In this document: positions 1 to 64,000 of the stretch, one piece after another
Layout of the letters: every line of letters starts with the position of its first letter
Numbering within the stretch: position 1 is the first letter of the stretch
Origin: Marmoricola sp. URHB0036
Lineage (GTDB): Bacteria > Actinomycetota > Actinomycetes > Propionibacteriales > Nocardioidaceae
Direction of reading: 5' to 3'
DNA: 64,000 nucleotides
NCBI RefSeq assembly: GCF_000426045.1
Contig: NZ_KE384490.1
Span: 601,046-665,045 of the forward strand
The notes under the pieces: model-generated
The model's database searches: none
Told to the model about the DNA's origin: nothing
Seen by the model: only the letters and a program-made list of their open reading frames with translations
Position numbers and translations under genes: made by a program

Positions 1-146
1 TCGGCTTCGCCAAGGCCGGCCGGTTGATGGACATCCTCGAGAGTCGCGGGGTGGTCGGGCCGAGCGAGGGCTCCAAGGCCCGTGACGTGTTGATCAAGCC
101 CGACGATCTCGACGACGTGATCGCGACCATCCAGGGAGAGCAGTGA
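1..146 (+). CDS. ftsK: DNA translocase FtsK, C-terminal end (partial)
   Basis: Reading from base 3, this open frame ends in TGA at 144-146 and encodes the last 47 residues of a larger protein. The peptide ([20 protein letters not shown], then SEGSKAR) matches the winged-helix gamma domain that ends FtsK/SpoIIIE translocases and reads KOPS-like DNA polarity sites. The motor domain lies upstream of the window. Position just before a RodZ-like gene, rimO and pgsA fits the usual actinobacterial ftsK neighbourhood. The stop overlaps the next start (TGATG), so the two genes are probably cotranscribed. Assignment rests only on this short tail. Confidence 0.85.
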
Positions 147-1810
147 TGGGGGACCCCATGGGCGTTTCTGTCCGGCACAACTCGAAGCTCGCCGCCGCGG
201 TGGCCCTGGCGGCAGCCGTCCTCGCGGTGGTGTGGTTCTCACGCGCGCTGCAGACCGGCTCGGTCGCCGACTGGGCGTGGTGCCTGGTCGTGACCGCCGT
301 CGGCGTGCTCCAGCTGCTCGTGGTCCGCGACAGCCGGGCACCGCTGATGGTCGCCGACGAGCACGGCGTGCGCGTACGTCGCGGCGTGACGTGGAGCGGA
401 CTGCCGTGGCAGGACATCGAGAACGTCGAGGTCACCTCGCCGCGTCCGTGGCTGCGCGACGGCCGGATCGTCGTACAGCCACGTGCGGTGGAGGGTCCGC
501 TCGAGGCGCCGGCCGACCAGGGTGACGACTCCGCGGTCGCGCTGACGGCCGAGAGCTTCGTGGTGCCGCTCGGCCTGACCACTCGCCTGGAGTTCGACGG
601 GCTGACCGGGGACCTGGTCGCCGACCTCGACGCGCTGGCGAGCGGACGGGTGCCGGTGCTGGTGGTGACCCGGATGGAGCCCGAGAAGCCGGAGAAGGCC
701 GAGAAGCCCGAGAAGCAGGACAAGCCGGAGCGGCTCTCCCGCAAGGAGCGGGCCGGGCTCAAGGCGGCGCTGGCTGCCGAGTCCGAGGTCGAGGAGCACG
801 ACGAGCACGAGGAGCACGAGGAGCCGGAGGTGCCCGAGGACGCCACCAAGGCCGAGCCGCGTCCCCTGCACCCGCAGGCGGCGCCGGAGGAGGAGCCGTT
901 CGACCCGGTCGAGCCGGCCCGCGAGGCTCGCCCAGCTGCACGCAACGAGGTGATCAAGGACTCCGTCCGGATGCTGCCGACCCCGCCGCCGATCCCGGCC
1001 CAGCGCGCCGGCGACGGTCCGGTGGTGGTTGCCCGGGTCGACGACTACGTGCCCGACGAGCCGCGTCCGGCCGACAACGCCGTCATCGGTCCGCTGGTCG
1101 CGGCCGCCCGGCACCGGGCCCGGCTGAGCATCGACACCCTCTCCGAGCGCACGCGGATCCGTCCGCACGTGCTGGAGTGCATCGAGGTCGATGACTTCGC
1201 CGCCTGCGGAGGCGACTTCTACGCGCGTGGCCACCTGCGCACCCTGGCTCGCGTCTTCGGGCTGGACGCCCAGCAGCTGCTCGACCTGTACGACGAGCAC
1301 TACGCGACCGCCGAGATCGAGGCACGCCAGGTCTTCGAGGCCGAGCTGGCCACCGGCATCGGCGGCGGCGTCCGCGCGATCCGCAGCGGCCCCCGCTGGA
1401 GCCTGCTGGCAGCCTGTGTGCTGGCGCTCGCGACGGTGTGGGGCGTGGCCCGGGTCTTCAACGACACCCCGCAGGAGCTGGTCAGCCCGGCTCCCGGCGT
1501 GGTCGACTCCGCGGGCCTGGCGAGCGGCGCCGAGGCCGGCAACTCCCCGAAGATGACGCTGGCACCCCTCGAGGTGAGTGCGTCGGGGGCGAGCCCGCAG
1601 GTCGTCGTACGCGACCGCGACGGCCGGATCCTGTGGGCCGGCAAGCTGGCGGACGGCCAGCACCAGCAGGTCATCGGGCTGGCTCCGTTCGACGTCACCG
1701 CGAGCAACGGCAGCGCGGTCAAGGTGTCCTTCCTGAGCAAGCCGAAGGGCACGGTGGGCGACTCCTCGGCGGCCGCCAGCAAGACCTTCGGGCAGTCCAG
1801 CGGGAAGTAG
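146..1810 (+). CDS. RodZ-like helix-turn-helix membrane protein with PH-like N-terminal domain
   Basis: A 554-aa protein. Two hydrophobic segments lie near residues 13-65. They are followed by a PH-like stretch containing DEHGVRVRRGVTWSGLPW, a long Glu/Lys/Pro-rich linker with KPEK-type repeats (about 170-270), a RodZ-type HTH_25 domain (about 310-390, LSERTRIRPHVLECIEVDD), one membrane helix (about 418-440) and a C-terminal DUF4115-like beta domain. In known family members the HTH faces the cytoplasm and links to cell shape or division proteins. The N-terminal PH-like part is not standard for RodZ. ATG 146 is preferred because AGGGAGAG lies 5 nt upstream and it overlaps the ftsK stop. GTG 143 and ATG 158 are alternatives. 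Confidence 0.75.
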   Translation: MGDPMGVSVRHNSKLAAAVALAAAVLAVVWFSRALQTGSVADWAWCLVVTAVGVLQLLVVRDSRAPLMVADEHGVRVRRGVTWSGLPWQDIENVEVTSPRPWLRDGRIVVQPRAVEGPLEAPADQGDDSAVALTAESFVVPLGLTTRLEFDGLTGDLVADLDALASGRVPVLVVTRMEPEKPEKAEKPEKQDKPERLSRKERAGLKAALAAESEVEEHDEHEEHEEPEVPEDATKAEPRPLHPQAAPEEEPFDPVEPAREARPAARNEVIKDSVRMLPTPPPIPAQRAGDGPVVVARVDDYVPDEPRPADNAVIGPLVAAARHRARLSIDTLSERTRIRPHVLECIEVDDFAACGGDFYARGHLRTLARVFGLDAQQLLDLYDEHYATAEIEARQVFEAELATGIGGGVRAIRSGPRWSLLAACVLALATVWGVARVFNDTPQELVSPAPGVVDSAGLASGAEAGNSPKMTLAPLEVSASGASPQVVVRDRDGRILWAGKLADGQHQQVIGLAPFDVTASNGSAVKVSFLSKPKGTVGDSSAAASKTFGQSSGK

Positions 1811-1858
1811 CGCCGTTTTCGTGATGGCCGGGGCCGTCGGTCATACTCGACACGGCTC

Positions 1859-3301
1859 ATGACTACTGCGAAGACTTTCCCCCAGCGCCCTGCCTCCCCG
1901 CTGACCACCGTCGCGATGGTGACGCTGGGCTGCGCGCGCAACGAGGTCGACTCCGAGGAGCTCGCGGGTCGGCTGGAGGCGGGCGGGTTCCGCCTCGTGG
2001 AGGACCCCGAGGACGCCGAGACGGTCGTGGTGAACACCTGCGGGTTCGTCGAGGCGGCCAAGAAGGACTCGGTCGACACGCTGCTGGCGGCGGCCGACCT
2101 CAAGGACTCGGGCAAGGCCCAGGCGGTGGTGGCCGTGGGCTGCCTGGCCGAGCGGTACGGCGCCGAGCTGGCCACCTCGTTGCCGGAGGCCGATGCGGTG
2201 CTCGGCTTCGACGACTACCCCGACATCGCCGGCAAGCTGCGCTCGATCCTCGCCGGCGAGACCCAGCACCCGCACACACCCCAGGACCGTCGTCGGCTGC
2301 TGCCGATCTCCCCGGCCGATCGGGCCGATGCTCCGGCGTACCAACCCGGGCACGGCGAGCGGCGACGCCTCGACGCCGGTCCGATGGCACCGCTGAAGCT
2401 CGCGTCCGGCTGCGACCGGCGCTGCACCTTCTGCGCGATCCCGGCCTTCCGTGGCTCGTTCGTGTCGCGACGGCCCTCCGACGTGCTGGCCGAGGCCCGC
2501 TGGCTGGCCGGTCAGGGGGCGCGTGAGCTGTTCCTGGTCTCGGAGAACTCCACGTCCTACGGCAAGGACCTCGGCGACCTGCGCCTGCTGGAGACGATGC
2601 TGCCCGAGCTGGCCGCGGTCGACGGGGTCGAACGGGTGCGGGTGTCCTACCTCCAGCCTGCCGAGACCCGGCCGGGCCTGGTGACCGCGATCGCCTCGAC
2701 ACCGGGCGTGGCGGCGTACTTCGACCTGTCCTTCCAGCACGCCTCCCACCCGGTGCTACGTCGGATGCGCCGGTTCGGGGACGCCGAAGCCTTTCTCGGG
2801 CTGCTCGACCAGGCGCGGGCGCAGGCTCCCCAAGCGGGTGCCCGGTCGAACTTCATCGTCGGCTTCCCGGGCGAGACCGAGGAGGACCTCGAGATCCTCT
2901 GCGACTTCCTCTCGGCGGCCCGGCTGGACGCGATCGGGGTGTTCGGCTACTCCGACGAGGACGGCACCGAGGCCGAGAAGTTCGAGGGCAAGCTCGACGA
3001 GGACGAGATCGCCGACCGGCTGGCCCATGTCACCGCGCTCGCCGAGGAGCTGACCGCGCAGCGGGCCGAGGAGCGCATCGGCGAGCAGGTCACCGTGCTC
3101 GTGGAGACGGTCGAGGGTGGTCCGGACGGCTACGTCGAGGGGCGTGCCGCCCACCAGGGTCCCGAGGTCGACGGCTCGACGGTGCTGGAGGGCCTGACCG
3201 GGCCTGTGGCGGTCGGTGACATGATTCAGGCGGTGGTGGTCGGTTCCGAGGGAGTCGACCTGGTCGCCCGTCAGGTCACCGTTGCGGAGGAGGGTCGATG
3301 A
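1859..3301 (+). CDS. rimO: Ribosomal protein S12 methylthiotransferase RimO
   Basis: 480 aa. Order of parts: an N-terminal MTTase domain ([31 protein letters not shown]) whose cysteines bind one Fe-S cluster, a radical SAM core with the CxxxCxxC motif in [13 protein letters not shown], and a C-terminal TRAM domain. RimO uses two [4Fe-4S] clusters and SAM to add a methylthio group to an aspartate of ribosomal protein S12. The length is typical. A linker of about 40 residues rich in charged residues lies before the radical SAM motif. The stop overlaps the pgsA start by 4 bp (ATGA). MiaB, a paralogous tRNA enzyme, is less likely given the NEVDSE motif and the pgsA neighbour. Confidence 0.93.
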
Positions 3302-3939
3302 GCCAGTCCGACATCTCTCCGCAGGTCAGCAACTGGAACGTGCCCAACGCGCTCACCACGCTGCGGATCGTGATGGTGCCGTTCTTCGGCTGGGCCCTGC
3401 TCTACGACGGCGGTCACCACCTCGGCTGGCGCTGGGTGGCGTGGCTGCTGTTCTGCCTGGCGATGATCACCGACAAGGTCGACGGCGACCTCGCCCGCAA
3501 GCACAACCTGGTCACCAACTTCGGCAAGATCGCCGACCCGATCGCGGACAAGGCCATCACCGGCATGGCGTTCATCGGGCTCGCGATCATCGCGGACTTC
3601 ATGCCGGCCTGGCTGTGGTGGACCATCACCGTGGTCGTGCTGCTGCGCGAGTGGGCAGTGACCATCGCCCGGCTCTCGATCGCCAAGGACATCGTGATGC
3701 CGGCCAAGCAGAGCGGCAAGGTCAAGACGGCCACGCAGGCCCTGGCGCTCGGCGGTTTCGTGGCCCCGTTCGGGCTGCTGACCGGCGTCTGGGAGGTCCC
3801 GGGCGACATCATCTGGTGGCTCTCGGCAGTCGCGATGGCGATCGCCGTACTGCTGACCCTCACGTCCGGCTGGGAGTTCGCGCGCGACGTCGTACGTCAT
3901 CGCAGCGGGGAGCCGGCCACCGCGCCCACCGACGCCTGA
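3298..3939 (+). CDS. pgsA: CDP-diacylglycerol-glycerol-3-phosphate 3-phosphatidyltransferase
   Basis: 213 aa, all-helical membrane protein with about six hydrophobic segments. The CDP-alcohol phosphatidyltransferase signature is complete: [11 protein letters not shown], then [10 protein letters not shown], supplying the metal-binding aspartates. It makes phosphatidylglycerol phosphate from CDP-diacylglycerol and glycerol 3-phosphate, the committed step to phosphatidylglycerol and cardiolipin. The start overlaps the rimO stop (ATGA), so translation is probably coupled. In many actinobacteria the next gene is the cinA/pncC homologue. Here that gene lies 4.5 kb further on. The gene is followed by a structured dual-hairpin element at 3955-4033. 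Confidence 0.93.
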
Positions 3940-3954
3940 GTCGCAAACCGGGCG

Positions 3955-4033
3955 GGGCTGGCGGGTAGTTCTGGACGCGGAGGGCCGAAGTATCGCCCTT
4001 CCGGGGGCAGTTTCCCCGGGCGCCCGGGGAAAC
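3955..4033 (+). repeat. Dual-hairpin intergenic repeat, copy 1
   Basis: A 79-bp element between the convergent stops of pgsA and the CGNR gene. It aligns without gaps, 71/79 identical, to the reverse complement of 42275-42353. Hairpin 1 pairs 3977-3986 with 3995-4004 around the conserved loop GAAGTATC. Hairpin 2 is a perfect 24-bp palindrome at 4010-4033. The two copies differ at 3981/3999 by an A-T to T-A swap that preserves pairing. Both copies lie directly after a stop codon in the same sense, which suggests a 3'-end or terminator role. There is no U-tract. A mobile REP-like origin is also possible. Confidence 0.8.
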
Positions 4034-4039
4034 CGCGGC

Positions 4040-4588
4040 CTACTCCGCCCGCAGCCGGTCCCGGTACGCGCGGACGTTCTCCCGGTTGCCGCAGCCGTCC
4101 TCGCAGAACCGCTTGGAGCGGTTGCGGGACAGGTCGAGCACGACGTTGTCGCAGTCGTCGGCGGCGCAGTTCTTGAGGCGGTCGAGCTCGGCGGTGCGGA
4201 TCACGTCGGTGAAGGCCATCGCGGCCTCGACCAGCATCCGGGTGGCCAGCGGCGCCTCCTGGGGTACGGCGTGGATGTGCCAGCCGATGTCGTCGTGGTC
4301 GACGAGCTGGGGGAGTGCGTGGGAGTCGCGGAGCACCTCGTTGACCGCGGCCACGAGCTCGTCCTCCGGCAGTCGCCACAGGGTCCGTAGCCGCGGGCGC
4401 AGGGACCGTACGGCGTCCAGCTCGGCCCGGTCGCCGGTCCGGCTGCCCGACCAGCCGGTCTCGTCGAGGAAGGTGACCAGTGCCTCCTCGGTGAGCAGCG
4501 TGTCCTGCCCGGAACCGTCGCCGGGATCGGTGTTCACCAGCGCCGCTGCGGCCGCCAACGCACTCTCTGTGTCATGGGCAAAAGTCAC
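4040..4588 (-). CDS. CGNR zinc-finger / ABATE-domain putative regulator
   Basis: 182 aa. The N-terminal region resembles the ABATE domain (ALVNTDPGD start). The C-terminus carries the CGNR treble-clef finger: CAADDCDNVVLDLSRNRSKR followed by FCEDGCGNRENVRAYR, with four cysteines placed to bind zinc. Such proteins are considered stress-responsive transcription regulators; the ligand is unknown. The start is GTG 4588, with AGGAG 6 nt upstream. It is divergent from the EamA exporter at 4662, and ACTCCTGACAGG occurs twice in the 73-bp gap, which could be its operator. An autoregulator that controls the exporter is an inference. Confidence 0.82.
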   Translation of the reverse strand: MTFAHDTESALAAAAALVNTDPGDGSGQDTLLTEEALVTFLDETGWSGSRTGDRAELDAVRSLRPRLRTLWRLPEDELVAAVNEVLRDSHALPQLVDHDDIGWHIHAVPQEAPLATRMLVEAAMAFTDVIRTAELDRLKNCAADDCDNVVLDLSRNRSKRFCEDGCGNRENVRAYRDRLRAE

Positions 4589-4592
4589 GTTG

Positions 4593-4651
4593 ACTCCTGA
4601 CAGGTCATGCTCCTAGAGTAACCGGTGTACTCCACTTTTACTCCTGACAGG
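4593..4651. promoter_or_regulatory. Direct repeats in the divergent CGNR/EamA promoter gap
   Basis: ACTCCTGACAGG occurs at 4593-4604 and again at 4640-4651, 47 bp apart. Between them is a small dyad, GAGTA at 4616-4620 and TACTC at 4628-4632. The first copy also supplies, on the minus strand, the Shine-Dalgarno of the CGNR gene. The arrangement looks like an operator pair for the CGNR regulator acting on both genes. Binding is inferred. Confidence 0.4.
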
Positions 4652-4661
4652 CGGTGAGACG

Positions 4662-5780
4662 GTGTCCACGAGGACCACGAGTGCCGGAATCCTGGTCGCG
4701 CTGGTCTCGGCCGCCACCTTCGCCACGTCCGGGCCGTTCGCCAAGTCGCTGCTGACAACGGGGTGGACTCCTGGCTCGGTGGTCTTCCTGCGGATCGCGG
4801 TAGCCGCGGTGGTGCTGCTGGTGCCGACCGTACGTGCCCTCCGCGGCCGTTGGCACCTGGTGCGGCGCGAGTGGGGGCAGGTCGTCGCCTTCGGGCTGCT
4901 GGCCGTGGCGCTGCCGCAGGTCTCCTTCTTCTACGCCGTCGGCCACCTGTCGGTCGGTGTGGCGCTGATGCTGGAGTACCTCGGCCTCGTCCTGGTGGTC
5001 ATCTGGCAGTCGGCGGTGGGTCGGCGCCTGCCCGGCCCCGCCACCACCCTCGGGGTGCTGCTGGCGCTGGTCGGGCTCGCCCTCGTCCTCGATGCCCTCT
5101 CAATCTGGCAGAGCGGTGGAGTCCGCATCGACGGGATCGGCGTGGCCTGGGGCCTGCTCGCGGCGGTCGGCCTCGCGTCGTACTTCCTGATGTCGGGTCG
5201 CACCCACGACACCGCCTTGCCGCCGCTCGCGCTGGCCGGTGGGGGTCTCGTGGTCGGTGCGCTGGCGTTCGCTGCGCTGGGCGCGACCGGCGTGCTGCCC
5301 ATGGAGTTCCACGCCTACCCGGCCCAGCTGAACGGTTTCTCGTTCCCCTGGTGGGCGGCGGTGCTCGAGCTCGGCGTGATCGCTGGGGCGACGCCGTACG
5401 TCACCGGGATCACCGCGACGCGGGTGCTGGGGTCCAAGCTGGCCTCGTTCGTCGGCCTCTCGGAGGTCCTGTTCACGGTGCTGCTCGCGTGGCTGCTGCT
5501 GGGCGAGCTGCCGCGGGCGATCCAGCTGGTCGGCGGCCTCTTCATCCTGGCGGGCGTGGCCGTCGTACGCGCAGAAGAGTCCCGCCCGGTCCGGATCGGC
5601 GGGCGGGACTCGTCTGACGCAGGTTCAGCGACTGAAGCGAACCTGGCGGTCGCCGTACCGCTGCGTGGCCAGGTCCCGATAGTGGCGGACGATCGGGTCC
5701 AGGGCGACGGCGTCGACGTCTCTGCGGCGGAGGACCACCGAGGTGTCGTTGGGGCGGTGGAGCAGCAGAGCCCACTGTGA
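4662..5780 (+). CDS. EamA/DMT-family transporter
   Basis: 372 aa with about ten hydrophobic segments in two EamA repeats (residues about 5-140 and 160-300), the fold of drug/metabolite exporters such as RhaT/YdcZ relatives. The substrate cannot be read from sequence. The usual family end would be near residue 305 (GVAVVRAEE). The final 65 residues are polar, low in hydrophobicity and lie antisense to the 3' end of the opposing gene, so this tail may be a recent stop-codon readthrough. GTG 4662 starts 74 bp from the divergent CGNR gene. The pair may form a small regulated efflux unit. Confidence 0.85.
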   Translation: MSTRTTSAGILVALVSAATFATSGPFAKSLLTTGWTPGSVVFLRIAVAAVVLLVPTVRALRGRWHLVRREWGQVVAFGLLAVALPQVSFFYAVGHLSVGVALMLEYLGLVLVVIWQSAVGRRLPGPATTLGVLLALVGLALVLDALSIWQSGGVRIDGIGVAWGLLAAVGLASYFLMSGRTHDTALPPLALAGGGLVVGALAFAALGATGVLPMEFHAYPAQLNGFSFPWWAAVLELGVIAGATPYVTGITATRVLGSKLASFVGLSEVLFTVLLAWLLLGELPRAIQLVGGLFILAGVAVVRAEESRPVRIGGRDSSDAGSATEANLAVAVPLRGQVPIVADDRVQGDGVDVSAAEDHRGVVGAVEQQSPL

Positions 5781-6413
5781 GCTGCGCGGCTCGCCGACGA
5801 CGTCGACGGGCTGCAGGCCGTCGGCGAGGTCGAAGCGCTCGCTGCCACTGCTGTTGCGGACGGTGAGGATCGAGCCGCGGAGGCTGACCACCTGCGGGGT
5901 GCTGGCGATCAGCAGCGCCCACAGGGCGACGACCACGCCGATGCCGATGACCACGGAGATGAACTCGTCGGACCCGCGGGTCTCGGCGTAGCGCAGCCCG
6001 AGGGCCGAGGTGCCGGCAACGGCGAACAGGAGCATGGCGGCGGCGAAGATGCGAGGGCCGTGGCTGGCCTTCCACTGCACGCTGTTGGGCAGTCCGGCGG
6101 GCCGCGCGGCGGGCGTCACCTGCGGTGCCCGCTCGGGCTCCTCGGTGGCAGCAGCGGCCTGGGGCACCTCGGTGGCCTCGACCGCCTCGATGCTCTCGGA
6201 CACGTCGACGGTCTCGGGCACGTCGGTGGCCTCGACCTCGATGCTCTCGTGGGTCGGCACCTTCTGGGTCGGGATCAGAGGCTGCTCCGCAGGCAGCTTG
6301 TGCTTGCCCGCGGTGGCCTGGTCCTCGGAGAGCAGCTCGGTGAGCTTGGAGAAGGTGCCCGTGACACCACTCATCACACCCTTGGCTGCTCCGGTTTCGC
6401 CCCTGTGTCGCAT
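5625..6413 (-). CDS. Hypothetical membrane protein with PH-like C-terminal domain
   Basis: 262 aa from ATG 6413, chosen over the far upstream ATG because GGGGGA lies 7 nt before it. The N-terminal 120 residues are acidic, low complexity and Val/Glu/Thr-rich (ESIEVEATDVPETVDVSES). Two membrane helices follow (FAAAMLLFAVAGTSALGL and VVIGIGVVVALWALLIAST), then a cytoplasmic beta-rich domain resembling a bacterial PH domain (TPQVVSLRGSILTVRNSS). No catalytic motif is visible. The 3' end overlaps the EamA gene by 156 bp in antisense orientation. Function unknown. Confidence 0.7.
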   Translation of the reverse strand: MRHRGETGAAKGVMSGVTGTFSKLTELLSEDQATAGKHKLPAEQPLIPTQKVPTHESIEVEATDVPETVDVSESIEAVEATEVPQAAAATEEPERAPQVTPAARPAGLPNSVQWKASHGPRIFAAAMLLFAVAGTSALGLRYAETRGSDEFISVVIGIGVVVALWALLIASTPQVVSLRGSILTVRNSSGSERFDLADGLQPVDVVGEPRSSQWALLLHRPNDTSVVLRRRDVDAVALDPIVRHYRDLATQRYGDRQVRFSR

Positions 6414-6561
6414 GTCGTTGTCCCCCGTGTGTGTTGCTTGTTCCCCACCGTTTCCGATCGGTTGGACAAGCATGTAACCAGCTCGGGCAGATAGGGACAT
6501 TTGCCCGTTAAATCGGAGTTCACGGACTAGACCGGTCGTCCCTTAAGTCGGCATTGTCGTA

Positions 6562-8352
6562 TCAGGGGGTGAGCGTCGATTCTCGGGCTCGTTCGATGTT
6601 CATCGCGGCGCCGACCAGGGCCAGGTGCGAGAAGGCCTGCGGGAAGTTCCCGACCATCCGCTTCTCGTGCACGTCGTACTCCTCGCTGAGCAGCCCGACG
6701 TCGTTGGTCAGGCCCATCAGGCGGTCCATCAGCGCGTTGGCGTCGTCGATCCGGCCGGCCAGGGCGTACGCCGAGACCAGCCAGAACGAGCAGGCCAGGA
6801 ACGGGTGCTCGCCGCCCTCGAGCCCGTCGACCCCGCTCGAGGTGCGGTAGCGCATCAGCAGCCCGCCGCGCATCAGGTCCTCCTCGACGGCCTTGATCGT
6901 GCCCACCATCTTCGGGTCGTCGCCCTTGATGAACCGGACCATCGGCAGCACCAGCAGGGAGGCGTCGACCTCGCGGGTGTCGTAGTGCTGGGTGAAGGTG
7001 TTGCGCTCGGCGTCGTAGCCGTGCGTCATGATCTCCTCGCGCACCTGGTCGCGGACCGCCCGCCACTCGTCCACCGGGCCGTGCAGGCCGTGCTCCTCGA
7101 CCCCCTCGATCGCCCGGTCGAAGGCGGCCCACACCATCACCCGACTGTGCGTGAAGCGCCGCTGCTCGCCGCGGATCTCCCACAGGCCGTTGTCGGGGCG
7201 GCGCCAGTCCTCGGCCAGCTCGTTGACCAGGGTGCGCTGCAGGCTCCAGCTGTCCCGGGTCTCCGCGACTCCGTTGTTGCGAGCCATCGACAGCGCGCAC
7301 ATGACCTCGCCGAGCACGTCGGTCTGGCGCTGCGTGACGGCGCCGTTGCCGATGCGCACGGGTCGTGAGTCCGCATAGCCGGCCAGGTGCTCGAGCTCGC
7401 GCTCGGGGAGGTGGCGTCCGCCCTCGACGGTGTACATGACCTGCATGTCGTCCGGGTCGCCGGCGATCGCGCGCAGCAGCCAGTCGCGCCAGTGGTGGGC
7501 GGCGTCGTCACGACCGGCGGCAAGCAACGACTCCAGGGTCAGCGCCGCGTCGCGCAGCCAGCAGTAGCGGTAGTCCCAGTTGCGCTCGCCGCCGAAGTCC
7601 TCGGGCAGCGAGGTGGTCGGGGCCGCGACGATGCCGCCGGTGTCGACGTGCGTCAGCCCGCGCAGCGTGACCAGGCTGCGCACGACCTGGCGGCGCCAGG
7701 GCCCGGAGTAGCGACAGGCGTCGGCCCACGTCTGCTGCTCGCCGAGGGTCCACTCGAGCCGGGCGTCGATGTCGATGGGGCCGGGCATCTTCCGGTACGA
7801 CGGGATCCAGGTCAGCGTGAAGTCCAGCCGGTCGCCCTCGACGGCGTCGAAGGTCTCCTCGTGGCGCCCGTCGACCGCCGAGGGCAGACGCGGCCCGGTG
7901 AGGATGAGCTTGTCCGGCCCGGCGGTGGCGATGATCGCCGGTTCGCCGTCGACGTGCTCACGGTGCACCCAGGGGCGGACCTTGCCGTAGTCGTAGCGCA
8001 CCACCCAGCTGTGCCGGATCGACACCGTGCCCTTGATCCCCTCGACGCGGCGTACGACGTCGGCACGGCGGTCGCCGGTCGGCATCACGTCGGTGATCCG
8101 GACCTGCCCGGTGTCGGTGGTGTACGTCGTCTCGAGGACGGCTGTGTCACCGACGTACCGGCGGGTGGCCGTGTGCTTGCCGGACGGACCGAGCAGCCAG
8201 TGACCGTTCTCGTCGCTGCCGAGCAGCCCGGCGAAGCACGCGGGGGAGTCGAACTGGGGCAGGCACAGCCAGTCGATGGACCCGTCGATGCCGATCAGTG
8301 CGGCGGTGTGCCCGTCCCCGATGGCGGCGTAGTCCTCGATCGGCAGCGGCAT
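6562..8352 (-). CDS. Glycoside hydrolase family 15 protein (glucoamylase/trehalase-like)
   Basis: 596 aa. The N-terminus (IEDYAAIGDGHTAALIGIDG, SIDWLCLPQFDSPACFAGLL) is the beta-sandwich typical of bacterial GH15 enzymes. The C-terminal two-thirds forms the (alpha/alpha)6 barrel with the conserved NWDYRYCWLRDA. Family members release glucose from the ends of alpha-glucans. Mycobacterial relatives of this length are trehalases, so trehalose hydrolysis is a real alternative. There is no signal peptide, so it is cytoplasmic. TAGCCT lies 6 nt upstream of ATG 8352, suggesting a leaderless transcript. No trehalose or glycogen genes are adjacent. Confidence 0.88.
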   Translation of the reverse strand: MPLPIEDYAAIGDGHTAALIGIDGSIDWLCLPQFDSPACFAGLLGSDENGHWLLGPSGKHTATRRYVGDTAVLETTYTTDTGQVRITDVMPTGDRRADVVRRVEGIKGTVSIRHSWVVRYDYGKVRPWVHREHVDGEPAIIATAGPDKLILTGPRLPSAVDGRHEETFDAVEGDRLDFTLTWIPSYRKMPGPIDIDARLEWTLGEQQTWADACRYSGPWRRQVVRSLVTLRGLTHVDTGGIVAAPTTSLPEDFGGERNWDYRYCWLRDAALTLESLLAAGRDDAAHHWRDWLLRAIAGDPDDMQVMYTVEGGRHLPERELEHLAGYADSRPVRIGNGAVTQRQTDVLGEVMCALSMARNNGVAETRDSWSLQRTLVNELAEDWRRPDNGLWEIRGEQRRFTHSRVMVWAAFDRAIEGVEEHGLHGPVDEWRAVRDQVREEIMTHGYDAERNTFTQHYDTREVDASLLVLPMVRFIKGDDPKMVGTIKAVEEDLMRGGLLMRYRTSSGVDGLEGGEHPFLACSFWLVSAYALAGRIDDANALMDRLMGLTNDVGLLSEEYDVHEKRMVGNFPQAFSHLALVGAAMNIERARESTLTP

Positions 8353-8427
8353 GAACGCAGGCTAGCGACCGGCGGGTCGCGGCGCCGAGCCTCGCGCCCG
8401 CGGATGGGACGGCGCTAGCGTCGGTCC

Positions 8428-8883
8428 ATGACCGACCCGGCTCTGGTGCACGCGGCGCTCCTCGAGCGTGGCCTGACCGTCGGGTGCGCCGAGTCGCTCA
8501 CCGGTGGCGAGCTGGCCGCGATGCTCAGTGCCACGCCGGGGGCGTCGGGGACCTTCGTCGGCGGCGTGGTCAGCTACTCGACCGAGGTGAAGCGTCGGCT
8601 GCTCTCCGTCACGGCTGCCGAGGTGGTGTCCGGCGAGTGCGCCGTGCAGATGGCTGCCGGAGCCCGCGACCTGCTGGAGGTCGACTGGGCAGTGTCCACG
8701 ACCGGGGTCGCCGGGCCGGACCTCCAGGAGGGCCGGCCGGTGGGCACGGTGTTCGTCGGGCTGGCGAGCAGTGACACGGCCCGCTTCGTGCGGCTCGACC
8801 TGGACGGGGACCGGGACGCGATCCGGTCCGGGGCGTGCGCCGGGGCGCTCGACCTGCTGCTCGCGGAGGTGACCCGTGGATGA
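8428..8883 (+). CDS. pncC: CinA C-terminal domain protein (nicotinamide-nucleotide amidohydrolase)
   Basis: 151 aa, a stand-alone CinA C-terminal domain: CAESLTGGELAAMLSATPGA, VVSYSTEVKRRLL and TTGVAGPDLQEGRPVGTVF. PncC deamidates nicotinamide mononucleotide to nicotinate mononucleotide in pyridine nucleotide recycling. The N-terminal molybdopterin-like domain of full CinA is absent, as is normal for the short form. TAGCGT at 8416-8421 is 6 nt from ATG, indicating a leaderless promoter of its own. It normally follows pgsA in actinobacteria; here four genes lie between. It overlaps the next gene by 8 bp. Confidence 0.88.
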   Translation: MTDPALVHAALLERGLTVGCAESLTGGELAAMLSATPGASGTFVGGVVSYSTEVKRRLLSVTAAEVVSGECAVQMAAGARDLLEVDWAVSTTGVAGPDLQEGRPVGTVFVGLASSDTARFVRLDLDGDRDAIRSGACAGALDLLLAEVTRG

Positions 8884-9769
8884 GCTCACGGCGATCGCCG
8901 ACGCGTTGTACGCCGGGTCGCCCGAGGACTTCACCGATGCCCGCAACCGCGCCGCCAAGGACGTCGGCGACAAGGACCTCGCTGCCCAGATCAAGAAGCT
9001 CAAGAAGCCGTCGGTGGCCGCCTGGGCGGTCAACCTGCTCGTCCGCCGGGAGAGCGAGCAGATCGACTCGGTCCTCGGACTCGCCGGCCAGCTGCGGGCC
9101 GCGGCGGAGGCGCTCGACGGTGACGAGCTGCGTGCCCTGACGCGGCAACGGCGCCAGCTCACCACCGCACTGGCCTCCTCGGCACGGTCCCTGGCCCGCG
9201 ATGCCGGGGTGCGACTCACCGGACCGGTCGTCGACCAGGTCGAGGGGATGCTCACCGCGGCGATGCTGGACGAGGTCGCCGCCCAGGTCGTGCGCACCGG
9301 TCGGGTGGTCACCGCGTTCACCTCCACCGGCGTCTCCGACCTCGACGTGGCCGGTGTCGTCGCCGTCCCGGAGTCGCTGGAGGTGCAGGCGACCCCCGTT
9401 GCTGGCCCGGTGGCGGGCGAGGCCGAGGAGTCCGAGCCGGTGGCGCTGCACGTCGTACCCGACGGGGGAGCGAAGCTCGCGGCCGCGGAGGACGCCCTCG
9501 AGGAGGCCGGCCGGCACGTCACCGACGCGGAGCGGGAGCTGGCGGAGGCCGAGGCCGTGGTCGAGGAGCTCAATGCGCGCCGACTGCAGCTCCAGGGTGA
9601 CGCCGACGAGCTCCGGCGGCGGCTGGCCGCGATCGAGGACGACGTCGACCAGGTCGACGAGGACCTCGAGGAGGCGGAGGACACCCGGGACGACGCCCAG
9701 GTGGTGCTGGCCGAGGCCCGTCGCTCGCAGGCAGCTGCCGAGGAGGACGTGGCCCGGCTCCGCACGTGA
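8876..9769 (+). CDS. Hypothetical coiled-coil protein
   Basis: 297 aa from GTG 8876. The first 90 residues are helical and basic (FTDARNRAAKDVGDKDLAAQ, KLKKPSVAAWAVNLLVRR). A middle helical part follows. Residues about 195-297 are a strongly heptad-like, Ala/Glu-rich coiled coil (EDALEEAGRHVTDAERELAE). There is no signal peptide, membrane segment or catalytic motif. It overlaps pncC by 8 bp and is likely cotranscribed. Similar proteins near cinA-type genes in actinobacteria are uncharacterised. A structural or nucleoid-associated role is only a guess. Confidence 0.7.
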   Translation: MDELTAIADALYAGSPEDFTDARNRAAKDVGDKDLAAQIKKLKKPSVAAWAVNLLVRRESEQIDSVLGLAGQLRAAAEALDGDELRALTRQRRQLTTALASSARSLARDAGVRLTGPVVDQVEGMLTAAMLDEVAAQVVRTGRVVTAFTSTGVSDLDVAGVVAVPESLEVQATPVAGPVAGEAEESEPVALHVVPDGGAKLAAAEDALEEAGRHVTDAERELAEAEAVVEELNARRLQLQGDADELRRRLAAIEDDVDQVDEDLEEAEDTRDDAQVVLAEARRSQAAAEEDVARLRT

Positions 9770-9793
9770 CATGACTCACGACACGCCAATTGT

Positions 9794-9830
9794 CTACTGA
9801 ACAACTTGAATTAGTAGGTTTATCTCGCCA
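9794..9830. promoter_or_regulatory. AT-rich inverted repeat upstream of the ssu operon
   Basis: In an otherwise GC-rich region, 9787-9826 is AT-rich. It contains CTACT at 9794-9798 mirrored by AGTAG at 9813-9817, with a further partial dyad inside. It lies 26-49 bp before the ssuC ATG, where promoter and operator are expected. It is a good candidate for the sulfur-limitation control site of the operon. The cognate regulator is not in the window. Confidence 0.5.
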
Positions 9831-9842
9831 GAGTGGCGCGAC

Positions 9843-10667
9843 ATGAGCGCTCTCGTGGCATCTCGGCCGAATTCGGCGCCTTCGTCCCCGGGTCGGGGGA
9901 CCACCAGGCGATCGGCGGCCTCGCGGCTCTCGTGGCTGCGGCGCTGGGTCAGCCCGCTCGCCATCGTGCTGGTCTGGCAGCTGCTCTCCGATGCGGGCGT
10001 GATCCCCGAGGACAAGATCGCCAGCCCGGCCCAGATCGGCGCCACCGCCTGGCAGCTGACCAAGGACGGCACCCTCGGCGACGCCACCCTGGTCTCGGTG
10101 CAGCGCGTGCTGGCCGGGTTCGCCGTCGGAGCCGTCATCGGACTGGTGCTCGCGGTCGTGGCCGGCGTCAGCCGCATCGGCGAGGACACCGTGGACCCAC
10201 CGATGCAGATGCTGCGCACGTTGCCGCACTTCGGCCTGATCCCCCTCTTCATCGTCTGGATGGGGATCGGCGAGGCACCGAAGATCGCCCTGATCGCCAT
10301 GGGCGTCGCCTTCCCGCTCTACCTGAACACCTTCTCCGGCATCCGCAGCATCGACCGCCGGATGACCGAGGCCGCCGTGACCATGGGTCTGACCAGGCGA
10401 CAACGGCTCCGGCACGTGGTGATTCCGGGGGCCCTGCCCCAGGCGCTCGTCGGGCTGCGACAGAGCCTTGGCGTCGCGTGGCTCTCGCTGATCGTCGCGG
10501 AGACGGTGAGTGCCGACTCCGGGCTCGGCTACATGATCAACCACGCCCGCGAGTTCCTGCAGACCGACGTGATCGTCGTCGGGCTCGCCGTCTACAGCAT
10601 CCTCGGCCTCGCCACCGACTCCCTTGTCCGCCTGATCGAGAGGAGGGCGCTGGCATGGCGCTCCTGA
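9843..10667 (+). CDS. ssuC: Sulfonate ABC transporter permease SsuC
   Basis: 274 aa with about six membrane helices and the BPD_transp_1 EAA loop (EAAVTMGLTRRQRLRHVVIP, then GALPQ) that docks on the ATPase. The family imports alkanesulfonates, taurine or nitrate. The following genes (ATPase, solute-binding lipoprotein and alkanesulfonate monooxygenase) favour sulfonates. The residues before about 33 are polar and variable. First gene of an ssuC-ssuB-ssuA-ssuD operon, preceded by an AT-rich dyad. It overlaps ssuB by 13 bp. Confidence 0.9.
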   Translation: MSALVASRPNSAPSSPGRGTTRRSAASRLSWLRRWVSPLAIVLVWQLLSDAGVIPEDKIASPAQIGATAWQLTKDGTLGDATLVSVQRVLAGFAVGAVIGLVLAVVAGVSRIGEDTVDPPMQMLRTLPHFGLIPLFIVWMGIGEAPKIALIAMGVAFPLYLNTFSGIRSIDRRMTEAAVTMGLTRRQRLRHVVIPGALPQALVGLRQSLGVAWLSLIVAETVSADSGLGYMINHAREFLQTDVIVVGLAVYSILGLATDSLVRLIERRALAWRS

Positions 10668-11461
10668 CGACCCGACCCAAGACCGGCCCCAACGGCTCCG
10701 AGTCCCGCCGCTCGGTGGGCGACACCGTGGCCGAGGTCCGCGGCCATCACCGCTCCTTCGGCAGCACGCACGTGCTCCGCGGCGCCGACCTGACCGTACG
10801 GCGAGGCGAGTTCGTCGCCCTGCTCGGCCGGAGCGGCTCGGGCAAGTCGACCCTCCTGCGCAGCCTGGCCGGCCTCGACCCCTCACCGAAGGGCGAGGTC
10901 TCCGTCACCGGGCGCACCTCGGTGGCCTTCCAGGAGCCGCGCCTGCTGCCCTGGCGCACCGTCGAGCGCAACGTCGAGCTGGCGCTGCTCAACACCGTGC
11001 GCGACGCCAGTCGCAGCGAAAAGGTCCGGGGCGCGCTGGCCGAGGTGAGCCTGACCGAGAAGACCGACGTGTGGCCCGGTTCGCTGTCCGGTGGCCAGGC
11101 CCAGCGGGTGTCCCTCGCGCGAGCGTTGGTGAGCGAGCCGGACCTGCTCCTGCTCGACGAGCCGTTCAGCGCCCTCGACGCACTCACGCGCATCGAGATG
11201 CACGCGCTGGTGACCCAGCTCTGGGAGCGGCACCAGCCCGCGATCCTGCTCGTCACCCACGACGTGGACGAGGCGATCGCGCTGGCCGACCGCGTCCTCG
11301 TGCTCGACCAGGGGCGGATCGCCCGGGAGTGGCAGGTCCCGCTCCGTCGTACCTCCCGCAGCCCGGAGCACCACCAGATCGCGCAGCTGCGCGACGAGGT
11401 GCTCGGCGCCCTCGGCGTCACGCCCACGAATGCCCACCACCAGGAGACCGGAGCAGCATGA
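10655..11461 (+). CDS. ssuB: Sulfonate ABC transporter ATP-binding protein SsuB
   Basis: 268 aa. Walker A GRSGSGKST, Q-loop QEPRLLPW, signature LSGGQAQR, Walker B LLLLDEPFS and switch histidine in VTHD are all intact, so it should be an active ATPase powering SsuC. ATG 10655 is chosen because AGGAGG lies at 10640-10645; the open frame extends further upstream, but only as a shadow of ssuC. It overlaps ssuC by 13 bp and ssuA by 4 bp (ATGA), consistent with coupled translation. TauB or NrtD types are alternatives by sequence alone. Confidence 0.92.
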   Translation: MALLTTRPKTGPNGSESRRSVGDTVAEVRGHHRSFGSTHVLRGADLTVRRGEFVALLGRSGSGKSTLLRSLAGLDPSPKGEVSVTGRTSVAFQEPRLLPWRTVERNVELALLNTVRDASRSEKVRGALAEVSLTEKTDVWPGSLSGGQAQRVSLARALVSEPDLLLLDEPFSALDALTRIEMHALVTQLWERHQPAILLVTHDVDEAIALADRVLVLDQGRIAREWQVPLRRTSRSPEHHQIAQLRDEVLGALGVTPTNAHHQETGAA

Positions 11462-12483
11462 AGTTCTTCCCCACGCACCGCCCACTCGTCGGCCCACTCG
11501 TCGCGACGGTGGTGGCGATCGTCGCCTCCGCCTCGTTGAGCGGCTGCGGCGGCGAGTCCGCCAACGCCGCGGCCGTCCGCGACGACGGCAGCGTCGACCT
11601 GTCCAAGGTGACCCTCACCGTCGGTGACCAGAAGGGCGGCTCCAAGGCGCTGCTGGCGGCCGCGGGTGCGCTCGACACCATCCCTTACAGGATCAAGTGG
11701 AAGTCGTTCACGTCCGGCCCGCCGCTGCTCGAGGCACTCAACGCCGGCGCCATCGACATCGGCGGGGTCGGCAACACACCGCCGCTGTTCGCGGCCGCCG
11801 CGAAGAGCAAGATCGAGGTCGTCTCCGGCGCCACCATGGGCGCCAAGGGCGACACGATCGTGGTGCCCAAGGACTCGCCCATCACGAGCGTGGCCGACCT
11901 GAAGGGCAAGAAGGTCGCGGTCGCCGAGGGCAGCTCGGCCAACTACAACCTGCTGGCCCAGCTGGCCAGAGCCGGACTCAGCTACAAGGACATCGATGTC
12001 AAGGCGCTGCAGCCCGCCGATGCCCTGGCGGCGTTCACCAACAAGCACGTGGACGCCTGGGCGATCTGGGATCCCTACACCTCCCAGGCTGAGCTGGAGG
12101 CCAAGGCCCGCATCCTCGTCGACGGCTCCGGGCTGGTGAACGGGATGACCTTCCAGGCCGCCAACCCCGACGCCCTCGACGACAAGGCGACGAGTGCGGC
12201 GATCAAGGACTACGTCAGCCGGATCGCGAAGGCGCAGGTCTGGAGCAACACCCACCGCGACGCGTGGGCGAAGGTCTGGGCCGAGGAGACCGGTCTGTCC
12301 GATGCCGTGACCAGGCGCGCTGTCGACCGTCGTACGGCGACACCGACGCCGATCAACAGCGACGTCACCTCCTCCGAGCAGGAGATGGCCGATGCCTTCG
12401 TCAAGGCGGGCCTGCTCCCGAAGGAGTTCGACGTCTCGAAGTTCTTCACCGACGACTACAACAGCTCGGTCCCCACGGCCTGA
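11458..12483 (+). CDS. ssuA: Sulfonate-binding lipoprotein SsuA
   Basis: 341 aa. Signal peptide with lipobox LSGC near residue 34, so a membrane-anchored extracellular lipoprotein. The mature part is a type 2 periplasmic-binding fold of the SsuA/THI5 kind (LLEALNAGAIDIGGVGNTPP, KGKKVAVAEGSSANYNLLAQ, DAWAIWDPY). It captures aliphatic sulfonates for SsuBC. ATG 11458 overlaps the ssuB stop. Downstream ssuD supports substrate class. Taurine or nitrate binding cannot be excluded. Confidence 0.9.
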   Translation: MKFFPTHRPLVGPLVATVVAIVASASLSGCGGESANAAAVRDDGSVDLSKVTLTVGDQKGGSKALLAAAGALDTIPYRIKWKSFTSGPPLLEALNAGAIDIGGVGNTPPLFAAAAKSKIEVVSGATMGAKGDTIVVPKDSPITSVADLKGKKVAVAEGSSANYNLLAQLARAGLSYKDIDVKALQPADALAAFTNKHVDAWAIWDPYTSQAELEAKARILVDGSGLVNGMTFQAANPDALDDKATSAAIKDYVSRIAKAQVWSNTHRDAWAKVWAEETGLSDAVTRRAVDRRTATPTPINSDVTSSEQEMADAFVKAGLLPKEFDVSKFFTDDYNSSVPTA

Positions 12484-12501
12484 GTGGGAACGGAGATCCT
12501 C

Positions 12502-13671
12502 ATGGGCATCAAGCTGCACTGGTTCCTGCCGACCACCGGCGACGCGCGCAGCCTCGTCGGAGGCGGTCACAGCGTCCCGCAGGGCATCGGACGACCGGCC
12601 GACGGACTCGGCACGGCGAACGTGTTCCGTGAGCCCGACATCGACTACCTCGCGAGCATCGCCCGCACCGCCGACCAGCTCGGCTACGAGGGCGTGCTGA
12701 CGCCGACCGGCACGTGGTGCGAGGACGCCTGGCTGGTGACGTCGGCGCTGATCCGGGAGACGCGCAACCTGAAGTTCTTGGTGGCCTTCCGTCCGGGCGT
12801 CACCTCGCCGACCCTGTCGGCCCAGATGGCCGCCGCGTTCCAGCGCATCTCCAACGGGCGGCTGCTCCTCAACGTGGTGACGGGCGGTGAGCCGACCGAG
12901 CAGAAGCGCTTCGGCGACCACCTCTCGAAGGCCGAGCGCTACGCGCGCACCGACGAGTTCCTCTCGGTGGTGCGCGGTGCCTGGACCCAGGGGCCCTTCG
13001 ACTTCGACGGTGAGCACTTCCAGGTCGAGGGGGCCCAGGTGCGCGGCACCCTCGACCCGATCCCGGACATCTACTTCGGCGGCTCCTCGGCTCCCGCCGG
13101 CCCGGTCGCCGCCAAGCACGCCGACGTCTACCTGACCTGGGGCGAGCCGCTCGCGCAGGTCGAGGAGAAGCTCGACTGGATCCGTGGGCTGGCCCGGCAG
13201 CAGGGCCGGGACATCCGGTTCGGTCTGCGGATCCACACGCTCTCCCGCGACACCAGCGAGCGCGCCTGGCAGGAGGCCCAGTGGCTGCTGGACGGCCTCG
13301 ACCCGGCCACGATCGAGAAGGCGCAAGAGGCCCTGGCGGCGAGCGAGTCCACCGGCCAGGCCCGGATGCGCGAGCTGCACGGTGGCCGCTCCACGTTCGC
13401 CTCGGCCCACGACCTCGAGATCGCGCCCAACCTCTGGTCCGGCGTCGGCCTGGTGCGAGGCGGGGCCGGTACGGCGCTGGTCGGCTCGCACCAGGAGGTG
13501 GCCGACCGGCTCGAGGAGTACCACCGCATCGGCATCGACGAGTTCATCCTGTCCGGCTACCCGCACGTCGAGGAGGCGTACTGGTTCGCCGAGGGGGTCA
13601 AGCCGATCCTGCGCGCCAAGGGCATCCTCGGGGACGACGTACGACCCGGCCGGAGGCTCGCCTCCGCCTGA
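12502..13671 (+). CDS. ssuD: FMNH2-dependent alkanesulfonate monooxygenase SsuD
   Basis: 389 aa, a luciferase-like TIM-barrel monooxygenase (KLHWFLPTTGDARSL, TGTWCEDAWLVTSAL, LNVVTGGEPTEQKRFGDHLS, FILSGYPHVEEAYWFAEGV). SsuD splits C2 and longer alkanesulfonates to aldehyde and sulfite using reduced FMN and oxygen, releasing sulfur for growth. The cysteine in the TGTWC segment matches the conserved active-site cysteine. ATG 12502 is preferred because GGAG lies 6 nt upstream; GTG 12484 is possible. No ssuE-like flavin reductase is in the window, so reduced FMN must come from elsewhere. Confidence 0.92.
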   Translation: MGIKLHWFLPTTGDARSLVGGGHSVPQGIGRPADGLGTANVFREPDIDYLASIARTADQLGYEGVLTPTGTWCEDAWLVTSALIRETRNLKFLVAFRPGVTSPTLSAQMAAAFQRISNGRLLLNVVTGGEPTEQKRFGDHLSKAERYARTDEFLSVVRGAWTQGPFDFDGEHFQVEGAQVRGTLDPIPDIYFGGSSAPAGPVAAKHADVYLTWGEPLAQVEEKLDWIRGLARQQGRDIRFGLRIHTLSRDTSERAWQEAQWLLDGLDPATIEKAQEALAASESTGQARMRELHGGRSTFASAHDLEIAPNLWSGVGLVRGGAGTALVGSHQEVADRLEEYHRIGIDEFILSGYPHVEEAYWFAEGVKPILRAKGILGDDVRPGRRLASA

Positions 13672-13725
13672 CCTGCCGGAGAAACGGGAGCGACGGGTGT
13701 CGGTGGGCCGTTCTAGGGTCGGTGC

Positions 13726-14331
13726 ATGACCTCCTCGGACGGCACCGACCACGCCCATCCCACGATGATCGACCTGCTGCTGCGCTACCTCCAGCGCGAG
13801 CGCGAAAACCTGCTCGGCGCGCTCGACGGGCTCAGCGACTACGACGTGCGCCGGCCGATGACGCCGACCGGCACCAGCCTGCTCGGTCTGGTCAAGCACG
13901 TCGCGACGGTCGAGCTCGGCTACTTCGGGGAGTGCGTGGGACGCCCCTGGCCCGAGCCGATCGCGTGGGACAACGAGCCGGCCTTCGACGCGGGTGAGGA
14001 CATGTACGCACTGGCCGACGAGTCCCGCGAGATGCTCGTCGACCTCTACCGCCGGTCGTGGGCCTTCTCCGACCAGAACATCCGCGAGCTCGGGCTCGAC
14101 GCCCGGGCCGACGTGCCGTGGTGGCCCGGGGACCGCAGCCCCACGACTCTCGGCTACCTCGTGGTGCACATGCTCTCCGAGACCGCCCATCACGCCGGCC
14201 ACGCCGACATCGTGCGCGAGTCGATCGACGGGCGCGGCGGGCGCGACCGCGACGACGTCGGCGACGAGGAGCACTGGACCGCGTTCGTGGCGAAGATCCA
14301 GGCCGCGGCCGATGCCCACCGACCTGGCTGA
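13726..14331 (+). CDS. DinB-like (DUF664) family protein, copy 1
   Basis: 201 aa. Four-helix DinB/DUF664 fold: RERENLLGALDGLSDYDVRR, PMTPTGTSLLGLVKHVATVE and LSETAHHAGHADIVRESIDG. The histidines in KHVA and HHAGH match the usual metal triad. Characterised relatives are metal-dependent thiol S-transferases (bacillithiol/mycothiol type), but this subfamily is uncharacterised. TAGGGT at 13714-13719 is 6 nt before ATG, suggesting leaderless transcription. It overlaps a close paralogue by 20 bp. Confidence 0.82.
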   Translation: MTSSDGTDHAHPTMIDLLLRYLQRERENLLGALDGLSDYDVRRPMTPTGTSLLGLVKHVATVELGYFGECVGRPWPEPIAWDNEPAFDAGEDMYALADESREMLVDLYRRSWAFSDQNIRELGLDARADVPWWPGDRSPTTLGYLVVHMLSETAHHAGHADIVRESIDGRGGRDRDDVGDEEHWTAFVAKIQAAADAHRPG

Positions 14332-14794
14332 CGCACTCCTGGGCCGGCTCCAGCGGGAGCGCGAGCACCTCGTCGCGACTCTCGACGGCCTCAGTGAGTA
14401 CGACGTACGCCGCCCGATGACACCGAGCGGGACCAGCCTGCTCGGCCTGGTCAAGCACGTCGCCAGCGTCGAGCTCGGCTACCTCGGCGATTCGCTCGGT
14501 CGGCCGCACGGGATCGAGCTCACCTGGACCCAGGAGGAGGCCTTCGAGAGCGCCGACATGTGGGCGAGGGCGGACGCGTCGCGCGAGTGGTTGCTCGGCG
14601 TCTACCGGCAGTCGTGGGCGCACGCCGACGCGTCCTTGCGCAGCCTCGGGCTGCAGGCCCAGGCCAGCGTCTCGTGGTGGTCCGCTGACGACCGACGCAC
14701 GACCGTCGGCCACCTCGTCGTGCGGATGCTCGCGGAAACGGCCCATCACGCCGGCCACGCCGACCTGGTGCGGCAGGCGGTCGTGGCGCGCTGA
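14312..14794 (+). CDS. DinB-like (DUF664) family protein, copy 2
   Basis: 160 aa from ATG 14312. Nearly the same motifs as its upstream neighbour: LDGLSEYDVRRPMTPSGTSL, GLVKHVASVELGYLGDSLGR and MLAETAHHAGHADLVRQAVV, so the two arose by tandem duplication. The histidines for metal binding are kept. It lacks the longer N- and C-terminal tails of copy 1. The 20-bp overlap implies a single transcript and possibly a heterodimer. Substrate unknown; a mycothiol-linked role is an inference from the DinB superfamily. Confidence 0.8.
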   Translation: MPTDLADALLGRLQREREHLVATLDGLSEYDVRRPMTPSGTSLLGLVKHVASVELGYLGDSLGRPHGIELTWTQEEAFESADMWARADASREWLLGVYRQSWAHADASLRSLGLQAQASVSWWSADDRRTTVGHLVVRMLAETAHHAGHADLVRQAVVAR

Positions 14795-14856
14795 CGTGCG
14801 CGCAGATCGGTCGCGCGACCGATGTGGTCGCGCCGCCGGTCACCTACCTTCGTCTC

Positions 14857-15987
14857 GTGAAGCTCCGCCGCCCTCCGCTCCTCGACGCCGTCATCGCGCT
14901 GCTGTTCGTGGCGATGAACGTCGCCGAGGCGTTTTCCAACCCCGACGTCACCTCGCCGCTGCAGCACGTCGGGATCGCCGGACTGGCCCTTGCCACCCTG
15001 GCCTGGCGTCGGCAGTACCCCCTGGTCGTCGCGGCCCTGGTGGTCGGCTCCAACGTGATCACCGATCCCAACGGGGAGTTCACGACGCTGCTCTCCCTCG
15101 TCCTGGTCTCCTTCACGGTCGGCTCGGAGACCGCATCGCCGCGGGCCTGGTGGGGTCTGGGGCTGGTCTTCGTGCCGTTCATGGTGGTCAGCGTCGTGCA
15201 CGGCTTCGTGCCGAGCGACCTGGCCGCCGGCATGGTGTTCTTCATCGGCCCCTGGGCCGTCGGCCAGCTCCTGCGCGTGCGCACGGCGAGCACGGAAGGA
15301 GCTCTCGCCCGTGCGGCGCAGCTCGAGCGCACCCGCGAGCTCGAGGCCGCGAAGGCTGCGGCCGACGAGCGCACCCGGATCGCCCGCGAGCTGCACGACA
15401 TCGTCTCCCACTCGATCAGCGTGGTGACCATCCAGACCCAGGCCGTCCGCCGCCGGCTGGGTCCGGAGCAGGCGGCCGAGGCCCGTGACCTCGCGGCCGT
15501 CGAGGCGACCGCCCGCGAGGCCCTGGCCGAGATGCGGCGACTGTTCGGCGTGCTGAGGACCGAGGGGGAACAGCCGCTGGCCTTGTCGCCGCAGCCGGGG
15601 CTCTCCGAGCTGGACCGGCTGGTCCGACAGGTCGACTCCGCCGAGATGCAGGTGGACCTCCGAATCGAGGGAGACCCGGTCCCGCTCAGCCCGGGCGTGG
15701 ACCTGGCGGCGTACCGCATCGCCCAGGAGGGCCTCACCAACGCGCTCCGGCACGCCCACGCCAGCCAGGCGCACGTGCTCGTCCGCTACGCACCCGGCCG
15801 GCTCGATGTCGAGGTGGCCGACAACGGCCGCGGCCTGCGGCGTACCTCCTCGTCCAACGGCGGCCACGGTCTGGTCGGCATCCGCGAGCGGGTGGCGCTG
15901 TACGGCGGGACCGTCGAGCTCGAACCGTCGTCCACGGGCGGGGTCCGCCTCGCCGTCAGCCTGCCCCTGAAGGAGACCACCACATGA
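14857..15987 (+). CDS. NarL/DesK-type sensor histidine kinase
   Basis: 376 aa. Residues 1-145 contain about four to five membrane helices with no obvious extracellular domain. A HisKA_3 dimerisation helix follows (DERTRIARELHDIVSHSISV), with the phospho-accepting histidine in ELHD. The HATPase_c domain carries GHGLVGIRERVALYGG. GTG 14857 is chosen because TACCTT at 14845-14850 lies 6 nt upstream and the hydrophobic N-terminus begins here. It overlaps the response regulator by 4 bp. The signal is unknown; membrane-embedded sensing is typical of this DesK-like type. Confidence 0.9.
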   Translation: MKLRRPPLLDAVIALLFVAMNVAEAFSNPDVTSPLQHVGIAGLALATLAWRRQYPLVVAALVVGSNVITDPNGEFTTLLSLVLVSFTVGSETASPRAWWGLGLVFVPFMVVSVVHGFVPSDLAAGMVFFIGPWAVGQLLRVRTASTEGALARAAQLERTRELEAAKAAADERTRIARELHDIVSHSISVVTIQTQAVRRRLGPEQAAEARDLAAVEATAREALAEMRRLFGVLRTEGEQPLALSPQPGLSELDRLVRQVDSAEMQVDLRIEGDPVPLSPGVDLAAYRIAQEGLTNALRHAHASQAHVLVRYAPGRLDVEVADNGRGLRRTSSSNGGHGLVGIRERVALYGGTVELEPSSTGGVRLAVSLPLKETTT

Positions 15988-16670
15988 CCATTCGACTCGC
16001 GATCGTCGACGACCAGGGCATGGTGCGCGCCGGCTTCCGCTCGCTGCTCGAGGGCGAGGACGACTTCGAGGTCGTCGGCGAGGCCGGCAACGGCGAGGAG
16101 GCCCTCGCCATGGTCTCCGAGCTGGTGCCCGACGTGACCCTGATGGACATCCGGATGCCGGTGCTCGACGGCATCGCCGCCACCCGGCGGATCGTCGAGT
16201 CAGGAGTCGAGACGAAGGTGCTGGTGCTGACCACCTTCGACCTCGACGAGTACGTGTTCGAGGCCCTGCGGGCCGGCGCCTCCGGCTTCCTGCTCAAGGA
16301 CGCACCGGCCGAGGAGCTCGCGGCGGCCGTCAGGGTGGTGGCGGCGGGGGAGTCGTTGCTCGCACCCGGTGTGACGCGCCGGGTGATCGACGCGTTCGTA
16401 CGCCGGCCGGCCCCGCCGTCGACCGCACGCGAGTCGCGGCTCGAGCTGCTCACGCCGCGCGAGGTCGAGGTGCTGGGCCTGCTGGCCCGCGGATTCTCCA
16501 ACCTCGACATCGCCGGCAAGCTGTTCGTCTCGGAGGGGACCACCAAGACCCACGTCAGCAACGTGCTGACCAAGCTCGGCCTGCGTGACCGGGTGCAGGC
16601 GGTGATCTTCGCCTACGAGAACTCGGTGGTCGTCCCGGGAGACCGGGTCGAGGATCCGTCGTACGACTGA
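15984..16670 (+). CDS. NarL/LuxR-family response regulator
   Basis: 228 aa. Receiver domain: acidic pair in IVDDQGM, phospho-acceptor Asp in VTLMDIRMPVLDG, Thr in LVLTTFD, and Lys in FLLKDAP. The C-terminal LuxR HTH follows (LTPREVEVLGLLARGFSNLD, ending THVSNVLTKLGLRDR). It is the partner of the upstream kinase, with ATGA overlap. Its targets are unknown; the next gene, a membrane protein with its own Shine-Dalgarno 86 bp on, is an obvious candidate. Confidence 0.92.
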   Translation: MTIRLAIVDDQGMVRAGFRSLLEGEDDFEVVGEAGNGEEALAMVSELVPDVTLMDIRMPVLDGIAATRRIVESGVETKVLVLTTFDLDEYVFEALRAGASGFLLKDAPAEELAAAVRVVAAGESLLAPGVTRRVIDAFVRRPAPPSTARESRLELLTPREVEVLGLLARGFSNLDIAGKLFVSEGTTKTHVSNVLTKLGLRDRVQAVIFAYENSVVVPGDRVEDPSYD

Positions 16671-16756
16671 GTCGGGAATCCGCCTCGCGGCAGATCCGGT
16701 TGAGGCGCTTCCCCGGAAGGCTGGTGCTCACCAACCACCACCGAGGAGCACCGAAG

Positions 16757-17449
16757 ATGACCGTCACCACCGCCACCGCTGCGGACCTCGCCGAGGCCCG
16801 CCCCACCACCGAGGGTTCCCGGTCCGCAGCCCTGCGGCGCGGGTTCCTCGTCGCCTCGCCGATCCTGGCCGGGGTACTGCTGCTGGTCGCCACCATCGCC
16901 GACCCCGGCGCCGGCAGCAGCGGCCAGGAGATGAACGAGCAGTACACCGCGCACCCCGGCGCCCTGCAGATCCACTCGCTGACGCTGCACTGGTCCTACG
17001 CCCTCTGGGGGGTCACGGCCTTCCTGGCCGCGGCCTACGTCAGAGGCCGGGGCGCCACTCTCGCGAACGTCGGCGCCTTCCTCGGCTTCGTCGGCATGAC
17101 CACGCTGCCCGGGATCCTGGCCGTCGACTGGTACGACTCCTCGATCGGCCAGATCTACGGCGTGGACGCCATCAGCTCGCTGCACGAGCACATGGACAAG
17201 ACGCTCTGGGCCCTGCCGTTCTTCGCTGCCCCCGGCATCATCGGCCTGCTGCTCTGCCTGCCCCTCGCGGCCGCCGGGCTGTGGCGTGCCGGTGTGGTGC
17301 GCTGGTGGTCCTTCGCGGCCGCCGTCATCGGTACCGCCACCTTCATCGGCAGCGGCGTGACGGTCTGGGGGGTCTCGCTGACCGCCGTACTGTTCACCGT
17401 CCTCGGCGTCGGGATCGCCAAGGGCACGACAGGGCGCCACGCGCTCTGA
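16757..17449 (+). CDS. Hypothetical multi-pass membrane protein
   Basis: 230 aa with about six hydrophobic segments (LVASPILAGVLLLVATIAD, ALWGVTAFLAAAYVRGRG and FFAAPGIIGLLLCLPLAAAG among them). No family is recognised with confidence. It begins at ATG 16757 with AGGAG upstream. It sits directly after a two-component system and may be its output. The 3' end is followed by a 48-bp near-perfect palindrome shared with the convergent glpK gene. Confidence 0.7.
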   Translation: MTVTTATAADLAEARPTTEGSRSAALRRGFLVASPILAGVLLLVATIADPGAGSSGQEMNEQYTAHPGALQIHSLTLHWSYALWGVTAFLAAAYVRGRGATLANVGAFLGFVGMTTLPGILAVDWYDSSIGQIYGVDAISSLHEHMDKTLWALPFFAAPGIIGLLLCLPLAAAGLWRAGVVRWWSFAAAVIGTATFIGSGVTVWGVSLTAVLFTVLGVGIAKGTTGRHAL

Positions 17450-17456
17450 TCCTCCC

Positions 17457-17504
17457 GGACGTCATACGAGCTGGTCGCCATGGCGACCAGTTCGTATGAC
17501 GTCC
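17457..17504. terminator. 48-bp near-perfect palindrome between convergent genes
   Basis: Bases 17457-17480 are the reverse complement of 17481-17504 except for one position that would form a G-U pair in RNA. The centre is GGTCGCCATGGCGACC. It separates the membrane-protein gene from glpK, touching the glpK stop, and would form a stable hairpin from either strand. It has no U-run, as is common for actinobacterial terminators. A bidirectional terminator is the likely role. Confidence 0.7.
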
Positions 17505-18991
17505 TACTCGGTCCAGTCGCGGGAGCGCTCGACGCCCTTGCGCCAGAGTGCGTACGCCGCGTCGGTGCGCTCCTGGACATCGTCGGACTCGTCCGGGGTG
17601 AACTCCCGGTCGAGCTGCCAGGTCTCGCGGAGGTCCTCGGTCGAGTCCCAGACGCCGGTGCCGAGGCCGGCCATGAACGCTGCCCCGAGCGCGGTCGTCT
17701 CGACGATCTTCGGCCGCTGGACGGGTACGCCGAGCAGGTCGGCCTGGAGCTGGCAGAGCAGGTCGTTCGCCGCTGCACCGCCGTCGACCATCAGGGACGT
17801 CAGCTGCGTGGGCATCGTGTCGGTGACGTCGCGGACCTCGAAGGTGATCGCCTCGAGGGTGGCGCGGACGAGGTGGGCGCGCGTCGTACCCCGGGTGATG
17901 CCGAGGATGGTCCCGCGCGCGTGCGGGTCCCAGTGGGGTGCACCCAGGCCGGTCAGTGCCGGCACGAAGACGACGCCGTCGGAGGAGTGCACCGTCGCCG
18001 CGATCGCGGCCGTCTCGGCCGCCGAACCGACGATCTGCAACCCGTCGCGCAGCCACTGCACCGCGGCCCCGGTCACGAAGATCGCACCCTCGAGGGCATA
18101 GGTCAGGTCACCGTCGGGCGCCTTCCACGCAGCGGTCGAGAGCAGGCCGGCGTCGGAGCGGACGACCTCGGTGCCGGTGTTGGTGAGGATGAACGAGCCG
18201 GTGCCGAAGGTGCACTTGGAGTCGCCCACGTCGAAGCAGGTCTGCCCGAACAGCGCCGACTGCTGGTCGCCGGCGATGCCGGCCACCGGGAGCTCGAGGT
18301 CCAGGAAGCTCTTCGGGTCGGTGGTCGCGAGCTCGCCCCAGTTGGGCACGATCTCCGGCAGCGCGTCCATCGGGACGCCGAACAGGTCGCACAGCTCCTG
18401 CGACCAGCCGCCCGACTCCAGGTCGAACAGCAAGGTGCGGCAGGCGTTGGAGACGTCGGTGATGTGCCAGGTGCCGCGCGTCATCCGGGCGACCAGGTAG
18501 GAGTCGACGGTGCCGATGGCGTAGCGCCCCTCGCCGACCAGCGCCCACGTGTTCGGCTCGTTCTCGGCCAGCCAGACCAGCTTGGTGCCGGAGAAGTAGG
18601 GATCGAGCCGCAAGCCGGTCAGCTCGGTGACCCGGTCCTCGTGTCCTTCGTCGCGCAGGCGCCGGCAGATGTCCGCCGTACGCCGGTCCTGCCACACGAT
18701 CGCGCGCCGGGGAGAACCCAGCGTCTCGCGGTCCCAGAGCAGCACCGTCTCGCGCTGGTTGGTGATGCCGATGCCCTTGAGGTCCTCCTTCGACCCGTCC
18801 CAGTCCGTGAGGCAGTCGCGCACCGCCTCCAGCGTCGCCTGCCAGATCTCCTCGGGGGCGTGCTCGACCCAGCCGGGCTTGGGGAAGTGCTGGCGGAACT
18901 CCTGGTAGCCCCGGGCCGCGATGGTGCCCGCCGGCGTCACGACCAGCGCGGTCACGCCTGTCGTCCCTGCGTCGATCGCGAGGATGCTCAT
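17504..18991 (-). CDS. glpK: Glycerol kinase
   Basis: 495 aa. FGGY kinase with N-terminal phosphate loop (AIDAGTTGVTALVV), glycerol-binding region (GITNQRETVLLWDRETLGSP, IVWQDRRTADIC) and C-terminal ATP-binding domain (LMVDGGAAANDLLCQLQADL). It phosphorylates glycerol to sn-glycerol 3-phosphate using ATP. Length is typical. ATG 18991 has TAGGCT 8 nt upstream, so a leaderless start is plausible. No glpF or glpD is adjacent, so it stands alone here. Other FGGY sugar kinases are less likely given the WQDRRT motif. Confidence 0.93.
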   Translation of the reverse strand: MSILAIDAGTTGVTALVVTPAGTIAARGYQEFRQHFPKPGWVEHAPEEIWQATLEAVRDCLTDWDGSKEDLKGIGITNQRETVLLWDRETLGSPRRAIVWQDRRTADICRRLRDEGHEDRVTELTGLRLDPYFSGTKLVWLAENEPNTWALVGEGRYAIGTVDSYLVARMTRGTWHITDVSNACRTLLFDLESGGWSQELCDLFGVPMDALPEIVPNWGELATTDPKSFLDLELPVAGIAGDQQSALFGQTCFDVGDSKCTFGTGSFILTNTGTEVVRSDAGLLSTAAWKAPDGDLTYALEGAIFVTGAAVQWLRDGLQIVGSAAETAAIAATVHSSDGVVFVPALTGLGAPHWDPHARGTILGITRGTTRAHLVRATLEAITFEVRDVTDTMPTQLTSLMVDGGAAANDLLCQLQADLLGVPVQRPKIVETTALGAAFMAGLGTGVWDSTEDLRETWQLDREFTPDESDDVQERTDAAYALWRKGVERSRDWTE

Positions 18992-19168
18992 GCCTCGCGA
19001 GCCTAGGGCCTCTCACCCCGACGATGTCCTGCTGCGCGCCGCCCCACGGGCACCTCGCCGCCGGGGAGGCAGGCCCTGGAGCAGCGCCGGGGTGGACGGG
19101 CTCGCGCGGTTCACGGTTTCATGTGATCGTTCAAATCGGAACCACCACCACACTCACCAGGAGCATGC

Positions 19169-20197
19169 ATGCGCGTCGGAGTCCTCACCGGAGGTGGCGA
19201 CTGCCCCGGCCTGAACGCCGTCATCCGGGCCGTCGTCCGCAAGGGCGTCAAGGAGTACGGCTTCGAGTTCGTCGGCTTCCGCGACGGCTGGAAGGGACCG
19301 CTCGAGGGGACGACCAGCGAGCTCGGCATTCCCCAGGTGCGCGGCATCCTGCCGCGGGGCGGCACCATCCTCGGCTCCTCGCGCACCAACCCGTTCAAGG
19401 TCGAGGGCGGGGTCGAGCAGATCAAGAAGAACCTCGCCGACCTCGGGGTGGACGCGCTGGTGGCGATCGGCGGCGAGGACACGCTCGGCGTCGCGACCAA
19501 GCTGCACGACCTCGGCGTCAACGTCGTCGGTGTGCCCAAGACCATCGACAACGACCTCAACGCCACCGACTTCACCTTCGGCTTCGACACCGCCGTCAAC
19601 ATCGCGATGGAGGCGATCGACCGGCTGCACACCACCGCCGAGTCGCACCACCGCGTGCTGGTCGTCGAGGTGATGGGCCGTCACGCCGGCTGGATCGCCC
19701 TGCACGCTGGTCTCGCCGGTGGGGCGAACGTCGTACTCATCCCCGAGAAGCCGTTCGACATCGAGGCCGTCTGCGCGCTCGTCGAGCAGCGCTTCGAGAG
19801 CCACTACGCACCGATCCTGGTCGTCTCCGAGGGCGCGGTCCCGGTCGAGGGCGGCGACATGACGCTGGTGTCCGGTGAGCAGGACGCGTTCGGCCACGTG
19901 CGCCTCGGCGGCATCGGCGACCGGCTGGCGAGCGAGATCGAGCAGCGCACCGGCAAGGAGGCGCGGGCCGTCGTACTCGGTCACGTGCAGCGCGGCGGCA
20001 CCCCCACCGCCTTCGACCGGTGGCTGGCCACCCGCTTCGGTCTGCACGCGATCGACGCCGTGCACGACGGCGACTTCGGCACCATGATGGCGCTGCGCGG
20101 CACCCACATCGCCCGGGTCCCGCTGATCGAGGGCACCGGCGAGCTCAAGCTGGTCGACCCCGAGGAGTACGCCGAGGCCGAGGTCTTCTTCGGCTGA
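19169..20197 (+). CDS. pfkA: Phosphofructokinase with PPi-type residues (D104/K124)
   Basis: 342 aa, family A phosphofructokinase: GGGDCPGLNAVIRA near the N-terminus, PKTIDNDLNATD with the catalytic aspartate, and MGRHAGWIALHAG. Key residues by E. coli numbering are G101-G102-E103-D104 and K124. ATP-dependent enzymes usually have glycine at both 104 and 124. D104 with K124 is the signature of PPi-dependent enzymes such as that of Amycolatopsis methanolica. The enzyme phosphorylates fructose 6-phosphate, probably reversibly with pyrophosphate. Start is ATG 19169 with CAGGAG 7 nt upstream. Confidence 0.92.
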   Translation: MRVGVLTGGGDCPGLNAVIRAVVRKGVKEYGFEFVGFRDGWKGPLEGTTSELGIPQVRGILPRGGTILGSSRTNPFKVEGGVEQIKKNLADLGVDALVAIGGEDTLGVATKLHDLGVNVVGVPKTIDNDLNATDFTFGFDTAVNIAMEAIDRLHTTAESHHRVLVVEVMGRHAGWIALHAGLAGGANVVLIPEKPFDIEAVCALVEQRFESHYAPILVVSEGAVPVEGGDMTLVSGEQDAFGHVRLGGIGDRLASEIEQRTGKEARAVVLGHVQRGGTPTAFDRWLATRFGLHAIDAVHDGDFGTMMALRGTHIARVPLIEGTGELKLVDPEEYAEAEVFFG

Positions 20198-20248
20198 GGC
20201 ATGGTTGCGCGCGTCATCCAAGATGGCTGACTGTGCCGGTTTGCGCCA

Positions 20249-20264
20249 CGATGTGCGGACATCG
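20249..20264. other. Small hairpin before the APC permease start
   Basis: CGATGT (20249-20254) pairs with ACATCG (20259-20264) around a GCGG loop, directly before the GGGAGG ribosome-binding site of the permease gene. It could be an operator or a translation-modulating hairpin. It is short enough to be chance. Confidence 0.25.
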
Positions 20265-20281
20265 CACCCCGGGAGGCAGAC

Positions 20282-21733
20282 ATGTCGGCGACGGTAGACG
20301 AGCGAGACGTGAACGGGCCGGAGCCCGACCTGAAGCGAGTGATGGGCCCGGGGCTGCTGCTCCTGTTCATCGTCGGCGACATCCTCGGGGCCGGTGTGTA
20401 CGCCGTCACGGGCCGGATCGCCGGGCAGGTCGGCGGCGTCGCCTGGCTGCCGTTCCTGGTCGCGTTCATCGTGGCCACGCTGACCGCCTTCTCCTACCTG
20501 GAGCTGGTCTGCAAGTACCCCCGGGCGGCCGGTGCCGCGCTCTACACGCACAAGGCCTTCGGGGTGCACTTCATCACCTTCCTGGTCGCCTTCACGGTCG
20601 TGTGCTCGGGCATCACGAGTGCCTCGACCTCATCGGGACTGCTGGCCAGCAACCTGTTGGTCGGGCTCAACGAGGGCATCGACGCGGTCCCGACCGGTGA
20701 GGGCGCGACGCTCGTCGTGGCGCTCGCGTTCATGGTGCTGCTCGCGCTGATCAACCTGCGCGGCGTCGGGGAGAGCGTGAAGTTCAACGTCCTGCTCACC
20801 CTCGTCGAGATGGCGGCCCTGGCGATCGTGATCGTCATCGGCTTCGTGGCGATCGGCGGCGGCGACGCCGACCTCGACCGGATCACGGTCTTCGAGAACC
20901 CCGAGGAGAAGGGGCTGTTCGCGGCGGTCACCATCGCGACCGCGATCGCGTTCTTCTCGATGGTCGGCTTCGAGGACTCCGTCAACATGGTCGAGGAGAC
21001 CAAGGAGCCGGAGCGGATCTTCCCGCGGATGATGTTCACCGGGCTGGGGATCGCGGTGATCATCTACATGCTGGTGGCGGTCTCGGTGGTGGCGGTCATC
21101 CCGGCCGGCGACATCGCGACCCCGAAGAACCCCGAGGCGGGCATCCTGCTCGACGTCGTACGGGCCGGTGCCCCGGACATCCCGATCGACAAGGTCTTCC
21201 CGTTCATGACGGTCTTCGCCGTCGCCAACACCGCGCTGATCAACATGCTGATGGCCAGCCGGCTGATCTACGGGATGGCCAACCAGGGCGTGCTGCCGAG
21301 CGCCCTCGGCAAGGTGCTGCCGTCCCGCCGCTCGCCGTGGGCTGCCATCGTGTTCACCACCGTGCTCGCCCTGGGACTCATCGTGGTGGTCCGCCTCCAG
21401 GCCGAGAACTCGGTCGTGGCCGCGCTGTCGGGTACGACGGCCCTGCTGCTGCTCGCGGTCTTCTCGGTGGTCAACGTCGCCGTGCTCGTCCTGCGACGCG
21501 AACCCGGCCGCCCCGGCGGTTTCAAGGCGCCCACCGTGGTGCCGGTGCTCGGAGCCATCGCCTGCCTCTACCTGCTCGGCCCGTGGGCGCGACTGGAGGC
21601 CGACATGATCCAGTACAAGATCGCGGCCGGCATGCTCGCTCTCGGCGTCGCGCTGTGGGTGGTGACCTACTTCGTCAACCGGGCGACTGGCACCACCAGC
21701 ACCTTCGACGACGTCGACCACTTGGCCGGCTAG
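20282..21733 (+). CDS. APC-family amino acid permease
   Basis: 483 aa with about twelve membrane helices. The first helix holds GDILGAGVYAVTGRIAG, the glycine-rich substrate/ion site of APC carriers, and GFEDSVNMVEE lies in helix 6. It imports or exchanges amino acids or amines; specificity cannot be read. GGGAGG lies just upstream of ATG 20282. It is not obviously linked in function to pfkA upstream or the DAHP synthase downstream. Confidence 0.88.
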   Translation: MSATVDERDVNGPEPDLKRVMGPGLLLLFIVGDILGAGVYAVTGRIAGQVGGVAWLPFLVAFIVATLTAFSYLELVCKYPRAAGAALYTHKAFGVHFITFLVAFTVVCSGITSASTSSGLLASNLLVGLNEGIDAVPTGEGATLVVALAFMVLLALINLRGVGESVKFNVLLTLVEMAALAIVIVIGFVAIGGGDADLDRITVFENPEEKGLFAAVTIATAIAFFSMVGFEDSVNMVEETKEPERIFPRMMFTGLGIAVIIYMLVAVSVVAVIPAGDIATPKNPEAGILLDVVRAGAPDIPIDKVFPFMTVFAVANTALINMLMASRLIYGMANQGVLPSALGKVLPSRRSPWAAIVFTTVLALGLIVVVRLQAENSVVAALSGTTALLLLAVFSVVNVAVLVLRREPGRPGGFKAPTVVPVLGAIACLYLLGPWARLEADMIQYKIAAGMLALGVALWVVTYFVNRATGTTSTFDDVDHLAG

Positions 21734-21821
21734 GAGTCCGGGGCACCCGCCTGCTCGCGTCCGGGGATCCACCCCCTGTCCTCGATTCGGGGACGCTCGG
21801 GCCCGGCCGTACCCTTGTCGG

Positions 21822-23162
21822 GTGTCCGCATCCGTTCCTGACCTGGCATCGCTGCACGCGATGGCGCCGGCCCAGCAGCCGGCGTACCCCGACGTGGCCG
21901 CGGTCGACGCCGCCGTCGCTCGTCTTCGCCAGATGCCACCACTGGTCTTCGCCGGCGAGTGCGACGCGCTGAAGCAGAAGCTCGGCGCCGTCGCCAAGGG
22001 GGAGTCCTTCCTCCTCCAGGGCGGCGACTGTGCCGAGACCTTCGCCGGCGTGACGGCGGACAACACCCGCAACAAGCTGCGGGTGCTGCTGCAGATGGCC
22101 GTCGTGCTGACCTACGCCGCGTCCGTGCCCGTCGTGAAGCTGGGCCGGCTCGCCGGCCAGTACGCCAAGCCGCGCTCCTCGGACTTCGAGACCCGCAACG
22201 GCGTCACCCTGCCGGCCTACCGCGGTGACGCGGTCAACGGCTTCGACTTCGACGAGGCCTCGCGCATCCCCGACCCCCAACGGCTCGTGGAGGTCTACCA
22301 CGCGTCGGCCGCGACGCTGAACCTCGTGCGTGCCTTCGTCACCGGTGGCTACGCCGACCTGCGCCAGGTGCACACCTGGAACACCGACTTCGTGCTCGGT
22401 TCGGAGGTGGGGCGTCGTTACGAGAAGGTGGCGGCCGAGATCGACCGCGCGCTGACATTCATGCAGGCGATCGGCGCCGACCCCGACGAGTTCCACCGGG
22501 TCGACTTCCACTCCAGCCACGAGGCGCTGATCCTCGAGTACGAGCACGCGATGACCCGCACCGACAGCCGCACCCAGCTGCCGTACGACGTCTCCAGCCA
22601 CTTCGTCTGGATCGGCGAGCGCACCCGCCAGCTCGACGGTGCCCACGTCGAGCTGCTCAGCCACATCCAGAACCCGATCGGCGTCAAGCTCGGCCCGACC
22701 ACCAGCGCCGACGACGCGATCGCACTGGCGGGCAAGCTGAACCCGACCAACGAGCCCGGGCGGCTGACCTTCATCACGCGCATGGGTGCCGGCAAGATCC
22801 GCGAGGCGCTGCCGACCCTGCTCGAGAAGGTCGACGCCGCCGGGGTCGAGGTCGCCTGGGTCTGCGACCCGATGCACGGCAACACCTTCGAGGCGTCCTC
22901 GGGATACAAGACCCGCCGCTTCGACGACGTGATCGAGGAGGTCCAGGGCTTCTTCGACGTGCACCGCTCGGTCGGAACGTGGCCCGGCGGCCTGCACGTC
23001 GAGCTGACCGGCGACGACGTCACCGAGTGCGTGGGCGGTGGCGAGGAGCTCAACGAAGCCGACCTGGCCGACCGCTACGAGTCGGTCTGCGACCCGCGGC
23101 TCAACCGGGTGCAGTCGCTCGAGCTGTCGTTCCTCGTCGCGGAGATGCTGCGTCACGCATGA
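21822..23162 (+). CDS. aroG: Class II 3-deoxy-7-phosphoheptulonate synthase
   Basis: 446 aa, plant/mycobacterial type II DAHP synthase: LLQGGDCAETFAGV supplies the metal-binding cysteine, followed by VKLGRLAGQYAKPRS, FITRMGAGKIREALP, VCDPMHGNTFE and LHVELTGDDVTEC. It condenses phosphoenolpyruvate with erythrose 4-phosphate, the first shikimate step. GTG 21822 has TACCCT 6 nt upstream, so a leaderless transcript is likely. A second, unrelated class I-beta DAHP synthase lies at 32349, so the organism has two entry enzymes. In M. tuberculosis the aroG homologue lies close to pknL, as here within 15 kb. Confidence 0.95.
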   Translation: MSASVPDLASLHAMAPAQQPAYPDVAAVDAAVARLRQMPPLVFAGECDALKQKLGAVAKGESFLLQGGDCAETFAGVTADNTRNKLRVLLQMAVVLTYAASVPVVKLGRLAGQYAKPRSSDFETRNGVTLPAYRGDAVNGFDFDEASRIPDPQRLVEVYHASAATLNLVRAFVTGGYADLRQVHTWNTDFVLGSEVGRRYEKVAAEIDRALTFMQAIGADPDEFHRVDFHSSHEALILEYEHAMTRTDSRTQLPYDVSSHFVWIGERTRQLDGAHVELLSHIQNPIGVKLGPTTSADDAIALAGKLNPTNEPGRLTFITRMGAGKIREALPTLLEKVDAAGVEVAWVCDPMHGNTFEASSGYKTRRFDDVIEEVQGFFDVHRSVGTWPGGLHVELTGDDVTECVGGGEELNEADLADRYESVCDPRLNRVQSLELSFLVAEMLRHA

Positions 23163-23172
23163 CCCTCACCCG

Positions 23173-23559
23173 ATGACCCGTTCCTACGAGCTCGCCGGCG
23201 AGCACCTCGAGTTCTGGCGCGAGAAGCACCACTGCACGGTGACCTCGCTGAAGTCCGACGGGTCGCCGCACGTCGTACCCATGGGCATCGTGGTGGACCC
23301 CGGCGCCGGGCTGGCCTTCGGCATCACCTCTGGCCGCTCGCAGAAGGTCGCCAACCTCCGTCGCGATCCGCGGGTGGCGGTGTGCCAGGTCGACCGTGGC
23401 CGCTGGTCGACGGTCGAGGGGACGGCCGAGGTGCTCGAAGACCCGGAGTCGGTGGCCGACGCCGTACGCCGCTACGCGGAGCGCTACCGCCAGCCGCGGG
23501 AGAACCTCGAGCGCGTCGCCGTACGCATCACGATCACGCGCGTCATCGGCAACGTCTGA
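23173..23559 (+). CDS. PPOX-class (F420/flavin) split-barrel enzyme
   Basis: 128 aa from ATG 23173. A compact split-barrel: CTVTSLKSDGSPHVVPMGIV, SQKVANLRRDPRVAVCQVD, then a C-terminal helix. This is the TIGR03618-like group of F420- or FMN-dependent oxidoreductases common in actinobacteria. It starts 10 nt after the DAHP synthase stop and is probably cotranscribed. The substrate is unknown. A hairpin at 23582-23599 follows. Confidence 0.8.
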   Translation: MTRSYELAGEHLEFWREKHHCTVTSLKSDGSPHVVPMGIVVDPGAGLAFGITSGRSQKVANLRRDPRVAVCQVDRGRWSTVEGTAEVLEDPESVADAVRRYAERYRQPRENLERVAVRITITRVIGNV

Positions 23560-23581
23560 GCGCACTCCCTCTCGTCCTCCT

Positions 23582-23599
23582 CTCGTCCTAGCGGACGAG
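23582..23599 (+). terminator. Hairpin after the aroG-PPOX unit
   Basis: CTCGTCC (23582-23588) and GGACGAG (23593-23599) form a perfect 7-bp stem with a TAGC loop, 22 bp after the stop of the PPOX gene. There is no U-tract. It is a likely terminator. Confidence 0.5.
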
Positions 23600-23701
23600 G
23601 CGCCGGGCCCGAAAGTCAGTCTCGAGGGGGATGTCCGCGCACCCTTACGTGGGGTCTGCTGTTACTGACACGACGAGGTGTCCGCGGCGAGGGAGGCCAC
23701 C

Positions 23702-24175
23702 ATGCGGTTCAACGGAGAACGACAGGTCCAGGCCGAGGTCGAGCACGTGTGGGCCGGCCTGCACGACCGCGAGGTGCTGCGCCGGGCCATCCCCGGCTGT
23801 GAGGAGCTGGTGCCGGTGGCGCCGGGACGGTACGCCGCGACGCTGGCCGCCCGGGTCGGACCGGTGGCCGACACCTACCGCGGGGACTTCTCGATCGACG
23901 ACGGGCAGTCCGGCTCGCGGCTGTGCGTCCGCATCGGCGGGTGCGGGCGCTTCGGCCGGCTCGAGGTCGACCTCGATGTCAGCCTGGTCCGGCACCGCAC
24001 CGGGTGCACCCTGCTGCGTTACGACGCCCACGCCGAGGTCGGTGGCATGGTCGCCCGGCTCGGGAACGCCACCTTGACCGTGGCAGGTGGACACCTGACC
24101 GGGTGCTTCTTCCGCGACCTCGACCGAGCACTGCGCCACGCGTCCCGGGCGGGACGCGTGGCGGCGCTCGTCTGA
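23702..24175 (+). CDS. CoxG-like SRPBCC protein
   Basis: 157 aa. The N-terminus MRFNGERQVQAEVEHVWAGL and the motif AIPGCEEL match the carbon-monoxide-dehydrogenase subunit G (CoxG) branch of the SRPBCC/START fold, which has a hydrophobic cavity. CoxG helps membrane anchoring of CO dehydrogenase, but no cox genes are near, so the true role is open. ATG 23702 is chosen because GGGAGG lies 5 nt upstream; GTG 23678 is an alternative. The last coding part holds a strong hairpin. Confidence 0.8.
   Translation: MRFNGERQVQAEVEHVWAGLHDREVLRRAIPGCEELVPVAPGRYAATLAARVGPVADTYRGDFSIDDGQSGSRLCVRIGGCGRFGRLEVDLDVSLVRHRTGCTLLRYDAHAEVGGMVARLGNATLTVAGGHLTGCFFRDLDRALRHASRAGRVAALV
24136..24161 (+). terminator. 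26-bp near-palindrome inside the 3' end of the CoxG-like gene
   Basis: Bases 24136-24147 are the exact reverse complement of 24150-24161, separated by GG. The stem ends 11 bp before the stop of the CoxG-like gene, and the convergent gene ends 7 bp beyond that stop. With so little intergenic space, the hairpin within the coding sequence may serve as the terminator. Confidence 0.45.
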
Positions 24176-24182
24176 GCTGTCG

Positions 24183-24986
24183 TCAGCGGCGGGCCCAGAC
24201 CTTGTTGGCTGCCTCGGTGTGTTGTGCCCGACCGAACGAGAGCGTGATCCCGACGTACTGGGCGCTCAGGTGCCCGTTGCGGGTGTTCAGCAGGCCCTGG
24301 TTGACGATGCAGATCGTGTCGCTGTTCTTCGGCGACAGGACCGTGAAGTAGGCCAGCCGGCGCTCCTTGGTGGTGAAGGTGAACGTGCGCCCCGGGTAGA
24401 CGTAGTGCTGGACGCTGGGGTTCTCCTTCTTGGGGTTGCCGGCCAGGAGCAGCATGCGCTTGGGGTTCGGGTTGGTGAACGAGACGCGGGCGCGCTGCTT
24501 GACCTGGTGGCTGTGCTTCTTCATGACCAGCTTCTGCTTGAGCACCGGCCGCATCGGCTGGACGCCCTGCACGTTCACGGTGACGGTCGCGGTGCGGTAG
24601 CGGTCGCCGTCTGTCACGCCGTAGGTGAACGACGACACGTAGTTGCTGCGGCTGCCGTCGGCGATGAACTCGATGGTGCCGTTGCGCTGCACGCAGATCT
24701 CGCCCCGGCGCGGCGAGGAGGCGTTCTCGAGGTACAGCTTGTCGGCGTCAGGGTCGGTGTCGTTGGCCAGGACCTTGATGGTGGTCAGGGTGCCCGCCAG
24801 GGCGTTGACCGTGTCGTCGCCCGGCACCGGCGCCTGGTTCGACGGGTCGGTGTTGGCGGGAGCCGACTGGCCCTCGCAGTAGCCGCCGGTGGCGGCGGTG
24901 GCGCTGCCCGGTGAGCCGACCAGACCCAGTCCCGCGACCAGGGTCACGGCCGTGGCGGCGGCGAACTTCGTGATGGCACTCGACAT
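24183..24986 (-). CDS. Secreted Ig-like/cadherin-like domain protein
   Basis: 267 aa. Sec signal peptide (FAAATAVTLVAGLGLVGSPG, cleavage after SATA). Residues about 55-120 resemble a Big_9/VCBS-type tandem Ig domain with the VLANDTDPDADKLYLENA signature. The rest is beta-rich and basic with two cysteines, one near the mature N-terminus and one near TICIVNQG. There is no catalytic motif or anchor, so it is probably released or wall-associated. GGAGGACGGAGC precedes ATG 24986. It converges on the CoxG-like gene with a 7-bp gap. Function unknown. Confidence 0.7.
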   Translation of the reverse strand: MSSAITKFAAATAVTLVAGLGLVGSPGSATAATGGYCEGQSAPANTDPSNQAPVPGDDTVNALAGTLTTIKVLANDTDPDADKLYLENASSPRRGEICVQRNGTIEFIADGSRSNYVSSFTYGVTDGDRYRTATVTVNVQGVQPMRPVLKQKLVMKKHSHQVKQRARVSFTNPNPKRMLLLAGNPKKENPSVQHYVYPGRTFTFTTKERRLAYFTVLSPKNSDTICIVNQGLLNTRNGHLSAQYVGITLSFGRAQHTEAANKVWARR

Positions 24987-25085
24987 GATGCTCCGTCCTC
25001 CGAGAATGAATGCGCGGCCCAGTGTGCCGGGTTCGGGGCGGATCGGGTGGCTTTTGGCAAGACTGGTGGGGCGTGTCCGGTCCCG

Positions 25086-25469
25086 TCAGCGGTAGACGTC
25101 CTCGGGCCACGGGAGTCGTCGAATGCCGCCCAGCCGCCGGTGGAAGCGGACCTGCGCGGCGAAGGAGTCCAGTGCGCGCCACAGCTCCTTGTGGGCCTGC
25201 CAGGGGAGCGGCTCGTCGCCGTTGTGCCAGGTGATGCCGAACCCGATCCACACCGGCGTCCAGTCGGCGGCGAGGTCCCACTCGCCGCGGTGCGCGGTGA
25301 CCAACCGGTTGCGGATCTGGAAGGCCAGCCGCGGGCCGTCCTCGCTGATCGGGGCCGTGCGGACCGGCCAGACCCGTAGGTCGAGCGGCATCAGGGCCAG
25401 CTCGAGGTCGGCAAGGGCGCGCGGATCGACCAGCACGGTCGCGACGTTCTCGTGGGGCACGCGTCTCAC
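25086..25469 (-). CDS. Hypothetical protein (127 aa)
   Basis: 127 aa from GTG 25469, with TAGCGT 7 nt upstream, the leaderless pattern seen at many genes here. The sequence is Trp-rich and mixed alpha/beta (EWDLAADWTPVWIGFGITWH, DGPRLAFQIRNRLV). No signal peptide, membrane helix or known motif is seen. It is flanked by two secreted-protein genes but shows no secretion signal itself. Function unknown. Confidence 0.6.
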   Translation of the reverse strand: MRRVPHENVATVLVDPRALADLELALMPLDLRVWPVRTAPISEDGPRLAFQIRNRLVTAHRGEWDLAADWTPVWIGFGITWHNGDEPLPWQAHKELWRALDSFAAQVRFHRRLGGIRRLPWPEDVYR

Positions 25470-25685
25470 TCGCGGAACGCTAACCCCGCGGTGGCCCTGC
25501 CGTCAGCACCCCGAATTCACGAATCGGCGGTGATGGGGCAGAAAAACCATGTCGGGTTTCAACCTATGAAGGGGGAAATTTCCGAAACGCGACTCCGAAA
25601 ATAGTCCGTAATGACTATCCCCGTCCACCTTGGGTCGGAGATACGAATTGCGCACCCCGCCCCACCAACCTCCTTGGGAGTCCAG

Positions 25686-25901
25686 ATGTCCCGGATTCGT
25701 GTCAAGGCCGCCGCCGTCGTTGCGACCGCCGCCCTCGCCGCCGTCGGCTTCGCCGTGCCGGCTGCCTCTGCCGCCAGCGCCAAGGCGCCCACCCAGAAGG
25801 CGATCCTCAACAAGGCCATCCTGAACAAGGCGATCCTGAACAAGGCGATCCTCAACAAGGCCATCCTCAACAAGGCGATCCTGAACAAGGCCATCCTCTA
25901 G
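25686..25901 (+). CDS. Small secreted AILNK-repeat protein
   Basis: 71 aa. Signal peptide (KAAAVVATAALAAVGFAVPA, cleavage after ASA), a short linker (KAPTQK), then six exact AILNK pentapeptides and a final AIL. The mature product is about 40 residues and is almost all repeat. The pattern A-x-L-x-x resembles pentapeptide-repeat beta-helices, but with Ile in place of Asp/Asn. GGGAG lies upstream of ATG 25686, after an unusually AT-rich 150 bp, and a hairpin follows the stop, so it is a complete transcription unit. Repeats use varied synonymous codons (GCG/GCC, CTC/CTG). I do not recognise the family. Confidence 0.78.
   Translation: MSRIRVKAAAVVATAALAAVGFAVPAASAASAKAPTQKAILNKAILNKAILNKAILNKAILNKAILNKAIL
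25800..25898 (+). repeat. 15-bp tandem repeats encoding AILNK
   Basis: Six full 15-bp units at 25800-25889 plus a 9-bp partial unit to 25898. Units differ only at third positions of the Ala and Leu codons, so the peptide is identical in each while the DNA is not. Confidence 0.92.
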
Positions 25902-25909
25902 CTCCGCGG

Positions 25910-25945
25910 GGTCGGGTGCCCGCGCAGCGTCCGCAGCACCCGACC
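25910..25945 (+). terminator. Hairpin after the AILNK-repeat gene
   Basis: GGTCGGGTGC (25910-25919) pairs perfectly with GCACCCGACC (25936-25945) across a 16-nt loop, starting 9 bp after the TAG stop. There is no U-tract. It is a likely terminator of the small secreted protein gene. Confidence 0.6.
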
Positions 25946-26064
25946 GGCTTCCCAACGGACGCGCTTGGCAAGGTGAGAGCCACTGCTCTCGGGAGTGGCA
26001 ATTGATCGCACTAGGTGACCCCCCGCGGGCGCTTCGTCGCCCTGGATGGACAGAGCAGAGCTAC

Positions 26065-26223
26065 ATGGACGATCGGCCCCCTGGCTGGTACCGCGACCCG
26101 GACGACGCCCGTCACCACCTCTACTGGAACGGTGAGACCTGGCTGGTCCCGCCGGGCGACCTCGTCGAGGCCGTCGAGGTTCGCGAGGTTCGCGAGGTTC
26201 GCGAGATTCTCGAGCAGCGTTGA
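26065..26223 (+). CDS. DUF2510-like microprotein with VRE repeats
   Basis: 52 aa from ATG 26065. MDDRPPGWYRDPDDARHHLY followed by WNGETW matches the short DUF2510 motif (PGWYxDP...YWDGxxW) that usually sits at the N-terminus of actinobacterial membrane proteins. Here it stands alone, followed by a charged tail (EVREVREVREILEQR) from 9-bp repeats. No Shine-Dalgarno is visible, so the start is uncertain. It lies upstream of lon but the HAIR operator intervenes, making cotranscription doubtful. Confidence 0.5.
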   Translation: MDDRPPGWYRDPDDARHHLYWNGETWLVPPGDLVEAVEVREVREVREILEQR

Positions 26224-26295
26224 CCACGCAGCGCTGCTCGAGCGCCGTTCGCTGACAGCGGACGCGAGTGCGGGAACAGGTGCCCCCACCTCGAA

Positions 26296-26316
26296 GTTGA
26301 GTCATGCAGACTCAAG
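26296..26316. promoter_or_regulatory. HAIR (HspR-binding) operator upstream of lon
   Basis: GTTGAGT-CATGCAG-ACTCAAG matches the HspR-associated inverted repeat CTTGAGT-N7-ACTCAAG in 13 of 14 fixed positions. It ends 14 nt before the lon ATG. HspR represses lon as well as dnaK in Streptomyces, so heat-shock control of lon by HspR is expected here. The hspR gene is outside the window. Confidence 0.85.
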
Positions 26317-26329
26317 AATCGAGGATCTC

Positions 26330-28672
26330 ATGTCCGACGTCATCTCCCTCCCGCTGTTGTCCGTCCCCGATCTGGTGGTGCTTCCCGGCATGGTCGTGCC
26401 GGTCGAGCTAGACGGCGACGCCCGCCCCGTCATCGAGGCCGCCCAGGCCGGCTCCGAGGAGCGGCTGCTGCTCGCTCCCCGCCTCTCCGACCGCTACCCG
26501 ACGCACGGCGTGATCGCCACCGTCGAGCAGGTCGGCCGTCTGCCCGGCGGCGCCCGGGCCGCCGTGCTGCGTGCCGGCGAGCGCGTCCGCATCGGCTCCG
26601 GTGTGCCCGGCACCGGCGCGGCCCTGTGGGTCGAGGCCGAGACGGTGGACGAGGGGCCGGTCACCGAGCACGTCCGCGAGCTCGCCGAGGAGTACAAGCG
26701 GGTCGTGGTGGCGATCCTGCAGCGGCGCAACGCCTGGCAGGTCATCGACACCGTCCAGCAGGTCAAGGACCCCTCCCAGCTGGCCGACATGGCCGGCTAC
26801 GCGCCGTACCTCACCGACGAGCAGAAGCGCGAGCTCCTCGAGACCCCCGACATCGAGGCGCGGCTCTCCCGGGTCCTGGAGTGGGCGCGCGAGCACTTCG
26901 CCGAGCTCGACGTGACCGAGAAGATCCAGAACGACGTGCGCGAGGGCATGGACAAGCGGCAGCGCGAGTTCCTGCTCCGTGAGCAGCTCGCCGCCATCCG
27001 CAAGGAGCTCGGCGAGGACGAGCCCGAGGGTGCCGACGACTACCGCACTCGCGTCGAGAGCGCCGACCTGCCGGAGAAGGTCCGCGAGGCCGCGCTGCGC
27101 GAGGTCGGCAAGCTGGAGCGCGCGAGCGACCAGAGTCCTGAGTCCGGCTGGATCCGCACCTGGCTGGACACCGTGCTCGACCTGCCGTGGAACGTCCGCA
27201 CCGAGGACTCCACCGACATCGCCGGCGCCCGGGAGATCCTCGACGCCGACCACCACGGCCTCGACGACGTCAAGGACCGGATCGTGGAGTACCTCGCCGT
27301 TCGCTCCCGTCGTGCCGAGCGCGGCATGGAGGTCGTGGGCGGCCGGGGTTCGGGCGCCGTGCTGGCGCTCGTCGGCCCGCCCGGTGTCGGCAAGACCTCG
27401 CTCGGTGAGTCGGTCGCGCGCACGCTCGGCCGGAAGTTCGTCCGCGTCTCCCTCGGTGGTGTGCGCGACGAGGCCGAGATCCGCGGGCACCGGCGTACCT
27501 ACGTCGGGGCGCTGCCCGGCCGCATCGTCCGCGCCATCTCCGAGGCCGGCTCGATGAACCCGGTCGTGCTGCTCGACGAGATCGACAAGGTCGGCGCCGA
27601 CTACCGGGGCGACCCAGCGGCAGCGCTGCTGGAGGTGCTCGACCCCGCACAGAACCACACCTTCCGCGACCACTACCTCGAGGTCGACCTCGACCTCTCG
27701 GACGTGCTGTTCCTGGCGACCGCCAACGTGGCCGACACGATTCCTGCGCCGCTCTACGACCGGATGGAGGTCGTCACCCTCGACGGCTACACCGAGGAGG
27801 ACAAGGTCGCCATCGCGCGGACCCACCTGCTGCCGCGCCAGCTGTCCCGGGCTGCCCTGTCCGAGGACGAGGTGAGCGTCTCCGACGAGGCGCTGCGCCA
27901 GATGGCGGGGGAGTACACCCGTGAGGCCGGCGTACGGCAGCTGGAGCGGGCGATCGCCAAGGTGCTGCGCAAGGTCGCGACGAGGCTCGCCTCGACCGAC
28001 GCTGCGTTGGTCGCTGTCGACGGGGACAACCTGCGCGACTTCCTCGGGCGGCCGCGGTTCCTGCCGGAGTCCGCGGAGCGTACGGCGGTCCCGGGTGTCG
28101 CGACCGGCCTGGCCGTGACCGGGACCGGAGGCGACGTGCTGTTCATCGAGGCGACCTCGATGGAGGGCGAACGCGGCCTCACCCTCACCGGCCAGCTCGG
28201 TGACGTGATGAAGGAGTCGGCGCAGATCGCGCTGTCCTACCTGCGCTCGCACGGCGCCGAGCACGGTGTCGACGCCGAGTCGCTCGACCGCGCGCTGCAC
28301 CTGCACGTGCCGGCGGGAGCGGTGCCCAAGGACGGCCCGTCCGCGGGCGTGACCATGGTGACCGCGCTGTCGTCGCTCGCGTCCGGACGACCGGTGCGCT
28401 CCGACGTCGGGATGACGGGCGAGGTGACCCTCAACGGCCGGGTGCTGCCGATCGGCGGGGTGAAGCAGAAGCTGCTCGCCGCCCAGCGTGCCGGGTTGAA
28501 GACGGTGTTCATCCCGCAGCGCAACGAGCCCGACCTCGACGACGTACCGGCCGAGGTGCTCGAGCAGCTCGACGTGCGTCCGGTCGCCGACGTGGGCGAG
28601 ATCCTCGCCCTCGCCCTCGAGCCGGTGGAGACGTCGGCCCCGGCGGACTCCGTCCAGACCGCGGTCGCCTGA
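26330..28672 (+). CDS. lon: ATP-dependent protease Lon
   Basis: 780 aa from ATG 26330, with GAGG 5 nt upstream. Domain order: N-terminal substrate-binding domain ([20 protein letters not shown]), helical linker, AAA+ with Walker [10 protein letters not shown] and Walker [10 protein letters not shown], and the peptidase domain with the Ser of [11 protein letters not shown] and the Lys of [10 protein letters not shown] forming the catalytic dyad. Cytosolic quality-control protease acting on misfolded and regulatory proteins. The upstream open frame extends to 26015 but is not coding-like there. A HAIR operator directly upstream points to HspR control. Confidence 0.95.
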
Positions 28673-28685
28673 AGCCCCGCCGAGA

Positions 28686-28809
28686 GGGCACTTCTGGTTG
28701 GCAGGAGTACGCCGAGAGGGCAGTTCTGGTCAGCCAGAACTGCCCTCTCGCTGCGTCCTGACCAACCATTCCTGCCCGGTCAGCGGGCTGGAGGCCACCA
28801 GAACTGCCC
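28686..28809. repeat. Cluster of GGGCAGTTCTGG repeats with a perfect 17-bp hairpin
   Basis: Four copies of GGGCAGTTCTGG occur in the lon/S9 peptidase gap: 28686-28697 (one mismatch), 28718-28729, and inverted at 28734-28745 and 28798-28809. The middle pair lies in a perfect 17-bp stem, 28713-28729 with 28734-28750, with a TCAG loop. This can end lon transcripts. The same 12-mer (allowing one mismatch) recurs in both copies of the dual-hairpin element at 3963-3974 and 42334-42345. Confidence 0.8.
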
Positions 28810-28845
28810 GGTCGGAGGCACAGGGGGGCGTGATAGGTAGAAGGG

Positions 28846-30915
28846 GTGACTGACTCGGCATCTTCCCCCGGCTCCGGCTCCGGCCCAACTCCGTTCGACG
28901 ACCTCGACGACTACGTCGACCTGCCGCGGGGGGCGGGGCTGGCGCTGTCGCCCGACGGGACGCGCCTGGTCACCGCGGTACAGACGCTGAACCCGAAGCG
29001 GACCAAGTGGGTGACCGCCCTGTGGGAGGTCGACCCCGACGGCGAGCGTCCGGCCCGGCGACTCACCCGCAGCGCCAAGGGCGAGGGCGGGGCGGCGTTC
29101 TTGCCGGACGGCTCGTTGCTGTTCACCTCGGCGCGTCCGGACCCGGCGGTCGAGGACGACGAAGAGGTCTCGTTGCTCTGGATGCTGCCGGCCGGTGGCG
29201 GCGAGGCCCGCGTCGTGGCCAGCCGACCCGGCGGAGTGGGACACGTCGAGGTCGCGACGAGTGCCGGGACCGTCGTACTCACCTCCCACACGTTCCCGTC
29301 CTCCGACAGCCACGAGACGGAGGCCGCCAAGCGCAAGGAGCGCAAGGAGAAGAAGGTCTCCGCGATCCTGCACGAGCAGGTGCCCGTGCGGTTCTGGGAC
29401 CACGACCTCGGCCCGGACGCACCTCGGCTGTTCGCCGGCACCCTGACCGACGCCGAGCAGCCCGGCGACGAGCCGAAGCTCGACCTGACCGACCTGACCC
29501 CGGAGCCGGGCCGGGCGCTGGTCGAGGGGGAGTACGCCGTCAGCCCCGACGGTTCGACCGTCGCCACGTCGTGGGCGCTGCGCGAACGAGGCGGACTGCG
29601 CTACGCCCTGGCCCTCATCGACGTCGCGAGCGGTGACCTGACCGTCGTCCTCTACGACGTCGGGAGCGAGTACGGCGCCCCGAGCTTCAGCCCGGACGGG
29701 CGCTCGATCGCCCTGGTCCGCGAGGTCCGTTCCACGCCGCACGATCCGGGTGACCGACGCGTGTGCCTCTACTCCCGCGACGATGGATCGCTGCGCGACC
29801 TGACCGGCGACTGGGACCACTGGCCGGCCAGCTCGCTCGAGTGGACCCCCGACGGCTCGGCGATCGTGCTCGTGGCTGACGAGGACGGCCGCGCGCCGGT
29901 CTTCCGGCTCGACGTCGCCAGTGGCGAGTTCACCCGCCTGACCGCCGACCCCTTCACCTACGCCGACGTACGGGTCTCACCCGACGGACGCCACGTCTAT
30001 GCCATGCGCACGTCGTACGCCCAGCCGTTCCGGCCGGTGCGCCTCGACGCGACCACCCCCGACCAGGACTCCGAGCCGCTGCCTGGCCCGAGCGCGACGC
30101 CCGAGCTGCCCGGCCGGCTCGAGGAGGTCGAGACCACCGCAGCCGACGGCACCCGCGTGCGGTCGTGGCTGGCGCTGCCCGACGACGCCTCGCCCTCGAG
30201 CCCGGCTCCGATGCTGCTGTGGATCCACGGCGGTCCGCTCGGGTCGTGGAACGCCTGGTCGTGGCGCTGGAACCCGTGGTTGGCCGTCGCGCAGGGGTAC
30301 GCCGTGCTGCTGCCGGATCCGGCACTGTCCACCGGCTACGGGCTGGAGTTCATCCGTCGCGGCTGGGGCAACTGGGGCGACGCGCCGTACACCGATCTGA
30401 TGGCCGCCACCGACGCGGCCGTCGAGCGCTCCGACATCGACGAGACACGGACCGCTGCGATGGGCGGATCGTTCGGCGGCTACATGGCCAACTGGGTCGC
30501 CGGGCACACCGACCGGTTCAAGGCGATCGTCACCCACGCCAGCCTGTGGGCGCTCGACCAGTTCGGACCGACCACCGATGCTCCGTGGTACTGGGCGCGC
30601 GAGATGACGCCCGAGATGCAGCAGGCCAACAGCCCGCACCTGCACGCCGACGCGATCAGCACGCCGATGCTCGTCATCCACGGCGACCACGACTACCGCG
30701 TCCCCATCGGCGAGGCGCTGCGGCTGTGGTCCGAGCTGGCCGACCGCGCGGAGTCGCAAGGCGGGGAGATGCCGCACAAGTTCCTCTACTTCCCGACCGA
30801 GAACCACTGGATCCTGACGCCGCAGCACGCCAAGGTCTGGTACCAGACCGTGCTCGCGTTCGTCGACCATCACGTGCTCGGCAAGGACTGGCAGACGCCC
30901 GATCTGCTGCAGTGA
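28846..30915 (+). CDS. S9 family (prolyl oligopeptidase-type) serine peptidase
   Basis: 689 aa. The N-terminal 400 residues form a beta-propeller with TolB/WD40-like blades (SPDGTRL, SPDGSTV, SPDGRSI, SPDGRHV). The C-terminal alpha/beta hydrolase has the nucleophile in GGSFGGY, the acid in HGDHDYRVP and the histidine in ENHWI. Relatives are cytosolic dipeptidyl or acylaminoacyl peptidases. No signal peptide is seen. GTG 28846 follows directly after the repeat cluster. The gene is followed 24 bp later by threonine aldolase with its own promoter hexamer. Confidence 0.88.
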
Positions 30916-30939
30916 ACGCGGGGTCCTAGGCTCGGGTTC

Positions 30940-31941
30940 ATGATCGACCTGCGCTCCGACACCGTCACCAAGCCGACCGAGGACATGCGCCGGGCCATGG
31001 CCCACGCCGAGGTGGGCGACGACGTGTACGGCGAGGACCCGACCGTCGCCGAGCTCCAGGACCGGGTGGCCGGCCTGTTCGGCTTCGAGGCGGCGCTGTT
31101 CACGCCGACCGGGTCGATGGCCAACGTGCTCGCCCTGGCCGCGCTGGTCGCCCCGGGTCAGGAGGTCATCTGCGAGTCGCGCGCACACATCCTGCGGGCC
31201 GAGCTCGGTGCCCACGGCGCACTGACCGGGATCACCTCGCGCACCTGGATCCGCGAGGACGGCCAGGTCGACCTGCCCGCGATCCGGTCGATGCACGCCC
31301 CTGACATGGGCCCGTTCTTCGTGCGCACCACGGCGATCTCGGTGGAGAACACGCACAACTTCGCCGGCGGGACGGTGCTACCGCTCGCCGACCTCGAGGA
31401 GCTGCGCACCGTGGCGGACGACCTCGGCTGCGGCGTACACGTGGACGGGGCGCGCATCTGGAACGCCCACGTCGCGACCGGCACGCCGCTGGCGTCCTAC
31501 GGCGCGATCGCCGACACCATGGCCGTCTGCTTCTCCAAGGGCCTCGGTGCCCCGATCGGCTCGGTGATGATGGGCTCGGCCGACCAGGTCGCCGAGGCGC
31601 GCGTACGCCGCAAGCGGATGGGCGGGGGAATGCGCCAGGTCGGCGTGCTCGCCGCTGCTGCGCTGTATGCCCTCGACCACCACGTCGAGCGGCTGGCCGA
31701 GGACCACGAGCACGCCACGCTGCTCGCCGAGGCCTGCGGCATGGACCCCGCCCTCACGGAGACCAACATCGTCGTGGTCGACGTGCCCGACGCCCCGGCC
31801 GTGGTTGCCGCTGCCAGGGAGCAGGGCGTGCTTGTCGGCGCCGTCGGACCGACCAAGGTCCGGATGCTCACCCACCTCGACGCCGACCGGGGCTCGGTCG
31901 AGCAGGCCGCGAAGGTGCTCGCGCAGATCTTGGCGACCTGA
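30940..31941 (+). CDS. ltaE: Low-specificity L-threonine aldolase
   Basis: 333 aa, fold-type I PLP enzyme: [12 protein letters not shown] start, [23 protein letters not shown] and the PLP lysine in SKGLGAP. It cleaves L-threonine or L-allo-threonine to glycine and acetaldehyde. TAGGCT at 30927-30932 is 7 nt upstream of ATG, suggesting a leaderless transcript. It ends 1 bp from the convergent DUF6176-like gene. Other beta-eliminating lyases of the same fold, such as tyrosine phenol-lyase relatives, are less likely at this length. Confidence 0.9.
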
Positions 31942-31942
31942 C

Positions 31943-32326
31943 TCAGTCGCGCAGCGCCCAGCCGAGCACTGCCTGGCGGACCGGCTCGGGGAGCATCAGC
32001 ACCTGGGGCTCGGCCTCGACCCAGCCCGGCTCCTTGGTGCGCACCGCCTGGGCCTGGTGGTCGAGATCGATCTGGTGGGTGGAGGACTGGAGGTCGGCGC
32101 CGCCCTCACCACGGATGGCCACCCAGTAAAGGTAGTCCTGCCCGTCATCGTGCAGCCGGAAGACGATCTCGATGGCCATCCGCTCGCGGTCGAGCGTGGC
32201 CACGCACTCGTCGACACGTTCGTCGAGCATCGTCATCCAGCGGTCGGCCTCCTCACTCGCACCGGGGAGGACCCTGGCGCGGGAGAGTTCGACGACGAGG
32301 CCTTCGGGGATGCTCTGTGGCGCCAT
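31943..32326 (-). CDS. DUF6176-like hypothetical protein
   Basis: 127 aa. Ferredoxin-like alpha/beta pattern: ELSRARVLPGASEEADRWMT, ERVDECVATLDRERMAIEIV and GQDYLYWVAIRGEG. This resembles the DUF6176 family (antibiotic-biosynthesis-monooxygenase-like dimeric barrels) of unknown function. ATG 32326 has TAGATT 6 nt upstream. The start is adjacent to, and transcribed from, the same side as the class I DAHP synthase end, but with its own promoter hexamer. Confidence 0.65.
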   Translation of the reverse strand: MAPQSIPEGLVVELSRARVLPGASEEADRWMTMLDERVDECVATLDRERMAIEIVFRLHDDGQDYLYWVAIRGEGGADLQSSTHQIDLDHQAQAVRTKEPGWVEAEPQVLMLPEPVRQAVLGWALRD

Positions 32327-32348
32327 GCCCCGAATCTAGGGCCTGTGC

Positions 32349-33371
32349 TCAGCGTCGACCCACGGCTTTCGGCAACTGGCGCACGGCCTGTGCCAAGGCC
32401 CGCAGCTCGGCACCGAAGAGGGCCTGCGGTCCGTCGCACAGCGCGTTCTCCGGATCGGGGTGGACGTCGACGATGACACCGTCGGCACCGACGGCGATGG
32501 CCGCCCGGGACAGGGGTACGACGAGGTCGCGGCGCCCGCCGGCGTGCGAGGGGTCCACGATCACCGGCAGGTGGCTGGTCGCCTGGACGACGGGGACGGC
32601 CGAGATGTCGAGGGTGTTGCGGGTGCTCGGCTCGAAGGTGCGGATCCCGCGCTCGCACAGGACCACGTCGAGGTTGCCGCGCTGGGCGACGTACTCCGCC
32701 GCCATCAGCCACTCCTCGATCGTGGAGGTCATCCCGCGTTTGAGCAGCACCGGCTTGCCGCACTCACCCACCGCCTGGAGCAGGCCGAAGTTGGCCATGT
32801 TGCGCGTGCCGACCTGGAGCATGTCGGCGTGCTCGGCGACGATCTTCACGTCGCGGGCGTCGACGATCTCGGTGACGATCGGCAGGCCGGTCACCTCGCG
32901 CACGTCGGCGAGGATCTCCAGGCCCTTCACGCCGAGCCCCTGGAAGGCGTACGGCGAGGTACGCGGCTTGAACGCGCCGCCGCGGAGCAGGCGGGCCCCC
33001 GCAGCCTTCGCCATCTCGGCCGCCTCGAGCGTCTGCTGGGCCGTCTCGACGGCGCACGGACCAGCGATGAAGGTGAACGTGTCGGGACCGATCGCGACCT
33101 CGTGGCCCTCCCGCCCGACGTGCACGGTCGAGCGCTCGGGGTGGTGCTGGAGGCTGACCAGCTTGTAGGGGTCGGAGATCCGGTAGACGTCCTGCACCCC
33201 GGGCATCACGCGCAGGTTGAGGCCGTGGAAGGACTCGATGTCGCCGACCAGGCCGATGATCGTGCGGGTGACGCCGCGGCTCACGAACGCCTGCCCGCCC
33301 GTCTCCTCGACGCGCTCGGTGACGCGCGCGATCTGCTCCTCGGTGGCACCCGGAGCCATCACAACGACCAT
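32349..33371 (-). CDS. aroF: Class I-beta 3-deoxy-7-phosphoheptulonate synthase
   Basis: 340 aa from ATG 33371, with TAGCCT 7 nt upstream. N-terminal ferredoxin-like regulatory domain (residues 1-70, MVVVMAPGATEEQIARVTER), then a TIM barrel: AGPCAVETAQQ, RGGAFKPRTSPYAFQGLG, LQVGTRNMANFGLL, LLKRGMT and VDPSHAGGRRD. It makes DAHP from phosphoenolpyruvate and erythrose 4-phosphate. In Thermotoga this N-terminal domain mediates Tyr/Phe inhibition. The organism also has a class II enzyme at 21822. The open frame extends upstream to 33773 but is a shadow of the EamA gene. Confidence 0.93.
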   Translation of the reverse strand: MVVVMAPGATEEQIARVTERVEETGGQAFVSRGVTRTIIGLVGDIESFHGLNLRVMPGVQDVYRISDPYKLVSLQHHPERSTVHVGREGHEVAIGPDTFTFIAGPCAVETAQQTLEAAEMAKAAGARLLRGGAFKPRTSPYAFQGLGVKGLEILADVREVTGLPIVTEIVDARDVKIVAEHADMLQVGTRNMANFGLLQAVGECGKPVLLKRGMTSTIEEWLMAAEYVAQRGNLDVVLCERGIRTFEPSTRNTLDISAVPVVQATSHLPVIVDPSHAGGRRDLVVPLSRAAIAVGADGVIVDVHPDPENALCDGPQALFGAELRALAQAVRQLPKAVGRR

Positions 33372-33427
33372 GTTCTCGAGGCTAGGGGTGCCGTCCGGAT
33401 GCCGGTACTGATATCCACGATCCGATA

Positions 33428-34342
33428 TCAGACTGCGATGTGCGGGACCTCCGCCTCGATGTGCCGCCGTGGCACGAGCTCGACGATCAGCATCGCGGCC
33501 AGCACCAGGGCGCCGCCCAGGAGCATCCGTGCAGTCGCAGACTCCCCGCCCAGCAGCACCGCGAAGAGCGCGGCGAAGACCGGCTCCATGCTCATGATGA
33601 TCGCGGTCCGGGTCGGCGGCAGGTGCGCCTGTGCCCAGGTCTGCCCGAGCAGCGCCGCCGCACCGGCGACCAGCGCCATGTAGACGATCGCGAGCCAGTC
33701 GCCGGCGCGGTCCGGCAGCACGATCCCGTTCGGCGCCGCGGCCACCAGGCAGATCACGGCGATCACGATGCACTGCACGATCGCCATCCCCAGGGCGTCG
33801 CGCGAGTCCGACCAGGCGCCGAGGCCGACGATGTGCAGCGCGTAGATGAGCGCGGCCACGAGGGTCAGCGCCTCGCCGTACCCGAGGCCGAGACCGGAGG
33901 ACACGTCACCGAGGGTGAGTACGCCGAGCCCGGCCATCGCGAGCAGCACCGCCAGCCAGGTCATGCCGCCGATCCGGGAGCGCAGCAGCACCGCCGCGAA
34001 CAGGGGAGTGGCCACGACGTACATCCCGGTGATGAACCCCGAGATGCTGGCCGCCGTGTGCGCGAGTCCGGCCGTCTGGAGGATCTGCGCGACGCCGTAC
34101 AGCCCGCCGAGCACCAGCGCCTGCCGCCGTCGTTCGCGGGACAGGCGGCCGATCGCCCGCGGCGAGAGCAGCAGCAGCGCCACGGAGGCGATCGCGAAGC
34201 GCACGGCCAGGAAGTCCAGCACCGGCACCCGGTCGAGCAGGTCGTGGATCAGGAAGAAGGTCGATCCCCAGCTGGCCGTGATCGCGAGCAGCGCCAGCGT
34301 GGCGAGGAGCGTGACCCGGGACGTGCTCGGTGCCTGGGCCAT
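33428..34342 (-). CDS. EamA/DMT-family transporter
   Basis: 304 aa with about ten hydrophobic segments in two EamA repeats (ALLAITASWGSTFFLIHDLL in the first, VYMALVAGAAALLGQTWAQA in the second). The substrate is unknown; many relatives export amino acids or metabolites. TAGGCT lies 6 nt before ATG 34342, so it has its own leaderless-type promoter. It lies upstream of aroF in the same direction, but the promoter hexamer of aroF argues for separate expression. Confidence 0.87.
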   Translation of the reverse strand: MAQAPSTSRVTLLATLALLAITASWGSTFFLIHDLLDRVPVLDFLAVRFAIASVALLLLSPRAIGRLSRERRRQALVLGGLYGVAQILQTAGLAHTAASISGFITGMYVVATPLFAAVLLRSRIGGMTWLAVLLAMAGLGVLTLGDVSSGLGLGYGEALTLVAALIYALHIVGLGAWSDSRDALGMAIVQCIVIAVICLVAAAPNGIVLPDRAGDWLAIVYMALVAGAAALLGQTWAQAHLPPTRTAIIMSMEPVFAALFAVLLGGESATARMLLGGALVLAAMLIVELVPRRHIEAEVPHIAV

Positions 34343-34373
34343 GGGCGCAGCCTAGAGCCGGGGGCGCGACGTC

Positions 34374-35213
34374 CTAGATCGGGCTGCCGGTGTGGATGAG
34401 GCGGTGCTGGATGCCGCGCACCGAGCGGACGTACTGCTTGGTGTCCCGGAAGTAGCCGTGCTTACGCACCGCGCCGAGGCCCTGGTAGTACGCCGCGATC
34501 GCGTTGTTGTCGTAGCGGGTCCACGCGCGGAGGACCCGCAGGGTCAGCACACCGGCCTGGATGTTGTCGTGGGTGTCGCGCAGGCGCAGCTTGCGCCCGG
34601 CGTACCACCGCATCCAGCGGCCGGTGTCCGGCATCACCTGCATCACGCCGATCGCGCCGGCGCTGGAGATCCGACGCTGCTGCCAGCCCGACTCCTGCCA
34701 GGCGATGGCCAGGGCCAGGCTCTTGGAGACGCCGTAGTGCTGCGCCATCCGGGTGACCAGGCTGCGCACCTGGTCGCGGCTCTGGTCGGCGTGCAGCCAG
34801 CCGCGTTCCGTCGGGGTCGTCACGTGGGTCAGCAGGGGAGGAGCAACGTGGTGCTTGTGCCCGGTCGCGTGGCGCTTGTGCCGGTGGGCCGGCGGCTTCG
34901 GCGGCTTCGGCGGCTGGCCGTGGGCCTTGCGCCACGCGGAGACCACGACGGGGATGCGCAGCACCTCGCCTCGGTAGATGGCGCCGGCGGAGCCGAGATG
35001 GTTCAGGCGGAGCAGCTCGGCGGTCCAGGCGTGGTAGCGCACGGCAAGACCAGTCGCGGTCTCGCCGGGCAGGACCGTGTGCCGCACGATCGTGCGGTCG
35101 GGGTGGCGCGGCCAGGCGGTGGCCTCGGCGGCGGCAGGCACCAAGGTCGCCGCGGTCGCGACGGCGATCACGCCGGCGAGGCGTGCAGAGAGTCGGGGTG
35201 GGGGAAGATTCAT
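34374..35213 (-). CDS. Secreted LysM and lytic transglycosylase-like protein
   Basis: 279 aa from ATG 35213 with GGAGG 5 nt upstream. Signal peptide (AGVIAVATAATLVPAAAEA), one LysM repeat (HTVLPGETATGLAVRYHAWT), a Pro/Lys/His-rich linker (QPPKPPKPPAHRHKRH), then a Slt-type domain with catalytic Glu in IAWQESGWQQ and GAIGVMQVMPDTG. It should bind and cut peptidoglycan outside the membrane. Imperfect repeats of GACGGAACGTTCC lie 120-170 bp upstream and may control it. Confidence 0.88.
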   Translation of the reverse strand: MNLPPPRLSARLAGVIAVATAATLVPAAAEATAWPRHPDRTIVRHTVLPGETATGLAVRYHAWTAELLRLNHLGSAGAIYRGEVLRIPVVVSAWRKAHGQPPKPPKPPAHRHKRHATGHKHHVAPPLLTHVTTPTERGWLHADQSRDQVRSLVTRMAQHYGVSKSLALAIAWQESGWQQRRISSAGAIGVMQVMPDTGRWMRWYAGRKLRLRDTHDNIQAGVLTLRVLRAWTRYDNNAIAAYYQGLGAVRKHGYFRDTKQYVRSVRGIQHRLIHTGSPI

Positions 35214-35332
35214 GCGTCCTCCGTCGGTGGACGGGCAGGGGCAGCCGTCGACGTTACCAGTGTGACTGGAGTGACGGAAGGGGCTGTTGAGCCCGCGGAT
35301 CGGGGCTTGCCGTGTCCTACGTCTGGCGTCTT

Positions 35333-35382
35333 GACGGAACGTTCCAGCAACGCGCCTTGTGACGGAACGTTCCGTCAACGCG
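35333..35382. promoter_or_regulatory. Paired GACGGAACGTTCC repeats
   Basis: Two 22-bp units, GACGGAACGTTCC-NN-CAACGCG, at 35333-35354 and 35361-35382, spaced 28 bp. The second contains a perfect 18-bp palindrome at 35360-35377. They lie 120-170 bp upstream of the LysM/transglycosylase ATG. They look like an operator pair for a dimeric regulator. The core GGAACGTTCC does not fit the actinobacterial LexA box spacing. Confidence 0.5.
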
Positions 35383-35432
35383 GGAGCGGCGTCCGGCCAC
35401 CTCGTCACGAGGCAAGGCGACGTACCGAGCGA

Positions 35433-35813
35433 TCAGACGCCGGCGGGCGTGGCCCGGACGTGTTGGCGCACGGGTCCAGCAAGCAGCGGCAGGGCCTGGC
35501 CGAGGTACAGCACCGTCAGCAGGACGGCTCGAGCGTCCCCGATCGCGGCGAGTCCGTAGATGACGGCGCCGACGAACGACGTCACGACGATGAAGCCTCG
35601 GGCGACTCGGCTGCGCCTGCGGTAGACGAGCCACAGCAACACGGTGCCGATGGCGAACCAGCCGATGGCCGCGGCCGCCTCGGAGCCGGAGCCGTAGTCG
35701 GTGCACGCGACCTGCAGCGCCAGGAAGGCTCCCGACAAGAGGAGCAGGCGCTTCGTCGCGGGCTGCTCGTCGGAGGCCGGGCGACCGCGGTCCACGGATG
35801 CGCTCTGGGTCAC
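35433..35813 (-). CDS. Hypothetical small membrane protein
   Basis: 126 aa from GTG 35813, with TAGTCT 6 nt upstream. A polar N-terminus of about 20 residues, then four hydrophobic segments (LLLLSGAFLALQVAC, AAIGWFAIGTVLLWLVY, VVTSFVGAVIYGLAAIGDA, LLTVLYLGQALPLLAG). No family is recognised. It lies between pknL and the transglycosylase gene, with separate promoter features. Confidence 0.65.
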   Translation of the reverse strand: MTQSASVDRGRPASDEQPATKRLLLLSGAFLALQVACTDYGSGSEAAAAIGWFAIGTVLLWLVYRRRSRVARGFIVVTSFVGAVIYGLAAIGDARAVLLTVLYLGQALPLLAGPVRQHVRATPAGV

Positions 35814-35887
35814 GCGCGAAGACTACGCAACGTTGGCTCGACGTGTCCTGAACGTCGGAAGCCCGGAGCACGCCGGGTGCGACGGGC

Positions 35888-37858
35888 TCAGACGATGCTG
35901 ACGATGACCGTGCTGCCCTTGGGTGCGGAGCTGCCGCGGCCGGGGTCGGTCGCGACGACGTACTGCACGCCGATGTACATGCTCGAGTGACGCACGGTGA
36001 CCACGAAGCCGGCGCCCTCGAGCCGCTGCGTGGCGGCGTCGAGGCCCATGCCGACCACGTTGGGCACCTCGACCATCACCGGACCCTTGGAGACGACGAG
36101 CGAGATCACGTCGTCCTTCTGACCGGTGCCGGAGTCAGGGCTCTGCGTGATGACCCGTCCCTTGGGCACGGCGTCGTCGTTGACCTCGGTCGTCTTCACC
36201 TTGAACCCCCGCCTCTCCAGGGCGTCCTGCGCAGGCGCGGCGGGCTTGCCGGTGAAGTCCGGGATCTTGATCGGGCGCGGCCCCTTGCTGACCACGACGC
36301 CGACGGCGGCGTTGCGGCGCAGGGAAGTGCCGACTGCGGGGTCGGTGCTGATCACGCGGCCCTTGGCGATCTTCTCGTCGTAGCGTTCGGTGTCGCCGCC
36401 GTAGGCCAGCTTGGCCTCGTCGAGCGCCTGCTGCGCGTCGTCGAGCGTCTGGTTGCGTACGTCGGGCACGCGGTGGCGCTCGGGGCCGAGCGAGATGACC
36501 GCGCCGACGGTGCCGTCCTTGAGCACCCGGTCGCCGGGGCCGGGGTCGGTGGAGAGCACCAAGCCCTTCTTGACGGTCTCGGAGTACGCCTGGTCCTCGA
36601 CCTTGAAGTCGAGCCCGGCACGGTCGAGCTTCACGCGCGCGGCCGGCTCGGTCAGGCTGAGCACGCTCGGCGTGGAGGTGTAGCGCGCGATGCCGAAGTA
36701 CCAGCCGCCGAGGCCCGCGAGCAGGGCGAGCAGGAGCACGACGATCAACATCACCTTGCCGCGACGGGAGCTCCGTCGTGGCGGGGGTGGTGCCGGGCGG
36801 ACCGGCGGGCGCGGGCCGGACGGCGGTGGGGGTACGACGCGGACGTCGCGCTCCTGGTCGTAGACGCCGCCGTCCCAGTCGGCGATCTCGGCCAGCTCCT
36901 GAGGCTCGATGATCTGCGCCGGCAGCTCGCCGGTGGGCGTCCGGCCACCACCGATCGGCGTGGTGGGGGTGAGGTCGGCCAGCAGGTCGGGATCGCTGAC
37001 CACTCCGTGGTCGAGTGCGTTGCGGACGCGGCGTACCTGGTGGAGCAGGACCCGGGCGTCGGCCGGCCGCAGGGCCGTATCGCGGGCGGTGGCGCGGGCG
37101 ACCAGCGCGTCGACGTACGGCGGGATCCCGGGTGTGCTCGCCGACGGAGCGGGGATGTCCTCGTGGACGTGCTTGTAGGCGACCTGGATCGGGCTGTCGG
37201 CCTGGTGCGGCTTGTGGCCGGTGAGCATCTCGTAGATCAGCACACCAGCGGCGTACACGTCGGCGCGGGCGTCGGCCTTGCCGTTGACCACGAGCTCGGG
37301 GGAGAGGTAGGAGACGGTGCCGATCAGCACCCCTCCGGTCGCGGTGTGCTGGGTCTCGGAGTTGATGGCCCGGGCGAGGCCGAAGTCGGCCACCTTGACC
37401 CGGCCGTCGTCGGCGAGGAGCACGTTCTCGGGCTTGACGTCGCGGTGCAGGATCCCGGCGTCGTGGGCGGCGGCCAGCGCGGAGAGCACCGGCTCGATCA
37501 TCGCCAGGGCCTTGGCCGGCGACATCGGCGCTTCCTTGCGGATCAGGTCGCGCAGGGTCAGGCCGGGGACGTACTCCATGACCAGGAAGAGGGTGCCGTG
37601 GTCGTCGCCGGTGTCGAAAACCGCGACGACGTTGTGGTGGGCCAGCTTGGCGGCGGCGCGCGCCTCGCGCTGGAAGCGGCTGACGAACTCCTCGTCGTCG
37701 ACGAGGCCCTCGTGCATGACCTTCACGGCCACCGTCCGGTCGAGCCGCAGGTCGGTGGCCTCGTAGACGGTCGCCATACCGCCGCGGGCGATCTTGGGGC
37801 CCACGCGGTACCTGCCGTCCAGAACGCGCCCGATCAACGCGTCGGCAGAGCGGTCCAC
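35888..37858 (-). CDS. pknL: PASTA-domain serine/threonine kinase (PknL-like)
   Basis: 656 aa. Kinase domain residues about 12-275: IARGGMATVYEA loop, catalytic Lys in VAVKVMHE, HRDVKPENVLL and VADFGLARA. A Pro-rich juxtamembrane region follows, then one membrane helix at about 365-390, and four PASTA repeats to the C-terminus (the last has VPNVVGMGLDAATQRLEGAG), which in relatives sense muropeptides or lipid II. GTG 37858 is chosen because GGAGGAG lies 5 nt upstream; the frame extends further without coding character. The divergent Rv2175c-like gene identifies the PknL type rather than PknB. Confidence 0.9.
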   Translation of the reverse strand: MDRSADALIGRVLDGRYRVGPKIARGGMATVYEATDLRLDRTVAVKVMHEGLVDDEEFVSRFQREARAAAKLAHHNVVAVFDTGDDHGTLFLVMEYVPGLTLRDLIRKEAPMSPAKALAMIEPVLSALAAAHDAGILHRDVKPENVLLADDGRVKVADFGLARAINSETQHTATGGVLIGTVSYLSPELVVNGKADARADVYAAGVLIYEMLTGHKPHQADSPIQVAYKHVHEDIPAPSASTPGIPPYVDALVARATARDTALRPADARVLLHQVRRVRNALDHGVVSDPDLLADLTPTTPIGGGRTPTGELPAQIIEPQELAEIADWDGGVYDQERDVRVVPPPPSGPRPPVRPAPPPPRRSSRRGKVMLIVVLLLALLAGLGGWYFGIARYTSTPSVLSLTEPAARVKLDRAGLDFKVEDQAYSETVKKGLVLSTDPGPGDRVLKDGTVGAVISLGPERHRVPDVRNQTLDDAQQALDEAKLAYGGDTERYDEKIAKGRVISTDPAVGTSLRRNAAVGVVVSKGPRPIKIPDFTGKPAAPAQDALERRGFKVKTTEVNDDAVPKGRVITQSPDSGTGQKDDVISLVVSKGPVMVEVPNVVGMGLDAATQRLEGAGFVVTVRHSSMYIGVQYVVATDPGRGSSAPKGSTVIVSIV

Positions 37859-37973
37859 GATCTCCTCCAGGTCGAGTGGGGAAGGAACCCGACTGACCAG
37901 CCACTTTAGAGCCTCAGGGCGGTGAGTTCCGGCAGGTGGAGCCGACGTGTGAGCGTGGTGGCAGCATGGGAGC

Positions 37974-38360
37974 GTGAGCGAGAACACGCGTGAAACCACC
38001 TCCGAGGTCCCTCTGGACACCCTGATCTCCGACTGGTGCGACTGGAAGGCCACCGGCGTCGCACTCGGCGTGAGCGTGAGCAAGGTGCGTCAGCTGATCC
38101 GCGAGCATCAGCTCGCAGCGGCCGTCCCGACCCCCGGTGCGGGGCAGCAGGTGCCGGCCGAGCTGGTGATGGACGGGGCCGTCGTCAAGGGCGTCCCCGG
38201 TCTGCTCACCCTGCTGGCCGACGGCGGTTGGAGCGACCGCGAGATGCTCACCTGGCTGTTCACGCCCGACGACTCGCTGCCGGGCCGCCCGATCGACGCG
38301 CTGCGCGAGAACCGTGGCTCCGAGGTCAAGCGGCGGGCGCAGGTGCTGGCGCTCTCCTGA
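37974..38360 (+). CDS. Rv2175c-like winged-helix DNA-binding protein
   Basis: 128 aa. Matches the mycobacterial Rv2175c type: an HTH core (LGVSVSKVRQLIREHQLAAA) and a C-terminal domain (VVKGVPGLLTLLADGGWSDR, then EMLTWLF). In M. tuberculosis Rv2175c is phosphorylated by PknL at its N-terminal tail, which reduces DNA binding. Here the N-terminal tail is Thr/Ser-rich (SENTRETTSEVP), suited to the same control by the divergent kinase. GTG 37974 lies 115 bp from the pknL start. DNA targets are unknown. Confidence 0.85.
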   Translation: MSENTRETTSEVPLDTLISDWCDWKATGVALGVSVSKVRQLIREHQLAAAVPTPGAGQQVPAELVMDGAVVKGVPGLLTLLADGGWSDREMLTWLFTPDDSLPGRPIDALRENRGSEVKRRAQVLALS

Positions 38361-38364
38361 CGGG

Positions 38365-38913
38365 TCAGGCGAGGACGGCGAGGTACGCCGGGGGCACCGA
38401 CTGGCACAGCCACACGCCGTTGTCGGAGACGAAGAAGTCGTAGCCGTCGGCGGCCATCGCGGCGGCGTCGACCCGGAGCACCACCGGGCAGCCGTGACGG
38501 GAGCCGACCCGTCGCGCCGTCCCCCGGTCCGCGGACAGGTGCACGTGGTGGCGGCGTCGTCTGTCCAGCCCAGCCGACAGGATCGCGTCGACGGCCCGCT
38601 CGCCGGTGCCGTGGAAGAGCACCGGGGGCGGCTCACGCTGCTCGAGCTGCAGGTCGACCTCGACGCTGTGGCCCTGGTTGGCCCGGATGCGCGCGCCGTC
38701 GGCCGACAGCGAGAACCGTCGTTTGTCGTTGGTGGCCACGACCTCGTCGAGCTGGTCGCGTGACATCGGCATCCCGTGGCGGGCCGCCGCGACGAGGAGG
38801 TCGTCGACCAGCACCCAGCCGCCGGGCTCGAGGTCGAGCCCGATCCGGCCCGGGCCGTGTCGGAGGTGGCGGCTCAGCCACCGGGAGCGGCGTACGACGG
38901 CGCTGCCGGGCAC
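38365..38913 (-). CDS. kptA: RNA 2'-phosphotransferase (KptA/Tpt1 family)
   Basis: 182 aa. Both lobes are present: SRWLSRHLRHGPGRIGLDLE with the first Arg-His pair, GGWVLVDDLL, NDKRRFSLS, RANQGHS, then the NAD-binding lobe VLFHGT and HHVHLSADRGTARRVG. KptA/Tpt1 transfers an internal RNA 2'-phosphate to NAD, a step of eukaryotic tRNA splicing. The bacterial role is unclear and may be RNA repair. GTG 38913, with GGAGG upstream, abuts the prenyl synthase stop, so the two are cotranscribed. Confidence 0.9.
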   Translation of the reverse strand: MPGSAVVRRSRWLSRHLRHGPGRIGLDLEPGGWVLVDDLLVAAARHGMPMSRDQLDEVVATNDKRRFSLSADGARIRANQGHSVEVDLQLEQREPPPVLFHGTGERAVDAILSAGLDRRRRHHVHLSADRGTARRVGSRHGCPVVLRVDAAAMAADGYDFFVSDNGVWLCQSVPPAYLAVLA

Positions 38914-39990
38914 TCACACCCTCCGCTGGGTCGCCTCCGCGGCGAGGCCTTCGAGCACGCCGCGTGCGCGCTCGTGGACGTCGGCGGCAGCGAGGGCGTT
39001 CAGGGACCGGTAGGTCAGCTCGCTGATCACCTCCTCGACCTGCATCCGCGCGCCGGAAGAGTCGATCAGCTGGCACAGGTGCGCGACCTCGTCGGGCGTC
39101 AGCGGCGTGCCGAGCGCAGCGTCGAGGACCTTGGCGTCGGTCGACGGCAGCCCGTCGAGGGCCAGGGCGACGAGCACCGTGCGCTTGCCCTCGATCAGGT
39201 CGTCGCCGGCGGGCTTGCCGGTGACGGAGGGGTCGCCGAAGACGCCGAGCAGGTCGTCGCGCAGCTGGAAGGCCTCGCCGAGCGGCAGCCCGAACCGGCT
39301 CAGCTGGTCGATCTGCTCCGACGACGCACCGGCGAGGGCGGCGCCGATGTGAAGCGGACGCTCGATGGAGTACTTCGCGGACTTGTAGCGCAGCACGGTC
39401 ATCGCGGTGTCGACGTCGGCCGATCCGCGGGCCTGCGCCGACACGTCGAGGAACTGGCCGGTGACGACCTCGCTCCGGGTCAGGTCGAAGTAGCCGAGCG
39501 CGTCGATCACCCGCTCCGGGGACAGGCCGCAGGTGCGCAGCAGCTCGTCGGACCAGCTCAGCAGCAGGTCGCCGAGCAGGATCGCGGCCGAGGCGCCGTA
39601 CTGCTCCGGACTCGCCGACCAGCCGCGTCGGCGGTGCAGCTCCTCGAAGGCGCGGTGGGTGGCCGGGCGGCCCCGTCGTACGTCGGAGGCGTCCATGTAG
39701 TCGTCGTGCACCAGCGCGCTCGCGTGCAGCAGCTCGAGCGACGCGCAGGCCCGGAGAAGCGCCGACTCGTCGGCCGGGACGTCGGCGACGGCCTGGTGGC
39801 CCCACCAGCAGAAGGCCGCCCGGAACCGCTTGCCGCCGGACACGCTGGTGCGGGCGTGCTCGACCAGTGCTTGGGCGTCGGGGCCGAGCGCGTCGAGCCA
39901 CGTGGCCTGCGCGGCGACGAAATCCTGGAGCGTCGACTCGATGTCGGCACGGAAAAGTGCCGCGTCCCATCCAGCGTGCTGCGCAGTCAC
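38914..39990 (-). CDS. Polyprenyl (geranylgeranyl) diphosphate synthase
   Basis: 358 aa from GTG 39990. FARM aspartate motif in LVHDDYMDASD and SARM in QLRDDLLGVFGD, with GKRFRAAFCWWG and TGKPAGDDLIEGKRT. It elongates allylic diphosphates with isopentenyl diphosphate. The residue five before DDYMD is Ala, so the product is long enough for C20, but chain length is inferred. The start fits TACGCT located 6 nt upstream; an upstream ATG at 40023 would overlap metF. The neighbours match M. tuberculosis idsA2 near metF-like and pknL genes. A CrtI-like gene lies 1 kb away. Confidence 0.9.
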   Translation of the reverse strand: MTAQHAGWDAALFRADIESTLQDFVAAQATWLDALGPDAQALVEHARTSVSGGKRFRAAFCWWGHQAVADVPADESALLRACASLELLHASALVHDDYMDASDVRRGRPATHRAFEELHRRRGWSASPEQYGASAAILLGDLLLSWSDELLRTCGLSPERVIDALGYFDLTRSEVVTGQFLDVSAQARGSADVDTAMTVLRYKSAKYSIERPLHIGAALAGASSEQIDQLSRFGLPLGEAFQLRDDLLGVFGDPSVTGKPAGDDLIEGKRTVLVALALDGLPSTDAKVLDAALGTPLTPDEVAHLCQLIDSSGARMQVEEVISELTYRSLNALAAADVHERARGVLEGLAAEATQRRV

Positions 39991-39996
39991 CCGGCG

Positions 39997-40014
39997 AGCG
40001 TAGACCCGTATCGT
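39997..40014. promoter_or_regulatory. Divergent leaderless-type promoters of prenyl synthase and metF
   Basis: On the minus strand TACGCT (forward 39997-40002) lies 6 nt before GTG 39990. On the plus strand TATCGT (40009-40014) lies 7 nt before ATG 40022. The two -10-like hexamers are only 6 bp apart, so the two promoters must overlap and may compete. Confidence 0.5.
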
Positions 40015-40021
40015 CATGCCC

Positions 40022-40921
40022 ATGTCTCAGGGCCTCGGAGGTGACCACGTGCGCATCGGCGACCTGCTCGCGCAGGGTGATCGGTCGTTCTCGTTCGAGT
40101 TCTTCCCACCCAAGGACGAGGCCGGCGAGGAGGTGCTCTGGCGCTCGATCAGCGAGCTGGAACCGCTCGACCCGACCTTCGTCTCGGTCACCTACGGTGC
40201 CGGGGGTACGACGCGCGACCGCACCGTGGCGATCACCGGGCGCATCGCTCGCGAGACCTCGATGCTGCCGATGGCGCACCTCACCTGTGTCGGGCACACC
40301 ACCGCCGAGCTGACCCGGATCCTGCGCTCGCTCGCCGAGGCCGGCGTGCGCAACGTGCTCGCGCTGCGCGGCGACCCGCTGGCCGGACCGGGCACGGCCT
40401 GGGTCTCGACCGAGGGCGGGATCGACTACGCCGCCGAGCTGGTGAGCTTCATCCGCTCGGCCAGCGACCTGTGCGTCGGTGTCGCGGCCTTCCCGGAGGG
40501 CCACCGCGACGCGGCCACCCTCGACGATGACGTCGCCGTGCTCAAGGCCAAGCGCGACGCCGGCGCGGAGTTCGCGATCACCGAGATGGTGCTGCGGGCG
40601 TCGGACTACTTCGGCCTGGTCGAGCGCGCCGCGGCCGCCGGCGTCGAGTTCCCGGTCATCCCGGGCATCATGCCGATCCTGAACTTCACCTCGATGGCCA
40701 AGATGGTCGAGCTGTCCGGCCGCGAGATCCCCGACGAGGTGCTGGCCCGGCTCGAGCCGCTGAAGGACGACCCGGCCGCCGTACGCGCCGAGGGCATCGC
40801 CATCGCCACCGAGCTCTGCGACACCCTCCTCGAGGGCGGCGCCCCCGGCCTGCACTTCTACACCCTGAACCGCTCCAAGGCGACGCGGGAGATCTACTCG
40901 GCGCTGCGGGTGCACGCCTAA
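40022..40921 (+). CDS. metF: 5,10-methylenetetrahydrofolate reductase
   Basis: 299 aa from ATG 40022 (ATG 40016 is an alternative). TIM barrel with FSFEFFPPKDEAGEEVLWRS, VSVTYGAGGTTRDRTV, LRGDP and VIPGIMPILNF. It reduces 5,10-methylene-THF to 5-methyl-THF with FAD for methionine synthesis; some actinobacterial homologues may lack FAD. The start fits TATCGT 7 nt upstream. It is divergent from the prenyl synthase, as with the corresponding M. tuberculosis genes. Confidence 0.92.
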   Translation: MSQGLGGDHVRIGDLLAQGDRSFSFEFFPPKDEAGEEVLWRSISELEPLDPTFVSVTYGAGGTTRDRTVAITGRIARETSMLPMAHLTCVGHTTAELTRILRSLAEAGVRNVLALRGDPLAGPGTAWVSTEGGIDYAAELVSFIRSASDLCVGVAAFPEGHRDAATLDDDVAVLKAKRDAGAEFAITEMVLRASDYFGLVERAAAAGVEFPVIPGIMPILNFTSMAKMVELSGREIPDEVLARLEPLKDDPAAVRAEGIAIATELCDTLLEGGAPGLHFYTLNRSKATREIYSALRVHA

Positions 40922-40927
40922 GACCCC

Positions 40928-42247
40928 TCACGCCGGCCCGATCACCTGCGCGACGAGCGCGGCGGAGAGCCCGACGGAGGGCAGGCCCGCTCCCGGGGTG
41001 GCGTGGGCGCCGGCCATGAAGACGTTCTCGATCGGCGTACGCGGACCCAGTCGCCGGCTGACGGTGTTGCGGCCCTGCCAGAGGACGCCGTACGGCGAGC
41101 CGCCCCACTCCTGCACGAGCTCCCTGGGTGACCGGTCGACGCGGACCTCGACCTGTTCGCGGACGCGGATGCCCGAGCGCTGGAGCGCGGTGACGATGTC
41201 CTCGGCGAGTCGCCCCCGGCCGAGGATCGTCCAGGAGTGCGCGCCGGCCGGGGCGGTGCCGGTGGTGCGCAGCACGAGCATCGGGTCGCCGTGGAGGACC
41301 ACCTCGCCGGGCAGCTCCGGGACCGGGCCGACGACGCCGATGTGGCACACCACGGGCGGGATCGCGGGCATGGTGCGCTCGACGGCGGGGTTGAGGGCCG
41401 GCAGCCGCCGAGGGTCGATGGCGCAGACGACCCGGTCGGCGTCCACGATCCCCTGCTCGGTGCGGACGCCAACGACACGGCCGCCGGACAGCTCGAGGTC
41501 GAGGGCCGACGTGGAGAGCAGCACGGTGACCCCGCGCGTCTCCAGCCGCGAGGCCAGGGCGTCGGCGATCGACCCCATCCCGCCCGGGACCGTCCACGAG
41601 CCGAACCGCTGCTCGACGTAGCTCCACAGGCCCATCCACGCCGGCACGTTGCGCAGGTCGTGACCCTCGAGCTGCATCTGGTACGCCGCAACCGCCCGCA
41701 GCCGCTCGTCCTTGAAGCTCTTGCGCAACAGCTTGTCCAGCGTCAACCTCGTCGCGAGCAGGTCCTGGGTGTGCTTGCTCGCGTGTTGGGGGGAGTAGGG
41801 CCGCTCGAGCCAGTCCTGGCGAAGCGCCTCCCAGTCGTCGGCGAAGTTCTCGACGTACGCCGCCCACCGCTTGCCCTGCCCGGCCCCGAAGGCCTCGTCG
41901 AACGCCGCGATCTGCGCACCACGGCTGCCGCCGGGGAGGTCGAGGACGATCGGGTTCTCTGGGTCGTCGTCGGGGAACCGGTGCTGGCGCATCGGCTCGA
42001 CCGGGACGAGCTCGACCTCCTTCTCCAGAGCGCGTCCGGACTTGCGGAACAGGTCGCGCATCACCGCCGGCAGCAGGGTGCTGGTCGGGCCGGAGTCCCA
42101 GCGGAAGCCGTCCTGCTCGACGTACCCGACCGCGCCGCCGAGTCGATCGCTGCTCTCGAGCAGGGTGACCTCGTGACCGAGTTTGGCCAGCCGCGCGGCG
42201 CTCGCGAGACCGCCGTACCCCCCGCCGACCACCACCACGCGTGCCAT
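40928..42247 (-). CDS. CrtI-like FAD-dependent oxidoreductase
   Basis: 439 aa from ATG 42247. N-terminal dinucleotide-binding motif VVVGGGYGGLASAARLAKLG, followed by SSDRLGG and DGFRWDSGPTSTLLP, all typical of phytoene desaturase/carotenoid oxidoreductases. The C-terminal FAD motif FMAGAHATPGAGLPSVGLSA is kept. It likely oxidises an isoprenoid, and the prenyl synthase nearby supports this, but no phytoene synthase is in the window. TAGGGT lies 7 nt upstream. The ATG follows the second dual-hairpin repeat. Confidence 0.85.
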   Translation of the reverse strand: MARVVVVGGGYGGLASAARLAKLGHEVTLLESSDRLGGAVGYVEQDGFRWDSGPTSTLLPAVMRDLFRKSGRALEKEVELVPVEPMRQHRFPDDDPENPIVLDLPGGSRGAQIAAFDEAFGAGQGKRWAAYVENFADDWEALRQDWLERPYSPQHASKHTQDLLATRLTLDKLLRKSFKDERLRAVAAYQMQLEGHDLRNVPAWMGLWSYVEQRFGSWTVPGGMGSIADALASRLETRGVTVLLSTSALDLELSGGRVVGVRTEQGIVDADRVVCAIDPRRLPALNPAVERTMPAIPPVVCHIGVVGPVPELPGEVVLHGDPMLVLRTTGTAPAGAHSWTILGRGRLAEDIVTALQRSGIRVREQVEVRVDRSPRELVQEWGGSPYGVLWQGRNTVSRRLGPRTPIENVFMAGAHATPGAGLPSVGLSAALVAQVIGPA

Positions 42248-42274
42248 GGCGTGAACCCTAGGGCGTGGCTGATG

Positions 42275-42353
42275 TTTTCCCCGGGCGCCCGGGGAAACTG
42301 CCGCCGGTAGGCCGATACTTCGGCCCACCGGCTCCAGAACTGCCCGCCAGCCC
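42275..42353 (-). repeat. Dual-hairpin intergenic repeat, copy 2
   Basis: Reverse-complement copy of 3955-4033, 71/79 identical. On the minus strand it follows the ArsC-like stop. Its first hairpin, two 10-nt arms around GAAGTATC, is better paired than in copy 1 and keeps only one G-U pair. The second is a perfect 22-bp palindrome at 42276-42297. It lies in the 129-bp gap before the CrtI-like gene. Confidence 0.8.
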
Positions 42354-42376
42354 AGCCCGCAATGTCCGGGCGCGGC

Positions 42377-42736
42377 CTAAGAGCCCGCGCGGCGTACGAC
42401 GTCGCCCAGCGTCTCCTCGTCGCGCGCGATCACGGTGGTGCCGTCGTCGAGGGTGATGATCGGTCGCTGGATGGTGCGCGGGTCAGCGACCATCGCGGCC
42501 AGCCAGTCGTCGCGGTGGGCGGCGTCCTTCGGGAGGTCGATGCCGGCCTCCCTGGTCTCCTTGGGCCGGGCGATGTCCCACGGCTCGAGGCCCATCCGGT
42601 CGAGCACGGCGGACAGCTCGGCGGTGGTCGGTACGTCGTCGAGGTAGCGACGCTCGGTGTACTCGATCCCGGCGGCGTCGAGCTCGCTCTTCGCGACGCG
42701 GCACTTGGTGCAGGCGGGGTTGATCCAGATCTCCAT
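42377..42736 (-). CDS. ArsC-like thioredoxin-fold protein
   Basis: 119 aa. Thioredoxin-fold ArsC/Spx family: EIWINPACTKCRVAKSELDA with a CTKC motif, then KETREAGIDLPKD and TIQRPIITLDDGTTV. The usual ArsC catalytic cysteine corresponds to the first of the pair. The extra cysteine two residues later suggests a redox switch as in Spx/MgsR. No ars genes are near, so arsenate reduction is not supported by context. The start overlaps the stop of the upstream YbaK-like gene by 1 bp. Confidence 0.8.
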   Translation of the reverse strand: MEIWINPACTKCRVAKSELDAAGIEYTERRYLDDVPTTAELSAVLDRMGLEPWDIARPKETREAGIDLPKDAAHRDDWLAAMVADPRTIQRPIITLDDGTTVIARDEETLGDVVRRAGS

Positions 42737-43233
42737 CAGGCGACCTCGAGCTCCTCGGCACCGGTCATCCGCTGCAGCTCCTCGTAGGTGCTGCTGAACA
42801 CCGCGGCCGGGTGTCCGGCGGCGGCCCAGATGACGTCGTACTGCCGCAGCCAGGGGTCGAGGTAGGTGCGCACGGGGGCCGGGTGGTCGAAGGGGGAGAC
42901 CCCGCCGATGACCTGACCGGTGTGGCGTCGTACGAACTCCGGCTTGGCCCGCTTCAGTGCCCCGATGCCCAGCTCGGCCGCCACCTTTGCGGTGTCGACG
43001 CGGTGCGAGCCGCTGGTCAGCAGCAGCAACGGCTCTCCGTCCCCCTCTTCTGTCGGGACGGTGAAGAGCAGGCTGTTGGCGATCGCGCCGACCTCGCAGC
43101 CGAGCGCGTCGGCGGCCAGCTGGGCGGTGTGCACCGAGTCGGGGAGTACGACGATCCGGCCGGTGCCGCCGCGTTTCGCGAGCTCGGCCCGGAACCGGGT
43201 GACGGAGGCGTGCTCGGTGGCCTGTTCGCTCAT
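42736..43233 (-). CDS. YbaK/EbsC-family aminoacyl-tRNA deacylase-like protein
   Basis: 165 aa from ATG 43233, with TACCTT 7 nt upstream. YbaK/ProX fold: VVLPDSVHTAQLAADALGCE, AIANSLLFTVPTEE, LTSGSHRVDTAKVAAELG and the signature GGVSPFDHPAPVRTYLD. Such proteins hydrolyse mischarged aminoacyl-tRNAs in trans. The exact substrate amino acid is unknown. It is cotranscribed with the ArsC-like gene. The open frame continues upstream to 43869 without a plausible start. Confidence 0.87.
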   Translation of the reverse strand: MSEQATEHASVTRFRAELAKRGGTGRIVVLPDSVHTAQLAADALGCEVGAIANSLLFTVPTEEGDGEPLLLLTSGSHRVDTAKVAAELGIGALKRAKPEFVRRHTGQVIGGVSPFDHPAPVRTYLDPWLRQYDVIWAAAGHPAAVFSSTYEELQRMTGAEELEVA

Positions 43234-43308
43234 GAGGTGCAAGGTACCGGGCGCGATCTGAGTCGGAACACTCATGTGCAGCGGTGGCTGCGTCCCTAGC
43301 GTCGGGGC

Positions 43309-44040
43309 ATGAGGATCGTCGGTCTGCTCGGGTGCGTGCTGATGCTCGGTGGTGTCAGTGCGTGTGCGATCGGCGGACCTCCGCGCGCCGACGAGACCGA
43401 CCCCATCGCCCAGATCGTCGCCCTGGCGATCGACTTCCCGCGCCAGGACGACGCCACCGGATATGCCCGTGCTGCGGCGTCCACGCGTGCGGGGCAGGAC
43501 GGGCGACTGGCCGTGGTCCAGGTGGGCGAGAAGCACATCGTCGTGCGGGTGCACCTCGAGGCGTACGACGACACCACGTCCTTCTCCTTCGTCGACCGCT
43601 ACGAGCCGGAGGTCTTCACCTGCTACGACTTCGAGGTCGGGGTGTCCGGAGTGAGCGCGCCCGAACGCCGGTCCTGTCCTGCCGGTGCGGCGCCGGTGCA
43701 CCTGCCCCCGCCACCGCCGGAGACGGAGATCCCGGTCGGCGCGGACGGCGTGGTGCGATCGGTGCTGCGGCACGCGTCTTCGGAGGCGGATGCGGTCGCC
43801 GCCGTACGACGAGGGCTCCGTCCGCCCACCGCTGGTGCCCTCGCCCCGGAGGTGCGCGCGGCTGTGCACGGTGCCGACATCGGGATCTCCGTGCGGGGCG
43901 ACGACGGCTGCCTGCTCGGCTCACGCGTGGGCGGCAAGGCGCTGGTCTGGCGCCCGTCGTGGGTGCAGGTGCAGCCCGGCGAGCTGTCCTGCGACCCGGC
44001 CACCGCGCTCGGCCGGTTGGGGATCGATCCACCGCACTGA
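43309..44040 (+). CDS. Putative lipoprotein of unknown function
   Basis: 243 aa. Signal peptide with lipobox VSAC near residue 19 (GLLGCVLMLGGVSACAIG), so probably membrane-anchored on the outer face. The mature part has three or four cysteines (FTCYDFEV, RRSCPAGA, DGCLLGS, ELSCDPA) and a Pro run (HLPPPPPE). No known domain is recognised. TAGCGT at 43297-43302 is 6 nt upstream of ATG, the leaderless pattern. It ends just before the promoter of the DNA-damage cassette. Confidence 0.72.
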   Translation: MRIVGLLGCVLMLGGVSACAIGGPPRADETDPIAQIVALAIDFPRQDDATGYARAAASTRAGQDGRLAVVQVGEKHIVVRVHLEAYDDTTSFSFVDRYEPEVFTCYDFEVGVSGVSAPERRSCPAGAAPVHLPPPPPETEIPVGADGVVRSVLRHASSEADAVAAVRRGLRPPTAGALAPEVRAAVHGADIGISVRGDDGCLLGSRVGGKALVWRPSWVQVQPGELSCDPATALGRLGIDPPH

Positions 44041-44059
44041 ACCGCACGTGGAACCGGTC

Positions 44060-44116
44060 TTGACGGGTTGTCGGAGGAGGGGTGTACCTTGGAATTGTTC
44101 GAACAGACGTTCGAAC
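44060..44116 (+). promoter_or_regulatory. LexA (SOS) box and promoter of the mutasome operon
   Basis: GTTCGAACAGACGTTCGAAC at 44097-44116 is a perfect 20-bp dyad containing the actinobacterial LexA box TCGAAC-N4-GTTCGA. TTGACG at 44060-44065 and TGTACC at 44083-44088 (17-bp spacing) form a candidate promoter, placing the box over the transcription start. LexA repression with induction by DNA damage is strongly implied for the downstream genes. Confidence 0.9.
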
Positions 44117-44119
44117 ACC

Positions 44120-44162
44120 GCCCGGGTGGTGGGTGACCTCGACCCCCATCCTCCACCCGGGC
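44120..44162 (+). other. Leader hairpin of the mutasome operon
   Basis: GCCCGGGTGG (44120-44129) pairs perfectly with CCACCCGGGC (44153-44162) across a 23-nt loop, between the LexA box and the first start codon. It could modulate translation or transcript stability, or act as an attenuator. Confidence 0.4.
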
Positions 44163-44208
44163 ACCGACAGGGGTCGACGGCTGCGGGAGAAGGCAAAGGA
44201 GCACAGCG

Positions 44209-44556
44209 GTGCGGCGCTACGACGACCAGGTGGAGGTGCGCAAGGGCGCAGACGAGGACCCCGACCAGTTCCTCTGGCGAGGGCGGTTGTGGCAGGTGCG
44301 CGAGGTGGTGGCGCACTGGGTGGAGACCGGGGCCTGGTGGACCCGGTCGAGCAGCGGGACCAGCACGAACGGCGGGAGTGGCGCGGTCGCGGTCGACGCC
44401 GACCTGCTCCGTGAGCGCGAGGTGTGGCGCGTGGCAGCAGCCCGGGGAAGGGTCGCTGCCCAGCTGTCTCCCGAGCACGACCCCGGCTTCGGGGTCTTCG
44501 ACCTGGTCTTCAGCTGGTCCGAGGGCAGCTGGCAGCTGGTCCGGGCGCTGGACTGA
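44209..44556 (+). CDS. DUF6504 family protein of the dnaE2 operon
   Basis: 115 aa. RRYDDQVEVRKGADEDPDQF, LWRGRLWQVREVVAHWVETG and SPEHDPGFGVFDLVFSWSEG match DUF6504, a small beta-rich family that accompanies dnaE2/imuB genes in actinobacteria. The biochemical role is unknown. GTG 44209 has AGGAG 6-7 nt upstream. It is the first gene after the LexA box and so should be damage-inducible. It is followed 22 bp later by the HEPN gene. Confidence 0.8.
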   Translation: MRRYDDQVEVRKGADEDPDQFLWRGRLWQVREVVAHWVETGAWWTRSSSGTSTNGGSGAVAVDADLLREREVWRVAAARGRVAAQLSPEHDPGFGVFDLVFSWSEGSWQLVRALD

Positions 44557-44578
44557 CGAGACGGAGAGGAGGAAAGAG

Positions 44579-44647
44579 ATGAGCCAGATGACCAATCAGA
44601 TGACCAATCAGATGACCAGCCAGATGACCAGGCAGATGACTAGGCAG
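44579..44647 (+). repeat. 12-bp tandem repeats at the start of the HEPN gene
   Basis: A first 9-bp unit is followed by five 12-bp units of the form ATGACNANNCAG, each starting with an in-frame ATG. Gain or loss of units keeps the frame and changes the length of the N-terminus. Confidence 0.85.
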
Positions 44648-45058
44648 GCGGCGCCGCACTTCTTGCCCGCGGCGACCCATTCCTACCTCGAGCGAGCGGC
44701 CGAGTCGCTGCGTGAGGCGATCACCAGCACGAGCGTGCCCGAGCGCTACGCCCATGCCCACGTCTCGGCGCTGCGGGCGACCGCGGCGCTGCTGGCGGCC
44801 CGGGCCCAGCCCACCCCGGCGCGACGCACCCGGCAGAAGAACGCCTGGGTGCTGCTGGCCGAGGTGGCCCCGGAGCTCGGCGAGTGGGCGGCGTTCTTCG
44901 CCGCCGGCGCCGACAAGCGGGCAGCGGCCGAGTCGGGCTCGCGGCGGGCGGTCACCGAGCGGGAGGCCGACGACCTGGTGCGTGACGCCGACCAGTTCCT
45001 CGCGCTGGTGGAGACCTCGCTCGGGCTGACCGAGCACCTCCCGTTCCGCGTGGCCTGA
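44579..45058 (+). CDS. SAV_6107-type HEPN domain protein with QMT repeats
   Basis: 159 aa. The body (HSYLERAAESLREAITSTSV, PERYAHAHVSALRATAALLA, KNAWVLLAEVAPELGEWAAF) is the all-helical SAV_6107 HEPN family found in dnaE2 operons. The classical RNase RxxxxH motif is not evident. The N-terminus is unusual: five near-identical QMTN/QMTS/QMTR units from 12-bp repeats, each with an in-frame ATG, giving six possible start codons. ATG 44579, preceded by GAGGAGG, is the first. Role unknown. Confidence 0.8.
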   Translation: MSQMTNQMTNQMTSQMTRQMTRQAAPHFLPAATHSYLERAAESLREAITSTSVPERYAHAHVSALRATAALLAARAQPTPARRTRQKNAWVLLAEVAPELGEWAAFFAAGADKRAAAESGSRRAVTEREADDLVRDADQFLALVETSLGLTEHLPFRVA

Positions 45059-45072
45059 GAGCGGTCACTGCG

Positions 45073-48000
45073 TTGTCCGACCCGTTCGTCCACCTCCACG
45101 TCGCCTCCGGCTACTCCCTGCAGTACGGCGCCTCGCACCCCCACGTCCTCGTCGAACGCGCCGCCGAGCAGGAGATGGACGCCCTCGCCCTGACCGACCG
45201 CGACGGCACCTACGGCGCGGTCCGGTTCGCCAAGGCCGCCACGGCGATGGGCGTCCGCCCGATCCTGGGCGTCGACCTGGCGTTCTCTCCTCGCTCGGGG
45301 GACGAGGAGCGGGCGCCGGCGCCGACACGCACTCCCACCCGGGGCGGCGCCTCCCGCGACCAACGGCTGCCCCGGGTGACCTTCCTGGCCAGCGGCCGGG
45401 CGGGGTGGGCGGCGGTGTGCCGGCTGGTCTCGGCGACCCACGCCGCCGGCGAGCGCGGCACCCCGGTCTGCTCGCCCGAGCTGGTCGCCGAGCACGTCGC
45501 CGGGCGTGACGTCCGGGTGCTGCTCGGTCCGGCCTCCGAGCTGGGGCACGCGGCCACGTTGCGGCGCGACGACCTCGGCCGCGAGGTCCTGGAGCGGTGG
45601 CTCGACCTGGTCGGTCCCGACCAGCTCACCGTCGAGGTGGTCTCCCACCGGCTGCCCGGCTCCGGCCCGGGGTCCTCACCGCATGCCGCCCGGATGACGG
45701 GCCTGGCCCGGTCCGGACGGGCCCGGTTGCCGGTCGTGCTCTCCAACGCGGTCCGCTTCGCCGACCGGCTCGACGCTCCCACGACCGACGTACTCGATGC
45801 GGCCAGGCGGTTGGTGCCGATGGACCTGCGCCACCTCGACCGGCGCAACGCCGAGGGGTTCTTGAAGTCCGGCAAGCAGATGCACGAGGTGGCCGAGGAG
45901 ATCTGTCGCTACGCCGGGCTGGGGGAGTCCGAGCGGTCGGCCACCGAGCTGCTCGCCCGCACCCGCGCCGTCGCCGACCAGTGCGTCCTCGACCCCCGCA
46001 CCGACCTCGGCATCGGAGAAGTGCACTTCCCGGAGTTCGAGATCTCGACCGGGGGTGTCCCGTCCCTCCAGCGGTCACGGGGCTTCGGGGCCGCCGGGGG
46101 AAGCGTGGATGGGACTGGCCCCCCTTCGCGAGGAACGAGCGAAGGGGTGGTTGCGCGCCCCGGGGTGTCCCGAAGCCCCGTGACCGCCGCTGGATGGGAC
46201 ACCCCCGCCGACGCCGAGCTGAGAAAGAGGTGTGAGGCGGGCATCGGCTGGCGCTACGGGGGTGCCCCACGCCAGCGGATCTGGAAGCGGCTCGACGACG
46301 AGCTCGCGACCATCCGCACGCTCGGCTACGCGTCGTACTTCCTCACCGTCGGCGACGTCACGCAGATGATCCGCGAGCTCGGCATCCGCAGTGCCGCCCG
46401 CGGGTCGGGGGCGGGCAGCATCGTGAACTATCTGCTCGGCATCTCCGGGATCGACCCGATCCGCCACGGGCTGCTGATGGAGCGGTTCCTCTCGCCACTG
46501 CGACGCTCGCTGCCCGACATCGACATCGACGTGGAGTCCGCGCGGCGGCTGGAGGTCTACGACGCGATCCTCGATCGCTACGGCAAGGAACGCTGCGCCA
46601 CCGTCTCGATGATGGACACCTACAAGGTGCGCCACGCGATCCGCGACGTCGGGGCCGCGCTCGGCATGCCGGTGGGAGAGATCGACGCCATCGCCAAGGC
46701 GTTCCCGCACATCCGCGCCCGCGACGCCCGGCTGGCGCTGCGCGACCTGCCCGAGCTGCGCGCCACCGGCCTGGCCCGGGAGGCGGCGGCTGGGGAGTGG
46801 GGCACCTTCGACATGTTCTTCCGGCTCGTCGAGAGCCTCGACGGCCTGCCCCGCCACATCGCGATGCACCCGTGCGGCGTACTCCTCTCCGACGCCACGC
46901 TGCTCGACCGCACCCCGGTGGAGCAGAGCTTCCTGGGCTACCCCATGAGCCAGTTCGACAAGGAGGACGTCGAGGACCTCGGGCTGCTCAAGCTCGACGT
47001 GCTCGGCATCCGGATGCAGTCCTCGATGGCCCACGCCGTGCAGGAGATCGAGCGCACCGAGGGGCATCGCATCGACCTCGACGACGAGGTGCAGGTGCCC
47101 TTCGACGACCAGCGCACCTACGACATGATCTCGGCCGCCAAGACCCTCGGCGTCTTCCAGATCGAGTCGCCCGGTCAGCGCGAGCTGGTCGGCAAGTCCG
47201 GCATCGAGACCTTCGAGGACATCATCGCCGACATCTCGCTGTTCCGGCCGGGGCCGGTGAAGAGCGACATGATCACGCCGTACCTCGAGGTCAAGCAGGG
47301 CTGGAAGGAGGTCAGCTACCTCCACGACGACCTGCGTCCGATCCTCGAGCGCACCCGCGGCGTGGTCGTCTACCACGAGCAGGTCATCGAGATGATCGCC
47401 GAGTTCGCCGGCGTCTCCTACGCCGAGGGTGACGAGTGGCGCCGCGCGCTCGGCGACACCGAGGGGATGGCCGAGACGAAGACGTGGTTCTACCCGCGGG
47501 CCCTGGGCCGCGGCTACCCGCTGCCGGTGGTCGACGAGCTCTGGAGGGTGATCGCCTCCTTCGCCTCCTTCGGCTTCTGCAAGGCCCACGCCGCCGCGTT
47601 CGCGCTGCCGACCTACCAGTCGGCCTGGCTCAAGGCGCACTACCCGGCCCACTTCCTGGCCGGGGTGCTGACCCACGACCCGGGGATGTACCCCAAGCGG
47701 CTGATCCTCGACGACGCCCGCCAGCTCGGCATCTCGGTGCTCGGCCTCGACGTCAACGCCAGCCAGGCGGAGTACGCCGTGGAGAAGCTGCCCGACGCCA
47801 CCCCGCTGCCCAGCCACCCGCGCATCTCCGCGACCACCGACCGGATCCGTCCGCGGGGCGGGATCTACCGCACGCTGCCGACGGTGGACCAGCCGATCCC
47901 GGGCGACGAGGGGGACGGTCCGGCCTGGATGGGTCACGGCTGGGGCATCCGGATCGCGCTGGGGGAGGTGCGCGGCATCAACGACGGGGAGGTGCACCGC

Positions 48001-48978
48001 ATCGTCACCGCCCGCGACGGGGCGCCGTACGCCTCGTTGACCGACTTCTGGCAGCGCGCCCAGGTCTCCCGCCCGGTGGTCGAGCGACTGGTGCAGGCCG
48101 GGGCGTTCGACACCGTCTACGGCATCGGCACCACCGCCGGCACCGGTCGCCGCCACCGGGTGACCCGCCGCGACCTGCTGCTGGAGATCGGCGACCTCGA
48201 CCGGCTCCAGCGGGCGTCGTCGCGGGCGAGCAAGGGGCGTGCCCGCGGGCTGCCGCGGTCGCGGCCGGCGTCGGCGGAGTCCGGCGACGCCTCGGTGCAG
48301 CTCGCCCTCGACCTCGGTGCCACCGACCGCCAACAGGTGAGCGGGCTGCCGGAGATGACCGACACCGACCGGGTCCGCGCCGAGCTCGACATCCTCGGTC
48401 TCGACGCCAGCCACCACGTCGTCGAATTCCACGCGCCCTTCCTCGACCGGCTCGGGGTCACCCGTTCGGTCGACCTGCTCGATGCCCGCAGCCGCAGCGA
48501 GCTGCTGGTGGCCGGGGTGAAGGTGGCCACCCAGACACCGCCGATCAGGTCGGGGCGCCGGGTCATCTTCTTGACCCTCGACGACGCCACCGGCCCGGTC
48601 GACGCGACCTTCTTCGAGGACGTGCAGGGGCCCTACGCCGCGACCGTGTTCGGCTCCTGGCTGCTGGTGGTGCGCGGTGAGCTGCGGCGCACCGGCCGGC
48701 GCGGGGTCTCGCTGCGTGCCACCGGCGCCTGGGACCTCGGCACGCTGCACGACCTCTGGAAGGCCGAGGGGATGGCCGCCGTGCACGCCGAGATCGACCG
48801 GACTCCGGAGGGCTTCGGTGTCGGTCCGGCGCAGGGGACCAGCCGGGTGATGGTGCACACCAGCGGGTTCCGGATGTCGCCGTACGCCGACATCAAGCCG
48901 GCCGGCGACTCGACCGGGGCCGTCACCGGCCAGGTGGCCCGCAAGCTGTGGCACCGCAGCCCCGGGAGCGCGGGATGA
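45073..48978 (+). CDS. dnaE2: Error-prone DNA polymerase DnaE2 with in-frame element insertion
   Basis: 1301 aa, longer than usual for DnaE2. The PHP domain begins FVHLHVASGYSLQYGASHPH. The C-family polymerase core follows with the catalytic aspartates in LPDIDIDVESARRL. Tandem HhH and OB-fold regions end the protein. DnaE2 performs damage-induced mutagenesis and translesion synthesis. Residues about 327-378 (Gly/Ser/Arg/Pro-rich, from GVPSLQRSRG to TAAGWDT) come from a palindromic repeat at 46051-46206 placed in the linker between PHP and palm domains; the frame is kept. TTG 45073 is the best start by homology. It lies under the LexA box operon. Confidence 0.93.
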   Translation: MSDPFVHLHVASGYSLQYGASHPHVLVERAAEQEMDALALTDRDGTYGAVRFAKAATAMGVRPILGVDLAFSPRSGDEERAPAPTRTPTRGGASRDQRLPRVTFLASGRAGWAAVCRLVSATHAAGERGTPVCSPELVAEHVAGRDVRVLLGPASELGHAATLRRDDLGREVLERWLDLVGPDQLTVEVVSHRLPGSGPGSSPHAARMTGLARSGRARLPVVLSNAVRFADRLDAPTTDVLDAARRLVPMDLRHLDRRNAEGFLKSGKQMHEVAEEICRYAGLGESERSATELLARTRAVADQCVLDPRTDLGIGEVHFPEFEISTGGVPSLQRSRGFGAAGGSVDGTGPPSRGTSEGVVARPGVSRSPVTAAGWDTPADAELRKRCEAGIGWRYGGAPRQRIWKRLDDELATIRTLGYASYFLTVGDVTQMIRELGIRSAARGSGAGSIVNYLLGISGIDPIRHGLLMERFLSPLRRSLPDIDIDVESARRLEVYDAILDRYGKERCATVSMMDTYKVRHAIRDVGAALGMPVGEIDAIAKAFPHIRARDARLALRDLPELRATGLAREAAAGEWGTFDMFFRLVESLDGLPRHIAMHPCGVLLSDATLLDRTPVEQSFLGYPMSQFDKEDVEDLGLLKLDVLGIRMQSSMAHAVQEIERTEGHRIDLDDEVQVPFDDQRTYDMISAAKTLGVFQIESPGQRELVGKSGIETFEDIIADISLFRPGPVKSDMITPYLEVKQGWKEVSYLHDDLRPILERTRGVVVYHEQVIEMIAEFAGVSYAEGDEWRRALGDTEGMAETKTWFYPRALGRGYPLPVVDELWRVIASFASFGFCKAHAAAFALPTYQSAWLKAHYPAHFLAGVLTHDPGMYPKRLILDDARQLGISVLGLDVNASQAEYAVEKLPDATPLPSHPRISATTDRIRPRGGIYRTLPTVDQPIPGDEGDGPAWMGHGWGIRIALGEVRGINDGEVHRIVTARDGAPYASLTDFWQRAQVSRPVVERLVQAGAFDTVYGIGTTAGTGRRHRVTRRDLLLEIGDLDRLQRASSRASKGRARGLPRSRPASAESGDASVQLALDLGATDRQQVSGLPEMTDTDRVRAELDILGLDASHHVVEFHAPFLDRLGVTRSVDLLDARSRSELLVAGVKVATQTPPIRSGRRVIFLTLDDATGPVDATFFEDVQGPYAATVFGSWLLVVRGELRRTGRRGVSLRATGAWDLGTLHDLWKAEGMAAVHAEIDRTPEGFGVGPAQGTSRVMVHTSGFRMSPYADIKPAGDSTGAVTGQVARKLWHRSPGSAG
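46051..46206 (+). repeat. Palindromic element with variable arms, copy 1, inside dnaE2
   Basis: 156 bp, exactly 52 codons in the dnaE2 frame. The outer arms 46051-46089 and 46168-46206 are long imperfect inverted repeats, about 35 pairs with two small bulges. The core 46094-46156 is 62/63 identical to 50015-50077 and holds the hairpin CCCCTTCG (46121-46128) with CGAAGGGG (46140-46147). Homologous DnaE2 proteins would pass straight from HFPEFE to the ADAELRKRCEAG region, so this is an insertion. Confidence 0.88.
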
Positions 48979-48999
48979 GCCAGGAAGAACAGCCCCACA

Positions 49000-49161
49000 G
49001 GGGGCGGCCGCAGCCTCCATGGCCTGCTACGCGCCGCCCATCACGCACGCTGGCTGCGTTGTCGTCAGTCGACGTGGTATCCACCACGCCTTCCTTCCTC
49101 CGCCTTGCCATCGCACGCGCTGGACGACGCTCGCGACGGCCGAGAGGCTGCGGCCACCCCC
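49000..49161. repeat. Long foldback in the dnaE2/methyltransferase gap
   Basis: GGCCGCAGCCTC (49006-49017) is the perfect reverse complement of GAGGCTGCGGCC (49144-49155). Beyond one mismatch the pairing continues as GGGGG (49000-49004) with CCCCC (49157-49161). The 126-nt interior contains a further hairpin, CGTGGT-ATCC-ACCACG. The region does not look coding. It resembles the architecture of the other palindromic element (arms around a core) but shares no obvious core sequence with it. Confidence 0.6.
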
Positions 49162-49174
49162 TAGGGTTGGGCCC

Positions 49175-49921
49175 ATGGACCGCCCGTTCGAACGCCGTAC
49201 CGCCGCCCGCACCGCGGTCGTCTGGGACGCCGTCCGGGCGCTGCTCGACGGCTCCAGCGAGCAGCGTGTCCTCGACATCGGCGGCGGCACCGGCGGATTC
49301 GCCGTACGCCTCGCCGGCCTCGGCCACCGGGTCACCGTCGTCGACCCCAGCCCCGACGCCCTCGCCGCGCTCGCCCGCCGGGCCGACGAGGAAGACGTGG
49401 CCGACCGGATCACCGGCCTCCAGGGCGACCTCGGCAACCTGCGCGAGCTCGCCCCCGACGCTGCCGACGAGGTGGCAGACCTGGTGCTGTGCCACGGCGT
49501 GCTCGGCCTGGTCGACGACCCGGCCAGCGCCCTGGCGACGATCACCTCGGTGCTGCGTCCCGGCGGCGCCCTGTCGCTGCTGGTCAACCAGCGTCACGCC
49601 GCCGTGCTCGCCCGCGCGATGGCCGGTCACTTCGTCCAGGCCCGCGAGATCCTCGAGGGCGACCAGTCGGCCAAGCAGTCGACCAAGGACCGTGGGGAGC
49701 GCCGGTTCACCGCCGAGGAGGTCGCCCAGCTGCTCGGCACGGCCGGGTTCACCACGTCCTCGACCCACGGCATCCGCGTCTTCGCCGACCTCGTGCCCTC
49801 CTCCCTGCTCGACCTCGAACCCGGCGCGAACGCCGCGCTCCTGGAGCTCGAGCGAGCAGTCGCCGACCGCCCCGAGTACCTCACCCTGGCCAGCCAGCTG
49901 CACGTCATCGCCACCCGCTAG
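49175..49921 (+). CDS. Class I SAM-dependent methyltransferase
   Basis: 248 aa. Rossmann-like SAM-binding motif VLDIGGGTGGFAVRLAGLGH, then VTVVDPSPDALAAL, DLVLCHGVLGLVDDP and LRPGGALSLLVNQRHAAVLA. The overall pattern resembles CmoM/SmtA-type enzymes, though the substrate is unknown. TAGGGT at 49162-49167 lies 7 nt upstream of ATG, so it may have its own leaderless promoter in addition to the SOS operon. It lies between dnaE2 and dinB, each gap holding a palindromic structure. Confidence 0.85.
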   Translation: MDRPFERRTAARTAVVWDAVRALLDGSSEQRVLDIGGGTGGFAVRLAGLGHRVTVVDPSPDALAALARRADEEDVADRITGLQGDLGNLRELAPDAADEVADLVLCHGVLGLVDDPASALATITSVLRPGGALSLLVNQRHAAVLARAMAGHFVQAREILEGDQSAKQSTKDRGERRFTAEEVAQLLGTAGFTTSSTHGIRVFADLVPSSLLDLEPGANAALLELERAVADRPEYLTLASQLHVIATR

Positions 49922-49979
49922 GAGCGGGTCTGCCCGCCGCAGGCGGCCGGTGAGAGGCGGAGTCGGCGGCTGGCCCCCC

Positions 49980-50122
49980 GGCCGTCTGCTGGCCGGTGAT
50001 GGGTGGCGGCGCCTCCGGGGGAAGCGTGGATGGGACTGGCCCCCCTTCGTGAGGAACGAGCGAAGGGGTGGTTGCGCCCCCCGGAGTGTGCCGACGCCCA
50101 TCACCGGCCCCCACGGACGGCC
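49980..50122. repeat. Palindromic element with variable arms, copy 2
   Basis: Core 50015-50077 is 62/63 identical to the core inside dnaE2, with the same hairpin at 50042-50049 and 50061-50068. Its arms are unrelated in sequence to those of copy 1 but again self-complementary: GGCCGTC (49980-49986) with GACGGCC (50116-50122), CCGGTGATGGG (49993-50003) with CCCATCACCGG (50097-50107), and CTCCGGGG with CCCCGGAG next to the core. It lies in the 252-bp gap before dinB. Confidence 0.88.
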
Positions 50123-50173
50123 CCCCAGCGCCGGCCCCCACGGACGCCCCAGCATCGCCCCAGGAGGTCACCC

Positions 50174-51370
50174 ATGAAGGACCGCTCCTGGGACTGCCCG
50201 ATCCTGCACGTCGACATGGACGCCTTCTTCGCCTCGGTGGCGATCCGGGACCGGCCCGAGCTCGCCGATGTCCCGGTCATCGTGGGCGGTGGCAACAGGG
50301 GAGTGGTGCTGGCGGCCAACTACCCGGCCCGGAAGTACGGCGTCCACTCCGCCCTGCCGATGACTCGTGCTCGTCGGATGTGCCCCGACGCGGTCGTGCT
50401 CTCACCCGACTACACCGACTTCGACGGGGTCTCCTCGTCGGTGATGGAGATCTTCCGCGAGGTCACTCCGCTGGTGGAGGCGGTCTCGCTCGACGAGGCG
50501 TTCCTCGACGTCTCCGGCGCCACCCGACGGCTCGGCAGTCCGTTGTCCATCGCCGAGCACATCCGGGCCCGGGTCGCCGACGAGCAGCGGATCACCTGTT
50601 CGGTCGGTGTGGCCGGCACGGTCTCGGTGGCCAAGCTGGCCAGCCGGCGCGCCAAGCCCGACGGGGTGCTCGTCGTACCCCCGCGCGAGGTGACCCGGTT
50701 CCTGCACCCCCTCGACGTCGGTGAGCTGTGGGGCGTGGGGGAGAAGACCCGCGAGCAGCTGCACCGGCTCGGGCTACGCACGGTGGGCGATGTCGCGCAC
50801 ACCCCGGTGGCCACGCTGCAGCGTGGGCTCGGGGCGGCTCTCGGCGGGCAGCTCCACCACCTTGCCTGGGGCACCGACCGGCGCGTGGTCGCGGCGCGGC
50901 GCGGCACCCACGAGCCCGACAAGAGCATGGGGGCCGACGAGACCTTCGGCCGTGACACCGACGACCGGGCCGTGGTGATGCGCGAGCTGCTGCGGCTCTC
51001 GGCCAAGGTGACCCGGCGGATGCGGACCGCCGGCGTGGCCGGTCGCACCGTCACCTTGAGGGTGCGTTTCGCCGACTTCACCACGATCACCCGCTCCCGC
51101 ACGCTGGGCGACGCCACCGACGTCACCGGCGAGGTGCATGCGACCGCGGCCGGCCTGTTCGACGCCCTCGGTCTCCAGCGGGCCCGGATCCGCCTGGTGG
51201 GGGTGCGGGTGGAGGGGCTGGTTCCGCGGGGGCAGGTGCAGCGCCAGCTCGTCCTCGGGGCCCGCGAACGAGGCTGGGAGGAGGCCGACCGAGCCACCGA
51301 TGCGGCGGCGCTGCGCTTCGGCGGCGGCGCCGTACGCCGGGCCACGCTGCTGATCGGTGACCGACCGTGA
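50174..51370 (+). CDS. dinB: Y-family DNA polymerase IV (DinB)
   Basis: 398 aa. Catalytic motifs intact: HVDMDAFFASVAIRD and SLDEAFLDVSGATRR, plus the steric-gate region and little-finger domain (MRTAGVAGRTVTLRVRFADF). It copies damaged templates with low fidelity. ImuB homologues usually lack the acidic residues, so this is an active Pol IV rather than ImuB. ATG 50174 has an excellent AGGAGG at 50162-50167. It is the last gene of the damage cassette and is separated from the methyltransferase by the second palindromic element. Confidence 0.92.
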   Translation: MKDRSWDCPILHVDMDAFFASVAIRDRPELADVPVIVGGGNRGVVLAANYPARKYGVHSALPMTRARRMCPDAVVLSPDYTDFDGVSSSVMEIFREVTPLVEAVSLDEAFLDVSGATRRLGSPLSIAEHIRARVADEQRITCSVGVAGTVSVAKLASRRAKPDGVLVVPPREVTRFLHPLDVGELWGVGEKTREQLHRLGLRTVGDVAHTPVATLQRGLGAALGGQLHHLAWGTDRRVVAARRGTHEPDKSMGADETFGRDTDDRAVVMRELLRLSAKVTRRMRTAGVAGRTVTLRVRFADFTTITRSRTLGDATDVTGEVHATAAGLFDALGLQRARIRLVGVRVEGLVPRGQVQRQLVLGARERGWEEADRATDAAALRFGGGAVRRATLLIGDRP

Positions 51371-51502
51371 TCAGCACCGACGCGGGTGTCACCCGGTTCG
51401 GGGGTGCCAAAAAGTTATAGATCACGATTTCCTGATCCCGTCTACCGAGTTGACCAGAGCCTGCCTAGACTCATAAGGGAACCGTCACCGCGGGAGGAAG
51501 TC

Positions 51503-52006
51503 GTGCCGCTCTCCGAAGAGGAACTCCGTCTGCTGGAGCAGATGGAGCAGGCGCTTGCCCAGGAGGACCCCAAGTTCGTCTCGACGCTTCGGGGAAGCTC
51601 CCTGGAACGCATGGCGCGGATGCGCACCATCGCTGCTGCCGTCGTCTTCGTCGTCGGCATTGCCATGCTCATGGGTGGAGCGGTCTCCGGACAGATCTGG
51701 CTCGGCGTCCTCGGCTTCGTGGTGATGGTCGGCTCGGCCACCCTCGGCCTGGCCTCCTGGCGTGGTCGCCACGCCCCCGCTGTGCAGCCGCAGCACAGCG
51801 AGGACCAGCTCTTCGACTTCGACGACCACCCCCACCGCTTCGACGTGATCGACGGCGGTCGCGCCAGCCGCCCCCGCAAGCTGCGGCGCACGACGGGCAG
51901 CAAGCAGCCGCGCCGACCACGCTCCTCGGGCAAGGCCCCCAAGCAGGGCACCTTCATGCAACGCATGGAGCAGCGCTGGGAGCGCCGGCGCAACGAGGGC
52001 TACTGA
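51503..52006 (+). CDS. DUF3040 domain membrane protein
   Basis: 167 aa from GTG 51503 with GGAGG upstream. N-terminal PLSEEELRLLEQMEQALAQE, then DPKF, is the DUF3040 signature. Two membrane helices (TIAAAVVFVVGIAMLMGGA and IWLGVLGFVVMVGSATLGLA) follow, then a basic tail (KLRRTTGSKQPRRPRSSGKA). In actinobacteria DUF3040 proteins commonly sit next to the dcw cluster, as here. Function unknown. The upstream 132 bp is relatively AT-rich, with TTGACC and TAGACT-like elements. Confidence 0.85.
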   Translation: MPLSEEELRLLEQMEQALAQEDPKFVSTLRGSSLERMARMRTIAAAVVFVVGIAMLMGGAVSGQIWLGVLGFVVMVGSATLGLASWRGRHAPAVQPQHSEDQLFDFDDHPHRFDVIDGGRASRPRKLRRTTGSKQPRRPRSSGKAPKQGTFMQRMEQRWERRRNEGY

Positions 52007-52052
52007 GAGCCTCCGGCCTCCAGCATCCCCACCCGGACCGTCCAGCGGACCG

Positions 52053-54365
52053 TTAGCGACGCCGGTGCAGCAGCGACCCGCGCAGCAACGACACCGGCCA
52101 CAGCCGACCCCGCCAACCGCGCTCGCGGTCGACCGTGCCGAGCATCGCCCGCCGCCACGAGTCCACGGTCTCCACGGTGCGTGAGCGCACCTCGGGCTCG
52201 ACCTCGGTGACGAGCGTGTCCGACGTCGTCCGGCCGTAGCGTCCGCGCTCGACCTGCACGAGCAATCCCTCCAGCGACGCCACCGCCTCGGGCTGGGCGC
52301 CGGACACCTGCCCCACCACGCTGCGGGCCTGCTCGCGGGGGGAGCGCTGCTCGGGCCAGTCCAGCCCGAGGTCGAGCGCGGTGGCGTGCAGCTCGGCCCA
52401 GGCCCCCTCGGCCAGGTGCACCGGGTCGACCGCACCGAGGCGGCGACGGCGCTGCGCCCGGCGCAGCACGCCCGGACCGACGCCCACCAGGACCACGAGG
52501 CCGAGCCCCGCGAACGGCCACCACGGGATCGACGAGCCACCGTCGTTGCCGCTCTGGGTGTCGATGCTCGAGGTCGGCACGTCCGGCGCCCGGCTCGGCG
52601 AGGTGGTCCTGCTGGGCGCCGCACTCGGGTCGGCGGCGTTGATGGACTGCCGCGTCCAGGCCGGGGTGGCGCCGGCACGCGAGCCGGGTGTCGGCTCGAA
52701 GCGCACCCAGCCGACGCCGCCGAAGTACATCTCCGGCCACGCGTGCCGGTCGTCGCTGGTGTAGACGATCCGGCCGTCGGGCTGCGACTCGCCGTGCAGG
52801 AAGCCGACGACGACCCGGGAGGGGATGTTCAGTGCGCGGCCCATCGCGGCCATCGCGGCGGCGAACTGCTCGCAGTACCCGACCCGGTCGGTGGTGATGA
52901 AGGCGGCCAGCAGGTCCATGCCGGACCCGCTGCGCTGGTCGAGGGAGTAACGGAAGCCTCCGTCGCGCCGGAACCAGTCCTGCAGCTTGATGGCCTTCTG
53001 GAAGTCCGTGGTCGCGCCACGCGTGACCTCCACGGCCCGCTCGTTCACCACGGGTGGCAGGTTGTCGGGCAGCGCAGTCATCGAGCGCCGCACCTTGCTG
53101 GGTGCCGGTCCGGCCGAGTCGAGCACCTTGGCGGTGATGTCCGGTGTGAACGAGGTGGCTTCGTAGCTCAGCTGAGAGGGCGCCGACCCGCCGACGTAGG
53201 CCACGTCGAGCGTGCGGGAGTCGTAGCGCCAGGAGCCCTTCACGCTCAGGCTGCGGATGGGGTAGGGCAAGGGCAGCCAGGTGGTCCCGAAGTCGGGGGC
53301 GAATTGCAGCTTCCAGTGGTTCGTGGTGCCACCGATGCCCGGACCCAGCCCGGGCGGGTTGGGGAACGGGCCGTCGGCGGTGTTGTCGCTCGGCAGGTCG
53401 CGCGACGAGGGCCGCCACTCGTCGTCCCGGAACTGGTCGAGCACCGTGGTGCGCAGGTAGCCGGTCTCCGTCGCGTCAGTCGTCGCGTAGACCAGCGGGG
53501 TGTGCGTCTGGGCGACCAGGTCGCGCCGCAGCCGGATGAACGGGTTGACGGTGGTGAGCTCGAACTGGCCACCGGTGCCGTTGCCGTCGCCCAGGCCGCC
53601 GCGGTCGCGGTTGAGCAGGTCGGCGACCGGGACCAGCGGGGCCACCACCAGGGCGATCAGTACCGCCGCGACGGAGACCTGCCAGAGGACGCCCAGCCGC
53701 GGTCGGGTCCTTCCCCGCCGCCCGCCCCAGGACCACATCTTGTCGACGTGCTCGACCGCGAGCAGTCGCATGAACAGCAGCGCGGTGCCGACGAACACGG
53801 GCAGCGCCAGGGCGTTGTTGAGGATGCTCACCGGGACGCTGAGCGTGACGAGCAGGGGGAGTGCCACCAGCGGCGGCCGGCGTACGGCGAAGGCGAGCAC
53901 GTCGATCGCCCACAGCACGCCCAGGCCGCACGCCATCAGGAAGGCGCGGGTGTGGGTCGGGTTGACCGTGACCGGAGCGGCGTAGGCGTTCAGCGTCTCG
54001 GCGCCGTTGCCGATGACGTAGAACACCTCGCGCATCGAGTGCACGGTCGGCACCAGCCCGAGGAAGGAGTCGCGGGCGGCGAAGATCAGGTTCAGGCCGA
54101 GCAACCCGACCAGCGCCTCGACGAAGGGCGTCACGTAGACGGGCAGGTGCAGCATCCGCAGGCCGCTGCCGCACAGCACCATCACCAGACCGACCATGGC
54201 GGTCGGGATCAGGAAGGTGAGTGGCTGGGCGACCATCCCGCTCCAGGCGAACAGCGCGATCCAGCCCGTGGCCAGCCCCAGCAACGGCGGGCCTGGCCGC
54301 CACTCCTCCCGCTCGTGGGAGTAGGTGGCCTCCTCCTCCACCGGGCGGGCCAGCTGGGTGGTCAC
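52053..54365 (-). CDS. TgpA-type transglutaminase-like membrane protein
   Basis: 770 aa from GTG 54365, overlapping the DUF58 stop (GTGA). About six N-terminal membrane helices (residues 30-240), then a TgpA N-terminal domain, a papain-like transglutaminase core with Cys in VGYCEQFAAAMAAMGRALNI, His in DDRHAWPEMYF and Asp-containing FEPTPGSRAG region, a further helix at about 620 and a DUF4129-like tail. It is a predicted outward-facing cysteine protease/transglutaminase. It belongs to the moxR-DUF58-tgpA operon; substrate unknown. Confidence 0.9.
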   Translation of the reverse strand: MTTQLARPVEEEATYSHEREEWRPGPPLLGLATGWIALFAWSGMVAQPLTFLIPTAMVGLVMVLCGSGLRMLHLPVYVTPFVEALVGLLGLNLIFAARDSFLGLVPTVHSMREVFYVIGNGAETLNAYAAPVTVNPTHTRAFLMACGLGVLWAIDVLAFAVRRPPLVALPLLVTLSVPVSILNNALALPVFVGTALLFMRLLAVEHVDKMWSWGGRRGRTRPRLGVLWQVSVAAVLIALVVAPLVPVADLLNRDRGGLGDGNGTGGQFELTTVNPFIRLRRDLVAQTHTPLVYATTDATETGYLRTTVLDQFRDDEWRPSSRDLPSDNTADGPFPNPPGLGPGIGGTTNHWKLQFAPDFGTTWLPLPYPIRSLSVKGSWRYDSRTLDVAYVGGSAPSQLSYEATSFTPDITAKVLDSAGPAPSKVRRSMTALPDNLPPVVNERAVEVTRGATTDFQKAIKLQDWFRRDGGFRYSLDQRSGSGMDLLAAFITTDRVGYCEQFAAAMAAMGRALNIPSRVVVGFLHGESQPDGRIVYTSDDRHAWPEMYFGGVGWVRFEPTPGSRAGATPAWTRQSINAADPSAAPSRTTSPSRAPDVPTSSIDTQSGNDGGSSIPWWPFAGLGLVVLVGVGPGVLRRAQRRRRLGAVDPVHLAEGAWAELHATALDLGLDWPEQRSPREQARSVVGQVSGAQPEAVASLEGLLVQVERGRYGRTTSDTLVTEVEPEVRSRTVETVDSWRRAMLGTVDRERGWRGRLWPVSLLRGSLLHRRR

Positions 54366-55570
54366 CGGGCCAGCTCCATCCACGCCGCCGGCAGCGAGCC
54401 GTCGCGCTCGAGGGTGGTGGCCTTCCAGCCGCCGCCGCGCAGTGCTGCCGTTGCCGGCGGGTCGCTGCGTCCGCCGCGCTCCCAGGTCGAGACATCCAGC
54501 ACCACGGCGTACGCCGAGTCGCCGGCGGCCGCCATCCCGGCCAGCAGGTCCTGGTCGGTGTCGTTCAGGTTCCCGAGCACGGCCAGCAGCATCCCGCCGT
54601 GGTCGGTGTCCTCGATCCAGTCGGTGGACAGGTGCTCGTGCCTGGTCATGGTCATCAGCGCCAGCCGCTCGAGCTGCTCGGGGAGGTTGACCCCTCCCGT
54701 GCCCTGGTGCCAGCCGTGCGAGGACGACCGACCGGTGGCGCTGACCAGGCGGACCTCGAAGTCCTGGGCCACCAGGTTGCGCATGATCGAGGCGGTGATG
54801 CTGACCGCGCGCTCCATCGACGAGGCAGGGCCGTAGCCACGGTGCGAGATCCGGCGGTTGTCGATGAGCAGCGTGCACCGCGACTGCCACTGCTGCTCCT
54901 CGCGGCGCACCATCAGCTCGCCGGCGCGGGCGCTCGTGGGCCAGTGGATCCGGCGCAGGTCGTCGCCGAGGCGGTACTCGCGGATGGTGACGTCGGGGCT
55001 GCCGCCACCCAGCAGGTCGCGAGTGCGGTTGTCGCCGGCGCCGGCCCACCGCCCGGTCAACGCGATGCGCGGCAACGGCTCGGTGCGGGGAGTGACCAGG
55101 ATGGATGCGGTCGAGGGCAGCGACTGGTCGAAGTCGACCATGCCCAGCGGGTCACCGACCCGGACGTGGAGTGGCCCCACCGGGTAGCGGCCCCGGCTCT
55201 CGGCGTAGATCTGGTAGGTGCGGCGCATCGTCGTACCCGCCGCCATCGGCTCCACCACGAACCGGGGAGGCGGACCGAGCGCCGGGGAGAGCTCCTCCTC
55301 GAGGAGGAGGGTGCCGGTGCGTTTCCCGGCGTTGCCGATCTCGACCTCGACCTGCGCCGTGTCGCCGGCTTCCACCTGCAGGGCGCTGACGTTGCGGCGT
55401 ACCCACACGTTGCGCTCGGTACGACGCAGCACCAGCCACGCCAACGTCGGGATGAGCATGGCCAGCAGGCCGATGCGGACGAAGTCGCGCTCGCCGATCT
55501 GGATGCCGCAGATGATGGCGGCTGCCCCGGCCGCCAGGAAGCACCGGCCACGGACGGTCAGGTCCCGCAC
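54362..55570 (-). CDS. DUF58 domain protein
   Basis: 402 aa from GTG 55570. Two N-terminal membrane helices (CFLAAGAAAIICGIQIGERD and IGLLAMLIPTLAWLVL), then a beta-rich region and the DUF58 motif RRIHWPTSARAGELMVRREE leading into a von Willebrand A-like domain. In MoxR systems it is thought to act with the ATPase as a vWA partner. It lies 27 bp downstream of moxR and overlaps the transglutaminase gene, so one operon. Confidence 0.9.
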   Translation of the reverse strand: MRDLTVRGRCFLAAGAAAIICGIQIGERDFVRIGLLAMLIPTLAWLVLRRTERNVWVRRNVSALQVEAGDTAQVEVEIGNAGKRTGTLLLEEELSPALGPPPRFVVEPMAAGTTMRRTYQIYAESRGRYPVGPLHVRVGDPLGMVDFDQSLPSTASILVTPRTEPLPRIALTGRWAGAGDNRTRDLLGGGSPDVTIREYRLGDDLRRIHWPTSARAGELMVRREEQQWQSRCTLLIDNRRISHRGYGPASSMERAVSITASIMRNLVAQDFEVRLVSATGRSSSHGWHQGTGGVNLPEQLERLALMTMTRHEHLSTDWIEDTDHGGMLLAVLGNLNDTDQDLLAGMAAAGDSAYAVVLDVSTWERGGRSDPPATAALRGGGWKATTLERDGSLPAAWMELAR

Positions 55571-55597
55571 GCGATCACCCCTCCGGCGCCTGAGTGA

Positions 55598-56560
<963 letters not shown>

Positions 56561-56832
56561 GCCCGCCCTCGCGACCCGTCGGTCGTCTGCTGTCTCGCCC
56601 ACCCGTGCTCCCACTTCTCCACCACGCTCCACGGCGCCCCACAGGTCCTGCATCGAGGGCGCGCCGCACCTCTCCTACGACAAGTGAAGCCCATGCCACC
56701 ACACCGGCCACGCGCTGGGACAGGGCGCGGAGGTCTCGATCCGGTCACCGCGCCTGTTTCCGGGGCGATCCGGTCCCGGACTGCGAAGCGGCCTCCGGGT
56801 GAGGGAGATCCGGGAGAAAAGGGGGGTGTCGA
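56561..56832. other. Upstream region of the moxR operon
   Basis: 272 bp between the chosen moxR start and the mraZ operator. It includes an optional 31-codon moxR extension to 56653. No further gene, strong hairpin or convincing promoter hexamer was found here. Confidence 0.4.
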
Positions 56833-56888
56833 GTGGTCGGAAAGTGGTTGACGGTGGGGGGATGTGGAGTAGAGTGGTGCGAAGTGGA
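56833..56888 (+). promoter_or_regulatory. MraZ-type operator: six phased GTGG boxes over the mraZ promoter
   Basis: GTGG occurs at 56833, 56844, 56854, 56864, 56874 and 56884, a spacing of 11 then 10, 10, 10 and 10 bp. MraZ binds direct repeats of this kind spaced by one helical turn upstream of its own operon. TTGACG (56848-56853) and TAGAGT (56870-56875) form a candidate promoter lying within the boxes, so MraZ should repress the dcw operon here. Confidence 0.88.
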
Positions 56889-56936
56889 GGGAACAGGCAG
56901 TTCTTGACGCAGAACCGTGGGTGAGGGGAGCAGCAG

Positions 56937-57365
56937 ATGTTCTCCGGCAGCTACACCCCGAAGCTCGACGACAAGGGCCGGCTCTTCCTCCCCGCGAAGT
57001 TCCGAGACGAGATGAAGGAGGGCCTGGTGATCACTCGTGGTCAGGAACGGGCCCTCGACATCCGCACCAAGGCCGACTTCGCCGTGTTCACCGAGAAGTT
57101 CAGGAACGCATCCCAGACCGACGCCCGTCTGCGGGCCTACGGCCGGATGTTGTTCGCGCTGGCCACCGAGCAGGTCCCCGACAAGCAGGGCCGGGTCACG
57201 ATCACCCCTGAGCTGCGGCAGTACGCCGGGCTCGACCGGGATGCCGTCGTGATCGGGGTCTACGACCGGATCGAGGTCTGGGAGCCCCGCTCGTGGACCG
57301 CCTACACCGCCGACCAGGAACAGGCCTTCGCCAACCTCCAGGAAGAGATCTTTCCGGGCTTCTGA
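56937..57365 (+). CDS. mraZ: Transcriptional regulator MraZ
   Basis: 142 aa with two AbrB-like SpoVT domains: FSGSYTPKLDDKGRLFLPAK and the second LATEQVPDKQGRVTITPELR, each with the conserved DxxGR-type turn. MraZ forms octamer rings that bind GTGG-type repeats at its own promoter and represses the division and cell wall cluster. Six such boxes lie directly upstream. ATG 56937 has GAGGGGAG upstream. First gene of the dcw cluster. Confidence 0.95.
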   Translation: MFSGSYTPKLDDKGRLFLPAKFRDEMKEGLVITRGQERALDIRTKADFAVFTEKFRNASQTDARLRAYGRMLFALATEQVPDKQGRVTITPELRQYAGLDRDAVVIGVYDRIEVWEPRSWTAYTADQEQAFANLQEEIFPGF

Positions 57366-57420
57366 CCGGCACGCACGACCGCACGACAACTCCACATCGG
57401 TGATCGCAGGGCGAGGCTCG

Positions 57421-57505
57421 CGTCCGCTCCTCCCATGACTCCTCTGACGCACCTTCCCCGGTGTCAGATGAGTCGCTTCCCTCCAACCCGGGAGTCGAGC
57501 GGACG
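57421..57505 (+). ncRNA. Structured leader RNA upstream of rsmH (mraW-motif candidate)
   Basis: A nested hairpin can be drawn by eye. CGTCCGCTC (57421-57429) pairs with GAGCGGACG (57497-57505), CTCCC (57430-57434) with GGGAG (57490-57494), GACTC (57437-57441) with GAGTC (57470-57474), TCTGAC (57443-57448) with GTCAGA (57463-57468), and ACC with GGT around loop TTCCCC. An 'mraW' RNA motif upstream of rsmH is known from actinobacteria; equivalence is inferred from position, not from a model match. Confidence 0.6.
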
Positions 57506-57565
57506 GAGAACCTGGCCCTGTGATCACCCACCACGTTCCACAGCAATGCGAGGGGGTCGAACCCG

Positions 57566-57697
57566 ATGAGCGAAGGCACCATCACGCCGGCACGGCGGGT
57601 CCGCCACGAGGTGCGTGACTCCCTCGCGGTGATGGCCTTCTCCGCCCTCTCCTCCTGCGGGATAGCAGTTCTCCTCACGGTCCTGGTCCGGAACTAG
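57566..57697 (+). CDS. 43-aa single-pass membrane microprotein
   Basis: ATG 57566 to TAG 57697, with GAGGGGG 8 nt before the start. Sequence in parts: MSEGTITPARRVRHEVRDSL, then AVMAFSALSSCGIAVLLTVL, then VRN. A basic N-terminus and one membrane helix with a cysteine. It lies between mraZ and rsmH, in the same direction, ending 15 bp before rsmH. The good ribosome-binding site, codon use and place inside an operon support it as real. Function unknown; a division-linked role is a guess from position. Confidence 0.6.
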   Translation: MSEGTITPARRVRHEVRDSLAVMAFSALSSCGIAVLLTVLVRN

Positions 57698-57712
57698 GCG
57701 GGACCTGAACAG

Positions 57713-58705
57713 ATGAGCAGTCCCACCCACGTCCCGGTCCTCCTCGACCGGGTCGTTGCGTTGGTGGCGCCCTCGCTGGAGCGCCCCGGCTCGGTCTTCG
57801 TCGACGCAACCCTCGGGCTCGGCGGTCACACCGAGGCGGTCCTGGACCGTTGCCCGGAGGCCCACGTCGTCGGGGTCGACCGCGACCAGCACGCCCTGGA
57901 GCTGGCCGGCGCGAGGCTGGCCCCGTTCGAGGGGCGCACCACCCTGGTGCACGCGGTGTACGACGAGATCCCGGACGTGCTCGCCGAGCTGGGCATCGCC
58001 TCCGTCGACGGCATCCTCTTCGACCTCGGTGTCTCCTCGATGCAGCTCGACGTCCGTGAGCGAGGCTTCGCCTACGCCGAGGACGCCCCCCTCGACATGC
58101 GAATGGACGACAGCGAGGGCCCGACCGCGGCCGACGTGCTGAACAGCTACCCCGCGGCCGAGCTGGCCCGGATCCTGCGCAGCTACGGCGAGGAGAAGTT
58201 CGCGCGCCAGATCGCGCGGGCCATCGTCCGGGAGCGGGAGACCGAGCCGTTCACCGGATCGGCGCGCCTGGTCGAGCTGCTCCGCCAGACGATCCCGGCC
58301 CCGGCCCGTCGTACGGGAGGACACCCGGCCAAGCGGACCTTCCAGGCCCTGCGCATCGAGGTCAACGACGAGCTCGGCGTGCTGCGTCGAGCCATCCCGG
58401 CCGCCATCGAGTCGATCCGCGTCGGCGGCCGCGTCGTGGTGATGAGCTACCACTCGCTCGAGGACCGACTCGTCAAGCAGGCCTTCGCGGCCGGTACCAC
58501 CTCGCAGGTGCCGCCGGACCTCCCCGTCGTCCCGGCCGGCCTCGAGCCGCCGCTGCGCTCGGTCACGCGCGGCGCCGAGAAGGCGTCCGCCGCCGAGATC
58601 GCCCAGAACCCGCGCGCCGCCTCGGTGCGGTTGCGCGCCGTCGAACGCGTCAACAACAACCGGCCCACCAATCGGCCCAAGAACCGGGGAGACAACGCCG
58701 CATGA
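57713..58705 (+). CDS. rsmH: 16S rRNA (cytosine(1402)-N4)-methyltransferase RsmH
   Basis: 330 aa. [12 protein letters not shown] start, SAM site [38 protein letters not shown], and the C-terminal [16 protein letters not shown], all diagnostic of RsmH (MraW). It methylates the N4 of C1402 in 16S rRNA at the P site. It overlaps ftsL by 4 bp. Preceded by the microprotein and the structured leader. Confidence 0.95.
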
Positions 58706-59325
58706 GCAGTCTGATCACCGCCGCAAAGGCAGGGGCCCGCACCCGGGTCCCGCGCTTCGCCGAGGCCGCCGTCGAGCGTGCCCGCCTGACCGTCGTGCCG
58801 CCGCGGCGCGCGATCGGGCGCACCCAGGCCGCGCGTACGCCGTTCGCGGTGCTGGTGATCGCGATGCTGGTGGCCGGTGTCGTCGGGCTGCTGATGTTCA
58901 ACACCAACATGCAGCAGGCCTCGTTCAAGGCCACCGCCCTCCAGGAGCAGGTCAACACGCTGACCGCCAAGGAGCAGTCGTTGAGCATGACCCTCGACGC
59001 CCTGCGCAGCCCGCAGCGGCTCGCGGTGGCGGCCAAGAAGCTGGGCATGGTCCCGCCCGGGCAGCCCGCGTTCATCCGGCTCGACGGCGGGGTGCTCGGT
59101 GCCCCGGCACCGGCCACCAGCGAGAACTCGGTGCGCATCAACCCGCTGCCGACCCCCGCGCCGCCGTCGCTGAAGCGCAAGACCCTCGTCATCAGGGTCG
59201 CCCCCCAGACCACGTCCACCGCGGGTTCGCAGGCCGACACCCGCGGCACCTCCACGGCTCAGACGCGCGGAGGCGATAGGAAGAACACCACCAACGAGTC
59301 GGACCAGTCCGGAGCAACGCATTGA
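58702..59325 (+). CDS. ftsL: FtsL-like cell division protein
   Basis: 207 aa. A cytoplasmic basic tail of about 45 residues, one membrane helix ([20 protein letters not shown]), then a short coiled coil ([20 protein letters not shown]) and the [16 protein letters not shown] motif typical of actinobacterial FtsL/septum formation initiators. The C-terminal 80 residues are Thr/Pro-rich and disordered, longer than in many homologues. It overlaps rsmH and ftsI by 4 bp each. Expected partner of FtsB/FtsQ and FtsWI. Confidence 0.87.
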
Positions 59326-61118
59326 CACGTCCCCAACGCAGAGAACGAGGCAGTCTGCGTGGGTCGACCCATGTCCGTCTGAGGGTGGGGCTGCTCGCCA
59401 TCGCGATGCTGCTCTCGTTGTTCGGCGCCCGGCTGTTCCAGCTCCAGGGCGTGGACTCCAAGGCCTACGCCTCGCGCGCCGAGGCCGCCGGGCTGGTCAA
59501 CATCGCGCTCCCGGCCAAGCGCGGCCAGATCCTCGACCGCAACGGGACGCCGCTGGCCGAGTCGGTGGCCGGGATGATGGTCGTCGCCGACCCGACCCGG
59601 ACCACGCCCAACGCCGAGGCGATCGCCAAGCTGCTCGCTGACCGGCTGCACCTCGACTACTTCGACCTGCTCGGCAAGTTGACCAAGAAGAACGACACCA
59701 CGCGCTTCGTCTACATCGCCCGGCGGATCCCCTCGACCCTGGCCTCGAGCACGATGGACGAGCTCAAGGCCCACAACTACGTCGGCGTCGACACCCGCCC
59801 CGACCCGCTGCGCACCTACCCCGCCGGTGACGTCGCCGCCAACCTGATCGGCTACCTCGGCAACGACCCCACCAAGGTGTCGGGCGGGCTGGAGCGCAGC
59901 TTCAACGGCATGCTGGCCGGCAAGGACGGCAAGGAGACCTACGAGGTCGGTGGCGGCAACCGGATCCCGCTCGGCGACAACAGCCAGGTCGACCCGGTCA
60001 ACGGCAAGAACCTGACGCTGACCATCGACCGCGACGTGCAGTGGTTCAGCCAGCGCGTGCTCCGCACGGCCGTCGAGTCGGCCAAGGCACAGTCCGGCGC
60101 GGCCGTCGTACTCGACTCCCGCACCGGCGAGATCCTCGCGCTGGCCGACTACCCGACCTTCGACGCCAACAAGCCCGGCAAGGCAGCCAAGGACGACCTC
60201 GGCAGCCGGGCGCTGAGCGACGTCTACGAGCCGGGGTCGGTCGAGAAGGTGCTCACCACGTCGTCGCTCATCGACGCCGGCAAGGTCACCCCGCGCACCC
60301 GGTTCACCATCCCGGCCGAGCTCCCCGTGCTCGACCGGGTGATCGGTGACTGGTTCCCCCACGGCACCATCCACCTGACCCTGGCCGGCGTCATCGCGCG
60401 TTCCTCCAACATCGGTACGGCGCTCGCGGCCACCCAGTTCGCGCCGGCAGAGCTCTACGACCACCTGGTCAAGTTCGGGCTGGGCCAGCGCACCGACGTC
60501 GGCATGCCGGGCGAGGCCCGTGGCGTCCTCGGCGACCGGGACAGCTGGAACACCCTGACCCGCGCGCAGGTCGCCTTCGGCCAGGGGCTCTCGGTCAACG
60601 CCCTGCAGATGGCCACGGCCATCAACACCGTCGCCAACGGCGGCCAGCTGATCACCCCCAGCCTGGTCGTGGGGCGGGCCACCACCACGTCGGACCAGGA
60701 GGTCGGCACCGAGACGGCGAAGCGTCGCCAGGTGATCAGTGCCGACGCGGCCCGCAAGACCGCCGAGATGATGGAGGGTGTCACCACCCAGGACGTCGGC
60801 ACTGCGCCGGGCGCCGGCATCGAGGGCTACCGCGTGGCCGGCAAGACCGGCACCGCCCAGGAGGTCGGCGGAGCCTGCAACTGCTACCGCGACGGTGGCC
60901 TCGACGTCTCCTTCGCCGGGTTCGCGCCGGCCGACAAGCCGCGCTTCACCGTCTACGTCGTGGTCAAGCACCCCAGCGACGGCGCCAGCGGTGGTGGCAC
61001 GGCCGGCCCGGTGTTCCGCAAGATCCTCAACTACGTCCTGCAGAAGTACGCCGTTCCGCCGACCGACACGCCTCCGGCCAGGATTCCCACCAAGTGGCGG
61101 GTGCACGGTCGTGGATAG
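59322..61118 (+). CDS. ftsI: Penicillin-binding protein FtsI (PBP3-type transpeptidase)
   Basis: 598 aa. N-terminal membrane helix (VGLLAIAMLLSLFGARLFQL), a dimerisation domain (IALPAKRGQILDRNGTPLAE), then a transpeptidase domain with the SxxK motif in EPGSVEKVLT, SxN as SSN in ARSSNIGTAL and the KTG triad in AGKTGTAQ. It crosslinks septal peptidoglycan. SVEK replaces the commoner STFK but keeps catalytic Ser and Lys. TTG 59322 overlaps ftsL. The 3' end carries a promoter-like hexamer for murE. No PASTA domain. Confidence 0.94.
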   Translation: MTRPQRRERGSLRGSTHVRLRVGLLAIAMLLSLFGARLFQLQGVDSKAYASRAEAAGLVNIALPAKRGQILDRNGTPLAESVAGMMVVADPTRTTPNAEAIAKLLADRLHLDYFDLLGKLTKKNDTTRFVYIARRIPSTLASSTMDELKAHNYVGVDTRPDPLRTYPAGDVAANLIGYLGNDPTKVSGGLERSFNGMLAGKDGKETYEVGGGNRIPLGDNSQVDPVNGKNLTLTIDRDVQWFSQRVLRTAVESAKAQSGAAVVLDSRTGEILALADYPTFDANKPGKAAKDDLGSRALSDVYEPGSVEKVLTTSSLIDAGKVTPRTRFTIPAELPVLDRVIGDWFPHGTIHLTLAGVIARSSNIGTALAATQFAPAELYDHLVKFGLGQRTDVGMPGEARGVLGDRDSWNTLTRAQVAFGQGLSVNALQMATAINTVANGGQLITPSLVVGRATTTSDQEVGTETAKRRQVISADAARKTAEMMEGVTTQDVGTAPGAGIEGYRVAGKTGTAQEVGGACNCYRDGGLDVSFAGFAPADKPRFTVYVVVKHPSDGASGGGTAGPVFRKILNYVLQKYAVPPTDTPPARIPTKWRVHGRG

Positions 61119-61121
61119 CCT
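61116..61121 (+). promoter_or_regulatory. TAGCCT hexamer overlapping the ftsI stop, 6 nt before murE
   Basis: The hexamer includes the TAG stop of ftsI and lies 6 nt before GTG 61128. This is the spacing seen at other leaderless-type starts in the window, suggesting an internal promoter that can express murE apart from the operon. Confidence 0.4.
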
Positions 61122-61127
61122 CGGGTG

Positions 61128-62678
61128 GTGCCCGAGCTGAACGACGAGCGCCAGGCCGGCGTCGACCCGGACGGCCTCACGCGCCCGACGTCCCCGCCCC
61201 GGACCCCGCTGGCCCGGGTGGCCGCGTGGACCGGCGCCGACCTGCGTCCGTCGACCAGCGAGGCCGTCGAGGTCACCGGGTTGTCGCTGAGCTCGCAACG
61301 GGTCCGTCCCGGCGACCTCTACGCAGCGCTTCCGGGAAGCCGGGTGCACGGCGCGACGTACGCCGCCGACGCGATCGCCGAGGGGGCGGTCGCCGTGCTG
61401 ACCGACGAGGAGGGTGCCGCCTCGCTGGGGGAGACCAGTACGCCGCTGCTGGTGCTCGAGAACCCCCGCTCGGTGCTCGGCCGCCTGGCGGCGCTGCTGT
61501 ACGGCGAGCCGGCCCGTGCCCTGACGCTGATGGCGGTCACCGGCACCCAGGGCAAGACCACCAGCACCCGCCTCCTCGACAGTGCCCTGGAGGCGACCGG
61601 TGTCCCGGCCGCAGTGATCGGCACCGTCGGCACCCGCATCGCCGGGCGGGACGTGAAGACGGCGCTCACCACTCCGGAGGCACCAGACCTGCACGCGCTG
61701 TTCGCGGTGATGGTCGAGCAGGGGGTGACCGCCTGCGCGATGGAGGTCTCCAGCCACGCCCTGGTGATGGGACGCGTGGCCGGGGTGGTCTTCGACGCCG
61801 CAGCGTTCCTCAACCTCGGCCGCGACCACCTCGACTTCCACAAGGACGTGGAGGACTACTTCGCGGCCAAGGCCTCGCTGTTCACCCCGGAGCGTTCGCG
61901 CCGCGGGCTCACCAACGTCGACGACGCCTACGGCCGGCGGCTGCTCGAGGAGGCGACCGTGCCGATGGTGACCTTCTCGCCGTCGGGACAGGCGGCCGAC
62001 TGGCGCGCCGGGGACGTCGTCCTCGAGCCGGACGGGTCGACGTTCACCGTGGTGACGCCCGCGCAGGACCGCATCACGACCCGGGTGCCGCTGACCGGGG
62101 AGTTCAACGTCGCCAACGCGCTGTGCGCGATCGCGCTGGCCGGGGAGGCCGGGCTGGACCCGCGACTAGTGAGCGAGGGCATCGCGCGTTCCGGCGGGGT
62201 GCCCGGTCGGCTCGAGCGGATCGACGCCGGACAGGACTTCCTCGCGTTCGTGGACTACGCCCACAAGCCCGATGCCGTCGAGGCGGCGCTGTCCGCCGTA
62301 CGCCCGCTCACCCGGGGTCGGCTGGTGCTCGTCATCGGGGCGGGCGGTGACCGCGACAGCGGCAAGCGACCGGTGATGGGGGCCATCGGTGCGCGGCTGG
62401 CCGACCTGCTCGTCGTCACCGACGACAACCCACGCACCGAGGACCCGGCGGCCATCCGCGCCGCCGTGCTCGAGGGGGCGCGCGGCGTCGCCGGAGCCCA
62501 GGTCCTCGAGATCGGTGACCGTCGCGAGGCGATCCGGCACGCCGTCGACCTGGCCGGGCCCGGTGACACCGTCGTCATCGCCGGGAAGGGCCACGAGACC
62601 GGGCAGGAGATCCAGGGCACGGTGCACCCCTTCGACGACCGCGAGGAGCTGCTCGCCGCCCTGGGGGGCCGGCCGTGA
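61128..62678 (+). CDS. murE: UDP-MurNAc-tripeptide synthetase MurE
   Basis: 516 aa from GTG 61128; GTG 61125 adds one residue. Mur ligase domains in order: N-terminal UMAG-binding region (VTGLSLSSQRVRPGDLYAAL), ATP site GTQGKTTSTRLL, AMEVSSHALVMGRV, and the amino-acid-specifying motif DNPRTEDP. DNPR is the diaminopimelate type, so it adds DAP (LL- or meso-) to UDP-MurNAc-L-Ala-D-Glu. It overlaps murF by 4 bp (GTGA). Confidence 0.94.
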   Translation: MPELNDERQAGVDPDGLTRPTSPPRTPLARVAAWTGADLRPSTSEAVEVTGLSLSSQRVRPGDLYAALPGSRVHGATYAADAIAEGAVAVLTDEEGAASLGETSTPLLVLENPRSVLGRLAALLYGEPARALTLMAVTGTQGKTTSTRLLDSALEATGVPAAVIGTVGTRIAGRDVKTALTTPEAPDLHALFAVMVEQGVTACAMEVSSHALVMGRVAGVVFDAAAFLNLGRDHLDFHKDVEDYFAAKASLFTPERSRRGLTNVDDAYGRRLLEEATVPMVTFSPSGQAADWRAGDVVLEPDGSTFTVVTPAQDRITTRVPLTGEFNVANALCAIALAGEAGLDPRLVSEGIARSGGVPGRLERIDAGQDFLAFVDYAHKPDAVEAALSAVRPLTRGRLVLVIGAGGDRDSGKRPVMGAIGARLADLLVVTDDNPRTEDPAAIRAAVLEGARGVAGAQVLEIGDRREAIRHAVDLAGPGDTVVIAGKGHETGQEIQGTVHPFDDREELLAALGGRP

Positions 62679-64000
62679 TCCCGCTGTCGCTCGGCCAGAT
62701 CGCCACCCTCGTCGGCGGGGAGGTGGCCGACGGGGACGCCGATCTCGTGGTCACCGGCCCCGCCTTCCTGGACAGCCGCCGGCCCGAGCCGCAGGGGTTG
62801 TTCGTCGCGTTCGCGGGGGAGCACGTCGACGGCCACGACTACGCCGCCACGGCCGTCGAGGGTGGAGCGGCCGCAGTGCTCGGCACGCGCGCCACCGGCG
62901 CCCCCAGCGTCGTCGTCCCGGACGCGCAGGCCGCCCTGCAGGAGCTCGCCCGCCAGGTGCTGCGCCGGCTGTGGGAGAACGACCCCGGTCCGAAGGTCAT
63001 CGCGATCACGGGCTCCCAGGGCAAGACCACCGCCAAGGACATGCTGGCCAGGGTGCTCGCGGACGCCGCCCCGACCATCGCCACCGCCGGGTCGTTCAAC
63101 AACGAGCTCGGCCTGCCGCTCACCGTGCTGCGGGCCACCGGCGAGACCCGCTTCCTCGTGCTGGAGATGGGCGCGCGCGGTATCGGCCACCTGGCAGAGC
63201 TGTGCCAGATCGCGCCGCCCGACATCTCACTGGTGCTCAACGTCGGCAAGGCCCACATCGGCGAGTTCGGCTCGCAGGCCAACATCGCGATCGCCAAGGG
63301 TGAGCTGGTCGAGGCGCTGTCGGCCGACGGTGCCGCCGTGCTCAATGCCGACGACCCGCTGGTGTCCACGATGGCCGCACGCACCTCGGCCCGCGCCTGG
63401 TCCTTCGGCCGTGCAGGGTCCGACCTGCGTCTGGGCGAGGTCGAGGTGGACGACCTGGGCCGGGCGTCCTTCGACCTGACCCACGAGGGCACCGAGCACG
63501 TCGCCCTGCGCCTCGTCGGCGAGCACCAGGCCATGAATGCCGCGGCCACCGCCGCCACGGCCCTGGCCGCCGGGCTCTCGCTGGCCGACGTCGCCGAGAG
63601 CCTGCGCTCGATCGACCGGCTCTCCCCGTGGCGGATGGAGGTCCACGAACGCTCCGACGGGCTGGTCGTGGTCAACGACGCCTACAACGCCAACCCCGAC
63701 TCGATGGTCGCCGCCCTCGAGACGCTCGCCCGGATGGGGCAGCGCGGCGGGCGCCGTACGGTCGCGGTGCTCGGGGAGATGCGTGAGCTCGGTGCCAGCG
63801 CCGACGACGAGCACCGGGCGATCGGCACGCTCGCGCACCGCCTGGGCATCGACGAGGTGGTCACCGTGGGTGACGGTGCCCGCGGCATCCACGAGGCGGT
63901 GGTCGACGCGCGTGGTGGCGACCGCACGGCGCGCCGGGTCGAGACCGTCGAACAGGCCAGTGAGTGGTTGCGCGACAATGTGGCGGGTCCCGACGTCGTC
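62675..64000 (+). CDS. murF: UDP-MurNAc-tripeptide:D-Ala-D-Ala ligase MurF (partial)
   Basis: 442 codons are open from GTG 62675 to the window end with no stop, so the 3' end is missing. Mur ligase motifs: LDSRRPEPQGLFVAFAGEHV, ATP site ITGSQGKTTAKDML, FNNELGLPLTVLRATGETRF, LEMGARGIGHLAELC, NAYNANPDSM-type segment (VVVNDAYNANPDSM) and LGEMRELG. It adds D-Ala-D-Ala to complete the cytosolic muropeptide. It overlaps the murE stop, so translation is coupled. Confidence 0.95.
   Translation, partial: MIPLSLGQIATLVGGEVADGDADLVVTGPAFLDSRRPEPQGLFVAFAGEHVDGHDYAATAVEGGAAAVLGTRATGAPSVVVPDAQAALQELARQVLRRLWENDPGPKVIAITGSQGKTTAKDMLARVLADAAPTIATAGSFNNELGLPLTVLRATGETRFLVLEMGARGIGHLAELCQIAPPDISLVLNVGKAHIGEFGSQANIAIAKGELVEALSADGAAVLNADDPLVSTMAARTSARAWSFGRAGSDLRLGEVEVDDLGRASFDLTHEGTEHVALRLVGEHQAMNAAATAATALAAGLSLADVAESLRSIDRLSPWRMEVHERSDGLVVVNDAYNANPDSMVAALETLARMGQRGGRRTVAVLGEMRELGASADDEHRAIGTLAHRLGIDEVVTVGDGARGIHEAVVDARGGDRTARRVETVEQASEWLRDNVAGPDVV

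What the first reader, a model, noticed from the sequence alone, without database searches (positions are those of the whole stretch)
46051..46206. Palindromic element inserted in frame inside dnaE2
Seen: a 156-bp block (52 codons, no stop) in dnaE2 contains a 63-bp core 62/63 identical to a non-coding copy at 50015-50077, with arms of about 39 nt that fold back on each other. It falls in the PHP-to-polymerase linker and adds about 52 Gly/Ser/Arg/Pro-rich residues. Known: in-frame palindromic elements inside genes have been described in Rickettsia (RPEs). Inference: an actinobacterial analogue that can colonise coding sequence without destroying function, or an RNA element removed or acting at RNA level.
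Basis: partly seen in the sequence, partly recalled or inferred. Interest (0 to 1): 0.85.

Follow-up and report, generated by a model that had tools for sequence, protein, structure and literature searches.

The report
Capped hairpin element inside actinobacterial dnaE2
A DNA-polymerase gene of an actinobacterium carries, in frame, one copy of a dispersed hairpin element with a fixed tip on a stem that differs from copy to copy, much like the palindromic elements known to invade Rickettsia genes.

Summary
The 62/63 core (46094-46156; 50015-50077) is one member of a dispersed family: three copies in this genome, matches in 48 of 341 genomes of its family and in other actinobacterial genera. No Rfam match at the element in the loci tried. 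Each copy is a hairpin: a conserved cap of about 60 nt on a copy-specific stem (median 28 matched pairs in the 101 of 164 best-paired copies). Stem mismatches are strand-asymmetric (G.A 179: C.U 23; G.U 118: A.C 52), so one single strand, RNA or ssDNA, seems to be what folds. Intergenic copies avoid divergent gaps (2 of 68; background 79 of 221); others lie in frame in proteins, DnaE2 three times. Nine DnaE2 orthologues lack the insert; five relatives lack the dinB copy. Y1/RAYT transposase is in 1 of 48 carriers. Best reading: a REP/RPE-like, non-autonomous palindromic element that adds 40-52 residues to the PHP-polymerase linker and stays in the protein. Its mobiliser is unknown, and mobility itself is inferred. 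Removal at the RNA level has no support but was not testable.

The parts
45073..48978 (+). dnaE2 (error-prone DNA polymerase III alpha) ORF, TTG start, 1301 aa
   Evidence: PHP, DNA_pol3_alpha, finger, HHH_6, OB
46051..46206 (+). in-frame insert, residues 327-378, in the PHP-to-polymerase linker; 52 codons longer than in G013, 40 longer than in G008/G009/G002
46094..46156 (+). conserved cap of the dnaE2 copy (62/63 to the second copy)
46050..46099 (+). 5' arm of the hairpin (approximate limits from the fold; overlaps the start of the shared core), outer part different in sequence from the second copy
46157..46207 (+). 3' arm of the hairpin (approximate limits from the fold)
46129..46129 (+). 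only mismatch of the 63-nt core: C (CGA, Arg) here, T (TGA) at 50050 in the intergenic copy
50015..50077 (+). conserved cap of the second, intergenic copy
49980..50122 (+). full hairpin of the second copy, between a methyltransferase gene and dinB
49019..49921 (+). methyltransferase-domain gene between dnaE2 and dinB
50174..51370 (+). dinB-type Y-family polymerase gene (IMS, IMS_C)

Best explanation
This is one copy of a dispersed, non-autonomous palindromic element of Actinomycetes (working name: capped-hairpin element). Shown: a conserved cap of about 60 nt (TGG(N)TGGGNCTGGC, then a small hairpin ending in GA-S-GNA-S'-GA with S:S' covarying) sits on a stem that tends to keep its pairing while its sequence changes; mismatch types single out the strand carrying the cap consensus as the one that folds; intergenic copies avoid divergent gaps, and other copies lie in open frames of proteins, mostly between domain matches or in tails; the dnaE2 and dinB copies are absent from the relatives examined. 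Inferred: the cap, folded as RNA or ssDNA, is the signal by which some trans-acting factor copies or inserts the element; copies survive where they break neither promoters nor folded domains; in dnaE2 the element is transcribed and translated as a 40-52-residue Gly/Ser/Arg/Pro-rich linker and is not removed. The stem is re-paired fast, by selection for the fold or by fold-back templating between the arms.
For: Sets of closely similar copies in one genome: 16 in the loci of Nocardioides ferulae (two stem sub-types, one copy more diverged), six each in G180 and G179. Insert absent from 9 of 9 DnaE2 orthologues of the genus and dinB copy absent from 5 of 5 relatives with the same gene order. S:S' is GC 130, CG 30, with no GG or CC, and 3 of 163 not matching the tip motif; the collecting patterns admitted only C or G at both places. 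Strand asymmetry over 89 stems: G.A 179 v C.U 23 (p 4e-31 against 1:1; arm composition alone predicts 1.7:1), G.U 118 v A.C 52 (p 4.5e-7 against 1:1; predicted 0.66:1). Context of 94 arm-cluster representatives: convergent 24, co-directional 42, divergent 2, in gene 21, edge 5; background gaps 28/114/79. In-gene copies mostly lie between Pfam matches or in tails.
Against: No mobilising enzyme found: Y1_Tnp in 3 of 341 family genomes, only 1 of the 48 carriers; RVT_1 in 5 of 16 carriers tried. No target-site duplication was seen (by eye) and no clean empty site between close relatives was established. In N. ferulae and G180 the similarity runs on beyond the hairpin, so some other repeat could be the unit that spreads. 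Absence in relatives could be loss. One gap (infB-rbfA) is occupied in three Nocardioides and one Cellulosimicrobium, which could mean a retained host function. Only 101 of 164 copies passed a strict pairing test, and 5 of 94 have fewer than 14 matched pairs. Arms-only folding energy shows no strand preference (p 0.69). Strand-biased mutation could add to the G.U excess. Transcription, translation and activity were not observed. Context counts rest on a home-made gene caller.
Confidence: 0.68

Rival explanations
1. A host-beneficial structured RNA: the cap is the binding or processing site of a cellular RNA-binding protein, at 3' ends of transcripts; copies are kept by selection, not by mobility.
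For: Cap positions shared across genera (though the copies were picked by part of this motif); gap between infB and rbfA occupied in four genomes; avoidance of divergent gaps; paired changes at orthologous sites.
Against: Patchy presence (48 of 341 genomes); no shared set of neighbouring genes noticed; sets of closely similar copies in single genomes; copies in both orientations inside coding genes; cap antisense to the genes in 28 of 42 co-directional intergenic copies.
Confidence: 0.2
2. A classical REP/BIME mobilised by a RAYT (Y1 tyrosine transposase).
For: Same genomic niche: unidirectional and convergent gaps, copies inside replication and repair genes including DnaE2 (PMC3733652, passages); some copies in close inverted or tandem pairs.
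Against: Y1_Tnp absent from 47 of 48 carriers; the conserved part is at the tip, not at the foot; far longer than the 20-40 bp given for REPs.
Confidence: 0.06
3. An RNA-removed insert (self-splicing, RNase III excision as in rRNA intervening sequences, or ribosomal bypassing).
For: Extremely stable hairpin in the mRNA.
Against: The dnaE2 block is a multiple of 3 and open; most copies are intergenic; nothing known rejoins cut mRNA here (general knowledge). That the in-gene copies are all open is no independent evidence: my caller defines them by an open frame. This odds figure was raised from 0.03 to 0.04 for that reason.
Confidence: 0.04
4. Chance palindrome or assembly artefact.
For: None found.
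Against: Shuffle controls; 176 matches in 48 genomes (rows summed).
Confidence: 0.01

Closest known systems
Rickettsia palindromic elements (RPEs), as described in PMC2229807 and PMC10969869 (passages read)
   Same: About 105-150 bp, long stem-loop, multi-copy, intergenic and in frame inside unrelated conserved proteins. PMC3733652 equates RPE-4 and RPE-6 with CGTC repeats, which apparently lack a dedicated transposase.
   Different: [quoted passage not shown] here all six reading frames occur and no shared peptide is evident. Here a fixed cap rides on copy-specific arms, in another phylum.
REP sequences, GTAG and CGTC super-families (PMC3733652, abstract and passages)
   Same: Mostly in unidirectional and convergent gaps; GT pairs in stems taken as support for transcription; intragenic copies often in replication and repair genes, DnaE2 among them; dimers of units.
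   Different: REPs are 20-40 bp with a tag at one end; here the hairpin is roughly 120-190 nt with the conserved motif at the tip. The word Actinobacteria has 0 occurrences in that paper's main text.
Enterobacterial RU-1/ERIC, RU-2/YPAL, Neisseria NEMIS/Correia (PMC2229807, passages and table; PMC2759123, start of abstract in a listing)
   Same: Short non-autonomous mobile repeats with long RNA stem loops, some found as in-frame fusions.
   Different: The table lists terminal inverted repeats and target duplications for most of them; here the ends are not conserved across the family and no duplication was seen.
Coding palindromes of Nematomorpha mitochondria (PMC6649704, start of abstract in a listing)
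   Same: Inverted repeats tolerated inside coding sequence.
   Different: No repeated conserved core is mentioned in what was read; mitochondrial.

Membership tests
Rickettsia palindromic elements (RPE) | 100-150 bp palindromic repeat, multi-copy | tested here: met
   (lengths vary, some units longer)
Rickettsia palindromic elements (RPE) | in-frame copies inside unrelated protein genes | tested here: met
   9 of 9 orthologues without the dnaE2 insert
Rickettsia palindromic elements (RPE) | conserved encoded peptide / single frame | tested here: not met
   all six frames occur (one sense frame in 10 of 21); peptides differ
Rickettsia palindromic elements (RPE) | sequence homology to an RPE family; CGTC tag | not tested
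   no RPE sequence was fetched; ends not defined well enough to test a tag
REP/RAYT system | Y1 tyrosine transposase (RAYT) in the carrying genome | tested here: not met
   3 of 341 genomes, 1 of 48 carriers (G340)
REP/RAYT system | 20-40 bp hairpin size | tested here: not met
REP/RAYT system | GTAG or CGTC tag at one end | not tested
   unit ends not defined
REP/RAYT system | intergenic location avoiding divergent gaps | tested here: met
   2 of 68 v 79 of 221, p 7e-9
MITE | terminal inverted repeats shared with a parent IS, target-site duplication | tested here: inconclusive
   unit ends differ between genomes, no duplication seen by eye; no parent IS sought beyond Y1 and RVT
Any Rfam family | match to a covariance model of Rfam 15 at the element | tested here: not met
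   Searches (both window copies, E up to 10; 8 further loci, E up to 1): no hit at the element
Self-splicing or excised RNA | removal from the transcript | not testable with these tools
   needs RT-PCR or RNA-seq

The most novel reading that the evidence does not exclude
A mobile element whose transmitted part is mainly the cap, with the long stem rebuilt or re-templated at each site by fold-back copying. Copies would therefore keep pairing with unrelated arm sequences, flip orientation in place, and turn over their stems far faster than the flanking DNA: a form of inheritance of a shape rather than of a sequence. G179 shows near-identical cores with different but still largely complementary outer helices; L180/L182 show 12 helix pairs changed on both sides between far flanks 98-99% identical (the extreme of five pairs examined); L092/L181 show the element inverted at one orthologous site.
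Probability: 0.27. Interest if true: 0.85.

Novelty: new variant of a known kind. Interest (0 to 1): 0.62.

Why it matters
In the passages I read, in-frame palindromic elements are described for Rickettsia, enterobacteria, Neisseria and other groups outside the Actinobacteria. A patchy family in Actinomycetes, with a cap defined well enough to build a covariance model, gives an independent case in organisms many of which are cultured. It makes two open questions testable: what moves RPE/REP-like elements that have no RAYT, and why such elements turn up in replication, repair and helicase genes (here DnaE2 three times, HrpA-like at three sites, DnaX twice, Lhr once: 9 of the 19 proteins scanned; no background test was made), a pattern also reported for REPs in PMC3733652. 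The stem, which tends to keep pairing while losing sequence identity, is also a test bed for separating selection on structure from templated mutation.

Tried and rejected
Rfam: no family hit at the element. Plasmids and phages (one cap query) and IMG/VR contigs (one strict pattern): no match, so no vehicle was found at that sensitivity. RAYT/Y1 transposase: rejected as the general mobiliser. Genome-encoded reverse transcriptase: 5 of 16 carriers, so not required. Cap-only insertion with the target supplying one arm: tried by comparing dnaE2 and the dinB gap with relatives, L149/L184 and L092 with relatives of G179; relatives are too far or gaps too short to say which arm is native, so it stays open. 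A conserved peptide or single frame: no. Strand preference from arms-only energy: none; the mismatch counts do show it. Bosea (L175) and Oscillospiraceae (L161) pattern hits: judged chance, no long hairpin; L175 was dropped before the counts; L161 did not enter them. Papers: eight searches listed no description of this element; only open-licence papers are held and I read passages of three papers (PMC10969869, PMC2229807, PMC3733652), so this is weak evidence of novelty.

Rows dropped before counts: the 224 raw regex hits in fetched loci include elements fetched more than once; hits within 70 nt of a locus end and copies with identical arms were dropped, leaving 164, minus L175 = 163; 95 arm clusters, 94 after L175; 5 stems with under 14 matched pairs dropped, leaving 89. 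One search aligned 90 of the 94 (three with long caps and L098 left out). In-gene status is defined by my caller as an open frame running through the element, so 'open' is true by construction; genes broken by a copy were not sought. One search listed 22 proteins; with the window that is 23, of which 19 were scanned with Pfam; L089, L148, L163 and L243 were not, and L057 was not listed. Names HrpA, FbiC, DnaX and Lhr, and the orders to which genera belong, are recalled.

Full report
What is in the window. The dnaE2 ORF (45073-48978, 1301 aa) carries a 156-nt block, 46051-46206, in frame and without a stop. A 63-nt core (46094-46156) recurs at 50015-50077, upstream of a dinB-type gene, with one difference, C46129 versus T50050. 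That base would turn CGA into TGA in the dnaE2 frame; across the family C is commoner than T at this place (121 v 39 of the 160 copies matching the tip motif), so the T may be the derived, intergenic state. Both copies fold into one long hairpin (z -9.8 and -7.0).

The insert is specific to this lineage among those examined. DnaE2 orthologues in nine genomes of the genus (G013, G014, G009, G008, G002, G001, G018, G022, G021) all lack it; the other genomes of the genus gave only more distant polymerase hits. The site is a linker that varies in length anyway: this protein is 52 codons longer there than G013 and 40 longer than G008, G009 and G002. Pfam puts it between PHP (7-192) and DNA_pol3_alpha (382-645). 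The gene order dnaE2 - methyltransferase - dinB is kept in G013, G014, G009, G008 and G002, and none of these five has the element in the gap before dinB. Loss in the relatives is not excluded but is the less simple reading.

It belongs to a family. The genome has three copies. A DNA query found matches in 7 of 24 genomes of the genus. A covariance model from 12 copies (R1) found it in 7 of 24, in 48 of 341 genomes of the family and 8 of 26 genera, and in 29 of 391 of an order sample. A second model from 90 copies (R2; its automatic structure has only 13 pairs, so it works mostly as a sequence profile) found 7 of 394 in a class sample. No Rfam family hit the element in the window or in eight further loci. 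It was not found in the plasmid, phage and viral-contig collections with one query each.

Anatomy. Over 90 representative copies the cap reads TGG(N)TGGGNCTGGC, a short helix P2, a tip GCGA-S-GNA-S'-GAGCG, the return of P2, and TGG; the copies were picked by part of this motif, and all were located with a pattern of similar kind, so invariance is partly by selection. S and S' are G-C in 130 and C-G in 30 copies, never G-G or C-C, which the patterns would have admitted; 3 of 163 did not match the tip motif. The cap stands on a stem whose sequence is copy-specific in many genomes. In a simple two-arm alignment 101 of 164 copies have at least 18 matched pairs at over 80% identity, median 28 pairs; the others have shorter or interrupted stems. 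Longer units in some genomes have further purine-rich internal loops.

One strand is what folds. In 89 stems, G.A mismatches outnumber C.U 179 to 23 and G.U pairs outnumber A.C 118 to 52 when read on the cap-consensus strand; composition of the arms would give 1.7:1 and 0.66:1. The G.U excess is strongest about 10-19 nt from the inner end of the arms and weak beyond 20 nt (73 v 47, p 0.02). A palindrome kept only as duplex DNA should show no such asymmetry, though strand-biased mutation could add to it. Against this, the folding energy of the arms alone shows no strand preference, while the whole element does (67 of 88 more stable on the cap strand). RNA and ssDNA cannot be separated by this test.

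Stems can change fast and stay paired. Between two MAG loci whose far flanks are 98-99% identical (L180/L182), the outer arms are 65% and 53% identical, yet 12 pairs changed on both sides and remain paired; 5 are broken and 5 fall in gaps. In the other four pairs of loci examined only 0, 0, 1 and 2 pairs changed on both sides, and 2, 3, 4 and 14 were broken (L177/L209 the worst), so L180/L182 is the extreme case. L096/L143, with flanks 88-92% identical, show coordinated changes in the stem and in P2. In G179, cores and inner stems are almost identical between most of six copies while the next 7-8 bp differ from copy to copy and are still largely complementary (by eye). At one orthologous site (L092 in G179, L181 in its relative G229; flanks 87-89% identical) the element lies in opposite orientation.

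Where it sits. Of 94 arm-cluster representatives, 24 lie between convergent genes, 42 between co-directional genes (28 antisense, 14 sense, p 0.04), 2 between divergent genes, 21 inside genes and 5 at locus edges; 221 background gaps in the same loci split 28 convergent, 114 co-directional, 79 divergent (divergent depletion p 7e-9, convergent enrichment p 9e-5). Gene calls are from a home-made codon model, which counts a copy as in-gene only if an open frame runs through it, so openness is by construction. The 21 in-gene copies use both orientations and all six frames; about 74% of all six frames of intergenic copies are open over the same length, so being open is easy in this GC-rich sequence. 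Nineteen host proteins were scanned: DnaE2 three times (window; L254 in the same linker but another frame; L238 elsewhere, antisense, inside the stretch matched by HHH_6), HrpA-like helicase three times at three sites, DnaX twice, Lhr once, Radical SAM/CofH-type protein three times, AtuA twice, and five others. Most copies lie between Pfam matches or in tails; L238 and L149 fall inside a domain match. The infB-rbfA gap is occupied in three Nocardioides and one Cellulosimicrobium.

How it most likely works. Sets of closely similar copies in single genomes, patchy presence and absence from relatives at both window sites point to a non-autonomous element that is copied in trans; the caveat is that in N. 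ferulae and G180 the similarity runs on beyond the hairpin. The conserved cap on a folded single strand is the likely recognition signal (inference). The enzyme is unknown: Y1/RAYT transposase is present in only 1 of 48 carriers, and reverse transcriptase in 5 of 16 tried. Copies persist away from promoters and folded domains because harmful insertions are lost (inference). In dnaE2 the simplest reading is that the element is translated as a flexible linker; RPEs give the precedent, since one RPE-bearing guanylate kinase is translated and active (PMC2229807, passage).

Compared with what is known. It works like RPEs and REPs: palindromic, multi-copy, downstream of genes, sometimes in frame in proteins, and, as reported for REPs, often in replication and repair genes including DnaE2 (PMC3733652, passages). 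It is not shown to be a member of either: no conserved peptide, no RAYT, a conserved tip, greater size than REPs, and copy-specific arms. I therefore call it a new variant of a known kind. The claim that it is undescribed rests on Rfam and on eight searches of open-licence papers only.

Noticed in passing
L254:1596-1683 (Nocardioides MAG AVDCRST_MAG06) and window 46051-46206: Two copies in the same DnaE2 linker but in different reading frames, suggesting independent insertions at one permissive site.
   Followed up: partly
L157, L171, L199, L173: gap between infB and rbfA: Element present in the infB-rbfA gap in three Nocardioides and one Cellulosimicrobium; retained copy or insertion hot spot.
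   Followed up: partly
L092:1950-2029 versus L181:3853-3932: Element in opposite orientation at one orthologous site between two relatives.
   Followed up: partly
L031, L034, L035, L037, L038, L040, L041, L043; G559 and G490 in the second family: Subgroup with longer matches of about 100-119 nt; in the similar copy L019 the extra bases lie in the cap's tip loop, the others were not inspected.
   Followed up: no
L096:1770-2090 and L143: Flanking arms made of tandem modules of about 13 nt on both sides, so the hairpin may have grown by coordinated repeat expansion.
   Followed up: no
L011 and L018 (G020), 3' flank of the element: A second shared repeat (CACCACGTCTCGGCAAGCTCGACGACCGGGG) lies just beside two copies.
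   Followed up: no
L099, L100, L101 (G294); L098 (G179): Tandem copies about 100-215 bp apart, same orientation.
   Followed up: no
L227:4779-6885 (Cellulosimicrobium marinum): Two same-orientation copies flank a single called gene of about 1.8 kb; not checked for a mobility function.
   Followed up: no
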